This document shows, in pieces, positions 1 to 34,224 of a DNA stretch of 34,224 nucleotides. The DNA lies in assembly GCA_031284315.1 (NCBI GenBank), contig JAITAB010000029.1, forward strand, positions 1-34,224. The letters are read 5' to 3'. The notes below the pieces were generated by a model, which had not been told where the DNA came from, did no database searches, and saw only the letters and a list, made by a program, of their open reading frames with translations. The position numbers and the translations under genes are program-made. This DNA comes from Campylobacteraceae bacterium. Its GTDB lineage: Bacteria; Campylobacterota; Campylobacteria; Campylobacterales; Campylobacteraceae. Each line of letters starts with the position of its first letter. The stretch's first letter is position 1.

Positions 1-42
1 ATCCAAAATATTTTCACTGTATTCTTCCAAATTTTCCGACAT
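1..42 (-). CDS. 5' end of an unidentified minus-strand gene (partial)
   Basis: An ATG read on the minus strand at 42-40 opens a frame that stays open to the window edge and encodes MSENLEEYSENILD. A purine-rich AGAAGAG lies about ten bases upstream of the start, which is an acceptable but not strong ribosome binding site. The acidic, helix-prone N-terminus does not identify a family. The gene would be divergent from the lipoprotein pair that starts at 158, sharing an AT-rich 115-base spacer. Only 14 codons are visible, so this is a tentative gene start. Confidence 0.45.
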   Translation of the reverse strand, partial: MSENLEEYSENILD

Positions 43-157
43 ATATACGCTCTTCTAGACTTATTTAATATTCGGATAATATTACTTTGGCTAAAATACC
101 TCAACGCCATATAGATAAACGCTTTATATAGCGTTATAGCAAAAATAAGGAGTTTAC

Positions 158-301
158 ATGAAGTATTTTGGATTTGCCATGGTTATTATAGCGATGTTTG
201 TTTTAAGCGGCTGCGTTATCAGAAAAAACAAAGAAACAACAAGTACGACATCTATTGTTATTGTCCCTGACAGTCAATACAAAGCTGGAGAAAAACGATG
301 A
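158..301 (+). CDS. Small (47 aa) lipoprotein
   Basis: The 47-residue product begins MKYFGFAMVIIAMFVLSGC, a classic lipoprotein signal with lipobox LSGC and the lipidated cysteine at residue 19. Only about 28 residues would remain after processing: a basic stretch (RKNK), a Thr/Ser-rich linker and a hydrophilic tail. The start is supported by AAGGAG at 147-152. The stop codon overlaps the ATG of the next lipoprotein gene (ATGA at 298-301), so the two are almost certainly translated together. I do not recognise a family. It may be a small partner of the HpaA-like protein, but that is inference from the overlap alone. Confidence 0.8.
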   Translation: MKYFGFAMVIIAMFVLSGCVIRKNKETTSTTSIVIVPDSQYKAGEKR

Positions 302-1071
302 AAAATCTTTATATCGCGCTTGTCTGCGCTTTTCTTTTTAGCGGCTGCACTGAACATGTATTGCCAAATATAAATTTTCAGGCGAAATATTATGAACCCT
401 CTTATGCTCTAAACAAAACCGACATCGCCGTAATGAATCCGAACATCAGGATAAATCTCCAATCTACCGATATTATTAAGCAATACATGAGTCCAAGATT
501 TTTGTACGATATAAACGAATTAAATTTTGCTTTATCAAGAGATATAGGGCGCATATTGGAATCAAAAGACTTCGACACATCAAAAAAATTTAACAGTATT
601 AATGGCATGAGCGGCGAAGAGAGGCGAAAAATACCGATAGTTTTTTATCCTGAAATAGTTATAAATATAAAAGAAAACTCCATGACAACAGTAGTAAAAA
701 GCTTGTCGTTATTTTTGCTTGGATTGAATGACAGAGAAATAAACAGGCGCATGGAAGGAGTTCTAATCATCGACGCTCATGCCACTATAAATATAATTGA
801 GCCGCTCTCTGCCAAAAAGATTTGGAGCGAGAGCGCGTACGCAAAAACATTAACAATTCCAATTAGTTATGCCGAATTGGATGCTACCATGTATCCAAAA
901 AGCCCAAATTCGCACGATGCTTCCAGGACTTTTTACAATACTGTAAAACAGATTGACGATATTATTGTTGATATATATAACTCCGCAATGTTCAGCATAG
1001 ATGAGTATGTGAATACGCAAAGAGTTAAATCTTTGGCAAAAGAGGCCGAAAAACTAAAAGCGTTAAATTAA
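298..1071 (+). CDS. HpaA-family (neuraminyllactose-binding haemagglutinin-like) lipoprotein
   Basis: The 257-aa product starts with a lipoprotein signal (lipobox FSGC, cysteine at residue 17). The mature part resembles Helicobacter pylori HpaA as I recall it: an early KYYEPSYAL segment, a central block RMEGVLIIDAHATINIIEPL close to MEGVLIPAGFVKVTILEP of HpaA, and a lysine/glutamate-rich C-terminal helix. H. pylori HpaA is a surface lipoprotein and adhesin of about 260 aa, so the length fits. The KRTIQKK motif once proposed for sialic acid binding is not seen, so a haemagglutinin role should not be assumed. The gene overlaps the upstream small lipoprotein gene by 4 bases and is probably its operon partner. 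The family call rests on remembered motif similarity, not on a search. Confidence 0.65.
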   Translation: MKNLYIALVCAFLFSGCTEHVLPNINFQAKYYEPSYALNKTDIAVMNPNIRINLQSTDIIKQYMSPRFLYDINELNFALSRDIGRILESKDFDTSKKFNSINGMSGEERRKIPIVFYPEIVINIKENSMTTVVKSLSLFLLGLNDREINRRMEGVLIIDAHATINIIEPLSAKKIWSESAYAKTLTIPISYAELDATMYPKSPNSHDASRTFYNTVKQIDDIIVDIYNSAMFSIDEYVNTQRVKSLAKEAEKLKALN

Positions 1072-1111
1072 GATTAGGGGAAATATCGCGGTAATCTTAA
1101 ATGGATTTTTA
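1068..1111 (+). terminator. Possible terminator after the lipoprotein pair
   Basis: TTAAGATTA at 1068-1076 and TAATCTTAA at 1092-1100 form a perfect 9-bp inverted repeat with a 15-base loop that starts inside the stop codon of the HpaA-like gene. A short T run follows at 1106-1110. The stem is AT-rich and therefore weak, so it could be an inefficient terminator or chance. Confidence 0.3.
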
Positions 1112-1193
1112 TATTCCCATCAACTGCTTTGAAACATGCGCATCATTAAATATTTTAAGCTGAAAATGCACCGCAAGAATGGAGTTTGAAAAA

Positions 1194-1569
1194 TGGTGGA
1201 AGTGAGGGGAATTGAACCCCTGTCCAAAAACAGCCCCGACTTAATATCTACATGCTTAGAAGGATTGATTTTATCTTTGTTTTTGCTTCGCTCAATCCGC
1301 GAAAACTACGCAAAAACGCAGGCTTAAATTTCAATATTAGCGTCAGCCGCGCGCCAAATCAAGCTATCTGTTTTTTGAGCCTTGCGAAATCCGCTTAGAT
1401 AGCGTCCGCGGTGCAAAGCCTCCCTTTAAGGATAAAACTTACGCGACTTTTGCGTAAGCGGGAGCGAAATTTTTGTTATTTGCGTCTAAAATTAATGAAC
1501 TTTTTGCGCTCTGTTCAAAGCGGCATGCAATCAAGCCAAACCTGCTCCTGTCGAAGCCAAGCCACTCCC
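1194..1569 (-). ncRNA. ssrA: tmRNA (ssrA)
   Basis: Transfer-messenger RNA rescues stalled ribosomes and tags their peptides for proteolysis. On the minus strand the 5' end GGGAGTGGCTTGGCTTCGAC and the 3' end GGTTCAATTCCCCTC..CACTTCCACCA form the tRNA-like domain. GGGAGTG pairs with CACTTCC with one G-U pair, and CCA is encoded. The tag frame runs from a GCA resume codon at 1483 to a TAA at 1439 and encodes ANNKNFAPAYAKVA, close to the Campylobacter type tag ending in APAYAKAA as I recall it. The total length of 376 bases is normal for a one-piece tmRNA. The gene ends 12 bases from the trpA stop and lies on the same strand, downstream of it. Confidence 0.96.
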
Positions 1570-1580
1570 AAAAGCCCGTT

Positions 1581-2321
1581 TTATTCATTGATTAACTCTT
1601 TGATATTGCGGGCAAGGAGCGCAATTTTATCTATTTTTTGCGTTTTAGTCAAGCCTTCGTTTAAAAGTATCTTGATAAACGCGCTTCCTACGATAACGCC
1701 GTCAACGCCTTTGGCTTTCGCTTTCGCGCTTTTTTCATTTACTCCAAAGCCGACAAATACGGGCGTATCGGTGCAATTTTTTATATCTTGCGCGATTTGA
1801 CTCAAATCCTCTTCAGCTCCGCTTCCCGTTATGCCCGCGTAAGCTACAAGATAGATAAATCCCGAAGAGTTTTTGGCTATTTTGACTATCCTCTCTTTTG
1901 AGTGCGTGGGAGCTATAAAATCAATGAGATTTAATCCCATATTTTCCAAAAATAGTTTATAGGGCGCGGCCTCTTCAAAAGGCAGGTCTGGAATGATAAA
2001 CCCGCTAACTCCGCACTCTCTTGCCTTTGCGGCGAAATAATCAAGCCCCTTGCGATAAAAAGGATTGAAATATCCCATCCAATATGTGGAAATTTCGGGC
2101 GCGGTTTTTTTGGAAATTTCAAACACGCGCTCCACTTTGAAGCCTCCATGCAAGGCTTTCAGATTTGCCTCTTCTATCACTGCCCCGTCAGCCGCAGGAT
2201 CTGAAAACGGCACGCCAAGCTCTATTATGTCCGCGCCTGCATTTTTCAAAGCCAAAGCCGCATCAATGCTAAAATTTACATCCGGATATCCCGCCGTTAT
2301 ATACGCAACTAACTGTTTCAA
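1581..2321 (-). CDS. trpA: Tryptophan synthase alpha subunit
   Basis: TrpA cleaves indole-3-glycerol phosphate to indole and glyceraldehyde-3-phosphate, passing indole to TrpB in the last step of tryptophan synthesis. The 246-aa product has the TIM-barrel motif IELGVPFSDPAADG, with catalytic Glu34 and Asp45 at the same 11-residue spacing as Glu49/Asp60 of the Salmonella enzyme. It also has the phosphate-binding GFGV and VIVGSAF segments near the C-terminus. The start is a TTG preceded by GGAGG with a 4-base gap; no ATG fits better. No other trp gene is adjacent, so trpA is detached from any trp operon here. It diverges from panB. Confidence 0.96.
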   Translation of the reverse strand: MKQLVAYITAGYPDVNFSIDAALALKNAGADIIELGVPFSDPAADGAVIEEANLKALHGGFKVERVFEISKKTAPEISTYWMGYFNPFYRKGLDYFAAKARECGVSGFIIPDLPFEEAAPYKLFLENMGLNLIDFIAPTHSKERIVKIAKNSSGFIYLVAYAGITGSGAEEDLSQIAQDIKNCTDTPVFVGFGVNEKSAKAKAKGVDGVIVGSAFIKILLNEGLTKTQKIDKIALLARNIKELINE

Positions 2322-2378
2322 TTTGCCTCCGTTGGCGTAGTGATTTGAGTTTTTAACTCTTTTGCTGTTTTTTATGGA

Positions 2379-2384
2379 TATAAT
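2379..2384 (+). promoter_or_regulatory. -10 box of panB promoter
   Basis: A consensus TATAAT lies 40 bases before the panB ATG in the trpA/panB divergent spacer, preceded by a T-rich stretch. This suits the relaxed -35 requirement known for sigma-70 promoters in this phylum. Confidence 0.6.
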
Positions 2385-2424
2385 TGTAACATTTAAAATC
2401 TAAAATTTTCAGAGGATAGCTGCC

Positions 2425-3207
2425 ATGAGAACGATAACTTCAATAAAAAACGCAAAAAACAGCGAAAAACTTGTCGTAATTACCGCTTATGACGCGCTTT
2501 TTGCACGCCTTTTTGACCAAAGGGCGGACATAATACTTGTAGGGGACAGCTTAAATAACAGCTTTAACGGACAAAACGATACTTTAAGCGCAGATATAAA
2601 TATGATGATTTACCACACAAAAGCCGTTTTAAGGGGCGCGAAAAATACATTTGTGATTTCCGACATGCCGTTTGCTTCGTACATGGACGAAAAAACTGCC
2701 CTAAAAAATGCCTCTAAAATTTATCAGCAGACTTCCGCGCATGCCGTAAAAATAGAAGGCGGAGTTGAGCGCGCGCATATTGTAAAAGCTCTTGTCAATA
2801 ACTCTATAGCAGTCGCGGGACATATCGGACTTATGCCGCAGTTCGCAAGAAGCGAAGGCGGTTTTAAAGTAAAAGGCAAAGATGAGAAAAGCATGCAAAA
2901 ACTCATAGACGACGCCAAAGCGATAGAAGATGCGGGCGCGTTTTGCATAGTCATAGAGGGCGTCAAAGAGGAAGCGGCAAAAGCCGTAACCGAAGCTGTG
3001 AAAATACCGACTATCGGCATAGGCGCGGGCAGATATACAGACGGGCAAGTGATTGTTTGGAGCGATATGCTGGGCTTTTTTGAAGAGTTTAAGCCAAAAT
3101 TTGTCAAACGCTATCTAAACGGCGCGGATTTGGTGAAAAAAGCGGTTGAGCAGTATGCGCATGATGTGAAAAATGGGAAATTTCCCGATGACGAATTTAT
3201 ATATTAA
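2425..3207 (+). CDS. panB: 3-methyl-2-oxobutanoate hydroxymethyltransferase
   Basis: PanB transfers a hydroxymethyl group from 5,10-methylene-tetrahydrofolate to 2-oxoisovalerate to give ketopantoate, the first committed step to pantothenate and CoA. The 260-aa product has the expected family features: [14 protein letters not shown] near the N-terminus, the metal-site region [15 protein letters not shown] in mid-protein, GHIGLMPQ, and the [15 protein letters not shown] block near the C-terminus. AGAGGA precedes the ATG by about 8 bases. ruvB starts 8 bases after its stop, so panB leads a plus-strand run of panB, ruvB and a permease gene. Confidence 0.96.
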
Positions 3208-3215
3208 GTGAAAAC

Positions 3216-4238
3216 ATGGAAAGAATCGTTGAGATAGAAAAGATAAAGTTTGACAATGAGTACGAAAACTCGCTGCGCCCAAAATCATGGGGCGATTATA
3301 TCGGACAGGATAAAATCAAAAAAAACCTGCAAGTTTTTATAGAAGCGTCCAAAAAAAGAAACGAAAGTTTAGACCATGTGTTGTTTTTCGGACCTCCCGG
3401 GCTTGGCAAAACGACGCTGGCGTATTTGATAGCCGCCGAAATGAATACAAATATAAAAATAACCGCCGCTCCTATGATAGAAAAAAGCGGCGATTTGGCG
3501 GCGATTTTGACAAATCTTCAAGAAGGAGACATACTTTTTATAGATGAAATTCACAGGCTTTCTCCCGCTATTGAAGAGATTTTGTATCCGGCTATGGAGG
3601 ATTTCAGGCTTGATATTATCATAGGAAGCGGACCTGCCGCGCAGACGATAAAGATAGACCTGCCGCGCTTTACGCTCATAGGCGCGACTACGCGGGCTGG
3701 CATGATAAGCTCGCCTTTGAGAGACAGGTTTGGCATGCATTTCAGGCTTCAGTTTTATTCACAGGGCGAGCTTGGCAAAATAATCCAAAAAGCTTCTTTT
3801 AAATTAAACTTTGCATGCAAAGAAGACGCCGCCGCAGAGATGGCGAAAAGATGCAGAGGGACGCCGCGAATAGCTTTGAGACTGTTAAAACGCGTACGGG
3901 ATTTTGCGCAGATACACAATGAAGAGTTGATTTCCATAGAGCGCGCCAAATACGGACTTGACGAACTTGGCGTGGATGAACAGGGATTTGACGAAATGGA
4001 TATAAAATTTTTGCGCATTTTATTTGAAGCAAAAGGACGACCCATAGGTTTAAGCACCATAGCGGCGGCTTTGAGCGAAGACGAGGGAACGGTGGAAGAT
4101 GTGATAGAGCCTTATCTGATAGCCACAGGATATATTGAAAGAACGGCGCGCGGGCGCATTGCCACGCCGAAATCTTATGAACTTTTTAGACTGTCGCCTG
4201 TAAATATAGGGCTTTTTAAGGATATAAATGAGAGCTGA
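3216..4238 (+). CDS. ruvB: Holliday junction branch migration helicase RuvB
   Basis: RuvB is the hexameric AAA+ motor that, with RuvA, drives branch migration of Holliday junctions during recombination repair. The 340-aa product shows the RuvB start [11 protein letters not shown], Walker [10 protein letters not shown], Walker B LFIDEIH, sensor 1 in LIGATTRAG, an arginine-finger region SPLRDRFG, sensor 2 in GTPRIALRL, and the C-terminal winged-helix segment ([10 protein letters not shown]). Its length matches the family. The ribosome binding site is weak, so it may depend on translation of panB just upstream. The last 11 bases overlap the next gene. ruvA and ruvC are not in the window. Confidence 0.97.
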
Positions 4239-5277
4239 CAACCGCTTTTTTATTCTGTCCGTTTTTCTTTTGACGCTTTACGGCATGGTCAAACTCTATT
4301 CGCCGTTTTTGCTTGATATTACGATAGCTTCGCTGTTGGCTATAGCCATGAGCAGTATCAATACTTTTGTCCAAAAATTTGTGAAATTTCCCTTTTTGTC
4401 AGCGTTTTTGACGACTTTGATACTGCTTTTGCTCTTTTTCGCGCCGATAAGTTACGCGGCTACTACTCTGACAAATTCGCTTATACATGTGAATGATGAT
4501 TTCATAGAAAAAACGGTAACTTTTTTATCAGATATAAAACTTTCCCTGCCGCAATCTCTAAGCTTTTTGGAGCCTGACATAGACGGATATTTTACAAATA
4601 TAGACAAAGCGGCGATAGCGGCGAAAGTCGTATCCTACGCGACATTTATCGGCAAAATGAGCGCGGGCTTTTTGAAAGATATGGTTTTGATAATTATATT
4701 TTTCTTTTTTGCGACATATTACGGCAAGACATTAAGCGCGTATTTTCAAAGCGTAATGCCGATAAGCAAAAAAGAGGCGGACGCCGTATTTTCCGAAGTT
4801 GCCAATGTCATGAGCGTAGTATTTTACTCTATCATTTTAACGGCTATTTTAGAAGGCGTTTTATTTGCTTTTATCGGTATGGCTTATGGATACAACGCTC
4901 TCATGCTGGGCATACTGTACGGTTTTGCCTCATTGATACCCATCATCGGCGGTGCGCTTGTGTGGCTTCCCTTGTCGCTATTGGAGTTTTCAAACGGCAA
5001 TACAGCCTCCGCAATCGTCATAGCCATGTACTCTTTTTTAGGCATCGGCGCTGTGGATAATTTCGTAAAACCCCTCATCATCAAATATGTAAACAAAATG
5101 CTTTTAAAAACGCCCGTTTATTTCAATACGCTTTTGATATTTTTCTCCATCATCGCAGGACTTGCGTCATTTGGCTTTTGGGGAATGATTTTGGGTCCTG
5201 CCATCACGACATTTTTTATATCGCTTTTGAAACTTTTCCGCAGTATAAAAGAGAAAAATTTGCAAGGCGGTTTATAG
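4228..5277 (+). CDS. AI-2E family (PerM/YhhT-like) membrane permease
   Basis: The 349-aa product has the layout of the AI-2E transporter family: paired N-terminal membrane helices (residues about 5-45 and 55-78), a soluble segment, and a C-terminal set of helices holding the conserved region [21 protein letters not shown], followed by NFVKPLIIK and [10 protein letters not shown]. Members export varied small molecules or ions. The AI-2 substrate of the founding member should not be assumed, although luxS lies about 3.5 kb away. The start overlaps the end of ruvB by 11 bases, so it is co-transcribed with panB-ruvB. Confidence 0.88.
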
Positions 5278-5617
5278 GGCGCAAAAGTTGGTTTTTTTGG
5301 CATTTTGCGTCTTTATCGCAGGTTACTCCAACTTTGCGCATTTGTCAGTTCAAACCTTTCATGCCGCAAAGCGCGGAGATACGCAAAGCGTTATAAAATA
5401 TCAAACAACTTATATTTTTAAAATTGCGCTATTATTTTTAATTTTTCTGAATTGCCGCACCGCATTCTACGGCTCGCAATGATGGAATGGGCGGCACAAA
5501 ATGGATGCCGTTTTTTTACATAATTCACACTGTAAAACGCGGCGTTCACATTGGCTTTTTTATTGTACAATGTGCAAAATTTTATTTTCATTTGCGCTTG
5601 TGAGGGGTTTGAAGGTC
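5278..5617. other. Spacer after the permease gene; possible small or decayed frame
   Basis: No firm gene lies here. A plus-strand frame from a TTG at 5288 to 5482 would give 64 residues with a hydrophobic signal-like start (LVFLAFCVFIAG) followed by AAKRGDTQSVIKY, which recalls the opening of an ankyrin repeat, and then a second hydrophobic stretch. It could be the stump of a secreted ankyrin-repeat gene or noise. Around 5568 a TACAAT hexamer lies in a short palindrome (ACATTG..CAATGT) upstream of the YhbP-like gene and may be part of its promoter. Confidence 0.3.
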
Positions 5618-6028
5618 ATGGACAAAGAGTTGATAACATTTATAAAAAGGCATCATGTGCTGAGTATATGCTCCTTAGAAGAGGGCAAAACTTGGTCTGC
5701 AAGCTGTTTTTACGCGTTTTGGGAAGAGGAGTGCGCGTTTGTTTTCGCTTCCGATGAAAATACGCGGCACATGAAAAATATCGTGAAAAATCCCTTTGTC
5801 AGCGGCACAATCATACTTGAAACAAAAGAGATAGGGCTTATACAGGGACTTCAATTTGAAGGAAGCGCGAAAAAAGCCTGCATGGACGCCAAACAACTCT
5901 ATTTTGAAGCGTATCCGTTTGCGCGCGCTCTATTCCCAAAACTCTGGCAAATAGAGATAACTTACGCCAAATTTACCGACAACCGCTTAGGGTTCGGCAA
6001 GAAAATAGAATGGAGAGCAGGGGAATAA
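5618..6028 (+). CDS. YhbP/UPF0306-like flavin-binding split-barrel protein
   Basis: The 136-aa product resembles E. coli YhbP (UPF0306), a small protein of the pyridoxamine-phosphate-oxidase-like split-barrel fold. Matching features are HHVLSICSLEEG near the start, the FYAFWEEECAFVFASDENTRH block, IQGLQFEG in the middle, and the C-terminal signature FTDNRLGFGKKIEW. The biochemical role of the family is not established; FMN binding is an expectation from the fold. The frame could extend upstream, but the family N-terminus begins at MDKELITFI (ATG 5618), with GAAGG just before it. REP-like palindromes start about 25 bases after the stop. Confidence 0.8.
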   Translation: MDKELITFIKRHHVLSICSLEEGKTWSASCFYAFWEEECAFVFASDENTRHMKNIVKNPFVSGTIILETKEIGLIQGLQFEGSAKKACMDAKQLYFEAYPFARALFPKLWQIEITYAKFTDNRLGFGKKIEWRAGE

Positions 6029-6054
6029 CGAAACATGGCGCATGCATATAATTT

Positions 6055-6206
6055 GGATTCCCGCACCCCCTTTCGTCATTCCCGCGTAGGCGGGAATCCA
6101 TACCCTTGTCATCCCCATTTCCTTTTTGGATTCCCGCTTTCGCGGGAATGACATAGAGGATTGTCATTCCCGTTTCCTTCCGTCATTCCCGCGTAGGCGG
6201 GAATCC
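6055..6206. repeat. REP-like palindrome cluster 1
   Basis: This intergenic stretch holds several copies, in both orientations, of GTCATTCCCGC..GCGGGAATCCA, a hairpin with an 8-bp GC-rich stem. Clear units are at about 6074-6098, 6128-6152 and 6182-6206. Such dispersed palindromes behave like REP elements and are often mobilised by a RAYT transposase encoded elsewhere; none is seen here. It separates the YhbP-like gene from the hsdS pseudogene. Confidence 0.85.
6082..6170 (+). repeat. 89-bp direct repeat, left copy
   Basis: This segment recurs at 7520-7608 with one difference (A at 6147, T at 7585). It includes a REP-like palindrome and unique spacer sequence, so the identity goes beyond the shared palindrome. 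The two copies bracket the hsdS pseudogene 1438 bases apart. Confidence 0.9.
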
Positions 6207-6257
6207 ACAAAATAGTACCTTTTTCATCATTAGAGACAAAGCGCGGCGTTTCGTTCA

Positions 6258-7355
6258 TTACGCGATCGCCTTAAATGCAAGCAGTTTGTTTCTGTAATGC
6301 TCGTATTGTTTTTGACGCGCTTTAATCTCGGCGGGCAAACCCTCGCTTATATCGTTTACCAATGCGTCAAACTTATCAAGTATTTTTACAATTCGTTCTT
6401 GCTTATGAAGCGGCGGAAGGGGGATTTTGAATTGAGAATAAGTCGAAATCCATTGTCTGGCATGATTTGAAGGAGCATATCTGATGCACTTCATTGCATA
6501 ATATATAAATCTAAAATTAACTTCGCCTTTAGGACTTAATATTTTCATGGCTGAGCTTTTAACCTTAAAAACAAAATCAACCCAATGAAACGATGTTGTA
6601 AAATCATCAAAAATAATCACAGGTTTTTGCCCGCTTGCTTGATACACTCCGTTTGTCTCATTGGTATAACCCAAAATAAATGTATCTCCTGCGGTCAAAA
6701 CGGGCGTATCAAACTTATCATTATAATTTGTGGATTTTACTATATATTTATCTGGACGCTCAAAGGCAATTACTTCTCCGAGCGTTGTCCATACAACTGA
6801 CGGATTGTTTAGCGAGAAAGTTAAAAGCTTATCGCGAAAAAAGCGATACTGCTTTTTTCGCGCTTGCAGCTCCGCTTGCAGCTCGGTAAACTTATCTAAT
6901 ATATTAACAATTTCTTGCTGAATTTCCAGCGGCGGAACAGGTATTAAAAGCTTTGCCAAATCGCTTCCATAAACATGAGGAACTCCGCTTCCTCTTTTGG
7001 AATTATGTATTTTTTCTTGCATATTTTTTAAAAAATAATATGTATATTTGGGAATTAACAGCTTATCGTCAGGGTTTACTGAAAACGAGTCAGATAAAAA
7101 TACAGGAATAGTCCAAAAATTAATAAATCCCGCATATGCTCCCGAAGCTGATACGGAAATAGTTTCGCCTGTTCTATTTGCAATATTGTGATAATAAGCG
7201 GGAGTTTGTCCGCCTGCGATAACGGGGATATCGCCAACAACCGTATCTTTTTGTGTGATAGTTGAACCGCGTTAAAATTCGCACACTTCGCCGAGCGGCT
7301 TAAATTCAACGCCGTTAGGGCAAAGTTTGGCGATTAACTTTTCTATTTTATTCAT
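6258..7355 (-). pseudogene. hsdS: Type I restriction specificity subunit HsdS, interrupted by a stop codon
   Basis: HsdS recognises the DNA target of type I restriction-modification enzymes. Read from an ATG at 7355, the frame gives MNKIEKLIAKLCPNGVEFKP, a typical HsdS start, then a TAA at codon 28 (7274-7272). After that it continues without a break for 337 more codons. The rest holds a first target-recognition region, the conserved repeat IPVPPLEIQQEIVNILDKF, a second recognition region, and IPLPPLHKQERIVKILDKF with a coiled-coil tail QKQYEHYRNKLLAF. The full frame would be 365 aa, close to normal. A shorter 254-aa product could start at the Met at 7022 but would lack most of the first recognition domain. 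No hsdM or hsdR is adjacent. It is a broken, orphan specificity gene lying between direct repeats. Confidence 0.85.
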
Positions 7356-7519
7356 TTACCCGCGCCTTTGTTTTTTGCGAATTCTATCATAATTTTAAAA
7401 TTTTGCCATATTTAGCGGCTTGCGCGCACTCTTAAAAATGAAATTATTTTAAAAACCTAATTGTCCGCCCGCCGCGCCTTTGACGCAAAACGATAATGGA
7501 CAGCCGTAATTGAGCGTAA

Positions 7520-7608
7520 CCGCGTAGGCGGGAATCCATACCCTTGTCATCCCCATTTCCTTTTTGGATTCCCGCTTTCGCGGGTATGACATAGAGGATT
7601 GTCATTCC
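7520..7608 (+). repeat. 89-bp direct repeat, right copy
   Basis: This is the partner of 6082-6170, with 88 of 89 bases identical. It lies about 165 bases upstream of the hsdS start. Confidence 0.9.
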
Positions 7609-7662
7609 GTCCCCTTTCGTCCCCTTCCGTCATACATGCGTCCCCTTCCGTCATTCCCGCGA

Positions 7663-7976
7663 CCGAACGACAAGCGAAGCGCATATCGTGAGGGAAGGCG
7701 GGAATCCACACTCTTTCGTCATTCCCGCGCAGGCGGGAATCCATACATGACGCATGTATATAATTTGGATACCCGCACCCCTTTCGTCATTCCCGCGACC
7801 CCTTTCGTCATTCCCGCGTAGGCGGGAATCCAAATTATTCTATCGCTTCCATAAAGAAATGCGTATCGTGGATTTATAAAAGCTGCCATGAGATAGATTC
7901 CCGCTTTCGCGGGAATGACGGAAAAGGTGTGGATTCCCGCCCTTCCCTCACGATATGCGCTTCGCTTGTCGTTCGG
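7663..7976. repeat. Inverted repeat made of two long-loop palindrome variants
   Basis: The 45-base segment 7663-7707 recurs in reverse complement at 7931-7976 with a single extra base. The arms are separated by about 220 bases holding shorter palindromes. Together they could form a long cruciform or RNA stem. Confidence 0.85.
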
Positions 7977-8084
7977 GCGCATGTATGACGGAAAGGAGGG
8001 CGCATGTGTTTTGCATAACAAATGTGTTTTGCAGACAAAATGATTTTTCGCCGAGAGAAGGTTTTTTTGTTTAGAAAATTTGCT

Positions 8085-8276
8085 TTACGCCCAGCCGATG
8101 TTTTTCAATCTTGAAAGGTTATTGTTTAATTTTAGCTTATTAACTGCAACTACTCTTGCGATTTTAACATGAAGCGTGTCATCGTCAAGCCGTATCGTTT
8201 TGATTTTAAAATCCTCACTTTTATTGTAAGGAATAAAATGGACAAGAAACGCGCTTTGCCTTTTGACATGCGCTAA
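8085..8276 (-). other. Open frame continuing in phase after the luxS stop
   Basis: Immediately after the luxS TAA the same frame stays open for 63 codons, ending at a TAA at 8087-8085. The peptide is hydrophilic and plausible-looking (for example DFKIKTIRLDDDTLHVKIAR and LSRLKNIGWA), with codon use like real genes here. It has no ATG, GTG or early TTG start. It could be the remnant of a separate gene that lost its start, a gene fragment with a frameshift near its start, or chance. I do not recognise the family. Confidence 0.25.
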
Positions 8277-8792
8277 TTAAGACGATGTTTTGCTCTCTTC
8301 CGTCAAATTCAGTTCCAATTCGCTGTTTTTTGCCGTTACTATTCCTTTTTTCAGGATTTTCGCGGCGATTTTGCGAGCCTGTTTCAATGAGTGCAGTTTG
8401 TATGTGCCGCATTGGTAGATATTCAGTTCAGGGATATTTTTCTTATTTTTGATTTTTATTATATCTTCCATAGATTCTTGCCACGCTTTGGCTACTTTTG
8501 ACTCTCTCGGACTTCCGATAAGGCTCATGTAAAATCCCGTCCTGCAACCCATAGGAGATATATCTATAATCTCAACGCTTTTGCCGTTCAAATGCTCCCT
8601 CATGAAGCCTGCGAACAGGTGTTCTATCGTATGTATCCCTTTCGCGCTCATTATCTCTTTGTTGGGTTTGCAAAAACGCAAATCAAACACGCTTATCGTG
8701 TCGCCCTTGCGGGTTTTCATAACTTTAGCGATGCGCACAGACGGCGCGCTAAGTTTTGTATGGTCAATTTTGAAACTATCTAAAAGCGGCAT
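8277..8792 (-). CDS. luxS: S-ribosylhomocysteine lyase LuxS
   Basis: LuxS splits S-ribosylhomocysteine into homocysteine and DPD, the precursor of autoinducer-2, in the activated methyl cycle. The 171-aa product keeps the metal site HTIEH (His54, His58) and Cys128 in NIYQCGTYK, and the catalytic Cys83 in MGCRTGFY. The N-terminal [17 protein letters not shown] and FDLRFCKPN segments are also typical. AGGAGGGG lies before the ATG, and a TATAAT promoter element lies just upstream on the minus strand. It is divergent from the universal stress protein gene. No pfs/mtnN neighbour is seen. Confidence 0.97.
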
Positions 8793-8821
8793 TTTTACCC
8801 CTCCTGTGTAAATTTTTTTAT

Positions 8822-8827
8822 ATTATA
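8822..8827 (-). promoter_or_regulatory. -10 box of luxS promoter
   Basis: TATAAT read on the minus strand lies about 30 bases before the luxS start, in the sequence GGTTATAATATAAAA. Confidence 0.55.
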
Positions 8828-8858
8828 ACCAAAAAAGAGCTATTTAATTTATTTTTGT

Positions 8859-8864
8859 TATACT
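8859..8864 (+). promoter_or_regulatory. -10 box of the usp promoter
   Basis: TATACT follows TTTTTGT and lies 34 bases before the ATG of the universal stress protein gene. It is back-to-back with the luxS promoter. Confidence 0.5.
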
Positions 8865-8897
8865 AAGGCAATTTAATTTTTCCGATAAGGATAAAAA

Positions 8898-9716
8898 ATG
8901 AAACATATAATCGCGGCTTTGGCTATGCATGAAAGCGATGTTCATGTCATAAACAAAGCCGAAAAGTTAGCGAAAAGAACGGGCGCGAAGCTTACTTATC
9001 TGCATGCTGTGGAGACGCCGCTTTTTAACTTTTTTGGCTCCAAACATCTTGACGAAAACAAGATAAAAGAGGAGCTTACGCAGTCGGTTAAAAAGCTCTC
9101 CAAAGCCAAAACGGTAAATATCATAACCGCCTTTTCAAGCGGATGGGAGCTTATCCTTAAAACCGTCAAAGAGTTTGGCGCAGACCTTGTGATTTTGGGC
9201 AACATGAGCAAATCTCATGCGGTAGTTTATATGGGTTCAACGGCAAAAAGAGTGCTTGAAAAAGTCGGCGTTCCCGTATTTATCGCACGCGGCAAACCGT
9301 TAGAAGGCAAGATACTTATCCCAACAGACCTTGGACAATACACCATGAGCGCGTCCAAAATTAAAGAGTTTCTGAAAACAGATTCTGAAATTACCTATCT
9401 TTACGCAAATGCCGTATCTTTCGGCGTTACCGTTCCGTATGCGACTTTGGCGATAGAGTCTTTGGAATTTGTGCAAGAAGAGGTGGAAAAACAGGTGGAA
9501 GAGTTCAAAAAAGAGAGAACGGACGCCGAGGTTGTCGTTATGGAAGCGGAGATAGTATCCGAAGCGGTGAAAGATTACGCCGAACAAAACGGCTATACGA
9601 CAATCGTTTTGGCTTCCAGAAATTTATCGGGATTAAATCCTATAATATTTGGCAGCACGGCTTCAAGGATAGCGCAGATAGCAAATACAAATCTGCTTTT
9701 AACATTTGTGGAGTAA
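8898..9716 (+). CDS. Tandem-domain universal stress protein
   Basis: The 272-aa product consists of two UspA folds in tandem, about residues 1-130 and 137-272. Each ends in a nucleotide-site-like motif: VILGNMSKSHAVVYMGSTA in the first and VLASRNLSGLNPIIFGSTAS in the second. The spacing is close to the G-x2-G-x9-G(S/T) pattern of ATP-binding members but not a perfect match, so ATP binding is likely rather than certain. Proteins of this type support survival during starvation and oxidative stress in the cytoplasm. AAGGA lies before the ATG. It stands as a single gene with its own promoter, between luxS and the two-component pair. Confidence 0.88.
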   Translation: MKHIIAALAMHESDVHVINKAEKLAKRTGAKLTYLHAVETPLFNFFGSKHLDENKIKEELTQSVKKLSKAKTVNIITAFSSGWELILKTVKEFGADLVILGNMSKSHAVVYMGSTAKRVLEKVGVPVFIARGKPLEGKILIPTDLGQYTMSASKIKEFLKTDSEITYLYANAVSFGVTVPYATLAIESLEFVQEEVEKQVEEFKKERTDAEVVVMEAEIVSEAVKDYAEQNGYTTIVLASRNLSGLNPIIFGSTASRIAQIANTNLLLTFVE

Positions 9717-9886
9717 ATTTGTAACAACGGCAAAAAAAATCTGCTCCTCCTGCGCTTATGCAAGTAAAGCCGCGCTGAAAAATTGTTTTTCCGCTCAAGT
9801 TTCTCTAAAAGCCCGCTTGATTTGACGCTATTTGAAAATAATCAATAAAATGGTATCATTGCGAGTTATGTTTCGGGGGTTGGGCA

Positions 9887-11617
9887 GTGGGCAAAGCAAG
9901 AGAATTTTTCAGGAATATTGAAAATTATAAAATTTACAATTTAATATTAGTTGTTACCGTAGCGTTTGTCGTAATGCTCGGCAGCAGTTTTTTCAACATG
10001 AGAGGCGATTTTAGAGATATTGCCGAAAAAAACCGTGTTCTAATGGTTAATGAAATTCAATATATTGTAGAGACATGGATATTGGAACGCATGAACAGCA
10101 TAGAGATTAGCGCTAAATATTTTAACCGCTATTATGACAATGAAAAAAATGTACAGGATTTTTTGAGCATATATTTAGAAGGTAACAAATATTTTGACGC
10201 GGTGCAGCTTTTGGTGATGGATAAATATTTTTATGTTAATGATAAAAAAATGGACGATTATATTGAAGGATACACATACGGATACGGCGATAAACACTAC
10301 TATGAAAAGGATGAAGATAAGTGGTATTTGGATATGAAATGGTTTCAAAACACAAGATTAAAACTGAAAACTACGATAGAAGTCGTAGAGGATCATGGAC
10401 TATTTCATGAGCGAGCGTTCAATATCTGCACTCCTGTTTCCAAAGGTTATGAATTTAAGGGAGTTTTTTGCGGTTCCATCAAGGCGGAACTGCTGTTTGA
10501 CAAGATAAAAGCTTTGCAAGTGCCGAACAATATATATTATTTCATAGGCAGCAAAGACGGCAATATTTTTGCAAGAGCCGGCGGCAGCAAAGAGAATCTT
10601 GACTATAAGCTTGCGAAAATCCGCGAGCAAAAAACTGCCGAGGGATATTTGACTCCAAATGACATGTATGTGGAAAACGATATCGTGTCTATGGATACAA
10701 TCGCCAATTTTGACTGGTACATAGCTGTCGGCATGGACGGCAAAAAGATAGAAAATGAAATTATCAGGCATTTTTTAAGGCATGCTCTGGTAGTATTTTT
10801 ATATTTTATTGTATTTATCATTATCATAAACGGTTCGTATGCATTTTTGCACAGGCGCGCAGAGGCGAAAAAAAGAGAATATAAAGAGCTTTTGGAGTAT
10901 AACTCCCGCATGAGCGAAGTCGGCGTTTTGGTATCGGCTATCAACCACCAGCTGCGCCAGCCTTTAAACGCTTTAATGCTCATCACCAGCAATACGATTC
11001 AGCTTTTGGAAGCGAAAATATTGAATAAAAAGGATATAAAGGAGAATTTAACGCTTTCGCAGCGTTCCATCGGCATGATGGATAAAACGATAAATATTTA
11101 CCGCAATTTTTATAAAATCTCCGAAGATATAAGCGAATTTGAATTGATAGATTGCGTGGAGAGCGTGCTTTATGTGATGCATACAAATTTTGCGCAGAAC
11201 AATATCGCGGTAGATATGGACAAGAGCGCCGTTATTGGGCTTAAAATCTGCTCCTCGGAAAATTTCATACAGCAGATATTGTTGGCGCTTCTGCAAAATG
11301 CCAAAGATTCGATAGCCGCCATGCCGCTAAGAACCAAAGATATTAAAAGCAGAACGATAGAGATAAGATTTGAATCAAACGAAGAAAACGCGGCGGTTTT
11401 TATATCGGATTTTGGCGGCGGCATTACAGACAAAAAGGCAAAAAGCCTCTTTTCGCCGCTGAGCCGCTCGCAAAAGCCGAACGGTTTTGGCATGGGGTTG
11501 TTTTTTGCTAAAAAGATAGCAAAAGAGAAATTAATGGGAGATGTGGAGTTGGCAAATAACGCCAATCCTACGACTTTTGTTTTGAAAATTAAAAAAAATA
11601 TCAGGGGAAATACATGA
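9887..11617 (+). CDS. Membrane histidine kinase with Cache-like sensor domain
   Basis: The 576-aa product has a membrane helix at about 17-37, a 255-residue periplasmic region at about 38-295, a second helix at about 300-320, and a cytoplasmic kinase. The periplasmic part, with VQLLVMDKYFYV and GVFCGSIKAELLF, looks like a double Cache sensor of small ligands. The phosphoacceptor is His354 in INHQLRQPLNAL. The ATPase has N box LLALLQNAKDSI (Asn471), G1 ISDFGGGI and G2 GFGMGLFFAKKI. The HQLRQPLN pattern is a variant HisKA box often seen in this phylum. The start is GTG after a G-rich GGGGG stretch. The response regulator gene overlaps the end by 4 bases (ATGA), so the two form a cognate pair. 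The ligand is unknown. Confidence 0.93.
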   Translation: MGKAREFFRNIENYKIYNLILVVTVAFVVMLGSSFFNMRGDFRDIAEKNRVLMVNEIQYIVETWILERMNSIEISAKYFNRYYDNEKNVQDFLSIYLEGNKYFDAVQLLVMDKYFYVNDKKMDDYIEGYTYGYGDKHYYEKDEDKWYLDMKWFQNTRLKLKTTIEVVEDHGLFHERAFNICTPVSKGYEFKGVFCGSIKAELLFDKIKALQVPNNIYYFIGSKDGNIFARAGGSKENLDYKLAKIREQKTAEGYLTPNDMYVENDIVSMDTIANFDWYIAVGMDGKKIENEIIRHFLRHALVVFLYFIVFIIIINGSYAFLHRRAEAKKREYKELLEYNSRMSEVGVLVSAINHQLRQPLNALMLITSNTIQLLEAKILNKKDIKENLTLSQRSIGMMDKTINIYRNFYKISEDISEFELIDCVESVLYVMHTNFAQNNIAVDMDKSAVIGLKICSSENFIQQILLALLQNAKDSIAAMPLRTKDIKSRTIEIRFESNEENAAVFISDFGGGITDKKAKSLFSPLSRSQKPNGFGMGLFFAKKIAKEKLMGDVELANNANPTTFVLKIKKNIRGNT

Positions 11618-12306
11618 GTATTCGCAAATCAACGCTTGAAATGCTTGGCAATTTTTCTATTTTAGTAGTAGAAGATGACGATGTGGCGCGCGCCATGATA
11701 AAACAGGGGCTAAAAGAGTATTTTAGGTCGTATTATGACGCAAAAGACGGTCTTGAAGGGCTTGACGCATTCAAAAAACATCATATTGATATTATCGTGG
11801 CTGACATTCATCTGCCCAAACTGAACGGGTTTGAGATGATAAGAGAGATTTTTATACTTAAACCAGCGCAGCCGTTTATCATTATCACCTCTTACGATAC
11901 CGACCAAAATATACTGAGCAGCGTCCATAACGGCGCGTTTAGCTTTTTGAGAAAGCCTCTGGATATTCAGGATTTGCAGACGGCTATTTTGCTGTCGCTT
12001 TCCAAAAAGATAAATCAAAAGCGAATCCGACTGAGCGCTTCTGTTATGATTGACACAAATAAAGAGACTATTTACGAGGATGACGAGCCGATTTTTCTGA
12101 CGCAGACGAATAATAAAATATTTTGGCTTTTGTGCTACAACCTCAACCGCCTTGTGAGTTATGAGATGATAGAAGATTATGTATATTACGGCGAAAGTAT
12201 CAATAAAAGCGCGGTGCATACGGCGATACTGCGCATCAAAAAACGCCTGCCCGATATCAATATAGATAATATTTCAAACGCCGGATATATATTGAAAACA
12301 AAATAA
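11614..12306 (+). CDS. Response regulator, receiver plus OmpR/PhoB-like winged helix
   Basis: The 230-aa product has an N-terminal receiver domain (residues about 14-130) with acidic pocket Glu20/Asp21/Asp22, phosphoacceptor Asp64 in VADIHLPKLNG, switch Thr92/Ser93 and Lys114 in FLRKPLD. The C-terminal part (about 145-230) has NNKIFWLLCYNLNRLVSYEMIEDYVYYG and HTAILRIKKRLP, ending in SNAGYILKTK, which matches the winged-helix output of OmpR/PhoB-type regulators. The gene overlaps the kinase gene by ATGA and is translated with it. Targets are unknown. It faces the peroxiredoxin gene tail to tail. Confidence 0.93.
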   Translation: MSIRKSTLEMLGNFSILVVEDDDVARAMIKQGLKEYFRSYYDAKDGLEGLDAFKKHHIDIIVADIHLPKLNGFEMIREIFILKPAQPFIIITSYDTDQNILSSVHNGAFSFLRKPLDIQDLQTAILLSLSKKINQKRIRLSASVMIDTNKETIYEDDEPIFLTQTNNKIFWLLCYNLNRLVSYEMIEDYVYYGESINKSAVHTAILRIKKRLPDINIDNISNAGYILKTK

Positions 12307-12311
12307 TTTTT

Positions 12312-12338
12312 AAAAAGCCCGCACCATGTGATGCGGGC
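12312..12338 (-). terminator. Rho-independent terminator of the peroxiredoxin gene
   Basis: GCCCGCA and TGCGGGC (12317-12338) form a perfect GC-rich stem with an 8-base loop. On the minus strand it is followed by TTTTT (12316-12312), so it serves the minus-strand peroxiredoxin gene. It may also slow readthrough from the convergent regulator gene. Confidence 0.85.
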
Positions 12339-12345
12339 GGAAGTT

Positions 12346-12942
12346 TTAGAGCTTTTCAGCGTTTTTGGAGAGGTATTCGGCTATGCCTTTTGTGCTTGCC
12401 TTTATAGCCTCTTCGCCTTTTGTCCAGCCTGCAGGACAAACTTCGCCGTACTCGTTTGTAAAGAGCATCGTATCAACCATTCTTAGCATTTCGTCAATAT
12501 TTCTGCCAAGGGGAAGGTCGTTTATCACCGCATGTCTTACCGTGCCGTCTTTGTCTATCAAAAATGAACCGCGAAGCGCAACGCTTTCATTGAAAAGCAC
12601 ATCAAAATCGCGTGCGATTTGTTTTGTAACGTCAGCCACAAGCGGATAGCGGATATTGCCGATGCCGCCGTTTTTAATGTCTGTACTTTTCCATGCAAAG
12701 TGCGAAAACTGCGTATCGCATGAGATGCCTATGACATTAATGCCGCGTGATTTGAATTCGTCAAGCCTTTTGTCAAATGCGATAATTTCAGATGGACACA
12801 CAAAAGTAAAATCCATCGGATAGAAAAATACTACCGCGCCTTTTTCGCCCAAGTTTTTATAGAGATTGAAATCCCCAACTATTTGATTGTCCCCTAAAAC
12901 CGCTGTTGCCGTAAAATTTGGCGCTTTTTTTGTTACTAACAT
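12346..12942 (-). CDS. Typical 2-Cys peroxiredoxin (AhpC/TSA)
   Basis: The enzyme reduces hydrogen peroxide and organic peroxides. The 198-aa product has the peroxidatic Cys49 in DFTFVCPSE, the resolving Cys169 in GEVCPAGW, and the conserved Arg in RGSFLID. The AhpC/TsaA family in Campylobacterota is a major thioredoxin-dependent peroxide defence, and this protein has the expected length. AGGAGA precedes the ATG by about 6 bases. It has its own promoter region and a strong terminator, so it is a single-gene unit. Confidence 0.96.
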   Translation of the reverse strand: MLVTKKAPNFTATAVLGDNQIVGDFNLYKNLGEKGAVVFFYPMDFTFVCPSEIIAFDKRLDEFKSRGINVIGISCDTQFSHFAWKSTDIKNGGIGNIRYPLVADVTKQIARDFDVLFNESVALRGSFLIDKDGTVRHAVINDLPLGRNIDEMLRMVDTMLFTNEYGEVCPAGWTKGEEAIKASTKGIAEYLSKNAEKL

Positions 12943-12992
12943 TTTTTCTCCTAAATAATAATTTTTATTAGTTGGGAAATTGTATCAGCAAA

Positions 12993-12998
12993 ATTATA
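12993..12998 (-). promoter_or_regulatory. Candidate -10 box for the peroxiredoxin gene
   Basis: TATAAT read on the minus strand (in ACTTATAATTTTG) lies about 50 bases before the peroxiredoxin ATG. A second option, TACAAT, lies closer at about 12980. Confidence 0.4.
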
Positions 12999-13106
12999 AG
13001 TAATCGTTTAAATTTTTATAAAATACGATATTTTTTATCTTATTTTACGCTTTTGACGCTCAAAAAAACAAAATCGTAACATAAAAAGCAGTATTTTATC
13101 TTTCCA

Positions 13107-13147
13107 AAACTCTTTTAATGACCATTTAAATAAGAGTTTGGTATAGT
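13107..13147 (+). promoter_or_regulatory. Ferredoxin promoter with a possible operator
   Basis: AAACTCTT (13107-13114) and AAGAGTTT (13132-13139) form a perfect 8-bp inverted repeat with a 17-base spacer, ending just before a TATAGT -10 element at 13142-13147. The position over the -35 region would suit a dimeric regulator, but the binding protein is unknown. Confidence 0.4.
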
Positions 13148-13175
13148 AAAATCCATTTTTTTTAAAGGAGAAATT

Positions 13176-13460
13176 ATGTCGGTTAAAATTACAGATTTGT
13201 GTATATCCTGCGGTTCATGTATTGATGAATGCCCTGTTGAAGCTATAGTTGATGACAGCGATAATCCAAACGGAGATGGAATATATTTCGTTTATGCAAA
13301 TAAATGCGTAGAGTGCGTAGGTCATCATGACCAGCCTGCATGTGCGTCAGCCTGTCCGACAGACGACTGTATTGTGTGGGACAGCGCGGCAGACGGTCAG
13401 CCGTTTCGTTCTGAAATCGGCGAAGATAAGCGAAAAGGCAATACTTCCGCAGCTTCATGA
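13176..13460 (+). CDS. 2[4Fe-4S] ferredoxin, Allochromatium type
   Basis: This is a small electron carrier of 94 aa. The first cluster motif is C-x2-C-x2-C-x3-C-P (Cys9, 12, 15, 19). The second has the long insertion C-x2-C-x8-C-x3-C-P (Cys44, 47, 56, 60), with an extra Cys65, as in the Allochromatium vinosum-type ferredoxins. These have low-potential clusters. In this phylum such ferredoxins are proposed to serve 2-oxoacid oxidoreductases or reverse TCA reactions. The tail is polar and uncharacterised. AAAGGAG precedes the ATG, and a hairpin follows the stop, so it is a single-gene unit. Confidence 0.95.
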   Translation: MSVKITDLCISCGSCIDECPVEAIVDDSDNPNGDGIYFVYANKCVECVGHHDQPACASACPTDDCIVWDSAADGQPFRSEIGEDKRKGNTSAAS

Positions 13461-13469
13461 GAGATGTTC

Positions 13470-13500
13470 CGCCTGAATTTTCAGAATTCAGGCGTATTTT
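13470..13500 (+). terminator. Terminator after the ferredoxin gene
   Basis: CGCCTGAATT (13470-13479) and AATTCAGGCG (13485-13494) form a perfect 10-bp stem with a 5-base loop, followed by TATTTTAT. The T tract is broken but adequate. Confidence 0.75.
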
Positions 13501-13583
13501 ATAAAAAAACAACAAATTTTCTGCTATAATTTTACCCTTTGTTTTTTAAAATGAGACACTATATGTCAAGGAGCGCCCAAAAT

Positions 13584-13997
13584 ATGGAGCAAACACTATC
13601 TATTATCAAGCCTGATGCAGCTGCAAAAAATGTTATCGGAAAGATTATTGACAGATTTGAGAGTAATAATCTCCGTATAGCGGCTTTGAAAAAATTACAG
13701 CTTTCAAAAGAAGATGCCCAAAAGTTTTATGATGTGCATAAAAATAGACCGTTTTTTAGGGATTTGGTGCAATTCATGACAAGCGGCCCCGTTGTGGTTA
13801 TCGTCCTTGAAGGCGAAAATGCAGTCGCCAAAAACCGCGAACTTATGGGCGCGACAAATCCTAAAGAGGCGAAAAAAGGCACTATCCGCGCTGATTTTGC
13901 TGAAAGTATTGACGCAAATGCGGTTCATGGAAGCGACAGTTTGGAAAATGCCGCGATAGAAATATCATTCTTTTTTGGCAAAAGAGAGTTGATTTAG
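13584..13997 (+). CDS. ndk: Nucleoside diphosphate kinase
   Basis: Ndk balances nucleoside triphosphate pools by moving phosphate through a phosphohistidine. The 137-aa product begins [20 protein letters not shown], has the NRPFF and [14 protein letters not shown] blocks, and the active His115 in NAVHGSDS. An in-frame ATG lies 21 bases upstream (13563), but AAGGAG at 13568-13573 and the family length favour the start at 13584. It leads a compact run with the DUF177 gene, rpmF, plsX and fabH. Confidence 0.95.
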
Positions 13998-13999
13998 TA

Positions 14000-14350
14000 T
14001 TGGAGATAGCTTTTAAAAAAATCGCCAAAGAGTCTTTGAATTTTGAACTCGTAAAAGAGGAGATGAGATTTTTCGGCAAAGTTTCGAGAAAAGATAACGG
14101 ACTGATTTTATTAAAAGCTAATTTAATCGGACAAATAAGCCATACCTGCGACAGGTGCGGCGAAGATTTGAAGATAGAGATAAATGAACCGCTTGAGATA
14201 CTTGTCTCGGAGGGGATTTACAAAGACGCGATAGACGAACTGGATGTCATAGAGTTTTATGACGGCTATATTGATTTTGACGGGATTTTGCAAAGCGAGA
14301 TAGAGTCCGTCAAAAGCGATTATCACTATTGCGGTAAATGTCAAAATTAA
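14000..14350 (+). CDS. YceD/DUF177 family protein upstream of rpmF
   Basis: The 116-aa product matches the YceD (DUF177) family, which almost always sits directly before rpmF and has been linked to 23S rRNA or large-subunit maturation. It carries CDRCGEDL near residue 50 and a C-terminal CGKC, a pair of zinc-ribbon-like cysteine motifs, and an acidic centre (DAIDELDVIEFYDGYIDFD). The start is TTG two bases after the ndk stop; no other start suits. It is probably translated by coupling with ndk. Confidence 0.85.
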   Translation: MEIAFKKIAKESLNFELVKEEMRFFGKVSRKDNGLILLKANLIGQISHTCDRCGEDLKIEINEPLEILVSEGIYKDAIDELDVIEFYDGYIDFDGILQSEIESVKSDYHYCGKCQN

Positions 14351-14364
14351 TTAAGGAGTAAACA

Positions 14365-14511
14365 ATGGCAGTGCCAAAAAGACGAGTAAGCAAAACGAGA
14401 GGCGCGAAACGCCGAACGCACTATAAAGTTACTTTAGCAGCGCCTGTAAAAGCGAGCGATGGTACATGGAAAATGCCTCACCGCATCAACAAAAACACAG
14501 GTTTATATTAA
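14365..14511 (+). CDS. rpmF: 50S ribosomal protein L32
   Basis: The 48-aa product starts [20 protein letters not shown], the standard L32 N-terminus, with [10 protein letters not shown] at the end. It lacks the C-terminal zinc-binding cysteines found in some L32 versions, so it is the cysteine-free form. AAGGAG precedes the ATG by 8 bases. The yceD-rpmF-plsX-fabH order is widespread in bacteria. Confidence 0.97.
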
Positions 14512-14520
14512 GAAGTGCGA

Positions 14521-15513
14521 ATGTTGAAAATCGCTATTGACGCTATGGGCGGCGATTTGGGCTTTGCTCCTATCATAGAAGGAGTTATCAAAGCTCTCGC
14601 CGAAAGAGATGATTTTGAGGTGATACTTGCAGGCAAAACAGATGTTATCAAGCCTTTGATTTCGCCCTCCATGCAAAGCAGAGTGAGTTTTATAGAAGCT
14701 GACGATGTATTTGATATGCACGAATCCGCGACAGATGTCTTAAAACGCAGAGAATCCACAATATACAAAGCTGTGGATTTGGTGCGGGAAGGCAAAGCGG
14801 ATGCGGTCGTTTCAGCGGGACACAGCGGCGCGACTATGAGTTTGGCAACTCTTCGCATCGGACGGCTTAAAGGCATAGCAAGACCCGCGATAGCCACTTT
14901 GATGCCGACTGTGCAAAACGGCGTTTCAACGCTTGTTTTGGATGTGGGCGCGAATGTGGACTGCAAATCCGAACACCTGTTTCAATTTGCCGTCATGGGC
15001 GAATGTTACGCAAAAAATGTCATGGGTATTAGAAAACCCAAAATCGGACTTTTGTCAAACGGCGAAGAGTCAAGCAAAGGCAACGACATCACAAAAGAAG
15101 CGTATGAAATGATGGCTAAGCTTAACTCGTTTGTCGGCAATATAGAAGGCAACAATATCTTTGACGCTTCTGTCAATGTCGTTGTTTGCGATGGATTTGT
15201 GGGCAATATCGTACTGAAAACAAGCGAAGGCGTTGCCGAATCTATCACCAATATCATCAAAATGAATATCAAAAAATCTCCGCTTGCGATTGCGGGCGCG
15301 GCTTTGATGAGAAAAGTTTTTAAGCTGCTCAAAAAACAGGTTGATTACGCCGAATACGGCGGTGCGCCTTTGATGGGCGTAAAAAAATGCGTCATTATAA
15401 GCCACGGCAAAAGCAACGCCAAAGCCATAAAAAATGCAGTTTTCCAAGCTTTGAAATTTGCAGACTCTCATGTAACGCAGGCTATAGAAAAAGAGATTGC
15501 GGAATTTGAGTAA
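14521..15513 (+). CDS. plsX: Phosphate acyltransferase PlsX
   Basis: PlsX converts acyl-ACP to acyl-phosphate, which PlsY uses to start phospholipid synthesis. The 330-aa product begins [14 protein letters not shown], with [19 protein letters not shown] and the [13 protein letters not shown] block, all typical. The frame can also start at a GTG six bases earlier (14515), but ATG at 14521 with AGAAG upstream matches the usual N-terminus. It follows rpmF by 9 bases and overlaps fabH, giving a lipid-synthesis unit. Confidence 0.95.
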
Positions 15514-16507
15514 AATTTACGCATGTTTCAGATCTATCGGCGCTTATGCTCCAAAAAGAGTTTTGAGCAATGAAGATTTGGAAAAAATGGTTGAAACTAC
15601 GAATGAGTGGATACTCCAGCGCACGGGCATAAAAGAGCGCAGGATTGCTTCGGAGGGCGAACTCACAAGCGATATCGGCTTGAAAGCCGCGAAACTTGCT
15701 ATCAAAAGAGCGGGCATAAAAACGGGCGAAATAGACGCCGTTATCTGCGCTACGCTCACGCCCGATTTTTTATGCATGCCTGCGACTGCATGTATTATAG
15801 CTTCAAAACTTGGCATCAAAAATGTTCTCGCGTTTGATGTCAGCGCGGCTTGCAGCGGCTTTGTTTATATACTTTACCTCGCAAAAGCCCTCATAGAATC
15901 AGCCCGACATAAAAATATCCTCATCATTGGCGCGGAAAAATTAAGCTCCGTTGTGGATTATACCGACAGAAGCACATGCATACTCTTCGGAGACGGCGGC
16001 GGCGCGGCGGTCATAAGCGCGACTGAGGACAAAAACGAAGCGCTTTTGGATATACAAATAAGCGCGGACGGCGATTACGCGCATCTTTTAGTAGCTCCGC
16101 GCTCGCGCGTCATGTATCCCAAAGACGACAGGACGCTTGAATATTTGCAAATGGCAGGCAATGAAGTGTTTAAAGTGGCGGTAAAAACGCTCACGAACGA
16201 TGTAGTGGAAATTTTGCAAAAAAACGGTATAACTTCTGAGGAGATAGACCATTTTATACCTCATCAGGCAAATTTGCGCATCATAGAAGCCGTGCGCGAA
16301 AAGCTTAATTTCCCGCATGAAAAGACGGTCTTGACGGTTCACAAATACGGCAACACTTCCGCCGCATCCATTCCTATGGCGATGAATGACGCTTACGAAG
16401 AGGGCAGGATAAAACATGGCGATTTGATACTGCTTGACACATTTGGCGGCGGCTTTACATGGGGAAGCGCGCTGCTTCGTTTCGGCGGAGAAAAACGGCG
16501 GATTTAA
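15506..16507 (+). CDS. fabH: 3-oxoacyl-ACP synthase III
   Basis: FabH condenses acetyl-CoA with malonyl-ACP to begin fatty acid synthesis. With the TTG start at 15506 the product is 333 aa and carries the Cys-His-Asn triad: Cys116 in DVSAACSGF, His253 in IPHQANLRI and Asn283 in KYGNTSAAS. It also has the glycine-rich [10 protein letters not shown]. Another TTG three codons upstream (15497) is possible. I prefer 15506 because [11 protein letters not shown] matches the family start. The start overlaps the plsX end, so translation is coupled. Confidence 0.95.
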
Positions 16508-16565
16508 TTATATTTTCAAACAAAAGGCATCTACATATATAATTTAAAGTTAAAATTACTTTTTT

Positions 16566-16960
16566 TTGGCGGCTGGTTTTTTCATAGCCGACTGCAACAA
16601 TAAAAATTACTCCGTCAGCTTTTGTAATAAAAATCTTGACTTTACAGGTTTGAGAGCGGGTGAAGCGGGATTTGACCTGTTAGAGGCTGGGAAAAGATAG
16701 GAGTTTTCAAAGGCATTTTTAACGGCAATTTTCACAAGATAGCCAATATCTGGATAGGAGCGTCCGATGATGAGATTGGATTTTTCGGCTATATTAACCG
16801 CGGCAATATAAGAAATCTCAGCATAGAAATAGCTGAAAACAAAGAGATAAAAGGCAAGCACTATGTCGGCGGCATTACATGAGCCGTTACCTCAGGCGCA
16901 GCGCAAAACAATACCGCGTTCGGTTCGTTTATTGCGGGGAGGAGCGCGCAAAGCAGATAA
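16566..16960 (+). pseudogene. Remnant of a GLUG-motif surface protein gene
   Basis: Two adjoining frames together read as one damaged protein. The first (16566 to a TAG at 16698) has a signal-like LAAGFFIADC then NYSVSFCNKNLDFTGLRAGEAGFDLLEAGKR. The second, shifted one base at about 16697, reads GVFKGIFNGNFHKIANIWIG, then DEIGFFGYINRGNIRNLSIE and KHYVGGIT, then a TGA at 16880, and on to GAAQNNTAFGSFIAGRSAQS and a TAA at 16958. The pattern of a G-x-F-x-G start, GFFGYI, a G-x-I-x-NL strand and YVGGIT is that of GLUG-type beta-helix adhesin repeats. With a frameshift and an internal stop it is a decayed, truncated gene. A palindrome-rich zone starts right after it. Confidence 0.7.
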
Positions 16961-17133
16961 ATCCCTTTTGTCATGCAAAACACACACGCCCGCCTTTCCG
17001 TCATTCCTATGTCTTCTCTCCGTCATTCCCGCGCGAGCAAAAAGTTTTCGCAGAAAACGATATTTGCGAGGAATGCGGGAATCCAAAAAGGAATTTAAGA
17101 AAACAACTCAATTCCGTCATTCCCGCGTAAGCG

Positions 17134-17270
17134 GGAATCCAAAAAGAGTATTTACAAACAAAAATAATATGAAAAGAATTGACATTATATAATTCTCTTT
17201 TATTTTCTTTCATGCTTTTATATTTTAAAGTTATTAGTTTGGATTCCCGCCTGCGCGGGAATGACGGAAG
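17134..17270 (+). repeat. Duplicated block, copy 1
   Basis: This 137-base block starts at GGAATCCAAAAAGAGTATTT and ends in GGGAATGACGGAAG. It recurs at 17543-17684 with a few substitutions and small indels. The AT-rich middle, including GAAAAGAATTGACATT, is unique sequence rather than palindrome, so the whole block was copied. Confidence 0.85.
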
Positions 17271-17542
17271 GGGACGATGGAATGACATAGTGGGCGCGGG
17301 AATGACGGAGGAGGCAAATTGTTTTATTGTTATGCGTTTTTTTGCCGCTCGGGAATGACGGAATGGAGTGTCATACATTTTTTCTTGTCGTTCGGTCGCG
17401 GGAATGACATAGTGGGGCGTGTGTGTTTCACTTGTCGTTCTATCGCGGGAATGACAAAAAAGAATTTAAGAAAGCGGCGTAATTCCGTCATTCCCGTGCG
17501 AGCAAAAAGTTTTCGCAGAAAACGATATTTGCGAGGAATGCA

Positions 17543-17684
17543 GGAATCCAAAAAGAGTATTTACAAACAAAACAAAAATGGTATGAAAAGAATTGACATT
17601 TTATAACTCTCTCTTATTTTCTTTTATGCTTTTATACTTTAAAGTTATTAGTTTGGATTCCCGCCTGCGCGGGAATGACGGAAG
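17543..17684 (+). repeat. Duplicated block, copy 2
   Basis: This is the partner of 17134-17270. The palindrome variant upstream is also shared: 17021-17090 and 17486-17555 both contain the CGAGCAAAAAGTTTTCGCAG loop. The copied unit is therefore larger than the block itself, but rearranged. Confidence 0.8.
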
Positions 17685-17912
17685 AATGCGAAAATGACAT
17701 AGTGGGGCGCGGGAATGACGAAAGGGTGTGGTTTTCCGCTTTCCCTCACGATATGCATTTCTTGCGAAAACTTGTCGTTTAGTCGCGGGAATGACGAAAT
17801 GGGGCGCGGGAATGACGAAAAAGGGTATGACAACGGGGGTTTACCTGCATGACAACTTGCGATGGATTTTAACTAAAAAAGCTTTTCAATCAAAAAATTA
17901 CCGCAGGATTTA

Positions 17913-17968
17913 TTCACTTTAAATAAATATCGTAATACAATAAAAAAATTAAAAAAATTTAAAGTGAA
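17913..17968 (+). promoter_or_regulatory. Long inverted repeat just upstream of ugd
   Basis: TTCACTTTAAAT (17913-17924) and ATTTAAAGTGAA (17957-17968) are perfect 12-base inverted arms separated by 32 very AT-rich bases. The right arm ends three bases before the ugd ATG and covers the only purine-rich ribosome-binding candidate (AAAGTGAA). It could be an operator pair or a leader hairpin that limits translation. Confidence 0.45.
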
Positions 17969-17971
17969 ACT

Positions 17972-19144
17972 ATGGCAAAGATTGCAATCGCAGGCACGGG
18001 ATATGTAGGTCTTTCTAACGCCGTTTTATTGGCTCAGTACAATGAAGTTACGGCATTTGATATTGACGAGAACAAAGTCAGGCTTTTAAACAACAAACGC
18101 TCGCATATAGACGATGTCGAGATAAATGAGTATTTGGCGGACAAGCCGCTAAACCTAAAAGCGACAATTGACAAAAATGAGGCTTTTAAAGATGCTGACT
18201 TTGTTATCGTTTCAACGCCTACCGATTACGACCCGCAGAGCAATTTTTTTGACACAAGCTCCGTAGAATCCGTCATAAAAGATGTTACCGCTATAAATCC
18301 CGCCGCTGTTATTATCATCAAATCCACCGTTCCCGTAGGCTTTACGGAAAAATTAAAAAAAGCGTTCGGATACCAAAATATTATATTTTCGCCCGAATTT
18401 TTACGCGAAGGCAAAGCCTTGCATGATAATCTTTACCCAAACAGGATAGTTATAGGCGAGCGTTCAAAAAGAGCGCAGGATTTCGCGGATTTGCTGGTAC
18501 AAGGAGCCGTGAAAAAAGACGCCGCCGTACTGCTTACCGACAATACCGAAGCCGAAGCCATAAAGCTTTTTTCCAATACATATTTGGCGATGAGAGTGGC
18601 GTTTTTCAACGAACTTGATACTTACGCATCCACGCATGGGCTTGATACGAAGCAGATAATAGAAGGCGTGAGTTTGGATCCGAGAGTGGGAAATTACTAC
18701 AACAACCCCTCTTTTGGTTACGGCGGATACTGTCTGCCCAAAGACACAAAACAGCTTTTGGCTAATTACAAAGATGTTCCGCAAAACCTCATCTCCGCGA
18801 TAGTAGAGTCAAACCGCACGCGCAAGGATTTCATAGCTGAGGAGATATTGAAGCTAAATCCCAAAACAGTCGGCGTTTACAGACTTATCATGAAAGCCGG
18901 CTCCGATAATTTCCGCACCTCTTCCATTCAGGGCATCATGAAGCGCATCAAAGCAAAAGGCGTTGAGGTAGTGGTATATGAGCCTGTCTTGAATGAGAGT
19001 GAATTTTACCGCTCAAAAGTCGTAAACAATTTGGACAAATTTAAGCAAATCAGCGACATCATCATAGCAAACCGCATCACCAAAGATATAGAAGATATAT
19101 GCGAAAAGGTATATACGCGCGATTTGTTCGGAAAAGATGCGTGA
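17972..19144 (+). CDS. ugd: UDP-glucose 6-dehydrogenase
   Basis: Ugd oxidises UDP-glucose twice to UDP-glucuronate, a precursor for capsule, O-antigen and other surface sugars. The 390-aa product has the NAD-binding [13 protein letters not shown] at the start, [22 protein letters not shown], and the catalytic Cys254 in [14 protein letters not shown]. This short version, about 390 aa with [19 protein letters not shown], is the form common in Gram-negative polysaccharide loci. The glycosyltransferase gene overlaps its stop by 4 bases (GTGA), so the two are coupled. An inverted repeat covers its leader. Confidence 0.95.
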
Positions 19145-20502
19145 ATAAAATCTTTAACAGGCTTAAATTTAAATGGTATTTTCATAAAGCTTTATACGCT
19201 AAAGCTTTGGCATGTCTTGACAAGTATCCATGTAGCGGCGATGAGCTTTGGGCATGTTATTCGCTCGGCATGTATGATACCGCCGCAAAAAGCTCATGGG
19301 ACGGGCGCTGTTTAAAGGGCGGATTTGCTTTTTGCATATCGCTGGCGGCTGTAGGGAGATTTGAAGAGGCGGAAAATACGGCGGTTTTGCTTGAAAAATT
19401 GCGCGGTTTTGACAAATACAGAGATAAATTCTCATGCGCCTTAGCCTTATATATGCCCTCATTTGCACTGCAAATAACAAACAACCCCCGACTTTCCGCC
19501 GCGATATTGGCGCGGATAGACAAGCGAAAAGCAGCGCAGATGCTTGAAAATTTGCGCATGGAAGGCGAATCGCATCTTTTAAAAAGCAACATTCTTGCCT
19601 CAACGCCGAAAGAACAGTTACGCGCGCTAAACAGCTTTTTAGCCTCGTACGGTTTGGGCGGATTATCTCTCATGGACGATAAAAAAAGCGTAAGCGTTAC
19701 GAATATAACATGCGCTGCTTTGCCATGTATTGAAAATACGCCGTTAGTTTCTATTTTGGTAACGGTTTACAACACTTCGCCTTATCTCAAATCTTCCCTC
19801 GCAAGCCTCTTGTCGCAGACTTACAAAAATTTGGAGATAATCGCAATAGACGATAACTCAACAGACGACAGCATGGAAAAACTCAAAGAGATTGCATCCC
19901 TTGATAAACGCGTGAAAGTTTTGAAAAATAAAATAAATTCAGGCACTTTTGCCTCAAAAGCTTTGGCTTTGAAATATGCAAAAGGAGAGTTTATCGTCTG
20001 TCATGACTCTGATGATTTTGCGCACCCCGAATGGATACAAAGGCAGATAAAGCCGCTGCTTGAAAACAAAAAATTTGCCGCTTCCGTATCGCAGTGGATT
20101 AGAGTGGACGACAACGGCGGATTTAAGGCGCGAAGCGTAATCCCGCAGTCAAGATTGAACAGCGCTTCGCTTATGTTTAGAAAAGCGGTTTTGGAGCGGG
20201 TTGGTTTATGGGATATCGTGCGCACGGGTGCGGACAGCGAGTTTTACGCGAGATTTAGGCTTGTGTTCGGCAAAAAGGCGGTAAAATATATAAAGCTGCC
20301 TTTGACTATCGGGGCGTATCGTGAAAATTCACTTACGAATTCGTTTTCGTACGGATACGACAAAAACGGCATTTCGCCCGTGAGATTACAATATTGGGAA
20401 GCTTGGAGCAAGTGGCACATAGAGCGCCTGAAAAGAGGCGAAAAACCGATAATGCCCGCGGACAAACGCCCATTTCCCATACCAAAAGAGATAGCCGTTT
20501 AG
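19141..20502 (+). CDS. Family 2 glycosyltransferase with a helical N-terminal extension
   Basis: The 453-aa product begins at GTG 19141, overlapping the ugd stop. Residues 1 to about 200 are a Leu/Ala-rich, probably helical repeat region (for example [18 protein letters not shown]), possibly TPR-like. From about 200 a GT-A fold follows: [28 protein letters not shown], the metal-binding DxD motif in [13 protein letters not shown], and GADSEFYAR with an acidic catalytic region. The acceptor sugar is unknown. Position after ugd suggests it builds a glucuronate-containing or related surface polysaccharide. No membrane helix is visible, so it is likely cytoplasmic. Confidence 0.88.
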
Positions 20503-20593
20503 CAAAGCTTTTCACAAATAGCGCATCGGGCGTTAAATATTATTTTATAGCTTTTTGGCTAAAATAGTCCACTTTTAAAATCAAAGGTTTTTC

Positions 20594-21859
20594 ATGGCGC
20601 AGACAATAACGGAAAAGATTTTCAGCTCGCATATAGGAAAAAGTGTATATGCGGACGATATTATAGAAAGTAAAATAGACATGATTATAGGCAACGATAT
20701 AACAACGCCTATATCCATTCATGCGTTTGAAGAGAGCAAAGCTCTTAAACTTGCCAATCCCGACGGATTTTCCATCGTCATGGATCACTATATCCCCGCA
20801 AAAGATATAGCAAGCGCAAATCAAGCCAAAATTTCGCGGGAATTTGCCTACAAACACAACCTAAAATACTTTTTTGACGAAAAAGATATGGGCATAGAAC
20901 ATGCGCTTTTGCCCGAAAAAGGACTTATAATCCCGGGTGATGTGATAATAGGAGCGGACTCGCACACATGTACGCACGGAGCTTTAGGAGCTTTTGCTAC
21001 GGGCGTTGGTTCTACCGATTTGGCGTACGCGATGATAACGGGCGAAAACTGGTTTAAAGTCCCAAGAAGCATTAAAATTGAATTTAGCGGCAGACCAAAC
21101 GAGTTTGTTTACGGCAAGGATTTGATTTTGGAGATTATAAGAACGATAGGCGTGGACGGCGCGCTTTACCAAACTCTTGAGTTTACGGGAAATTCGCTTG
21201 AATATCTTAGCATGGACGATAGATTCAGCCTCTGTAATATGGCGATAGAAGCCGGCGCAAAGAGCGGCATAGTCGCGGTTGATAATGCAACAAAAGAGTT
21301 TTTGAAAGATAAAAAAATGCCGAGGGAGCCTGAATTTTTCTATTCGGACAAAGACGCCGCTTATGAACGCGTTTTAAAGATAGACGCTTCAAAGATGGAA
21401 AGCATTGTAGCGTATCCGTTTTTACCGAGTAACGGCAAGGGCATATCCGAAGCCGTGAAAGATGATTTGAATATAGACCAAGTGTTTATAGGAAGCTGTA
21501 CAAACGGCAGATTAAATGACCTGAGAATAGCGGCGAAAATCCTAAAAGGCAAAAAAGTCGCGAAAAAAACAAGAATGATAATAACGCCCGCCACGCAAAA
21601 AATCGCTTTGCAGGCGCAAAAAGAGGGACTTTTGGATATTTTCGTTGAAGCGGGAGCGGTGGTTAGCAATCCTACATGCGGCGCATGTCTTGGCGGATAT
21701 ATGGGGATTTTGGGCAAAAACGAAAGATGCGTCGCCACTACAAATAGAAATTTTATAGGCAGAATGGGAGACAGAACAAGCGAAGTTTATCTTGCAAATT
21801 CAGCAGTCGCCGCAGCAAGCGCGATAGCGGGCAAGATAGCCGACCCGAGAGATATTTGA
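20594..21859 (+). CDS. leuC: 3-isopropylmalate dehydratase large subunit
   Basis: LeuC, with LeuD, isomerises 2-isopropylmalate to 3-isopropylmalate in leucine synthesis. The 421-aa product is the shorter, archaeal-like LeuC type. Its [4Fe-4S] ligands are Cys302 in FIGSCTNGRLNDL and Cys362/Cys365 in NPTCGACLGG. VMDHYIPAKD and GADSHTCTHGALGAFATGVG are also diagnostic. A homoaconitase role is the only realistic alternative. leuD is not in the window. It has its own 90-base upstream gap, which contains TTTGGCTAAAATA, a string also found upstream of the lipoprotein pair at about 91-101. Confidence 0.93.
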   Translation: MAQTITEKIFSSHIGKSVYADDIIESKIDMIIGNDITTPISIHAFEESKALKLANPDGFSIVMDHYIPAKDIASANQAKISREFAYKHNLKYFFDEKDMGIEHALLPEKGLIIPGDVIIGADSHTCTHGALGAFATGVGSTDLAYAMITGENWFKVPRSIKIEFSGRPNEFVYGKDLILEIIRTIGVDGALYQTLEFTGNSLEYLSMDDRFSLCNMAIEAGAKSGIVAVDNATKEFLKDKKMPREPEFFYSDKDAAYERVLKIDASKMESIVAYPFLPSNGKGISEAVKDDLNIDQVFIGSCTNGRLNDLRIAAKILKGKKVAKKTRMIITPATQKIALQAQKEGLLDIFVEAGAVVSNPTCGACLGGYMGILGKNERCVATTNRNFIGRMGDRTSEVYLANSAVAAASAIAGKIADPRDI

Positions 21860-22224
21860 TTTACTAATTGCGCGTATCTTTTTTTATAGTTTATGCTTTT
21901 TTGCGAAATTGACAAGCTTGCGCATGTTTGCCATTACAGACTTTTTACAGATATTTTAACGCCGCCGAAGCGTCTTTTTTGACTCTCTCAATTTCGTTGC
22001 AATATGCAAAACCAAGCTCGTAACAGCTTTGCATATTGCCGTTGCCGTACTCTTTTCCTTTTGTATTTTCAAAGCCGAAATAGAACAGATTAAGGCATAC
22101 GATACAAATAACCGCAATAAAACTTGCCGCTCAAAATATCTTTCTTGCCCTGCTCATGTGCACTTCTTTTTAGAAAATTACATATTATACGAACATAGTT
22201 TAAAAAAAGTATTAATAAATATGC
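21860..22224. other. Gap between leuC and the secretion operon
   Basis: No intact gene. The minus strand carries a Sel1-repeat fragment (listed separately). The rest is AT-rich with no clear terminator for either convergent neighbour. Confidence 0.6.
21945..22130 (-). pseudogene. Sel1-repeat protein fragment
   Basis: A minus-strand frame of about 61 codons ends at a TAA at 21947-21945 and reads a hydrophobic segment, then FENTKGKEYGNGN, then SCYELGFAYCNEIERVKKD and ASAALKYL. The C-x-x-LG-x-x-Y..G/V-KKD..A-x-KY pattern is that of a Sel1 (TPR-like) repeat. There is no good start codon. A neighbouring frame offers a better signal peptide (LFVSYALICSISALK), so a frameshift probably separates the two. 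It is best read as a decayed copy of a secreted Sel1 protein. Confidence 0.5.
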
Positions 22225-22770
22225 TCATGGTTTAACGCTTTGATTGCCTTTTGAATTGTTAGCGGCTAAAGCTTGCGGCAGGGATATCTGAAACAGCGTC
22301 AATTTATCCTCCGACTGATAAGAGACGATATACGAATTTCTATTCTCGTGAATGCGAAAAAGCGTTACATTGTCTAAAAGTCTGTCCGATTTGACGCGCT
22401 GCACGCTCTCATAGGTAAGCGGGATATTTTCTATCTGGCGCGACTCTATCCTAAAAAGCGAATTATCCTTCACAAAGTAAGCCACCTGAGGGTTTATCAT
22501 CGCATGAATGGAGTTTTTGGTATTTAAGCGGAAAATGTCAAAATCCCCGCCGTTTGTTATATTTGAGGCGGCGTAAAGGTCGGTTTTTGAAAAAATATCG
22601 TTATAAAAAAGCCTTATAATCTTCTGCTCTTTTGTATCCCTGTCATATCGCTTGGAGTTAATCTCATTGCTCTTTTGCATGGTATCTATGGCTTGGTACA
22701 TGTAAACGGCGATAATGGAAAATATGGCTATGGAGATAACTACTTCTATGAGCGTAAAAGCTCTCTTCAC
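22225..22770 (-). CDS. gspJ: Minor pseudopilin, GspJ-like
   Basis: The 181-aa product has a type III prepilin signal: MKRA, then FTLIEVVISIAIFSIIAVYM, with Glu5 of the mature form present and Ala at -1. A beta-rich C-terminal domain follows, with FDIFRLNTKNS and YFVKDNSLFRIESR. GspJ caps the pseudopilus with GspI and GspK. The J assignment rests on length and on its place directly after the I-like gene. It is the last gene of the secretion operon and overlaps gspI by ATGA. Confidence 0.75.
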   Translation of the reverse strand: MKRAFTLIEVVISIAIFSIIAVYMYQAIDTMQKSNEINSKRYDRDTKEQKIIRLFYNDIFSKTDLYAASNITNGGDFDIFRLNTKNSIHAMINPQVAYFVKDNSLFRIESRQIENIPLTYESVQRVKSDRLLDNVTLFRIHENRNSYIVSYQSEDKLTLFQISLPQALAANNSKGNQSVKP

Positions 22771-23195
22771 ATCTCAGCCTTTATCTCGTATCCAAGCGTA
22801 TTTGCGCCATTCATGGAAGCGTTTATTTTATTGATGATAAGAACCGCCTGCGGAATTTCGTCTATCGTCCGCTCTATCTCTTTGCTGTCCGCCAGATTCA
22901 TATTAAACGCCTCTTCGCTTGCACATGTGAGGTTTTGCTCTTTCAGCGCGGTTATAAGTTTATCGTCTTTTATCACAAATCGCGATTTTATGGCGTCATA
23001 AAGATTTGTATCCGTATCTTCGCTGCATAGATTATTTAAAATAGCTACGGAGAAAAGCATATTCGCCTGATTTTTGGTTTTCGCGTATTGTATGATTTTG
23101 GAACTGTTAGAACTTACGCTCAAAAGCCCAAGACCTGCGGTAAATACTATAACCACCGCTATCAAAACTTCCACAAGCGTAAACGCCTTAATCAT
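22767..23195 (-). CDS. gspI: Minor pseudopilin, GspI-like
   Basis: The 142-aa product starts MIKA, then FTLVEVLIAVVIVFTAGLGL, a prepilin N-terminus with Glu5 and Ala at -1. The remainder is a short globular domain with two cysteines (Cys58 and Cys91) that could form a disulfide in the periplasm. Its size and its position between gspE and gspJ fit GspI. The start overlaps the end of gspE by 8 bases. Confidence 0.72.
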   Translation of the reverse strand: MIKAFTLVEVLIAVVIVFTAGLGLLSVSSNSSKIIQYAKTKNQANMLFSVAILNNLCSEDTDTNLYDAIKSRFVIKDDKLITALKEQNLTCASEEAFNMNLADSKEIERTIDEIPQAVLIINKINASMNGANTLGYEIKAEM

Positions 23196-24708
23196 CTTTG
23201 ATTCCTATCCTTATCGCCTCGTCAAGCGATATTTTACCCTCGTATAAAAGCGATTTAAGTCTGTGCGAAAGAAATACCATACCGTTTTTTTTCACAAAAG
23301 AGCGGATTTGATAATCATTTGTCGTGGTTTTCAGTATTGTTTTTATATCGTCGTTCATGATTAACAGCTCTCCTACTGCCTGTCTTCCTATATATCCGGT
23401 ATAGCCGCATTTTTTGCAGCCGTTAGCTTTATAAATGACGGTATCTTTTTTCAGCGAAAACTGATTTGCGTAATCTTCGGCTATCTTGTCTTCGCTTTTG
23501 CAGTGCGGGCAAAGCAGCCGCGCCAATCTTTGAGCCAGCACGGCAAGCAGCGTGGAAGATATCAAAAACGGTTCTATCTTCATATCCACAAGCCTTGTAA
23601 TAGCTGCTGTGGCATTGTTTGTGTGCAGCGTTGATAATACTAAATGTCCCGTAAGCGCCGCCTGCGTAGCTATGGACGCGGTTTCATTGTCGCGTATTTC
23701 GCCCACCATGACTATATCAGGATCTTGTCTCAATATGGAGCGGAGTCCCGCCGCAAAGGTAAGTCCGACTTTATTGTTTACCTGAATTTGATTTATATTG
23801 TTTGTTTTATATTCAACGGGGTCTTCTATCGTAATGATATTTTTTTCAGGCGAAGCAAGTTTTTGCAAAAATGAGTGCAGAGTGGTTGATTTGCCGCTGC
23901 CTGTGGGTCCCGTTACCAAGATAATGCCATGCGAATGCTGCAAAACGCCCCTTAGCTCATGTATCAAATCATCAGTAAATCCGAGTTCCAAAAGCGAAGG
24001 TATCTGCGCAGAATCCATCAAAATACGCATAACAACCCTCTCGCCGTAATATACCGGCAGTATGGAGACGCGGATATCAAGCGTGCGTCCAGCTATCTTT
24101 ATCTGCGTTCTGCCGTCCTGCGGAATGCGTTTTTCTGAAATGTCAAGATTTGATATGACTTTGATACGGCTGATGACGAGATTCAGGATATTTTTTTCAA
24201 GCTCTATATGTTTTGTCAAGACGCCGTCTATACGAAAGCGTATTTCGCCCTTAAACTCATGCATCTCTATGTGAATATCGCTTGAGCGTTTTTTGATAGC
24301 CTGATAAAAAAGCGAATTGACAAATTTGATAATCGGCGCGGACTCTTCGGAAGTCAAAATGTCGCCCGAATTTCTCAAAAACTCCGTCAAATTCATATTT
24401 TCATCAACGCCCGCTTCTTCTTCGGCGTTTTTATCTATGGAGCCAAGTTCCTTATCCGTCCTAAGCTCCAAAAATTTATTCAAAAGTTTTTCGTACGACT
24501 CTTCGTCCAAAAATACAATTTTATATTCCGTCTTTTGTTTGGAAAGATACTCAAAAGCTATATCCATACGCTCTTCGGTGATACATGCGCATATAGTATC
24601 GTCCATTTTTGAAAAAAGTACATAATTTTTCAAAGCTATATTAATATCTTGGGATTCAACCTCAAAAGGTTCAAGATTTATGTCATGTATGTATTCTATG
24701 CCGCTCAT
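23188..24708 (-). CDS. gspE: Type II secretion ATPase GspE
   Basis: GspE is the cytoplasmic hexameric ATPase that powers pseudopilus assembly. The 506-aa product has an N-terminal domain (about 1-110) that docks on GspL in other systems, then the catalytic core: Walker A GPTGSGKS (267-274), Asp box ITIEDPVEY, Walker B-type DPDIVMVGEIRD with Glu337, and His box TGHLVLSTLHTNNA. The zinc-binding tetracysteine is present (Cys400, 403, 431, 434 in CPHC and CKKC), a mark of GspE rather than PilT. The acidic linker around 85-105 is longer than usual. It follows gspD by 8 bases. Confidence 0.96.
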   Translation of the reverse strand: MSGIEYIHDINLEPFEVESQDINIALKNYVLFSKMDDTICACITEERMDIAFEYLSKQKTEYKIVFLDEESYEKLLNKFLELRTDKELGSIDKNAEEEAGVDENMNLTEFLRNSGDILTSEESAPIIKFVNSLFYQAIKKRSSDIHIEMHEFKGEIRFRIDGVLTKHIELEKNILNLVISRIKVISNLDISEKRIPQDGRTQIKIAGRTLDIRVSILPVYYGERVVMRILMDSAQIPSLLELGFTDDLIHELRGVLQHSHGIILVTGPTGSGKSTTLHSFLQKLASPEKNIITIEDPVEYKTNNINQIQVNNKVGLTFAAGLRSILRQDPDIVMVGEIRDNETASIATQAALTGHLVLSTLHTNNATAAITRLVDMKIEPFLISSTLLAVLAQRLARLLCPHCKSEDKIAEDYANQFSLKKDTVIYKANGCKKCGYTGYIGRQAVGELLIMNDDIKTILKTTTNDYQIRSFVKKNGMVFLSHRLKSLLYEGKISLDEAIRIGIKDD

Positions 24709-24716
24709 GAAATATC

Positions 24717-26663
24717 CTATCTATGCAGTAAATTATCCCAATACGCATCGCTTCCTACCACTATATCGCTCTCAGCGGCAAGAGTATTTCCCGTTCTTTT
24801 TTGAAGCTCGTCTTGAAGCTGTTTGCCGAAAAACTCCTGCGCTTGGTCAAGTTCGGCCAATTGCACTTTCAACTGCGAAAGTTCACTGCTCGAATTGACT
24901 ATATAAGGGGTCAAAACTATCACGATATTGACTTGGTCATTGACATCGGTAGAGTGCGTAAATAGATTCCCCAAAATCGGAATATCCCCCAAAAGCGGCA
25001 CTTTATCGCTGCTTTTAGTGTTTTTGTTGCGTATAAGTCCTGCAACTGTGATGCTCTGTCCATGCTGGGCTATGTTTGTCGCGCTTACTTCTCTTTTTGT
25101 CGTAGTCGGCATGCCGCTGCTTCCGCCGCTTCCTTCCAAAACATCTTCTATAACGGCTTCTATCTGGAGCGTAACTTTCCCGTCATTTGCGATTCTTGGT
25201 TTTACCTTCAAAGTCAAGCCTATATCTTCTCTTGTGTATGTATTTCGCGTCAAATCAGTCGTACTGTCGGAGTTTGTCGCGCTTGTGATGATAGACTGCG
25301 TTTGTCCCACATATATTTTGGATTCTACATTATTTACGCACAACAGCGAAGGTTCGGAGACGATATTTGCAGCGCCGTTTGTTCTTAGAAAATCTATGGA
25401 CGCGCCCAAAGCCAAACCTGCCTTTATATCTTCAAGGCTGATAACGGAGCTTAATACGGAAGAGAGCGGCAGAGCGCTTCCTCCCATGTTCATAGCAAAT
25501 GTATAGAGTCCGTCCGATGTCGCTTTTCCGCCTTCAAGTCCGTATTTTATGCCTATTCTTTGCGATGCGCTTTCGCTGATTTCAACTATTTTTGCCCTTA
25601 CGTAAACCTGTTTTTGCTCTTTGTCAAGTTCGCTGATGATATCCTTTATTACTTCATAATCTTTCTGCGTTGCCAAAACCACTATGGAGTTGCTCGCTTC
25701 GTCCAAAGAGAGTGTGGGTTTGTTTGTATCGGCGGCTCTTACGCTATTTTGTATGATGGTTTGGTTGCCGAATGCACGCGAAGAGGGAGCGGTCGCATTT
25801 AAAACGTTAGAAGAGACAAGTTCGCTGATGATTTTATAGACATTTTTCGCTTCGGCGTTGTTGAGCTGTATCACTCTCGTAACCATTTGAAACGACTCTT
25901 GCCCTTTGTCCAAATTGGCTATGATATCTTTTAACTTTTCTATATTTTCCGATGATCCCACGGCGATAATTCCATTATCAGCTCTGTTTTCGTATAACGA
26001 TATCCTCTCTCTTTCTATCTTTTCATTAAAGACGCTTTTTGTAATTGACTGCAAAATGGGGAAAATCTGCCCTATATCGGCATTGTACATTTTGATAAAC
26101 GCCACATCGGAAGCTACATTCTGCTCCATGAGCGCTATAACCTTTCGTATGGTGTCTATATTTTTCGGGAAATCCGTTATTACAAGCATGTTATTTTCGC
26201 GGGAGGGTATAAATTTGGCGGAGATAGAAGCAAGATGCCTTATTTTATTGATAACCTCATCAACATTCAAGCCTTTTATCCTTATCGCCTGCGTAACCAT
26301 TTGCGTATAACCCTGAGACCTGCCGACTACGGGCAGATTGTACTGCGCGACCATATTGCTTCTTACTATCTCCATGTATGGACCATGATCTACCAAAGTA
26401 AAGCCCTTTTGCGCAAGCGCGGATTGCAGTATGGATAAGACTTCCTGCTTGGTTACGGGCTTTGTGGAGATAAATTCTACCTTGCCCGGTATCGCCTCAT
26501 GAAAGAGTATATCTTTATTTAAAACATTTGAGACAAGCCTCGCAAAATCCGTAATTTCCAAATCTCTGAAATTTATATCAACTGTTGCGTTAGCATCCTC
26601 AATGCTTTGAGCATGCAAAGAGAATGCCAAAAGCATACATGCGGCTATTTTAATAAATCTCAT
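24717..26663 (-). CDS. gspD: Type II secretion secretin GspD
   Basis: GspD forms the outer-membrane channel. With ATG at 26663 (AGAAGGAG 7 bases before it) the product is 648 aa with signal peptide MRFIKIAACMLLAFSLHAQS. Domains in order: N0 (about 25-100), three N-type ring domains holding VDEVINKIRHLAS, MYNADIGQIFPILQ and LNNAEAKNVYKII, and the secretin barrel from about 355, with VVLATQKDYEVIKDII, ITVAGLIRNK and the signature VIVLTPYIV. There is a polar C-terminal tail but no obvious lipid anchor and no pilotin gene nearby. A longer frame with seven extra codons overlaps gspC more and lacks a signal start. Its start lies inside the 3' end of gspC. Confidence 0.95.
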   Translation of the reverse strand: MRFIKIAACMLLAFSLHAQSIEDANATVDINFRDLEITDFARLVSNVLNKDILFHEAIPGKVEFISTKPVTKQEVLSILQSALAQKGFTLVDHGPYMEIVRSNMVAQYNLPVVGRSQGYTQMVTQAIRIKGLNVDEVINKIRHLASISAKFIPSRENNMLVITDFPKNIDTIRKVIALMEQNVASDVAFIKMYNADIGQIFPILQSITKSVFNEKIERERISLYENRADNGIIAVGSSENIEKLKDIIANLDKGQESFQMVTRVIQLNNAEAKNVYKIISELVSSNVLNATAPSSRAFGNQTIIQNSVRAADTNKPTLSLDEASNSIVVLATQKDYEVIKDIISELDKEQKQVYVRAKIVEISESASQRIGIKYGLEGGKATSDGLYTFAMNMGGSALPLSSVLSSVISLEDIKAGLALGASIDFLRTNGAANIVSEPSLLCVNNVESKIYVGQTQSIITSATNSDSTTDLTRNTYTREDIGLTLKVKPRIANDGKVTLQIEAVIEDVLEGSGGSSGMPTTTKREVSATNIAQHGQSITVAGLIRNKNTKSSDKVPLLGDIPILGNLFTHSTDVNDQVNIVIVLTPYIVNSSSELSQLKVQLAELDQAQEFFGKQLQDELQKRTGNTLAAESDIVVGSDAYWDNLLHR

Positions 26664-27468
26664 ATTCAAACTCCTTCTTTTCATTGTTTCTCATAACTTC
26701 CAATTTCACCTTGCTGTAAGATTTGGCGTTGCCGTAAATCTCAAGAACGCTTGAGTAATTATCAAGCTTGATTCCATTGAAACTCTGTATTATATCGCCC
26801 GAACGCAATCCAAGTTTTGCAAAGGGGGAATTTCTATTTATGCTAAGCACCCTAAAGCCCTCCAGTTTTCCGTCTTTCATGACCTCTTTAAAGCCTATAT
26901 TTTTAAATACCGAATCAGGATTTGCCAAAAATTCATCTATCTCGTCTCTTTTCAAAACATTCATGTATTCGCCGTCATTTGCCTGCAATTTTACGCCGCC
27001 GCCGAATTTATTATTCGCGGGAATATTTACGGCGGGCGAAATTGCCGCGCTTTCGGTAAGCGTTACCCAAAAATCGCTGCCATTTTCCCTGAGAAAAACT
27101 CCGTTTGGCTTTATCTCGCCGACAATATATTGCTTGTATCTATCCTCTGTTTTCAAAACTTCCGAAGAAGCGCCGTCCGAAATGACCGCGTAAGCTTTTT
27201 TGCCGTTGTTTTCCTTATATACAGCCAAAACCTTCAAACTGCTTATCTGCGAAGCTTGGATATTTGAAGCCGCGCCGTTTTGGGATACATGCGAAAAGGC
27301 AGATGCCGTGTAAGCGTTAAAATTTATGACATTTCCGCTGCCGCTTGGCTCTACGCCGCTTTTGGGCAAAAAAATAAAAAGTATTAAAGATATGCTCTTT
27401 GCTATGGCTATAAAAATTAAAATCTTAAAGATAACGCTCAATATTTTGTTGTTAAAAAGACGATTCAT
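26650..27468 (-). CDS. gspC: Type II secretion inner-membrane protein GspC
   Basis: GspC bridges the inner-membrane platform and the secretin. The 272-aa product has a single membrane helix at about 12-34, a Ser/Asn-rich linker, a homology-region domain (about 75-145, with LKVLAVYKENNGKKAYAVIS and KTEDRYKQYIVGEI), and a C-terminal PDZ domain (about 187-272, with NSPFAKLGLRSGDIIQSFNG). Many GspC proteins use the PDZ domain in substrate choice. It lies in mid-operon here, between the N-like gene and gspD, rather than first as in the classic order. Confidence 0.9.
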   Translation of the reverse strand: MNRLFNNKILSVIFKILIFIAIAKSISLILFIFLPKSGVEPSGSGNVINFNAYTASAFSHVSQNGAASNIQASQISSLKVLAVYKENNGKKAYAVISDGASSEVLKTEDRYKQYIVGEIKPNGVFLRENGSDFWVTLTESAAISPAVNIPANNKFGGGVKLQANDGEYMNVLKRDEIDEFLANPDSVFKNIGFKEVMKDGKLEGFRVLSINRNSPFAKLGLRSGDIIQSFNGIKLDNYSSVLEIYGNAKSYSKVKLEVMRNNEKKEFEYEIY

Positions 27469-27976
27469 ATACCAATTCTCCGTCTATTTCTTTAAACTCT
27501 CTATATATGCTCGGATATTTCTGCTTAAAATTCTCATGCGGCTTTAAAACAAGATAAATCTTTTTGCCGTACATGTTATAACTGCCGCTGATTTTTCCAA
27601 ATTCCCCGTTTAAATTAAGCCACAATTTTATCGGATAAAACGGCGTAAATTTCACCTTCGCGCTCTCAATCGCGCCTGGCGCAAAACTTTGAAATTTTTT
27701 TGCAATTTGAATATTTTCAAACTCTACTTCATTATACAAAATAAACGGCGCGGCTTTTATCCCGCCTATTTGTGCGGCTTCATCGCCAAAATACGACACA
27801 TGCGCGTTTTTCACGCTAAATACGCCGAGAAATTCGCTTAAAGTTTCATTGCCAAGTACGATTTTATACTCATTAAGTTTATGTTCCATAAGAAAATAAA
27901 AATTCTCTTTTGGCAAAAACAAAACCGTGATGAAAATAAATAAACCGCACCAGAAAATATATTTTAAAAATTTCAT
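27452..27976 (-). CDS. GspN-like membrane-anchored protein
   Basis: The 174-aa product has one N-terminal membrane helix (about 5-22) and a periplasmic beta-rich domain. Segments such as GIKAAPFILYNEVEFENI, FTPFYPIKLWLNLNGEFG and ISGSYNMYGKKIYLVLKP recall GspN, which is an accessory and not always needed part of type II systems. The assignment leans on position before gspC and on general shape. It overlaps both neighbours (4 bases with the M-like gene, 17 with gspC). Confidence 0.55.
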   Translation of the reverse strand: MKFLKYIFWCGLFIFITVLFLPKENFYFLMEHKLNEYKIVLGNETLSEFLGVFSVKNAHVSYFGDEAAQIGGIKAAPFILYNEVEFENIQIAKKFQSFAPGAIESAKVKFTPFYPIKLWLNLNGEFGKISGSYNMYGKKIYLVLKPHENFKQKYPSIYREFKEIDGELVYESSF

Positions 27977-28356
27977 TTTGTTATTTCCGCTCCAAGAGAT
28001 ATTTTATCTTCCGCTTCGGTCAAAATCGTAAATTTTTCTATCTCGAAGCCGTCTGTAAGCATCTTTCTAACCATATCGTTTACCTGCATGCGCGTCAAAG
28101 AAGAGACTTTTATCTCAAAATTTTTGCCCTTGTCATTGACATTTCCCGCGCCAAAAACTGTGCCAAGCCGCTCTTTCAACTCTGTTTTATTCCATGTTTT
28201 TTTTGAAAATACTATCTTTTTTGCATTCTCTTCCAGCGCAAAAAGAGCTTTATCTTTTTCGGCTATTTGATTTTTCAACCGTGAGACATTAAATGATAAA
28301 ACCAGCAAAACCGCCGCCAGTATGGATATTAAAATCAAAGGATTTATCTTATTCAT
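27973..28356 (-). CDS. GspM-like inner-membrane assembly protein
   Basis: The 127-aa product has one membrane helix (about 8-22), a short coiled coil (about 23-48, LKNQIAEKDKALFALEENAK), and a small alpha/beta domain with FEIKVSSLTRMQVNDMVRKM that resembles the ferredoxin-like periplasmic domain of GspM. GspM partners GspL in the inner-membrane platform. The short length and its place right after the L-like gene support the call; sequence similarity is too weak to be certain. It overlaps the upstream gspL-like gene by 8 bases. Confidence 0.6.
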   Translation of the reverse strand: MNKINPLILISILAAVLLVLSFNVSRLKNQIAEKDKALFALEENAKKIVFSKKTWNKTELKERLGTVFGAGNVNDKGKNFEIKVSSLTRMQVNDMVRKMLTDGFEIEKFTILTEAEDKISLGAEITK

Positions 28357-29371
28357 AGCGCAGCTCCATTTTAATATCTTCAGCGCCGTCTTGAAATTCG
28401 CTTACGGTAAAATACCTCTGAAAATAGCTTTTCACGGCTTCGCCTCTGCTTTTATCGCTCACATGCAGCGTAAGAGAAATATGCGTTTTTGACGCTTCCA
28501 AACTTTTGAAATACTCCCCTTCCAAAAAAGAAAATTTGAAAACTTCGCTGATTTTTTCCCTTATCTTTTTTTGTTCCATGTTGATTTTATCGTACTGCTT
28601 TAAAAGCGCGTTTAACTGAATTTCTGTGGAGGGCATAGAGTATTGTTTTAAAATCTCCTCTTTTTGGCTCTCTTTGGAGCTTGACATGTTTGAGAGGTAA
28701 AATAGTTCCGCAAAAAGGAGTATATTTAAAAAAATCAGCGCGTATATGATGCCTTTCAACGCGCCCTGTTTTTCGTATATGCGGTTGAATTTTCCAAGAG
28801 TGATTGTAATTTTGGAAGGTTTTAACGACTCTAAAACGCTCTTTATATCAACATGTTCTTTCACTAATGAGAGCGGCGCTTTTATGACTTTGCCCTCCCG
28901 TATAATCAGAGCGTTTTTCTCGTCTATTTTTATATCATGCGCACTGTTTGAAAATTCCGTCTGCGCAAAATAGACTTTTCTTATAACGGCAGGTTTAACG
29001 CCCGCCGCGTCAAGATATTCAAGAATGCTTTTCGCGTCATACGCAAAAAACAAAAATTTACCGTTTTGTTTTATCACTTTGTATGAATAATCGCCCTTTG
29101 GTATAAAGCCCTCAAATATGGAAGGAGCGTATTCTTTTGCCCGAAAAGCGTATTTTACGGGAAGCGTTTGGGTTTTTGTCCAGTAAAATTTGGGCGATAG
29201 GATAATATCAAACGCATCTATGCCGACCACGCTCATGCGCTTATCGTCTATAAAAACTATTTTATGGTCGTAAGTTTTCGCAAACTTATCGCCGTAAAAA
29301 CGCTTCAAAATATTTGATGCATGCGCTAAAGCATTTCGCAGGCGTTCAAAAAACTGTTTCAATATAACCAA
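28349..29371 (-). CDS. gspL: GspL-like inner-membrane platform protein
   Basis: The 340-aa product has a cytoplasmic part of about 205 residues, one membrane helix at about 206-227, and a periplasmic part with coiled coil and a ferredoxin-like domain (ISLTLHVSDKSRGEAVKSYF). This is the GspL layout: a cytoplasmic actin-like domain that holds GspE, and a periplasmic domain that pairs with GspM. The start is TTG at 29371, overlapping the previous gene by 26 bases. A second TTG three codons later is equally possible. Confidence 0.72.
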   Translation of the reverse strand: MVILKQFFERLRNALAHASNILKRFYGDKFAKTYDHKIVFIDDKRMSVVGIDAFDIILSPKFYWTKTQTLPVKYAFRAKEYAPSIFEGFIPKGDYSYKVIKQNGKFLFFAYDAKSILEYLDAAGVKPAVIRKVYFAQTEFSNSAHDIKIDEKNALIIREGKVIKAPLSLVKEHVDIKSVLESLKPSKITITLGKFNRIYEKQGALKGIIYALIFLNILLFAELFYLSNMSSSKESQKEEILKQYSMPSTEIQLNALLKQYDKINMEQKKIREKISEVFKFSFLEGEYFKSLEASKTHISLTLHVSDKSRGEAVKSYFQRYFTVSEFQDGAEDIKMELRYE

Positions 29372-30248
29372 CTTTCCTTGACTTTATATCATATAAAAAA
29401 TTAAGAGACATTGTCTGTTTCATATAAAAAAGATTTATACTGCACACTATTCTGGGTGAAAAAAAACCCACATTCAAAGCTTTCAGCTTCTCTTTGCCTT
29501 CATTTGGGATATTAAGTTCATCGTATGAGTTCAGTAACTCCCCCCGATTTAATGAAATTAAATTATACTCTTTTTTAATTAAAATCAGTAAAGGTTCTTT
29601 TATATAATTAAAATCAATATCTTCTCCGACAAAACCCACGATATCTTCCCATGGAATGTTATATATCCGCGCATCTCCGCCTTTTGCCTCAAAATAATCC
29701 AAAAGATACAGAAAAGACTCTTTTGAGTTTATGCCTCCATCGTCAAACCTGTAATCCCTCAAAGCCGCCTCGCTCGCGTATGTCCTCTCATTTTTATCGG
29801 CATCAACGGCATCAAGCAGTATGGAGAGGAAAAAATTCGCATTTACGACTTGATATTCCTGCAAAAGGCTTTGGAGGAGATTGTATAAAGGCTCGTTTGT
29901 TTCGTTATTGCTCAAAATAAGGTTATTGACGTTGATAACGCCGCCGCCGGATTTTATATCTATCATGATACTCATATCGCCGTTATTTGTGCCAAGAGCT
30001 ATGGGAAGCCCCGTTATGACAGAGAGCGTTTGCGCGTCATTTATGTTTTGGGAGTTTTTCTGTAAAATCGCCAAAGTGTCAAGAAAGCTTTTGTTAAGCT
30101 GCACAAAAAGGGCGTTTTGGCTTGAATCGTCAAAATATTTTTGTGAGATATCCACACTTTTTAAAATAAGTAAAGAGAGCATCATGATAAGTCCTATCAC
30201 GGTGAGAAGGACTATTCCGCGTTTTTTTGACTTATGCATAATTTTCAT
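29346..30248 (-). CDS. gspK: GspK-like minor pseudopilin
   Basis: The 300-aa product has a prepilin-like N-terminus KSKKRG, then IVLLTVIGLIMMLSLLILK, without Glu at mature position 5, which is normal for GspK. The large C-terminal domain contains GGVINVNNL and an acidic LLDAVDADKNERTYASEAALRDYRF block, which corresponds to the calcium-binding alpha domain found in GspK. GspK sits at the pseudopilus tip. The start overlaps gspF by ATGA. Confidence 0.82.
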   Translation of the reverse strand: MKIMHKSKKRGIVLLTVIGLIMMLSLLILKSVDISQKYFDDSSQNALFVQLNKSFLDTLAILQKNSQNINDAQTLSVITGLPIALGTNNGDMSIMIDIKSGGGVINVNNLILSNNETNEPLYNLLQSLLQEYQVVNANFFLSILLDAVDADKNERTYASEAALRDYRFDDGGINSKESFLYLLDYFEAKGGDARIYNIPWEDIVGFVGEDIDFNYIKEPLLILIKKEYNLISLNRGELLNSYDELNIPNEGKEKLKALNVGFFSPRIVCSINLFYMKQTMSLNFLYDIKSRKVGYIETVF

Positions 30249-31459
30249 GAGATATTGATTGAAAATATCGGCAGCAGCATAGAAGTTACGATAAGCCCGA
30301 TGATGCCTCCTACTATCAGCATCAGCGCAGGCTCCAAAAGCGACAAAAACAGGGCTATTTTGTCTCTGTTTTCTTCAAAATAAAGCTCCGACATGTTTTG
30401 CAAAACCATAGAAACTTCGCTTGTCTCTTCGCCCAGTGTGATAGCCTGCACAAAAGAGTTATCCAGCTCAAAACCGCTTTTCAAAAGCGCGGCGGAGAGG
30501 CGCGAACCTTCCACGACTTTCAAGGAAGCCTTTTCAAATACATCGGCGATAACGCTGTTTTTCAAAATGCCTGAACCAAGCCTTACGGTTTTTACGAAAG
30601 GCACGCCCGATCTTATCAAAACGGAAGCGACATAAGTAAATCTTCCAAGCTCTGAGGATTGTATTATTTTGCCAAAAAACGGCAGTTTTAACATAAAAAA
30701 ATCAAATCTATATTTTACTTTCGGGCTTGTTTTCAAAACAAATCTAAACGCAAGCGCAAATAAAAACGCGCCAACGGCAAGAAAAAGCCAATTGCTTGAC
30801 ATCCAGTTCCCAAAAGCTATCACCAACTGCGTAATTTTGGGAAGTTCTTGATCCATCTGTTCAAATATGGAGCTGATTTTGGGAACTATGTAAGTTACCA
30901 TGAAGCCTACCATAAAACATGAAACCACCAAGATAAAAAGCGGATACGCAAACGCGTTTTGCACCTGCTTTTCCAGCCTCTCCTGCTCTTTCAAAAAGCG
31001 CGACAATTCCAGCAATATCTCCGTCAAAATGCCGCTGTCTTCCGACACTTTTATGGATTGTTTGTAAAAATTGGGCAGAGTTATGACATTCTGATTTTCA
31101 AGCGCGAAGTAAAAATTTTTTCCCTCGTCAAGCGAAGTTTTGATACTTCTTAAAAAAAGCAGCATTTTTTTGTTTTTCGCGTATTGATTGGACGAGAGCG
31201 AAACGGCATCTACTAAAGATATTCCGGACTTCAGATATATGCTTATGTCGCGGCTGAATATGGAAAGTTCGCCCGATGAAATTTTGTGCTTTTTTTTGAA
31301 GCTAAATTTGCTTAAAAATGTAAAACTGTCCTCTTTTACCTTTTTGTATATGATATTTTGGGATTTGAGCCTGCGTTTTGCGTCTTCCAAATTTGAAGCT
31401 TCTATTTTGGAGCTTACTTTATTGCCCAGCGCATCCAATCCCGAATATTTAAATATCAA
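30245..31459 (-). CDS. gspF: Type II secretion inner-membrane protein GspF
   Basis: GspF is the polytopic platform protein that links the ATPase to pseudopilin assembly. The 404-aa product has two homologous cytoplasmic T2SF domains (about 65-170 and 270-375) and three membrane helices (about 171-193, 223-242, 375-398). Diagnostic pieces are FSRDISIYLKSGISLVDAV, VQNAFAYPLFILVV, LIRSGVPFVKTV and the C-terminal LLEPALMLIVGGIIGLIV. It follows the H-like gene by 2 bases. Confidence 0.95.
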   Translation of the reverse strand: MIFKYSGLDALGNKVSSKIEASNLEDAKRRLKSQNIIYKKVKEDSFTFLSKFSFKKKHKISSGELSIFSRDISIYLKSGISLVDAVSLSSNQYAKNKKMLLFLRSIKTSLDEGKNFYFALENQNVITLPNFYKQSIKVSEDSGILTEILLELSRFLKEQERLEKQVQNAFAYPLFILVVSCFMVGFMVTYIVPKISSIFEQMDQELPKITQLVIAFGNWMSSNWLFLAVGAFLFALAFRFVLKTSPKVKYRFDFFMLKLPFFGKIIQSSELGRFTYVASVLIRSGVPFVKTVRLGSGILKNSVIADVFEKASLKVVEGSRLSAALLKSGFELDNSFVQAITLGEETSEVSMVLQNMSELYFEENRDKIALFLSLLEPALMLIVGGIIGLIVTSMLLPIFSINIS

Positions 31460-31461
31460 CT

Positions 31462-31995
31462 TTACCGACCTCTTGCTTCAAAATGCTGTTTTTCCAAAAA
31501 CTCCTGCGCGTCCGCAACGCTTCCAAACACCCTTCCCTCTTCCAGATAATTTTCAAACAAATACGCCCTGTTTTTGTACTCCAACACAAGCTTATCGCTG
31601 CTGCCGTTTGGATAAATATCCATTCTAAAACAGACTTTCTCTTTTTTGTACTCATTCACATGATAATCGTCAAATTCCGCTTTTTCTACTCTCCTGCCGT
31701 AATGATAATAAGCGTTTACCGTACTTCCTTTTTCAAAAATATCAAGCGTCATGTTCTTATCTTCGCCATTTACCAAGACTCTGCACTCATTGCAGTTGTC
31801 TATGCATCTTAACGAAATGCGGTTTTTTCCGCCTCCGATTTTCGCAAGATAGAGATTTAATTTATCTATTTTTACGCTCTCGTTTTCAGGAGAGCTTATA
31901 GAAAAATTTTGAGCAAATAAACCGTAGGAAATTACTATCAGCAGCAAAACCAGCAACAGTTCAAACAGCGTAAACGCGCCCCTTATTCTTGACAT
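31462..31995 (-). CDS. gspH: Pseudopilin, GspH-like
   Basis: The 177-aa product has prepilin N-terminus MSRIRGA, then FTLFELLLVLLLIVISYGLF, with Glu5 and Ala at -1. The globular part contains three clustered cysteines (RCIDNCNECRVLV), unusual for a pseudopilin, and aromatic strands. It directly follows gspG, with a 13-base overlap, where GspH usually lies. The H label is positional and the fold is not confirmed. Confidence 0.65.
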   Translation of the reverse strand: MSRIRGAFTLFELLLVLLLIVISYGLFAQNFSISSPENESVKIDKLNLYLAKIGGGKNRISLRCIDNCNECRVLVNGEDKNMTLDIFEKGSTVNAYYHYGRRVEKAEFDDYHVNEYKKEKVCFRMDIYPNGSSDKLVLEYKNRAYLFENYLEEGRVFGSVADAQEFLEKQHFEARGR

Positions 31996-32408
31996 TTGCT
32001 AAAATATATATCCTCGTCATCGCTATCGCCGCCCTCTTTTTTATCCCTTCCCAAAGAGACGATATCAAAACTCCCGCCGTCGGTTATATACACATATTCG
32101 CTTCCCCATGAATCTTTCGGCGCAGATTTGGCGGAGAGATAGCCGCCGTTGGGATAATTTTTGTATTTTGACGAATCGGGGTTTACCACAAGAGCGCCGA
32201 GTCCTTCGTCTAAGGGCGGATAATTTCCAAAATCAGCCCTGAACATGTCAAGCGATTCGCTTATGGTTTTCATCTGAATACAGACCAAATCTCTTTTTGC
32301 CCTTTCGCTCTGCCCGACAAGATTCGGCACGACAATAGCCGTAAGAAGCCCCAAAATCATAATAACTATCATGAGTTCCATGAGCGTGAATGCTTTTCTC
32401 AACTTCAA
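31983..32408 (-). CDS. gspG: Major pseudopilin GspG
   Basis: GspG is the main subunit of the pseudopilus. The 141-aa product begins MKLRKA, then FTLMELMIVIMILGLLTAIV, followed by VPNLVGQSERAKRD and the family pattern FGNYPPLDEGLGALV and PKDSWGSEYVY. The acidic GGDSDDEDIYF tail corresponds to the calcium-binding end of GspG. The start is TTG with AAAAGGA just before it. As first gene of the operon it would be made in the greatest amount, which suits the major subunit. Confidence 0.95.
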   Translation of the reverse strand: MKLRKAFTLMELMIVIMILGLLTAIVVPNLVGQSERAKRDLVCIQMKTISESLDMFRADFGNYPPLDEGLGALVVNPDSSKYKNYPNGGYLSAKSAPKDSWGSEYVYITDGGSFDIVSLGRDKKEGGDSDDEDIYFSKCQE

Positions 32409-32428
32409 AATCCTTTTAGTTTTTGCGG

Positions 32429-32434
32429 ATTATA
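32429..32434 (-). promoter_or_regulatory. -10 box of the secretion operon
   Basis: TATAAT read on the minus strand lies about 21 bases before the gspG TTG, in ATGATATAATCCG. This would give a very short leader. No other promoter-like gap exists within the twelve-gene operon. Confidence 0.55.
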
Positions 32435-32607
32435 TCATAAAAAGCGGCTTTTTCAAATTTAGAATAATGAATTGTAACTTTAATTATTTTTAATTAACAA
32501 TATTTTCTTAAAAATTTGCGCCGCATGAGAGTTAAAACTTTGCTTTTCCTTGATTTTAGCGTTGAAATTAATTAAAATATCGCTTGTTAAAAAACCAAAA
32601 AAATCCC

Positions 32608-33060
32608 ATGAGACAAATTTTCAAATTACTGTAAGCGCGGCGTTATTCGGCAGTTTGGCTTTGGCTGACCTTTTTGACAAATCTCGTAAAGCTTACAAAG
32701 AGAGCGATTACGAAAAAGCGGCGGAGTTTAAAAAAAGACTGCGATGACAGAGGCATTTTTAGCTGTTCCAGATTGGGAGAACTGTATAAAAGAGGCAAAG
32801 GCGTTACTTTGTGCTGCGTTATTTTGGGAGATACGCATAAAAACAGCAAAGGCGTTGGGCAAAACTTTTCCAAAGCCGCAGAATTCTATAAAAAAGACTG
32901 CGATGACGATATTTCCAAGAGCTGCGGCAATTTGGGAGCAATGTACGAACATGGTCTGGGCGTAAAAAAAGATATAAACAAAGCCGTTAAATACTACGCT
33001 AAAGCGTGCGGCATAAGAGTGCAAGAAGAGTGTGAAAATCATGCGAGATTGAAAAAATAA
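32608..33060 (+). pseudogene. Frameshifted Sel1-repeat secreted protein
   Basis: Three frames carry pieces of one Sel1 protein. ATG 32608 gives MRQIFKLL then a TAA at 32632. The next frame reads a signal peptide VSAALFGSLALA and SRKAYKESDYEKAAEF, then ends at a TGA just after an A7 run at 32730-32736. The third frame continues DCDDRGIFSCSRLGELYKRGKG, FSKAAEFYKKDCDDDISKSC, GNLGAMYEHGLGVKKD and NKAVKYYAKACG to 33060. The internal repeat FYKKDCDDD shows how the A7 region should read and implies two missing bases. Such cysteine-rich Sel1 proteins are numerous in Helicobacter and relatives. Either a pseudogene or, less likely, a slip-controlled gene. Confidence 0.75.
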
Positions 33061-33292
33061 CGGTTTGGCGCGGCTGCGGTTTCATCATTTTGCGCTTCTT
33101 GTTTTGCCGTTCCTATGAACCGTTTCCTTTATTATCTGCTTACTTGAAGCGCGCGGATAATGGACGCGGTCGGCTTGGAGTAAAAAACTTTGCTTAGCGG
33201 TAAATATAGATATTGTCTTGATATTTTGTTATGGAGTATTGCGCGGCGGCGTTTGAATTGCCCATGTAAAGCGAATATTAAAGTTTAATCGG
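33061..33292. other. Non-coding gap before tRNA-Phe
   Basis: No coding signal or RNA gene is recognised in this 230-base stretch other than the tRNA promoter at its right end. Confidence 0.6.
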
Positions 33293-33298
33293 TATAAT
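33293..33298 (+). promoter_or_regulatory. -10 box of tRNA-Phe
   Basis: TATAAT lies 18 bases before the tRNA 5' end, in CGGTATAATTTCAC. Confidence 0.6.
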
Positions 33299-33315
33299 TT
33301 CACTCTTGTTTTTTT

Positions 33316-33391
33316 GGTTCGGTAGCTCAGTTGGTAGAGCAGAAGACTGAAAATCTTCGTGTCGGCGGTTCGATTCCGCCCCTGACCACCA
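33316..33391 (+). tRNA. tRNA-Phe (GAA)
   Basis: The 76-base cloverleaf has D-arm GCTC..GAGC, anticodon stem GAAGA/TCTTC with loop CTGAAAA (anticodon GAA), T-arm GGCGG-TTCGATT-CCGCC and encoded CCA. The acceptor stem GGTTCGG/CCTGACC has a T-G wobble and a C-T mismatch at pair 5-68, which is odd for an essential tRNA. Confidence 0.94.
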
Positions 33392-33475
33392 TTTTATAAA
33401 TCCCAATAAGTCCCGAAATCCCCGCCAAATCGGCAATTTAAAGCTTTCTTGCGTCATTCCCGCAACACCATCTAT

Positions 33476-33500
33476 GTCATTCCCGCGAAGGCGGGAATCC
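33476..33500. repeat. Single REP-like palindrome
   Basis: GTCATTCCCGC-GAAG-GCGGGAATCC is a stand-alone copy of the palindrome seen in the three clusters. A half copy (GTCATTCCCGC) precedes it at 33453-33463. Confidence 0.85.
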
Positions 33501-33716
33501 AAAAGTAAAACTACACCTGCGAAAATCAAGGCGGCATGCTAATGACCGCATTTTGTATATTTATCTACAAACAGTAGAGCTTACTATGAATGGACTACCA
33601 CAACTTCAACCACGCTTCTTTGTGTTTTTACGCCTCTATCGCGATTTTCGGCAACCGCCATAAACGGAAAATTTCTTTACCTTATGGCTAAAAAATAGAC
33701 ATAAAAAAAGAGTATA
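33501..33716. other. Gap between the palindrome and the repressor operator region
   Basis: About 215 bases with no gene, RNA or clear regulatory site that I can support. Confidence 0.5.
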
Positions 33717-33753
33717 ATAATAAGTTTCAAATTTACACATTGAAACTTATTAT
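33717..33753. promoter_or_regulatory. Perfect 14-bp inverted repeat upstream of the repressor gene
   Basis: ATAATAAGTTTCAA (33717-33730) and TTGAAACTTATTAT (33740-33753) are exact inverted arms around a 9-base loop. A smaller palindrome CCTCA-AATAA-TGAGG lies at 33766-33780. Both precede a phage-type repressor gene, so they are likely operators. A role as a terminator or attachment-site flank is possible. Confidence 0.6.
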
Positions 33754-33827
33754 GAGATATAAATACCTCAAATAATGAGGGAATAATAACTCATTTTAAA
33801 GTTTTTGTCAAGGGGTTTAAAAAATAA

Positions 33828-34224
33828 ATGTTAGAGGTTAATGCCATTTTATTCAGGCTTAAAACTCATTTTCAGGTAAGAACAAATGGTGAATTAGCGC
33901 CCAAAATAGGGGTTACTTTAAAAGCTATTAGCAATTGGGTTGAACGCAGAAAAATTCCAGAAAAAAAACTATATGAGATAGCTAACAAGGAAAATCTCTC
34001 TTGCGAATGGCTCACGACAGGCAAAGGCAGCAAAGAACTTCCGTTTTTAGGACAGGGCGCAGATGCTATACTTGACGCCAACGCCGCAAAAGTCAAAGTC
34101 ATACTACCCACACTCGCAGGGTTAAGCCCTCGCGCATACTGGTGTGTCAAAACAAGCAACGATATGTTCCCCGCGATAGACAGCGGCGAATTTGTCATCA
34201 TAGACGACATCAAAGAGATAAAAC
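33828..34224 (+). CDS. Phage CI-type repressor, S24-like (5' part, runs off the window)
   Basis: The 132 visible codons begin MLEVNAILFRLKTHFQVRTN and encode a helix-turn-helix of the phage CI repressor type (about 6-66: GELAPKIGVTLKAISNWVER, then LSCEWLTTGKG). A linker and the start of an S24/LexA-like domain (from about 103: YWCVKTSNDMFPAIDSGEFV) follow. In self-cleaving relatives the serine sits just before the Met of the GDSM motif; here that residue is Asp112, so autocleavage is doubtful. No strong ribosome binding site is visible. Upstream lie strong inverted repeats and tRNA-Phe, which fits the edge of a prophage or similar element. The C-terminus is outside the window. Confidence 0.85.
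   Translation, partial: MLEVNAILFRLKTHFQVRTNGELAPKIGVTLKAISNWVERRKIPEKKLYEIANKENLSCEWLTTGKGSKELPFLGQGADAILDANAAKVKVILPTLAGLSPRAYWCVKTSNDMFPAIDSGEFVIIDDIKEIK

What the first reader, a model, noticed from the sequence alone, without database searches (positions are those of the whole stretch)
22225..32408. Twelve-gene type II secretion operon with a rearranged order in a Campylobacterota genome
The order G-H-F-K-L-M-N-C-D-E-I-J differs from the common C-D-E-F-G-H-I-J-K-L-M-N order, most junctions overlap, and there is a single visible promoter. Type II secretion is little studied in this phylum. L, M and N are highly diverged, and gspO and a pilotin are absent locally. The exported substrates are unknown.
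Basis: partly seen in the sequence, partly recalled or inferred. Interest (0 to 1): 0.55.

Follow-up and report, generated by a model that had tools for sequence, protein, structure and literature searches.

The report
Type II secretion operon in Campylobacterota
This is a complete protein-secretion machine of a well-known kind, in a gene order shared with many relatives in its phylum, found in one little-known genus of a family whose other examined genomes lack it; what it secretes is unknown.

Summary
The twelve genes are present, open and mostly overlapping at 22225-32408 (- strand). They encode a type II secretion system (T2SS), not a pilus. GspG and GspD pass curated T2SS cut-offs; GspE and GspF stay under theirs but score T2SS models above pilus models; GspC's best models are GspC. 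The predicted L protein has both GspL domains (Z 10.5 and 8.8; PilM 6.6). Relatives of M and N weakly hit T2SSM and GspN models. The genome has a separate MSHA/Cts-type locus and one prepilin peptidase elsewhere. The 'rearranged' order is the commonest complete one among the 80 nearest named loci (17 of 21 with all twelve genes; 10 of 14 outside the genus). Near-full-length GspD occurs in 102 of 298 sampled genomes of the order, 19 families, although a 2016 survey reported no T2SS in 98 epsilonproteobacterial genomes. In the window's own family it is confined to one genus: 11 of 14 genomes, against 0 of 139 others. Genes scored show purifying selection. Substrates were not found: no GH18 chitinase or S8 protease in the genus. 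Ordinary in mechanism; mildly interesting for its distribution and as a T2SS little noticed in this phylum.

The parts
31983..32408 (-). GspG, major pseudopilin (TTG start; a second in-frame TTG 6 bases downstream)
   Evidence: TIGR01710 equivalog 128 bits, cut-off 88.85; PF08334 2.2e-27; C-terminal stretch aligns with E. coli GspG
31462..31995 (-). GspH-like minor pseudopilin
   Evidence: prepilin-like N-terminus AFTLFE; weak TIGR01708 0.0047; syntenic homologues
30245..31459 (-). GspF inner-membrane platform
   Evidence: TIGR02120 268 bits (cut-off 424), best of the models hit, PilC 204; PF00482 1.2e-44
29346..30248 (-). GspK-like minor pseudopilin (no Glu at +5)
   Evidence: PF21687 weak: 0.035 for the window protein, hit at E <= 1 by 5 of 26 aligned proteins; RGIVLLT N-terminus; +5 never Glu in 47 scored K proteins, 4 more without the motif
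28349..29371 (-). GspL: cytoplasmic actin-like remnant, TM helix, periplasmic ferredoxin-like domain
   Evidence: AlphaFold mean pLDDT 90.1, pTM 0.59; EpsL cytoplasmic domain Z 10.5, EpsL periplasmic domain Z 8.8, PilM 6.6
27973..28356 (-). GspM-like assembly protein
   Evidence: position between L and N; T2SSM hit by 2 of 42 aligned proteins, best 1.2e-4; the window protein itself does not hit
27452..27976 (-). GspN-like: N-terminal helices plus beta sheet
   Evidence: TIGR04411 GspN hit by 11 of 43 aligned proteins, best 2.5e-4; the window protein itself does not hit; pLDDT 92.8
26650..27468 (-). GspC with C-terminal PDZ
   Evidence: NF041515 GspC_delta 1.7e-28 (100 bits, cut-off 150), TIGR01713 4.7e-19 (69 bits, cut-off 101.6); PDZ_2 2.3e-12
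24717..26684 (-). GspD secretin (N0, secretin_N repeats, secretin)
   Evidence: TIGR02517 361 bits over cut-off 351; PilQ 156, MshL 120, both under their cut-offs; profile positions 22-575 align with a solved T2SS secretin
23188..24708 (-). GspE ATPase
   Evidence: TIGR02533 554 bits (cut-off 630), PilB 465
22767..23195 (-). GspI-like minor pseudopilin
   Evidence: AFTLVE N-terminus, PF07963 0.0086; syntenic homologues
22225..22770 (-). GspJ-like minor pseudopilin (GTG start)
   Evidence: AFTLIE N-terminus, PF07963 4.6e-7; syntenic homologues
32429..32456 (-). promoter-like site before gspG
   Evidence: TTGAAA-16-TATAAT, 11 of 12, extended -10; consensus match only

Best explanation
A complete single-locus T2SS. 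Proteins exported by Sec or Tat and folded in the periplasm are pushed through the GspD secretin by a pseudopilus: GspG shaft, H-I-J-K tip. The pseudopilus is built by the GspE ATPase on the F-L-M platform, and GspC (with PDZ) couples platform to secretin. Pseudopilins are matured by the one prepilin peptidase found in the genome, on another contig, presumably shared with the separate MSHA/Cts-type locus. Shown here: gene content, families, order, the L fold (predicted), purifying selection, distribution. Inferred from the known family: that it secretes, how the parts work together, and the shared peptidase. Within the family the genes are confined to one genus, and the substrates are unknown.
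For: Families. L fold. M and N through relatives. GspK without Glu+5. Higher bit scores to E. coli GspD/E/F than to the C66 locus or HofQ/B/C: (D 135 against 84.7 and 73.2; E 384 against 343 and 285; F 134 against 105 and 118). Separate pilus-type locus in the same genome. Peptidase. Conserved synteny. dN/dS 0.03-0.19 in 11 genes against L063. Genus-restricted.
Against: GspE, GspF and GspC stay below their curated equivalog cut-offs. By percent identity GspE is nearer the C66 ATPase (46.1% over 386 columns) than E. coli GspE (43.0% over 465), though the bit score is lower. H, I and J are identified only by prepilin N-termini and position. The window's own M and N hit no T2SS family. The periplasmic L match (Z 8.8) stands only a little above PilO and an unrelated ribosomal protein S6 variant (7.3 each). 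The outgroups sit on very long branches in the GspE tree, so that tree does not decide the type. No pilotin of two families and no substrate were found. Nothing here shows expression or secretion.
Confidence: 0.94

Rival explanations
1. A pilus or DNA-uptake machine of the MSHA/Cts kind, misnamed as T2SS.
For: The subunits are homologous across the superfamily; Campylobacter Cts proteins are called components of a type II secretion system in print (reference titles and table passages seen), and in a C. ureolyticus paper the heading 'Type II secretion system' covers MshL and MshM (passage).
Against: The genome already has such a locus on another contig: a 520-aa fused PilM/PilN-like protein, a PilO-like protein, an MshL-like 535-aa secretin, CtsE/F-like proteins (these labels are mine, from sequence and layout; no family scan was run on them). 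The operon here has GspC, a GspK-like protein and GspL instead. T2SS models win for D, E and F.
Confidence: 0.04
2. A decaying or cryptic T2SS no longer in use.
For: No substrate or pilotin found; 3 of 14 genomes of the genus gave no GspD match, one of them 91% complete. Against the more distant L067, M and N reach dN/dS 0.38 and 0.43 with dS above 1.3.
Against: All twelve frames are open in the window, and all twelve genes were found in 8 of 9 other loci of the same group (L062-L069; J of L067 is cut by the contig end); the ninth, L071, is cut by its contig end. dN/dS is 0.03-0.20 in the comparisons with L063 and L062.
Confidence: 0.08
3. The T2SS entered this genus by horizontal transfer rather than being kept from the ancestor.
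For: 0 of 139 other family genomes have it. In the D+E tree the genus joins L070 (98) and then an Arcobacteraceae-rich clade (94), not Sulfurospirillum arcachonense, whereas RpoB joins it to Sulfurospirillaceae (99/96).
Against: The same gene order is spread over the order, and the T2SS of Sulfurospirillaceae fall in more than one place in the D+E tree, so repeated loss fits as well. The trees differ in taxa and use one or two genes.
Confidence: 0.4

Closest known systems
T2SS of other Campylobacterota (Arcobacter, Aliarcobacter, Arcobacteraceae, Sulfuricurvum, Sulfurimonas, Sulfurimonadaceae, Sulfurospirillum, Helicobacteraceae and an unnamed marine MAG: L083, L094, L116, L117, L121, L126, L127, L132, L134, L139)
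   Same: Twelve genes in the identical order G-H-F-K-L-M-N-C-D-E-I-J; in L139 with larger gaps around K.
   Different: GspD best-segment identity 38-40%; other flanking genes.
T2SS of the window's own group (MAGs Cd354_bin15, Iy174_bin11, Gx481_bin170 and others, L062-L069, L071; contig coordinates agree for at least L062, L063, L065, L068, L071)
   Same: Same operon and order; GspD best-segment identity 62-92%.
   Different: Beside different neighbours: an aconitase-family (leuC-like) gene in the window and L071, Sel1 genes in L062/L063, an aldo/keto reductase in L064 and L065 and, by ORF size and position, L066 and L069.
E. coli K-12 Gsp (C-D-E-F-G-H-I-J-K-L-M-O)
   Same: Homologous D, E, F, G, C; K-type N-terminus.
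   Different: Order; gspO in the operon; no gspN listed; the -1 residue of G, H, I, J is Gly in E. coli and Ala here.
MSHA/Cts-type locus on contig C66 of the same genome (L059)
   Same: Homologous secretin, ATPase, platform protein.
   Different: Fused PilM/PilN-like and separate PilO-like protein, shorter secretin, no GspC- or GspK-like gene seen (labels mine).

Membership tests
Type II secretion system | GspD secretin with N0 and repeat domains, scoring over the T2SS cut-off | tested here: met
   TIGR02517 361.2 over 351.35; PF21305 N0 5.5e-16; Secretin_N in 3 stretches
Type II secretion system | GspC linking platform and secretin | tested here: met
   NF041515 1.7e-28, TIGR01713 4.7e-19, PDZ; all GspC models below curated cut-offs. 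A GspC-profile match next to GspD in 77 of 77 named loci that have both, of 80
Type II secretion system | GspE and GspF closer to T2SS than to pilus models | tested here: met
   554 against 465 bits and 268 against 204 bits, both below the T2SS equivalog cut-offs
Type II secretion system | Major pseudopilin GspG | tested here: met
   TIGR01710 128 over 88.85
Type II secretion system | Four minor pseudopilins H, I, J, K | tested here: inconclusive
   Four prepilin-like proteins in place; K lacks Glu+5 as in E. coli; individual identities of H, I, J rest on position
Type II secretion system | GspL with cytoplasmic and periplasmic domains in one chain | tested here: met
   Predicted model: Z 10.5 (1yf5, 156 aligned, 3.3 A) and 8.8 (2w7v, 74 aligned, 2.5 A)
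Type II secretion system | GspM and GspN | tested here: inconclusive
   Only relatives hit: T2SSM in 2 of 42, TIGR04411 in 11 of 43; PF01203 T2SSN none in own genome
Type II secretion system | Prepilin peptidase in the genome | tested here: met
   One PF01478 match, 1.2e-13, in a 242-aa ORF with two CxxC pairs, contig C7
Type II secretion system | Pilotin of the PulS/OutS or AspS type (not always present) | tested here: inconclusive
   PF09691 and PF16549 give nothing in own genome; other pilotins not tested
Type II secretion system | Secretes folded periplasmic proteins | not testable with these tools
   needs mutants and exoproteomics
Type IV pilus / MSHA | PilM-like protein with separate PilN and PilO; PilQ/MshL secretin over cut-off | tested here: not met
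   L is one chain with both GspL domains; the secretin scores PilQ 155.8 (cut-off 284) and MshL 120.2 (cut-off 250) against 361 for GspD

The most novel reading that the evidence does not exclude
Campylobacterota carry a little-noticed phylum-wide T2SS subtype. Its marks are the order G-H-F-K-L-M-N-C-D-E-I-J or variants around an L-M-N-C-D-E core, very diverged L/M/N, a cytoplasmic GspL domain matched over only about 160 of some 238 EpsL residues, and pseudopilins mostly with Ala before the cleavage site. A published survey did not report it. Within Campylobacteraceae one genus (termite-gut associated, if my unconfirmed recollection of its MAGs' source holds) kept or acquired it to export proteins that Campylobacter proper does not export this way.
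Probability: 0.45. Interest if true: 0.5.

Novelty: new member of a known kind. Interest (0 to 1): 0.35.

Why it matters
A 2016 genome survey states that T2SS were absent from 98 epsilonproteobacterial genomes (passage of PMC4793230). Here a GspD with a near-full-length match (E <= 1e-100) is found in 102 of 298 sampled genomes of the order, in 19 families, and in the 80 named loci looked at it sits beside gspC wherever both are present (77 of 77). The survey's own 98 genomes were not re-examined here, so this shows that the order as now sampled has T2SS, not that the survey misread those genomes. Profile models used in such surveys may need Campylobacterota L/M/N/K (inference). The contrast inside one family (11 of 14 genomes in one genus, 0 of 139 outside) gives a natural comparison for asking what the secretion system is for.

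Tried and rejected
Pilus/MSHA reading: rejected on model scores, the L fold, and the presence of a separate pilus-type locus. Local rearrangement: rejected, as the order is common among relatives.

Direct family hits for L, M and N in the window: none. For the M relatives the most frequent hit was SecD-TM1 (4 of 42, best 0.0073), which I take as membrane-helix noise. hhalign of the M and L alignments against single E. coli GspM and GspL: no significant match. PDB sequence search with L, M and N profiles: no T2SS match. Fold search with N: best Z 8.9 to JlpA, then BamA, porin and LptA-like sheets. I treat this as a common arrangement, not kinship.

Substrate search: no GH18 in 153 family genomes. 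S8 peptidases occur in 63 of 153 but in 0 of 14 of this genus, the reverse of what a T2SS substrate would show. Flanking genes: housekeeping or Sel1-repeat genes, not shared across the genus. Genes recurring beside T2SS loci elsewhere were not seen in the window.

GspE tree with E. coli/C66 outgroups: very long outgroup branches, not used as proof. First RpoB tree: one row (G003) was evidently wrong (branch length 5.6) and the script then stopped with an error. In the rerun I left out 4 of 30 rows: G003, G007 and G015 (long branches) and G258 (incomplete). D+E tree: 2 of 46 chosen loci skipped for lack of a full E.

Host: the MAG code names suggested termite guts to me from memory. No text I saw confirms it.
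Full report
What is there. Twelve open frames on the - strand, 32408 down to 22225, nine of eleven junctions overlapping. Curated models name G and D as T2SS proteins over their cut-offs. They rank T2SS first for E, F and C, but under cut-off. H, I and J show only prepilin-like N-termini (H also a weak GspH hit), K a weak GspK match, and L, M and N no T2SS match of their own. A promoter-like site with 11 of 12 matches precedes gspG.

The diverged subunits. I used relatives from named loci to build alignments of L (55 rows), M (42) and N (43), window included. The L model (mean pLDDT 90.1, pTM 0.59) matches the cytoplasmic domains of EpsL and PulL (Z 10.5 each) and, in the same chain, the periplasmic domains of EpsL (8.8), PulL (8.2) and XcpY (7.9). 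PilM reaches 6.6; for the periplasmic part PilO and a ribosomal protein S6 variant reach 7.3, so that half is the weaker argument. Foldseek ranks GspL chains first, E 2.8e-5, and PilM from 2.6e-3. The cytoplasmic match covers about 160 of some 238 EpsL residues, so that part looks shortened. M: the T2SSM model is hit by 2 of 42, best 1.2e-4. N: the GspN model TIGR04411 is hit by 11 of 43, best 2.5e-4, while PF01203 finds nothing in the genome. The N model (pLDDT 92.8) is N-terminal helices plus a beta sheet with no convincing solved relative. M was not folded.

Not a pilus. Of five PF00437 matches in the genome four pass the cut-off: two strong ones (448 and 438 bits, on C66 and in this operon) and two weaker ones (C36, C55). 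There are two secretins, again on C66 and here. The C66 locus has the layout of an MSHA/Cts system: fused PilM/PilN-like 520 aa, PilO-like 213 aa, secretin 535 aa, AAA-like protein 273 aa, TPR-like protein 266 aa, ATPase 584 aa, platform protein 418 aa (labels are mine). MSH systems in Epsilon-proteobacteria are in print (passages of PMC6668835). By bit score the operon's D, E and F match E. coli GspD, GspE and GspF best, ahead of HofQ/B/C and of the C66 proteins; by percent identity E is slightly nearer the C66 ATPase over a shorter stretch (46.1% over 386 against 43.0% over 465). Profile positions 22-575 of GspD align with a solved T2SS secretin at E 1.4e-100; the best PilQ is 2.1e-44.

Other parts. 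The only PF01478 match is in a 242-aa protein on contig C7, behind coaBC- and uppS-like genes (gene names mine). PulS/OutS and AspS pilotin families gave nothing in the genome, which does not exclude another pilotin. The GspG C-terminus (SLGRDKKEGGDSDDEDI) aligns with the E. coli stretch that I recall as the calcium site.

Order. With profiles built from the window and these loci, 21 hold all twelve genes, and 17 of these have exactly the window's order. Seven are of the window's group; ten of the other fourteen have it too: Arcobacter, Aliarcobacter, Arcobacteraceae, Sulfurimonas (two), Sulfuricurvum, Sulfurimonadaceae, Sulfurospirillum, a Helicobacteraceae bacterium and an unnamed marine bacterium. 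The other four keep K-L-M-N-C-D-E and invert or move G, H, I, J or F. Of 45 loci with both K and E, 35 show K-L-M-N-C-D-E unbroken. The counting rule drops overlapping frames, so some complete loci were scored incomplete (L063, L111 and L119 show the full order).

Distribution. With the window's GspD, 157 of 298 genomes of the order match at E <= 1e-40, the own genome included. Some of these are short secretin-only matches that may be other systems. At E <= 1e-100, where the listed matches run nearly full length, 102 of 298 remain, in 19 families. In the window's own family 11 of 153 match, all in the window's genus (11 of 14); 0 of 139 outside it. The genus is unnamed here. The nearest named records are MAGs titled Campylobacteraceae bacterium. 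I recall their accession series as termite-gut MAGs, but no text that I saw confirms this; PMC9137090 mentions Campylobacterales MAGs from termites without these codes (passages).

History. The D+E tree (45 rows) makes the group one clade (100), sister to L070 (98), then with an Arcobacteraceae-rich clade (94). RpoB (26 rows, 4 of 30 left out) joins the genus to Sulfurospirillaceae (99/96), and holding the family together is mildly rejected (AU p 0.043). Transfer and differential loss both remain open.

In use. Against L063, dN/dS is 0.03-0.19 in 11 genes; N was not scored. Against L062 it is 0.055-0.20 in 11 genes, J being saturated. Against the more distant L067 most genes are saturated; H, F and E give 0.06-0.14, M 0.38 and N 0.43.

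Literature. Abby et al. 2016 state that T2SS were absent from 98 Epsilon-proteobacteria genomes (passage). The passages seen of Denise et al. 2019 list new T2SS taxa without naming this group; its Figure 4 could not be seen. Genome papers do name Gsp genes in the phylum: Nautilia PV-1 GspCDEFLM (PMC10092268), single Gsp genes up-regulated with sulfur in Sulfurovum indicum (PMC10045233), a partial set in the Zeitz epsilonproteobacterium (PMC4674564). A vent-symbiont paper reports T2SS in all five of its symbiont genomes; I did not check which of these are epsilonproteobacterial (PMC7580541). Passages only were read of all these. My searches for T2SS with Campylobacter/GspD, Epsilonproteobacteria (25 of 45 papers listed), Campylobacterota, Sulfurimonas, and Arcobacter plus Sulfurimonas listed no title on protein secretion by a T2SS in this phylum. 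That is a statement about those listings only.

Substrates. Not identified. GH18 is absent from all 153 family genomes. S8 peptidases are in 63 of 153 but in none of the 14 of this genus. Only these two families were tried. Sel1-repeat genes lie beside the operon in the window, L062 and L063, but were not seen beside it in the other loci of the group, so they are at best a weak lead.

Verdict. A genuine, intact T2SS in an order common among its relatives. The finding is ordinary in mechanism. The interest lies in its restriction to one genus of its family and in showing that T2SS genes are widespread in an order for which an earlier survey reported none.

Noticed in passing
L062-L141, pseudopilin N-termini; window G, H, I, J: The residue before the prepilin cleavage site is mostly Ala, not the textbook Gly (recalled), in G 28 A/14 G, H 25 A/17 G/3 S, I 40 A/7 G/7 S, J 41 A/8 G/6 S; in K it is 29 G/15 A/3 S (9 proteins without the motif left out). 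All four of G, H, I, J in the window have Ala; K has Gly.
   Followed up: partly
window 32550-33060 (+): Small Sel1-repeat gene with a signal-peptide-like start, divergent from the operon, whose frame appears broken between two overlapping ORFs. Larger Sel1 genes lie directly downstream of gspJ in L062 and L063.
   Followed up: partly
L059 (contig C66) 6866-15749: MSHA/Cts-type pilus or competence locus between pta-ackA-like genes and an era-like GTPase gene (labels mine, no family scan).
   Followed up: partly
L034 15668-18040; L092 12487-12954: In other families, a 790-aa lipoprotein-like gene (right after gspJ in L034; family in 5 loci) and a 155-aa lipoprotein-like gene (7 loci, of which L033 and L073 are the same contig) recur near T2SS loci: possible cargo or pilotin candidates, no clear Pfam match.
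   Followed up: partly
family survey: S8 peptidases in long frames (many about 1000-1300 aa) are common elsewhere in the family (63 of 139 genomes outside the genus) and absent from all 14 genomes of the T2SS genus.
   Followed up: no
L158 and other rpoB loci: RpoB places this genus with Sulfurospirillaceae (99/96) rather than with the other Campylobacteraceae genera it is classed with.
   Followed up: partly
window 6258-7022 (-): A type I restriction specificity subunit (Methylase_S 3e-25) among housekeeping genes; no R or M subunit was looked for.
   Followed up: no
window 1194-1569 (-): tmRNA gene with tag ANNKNFAPAYAKVA.
   Followed up: no
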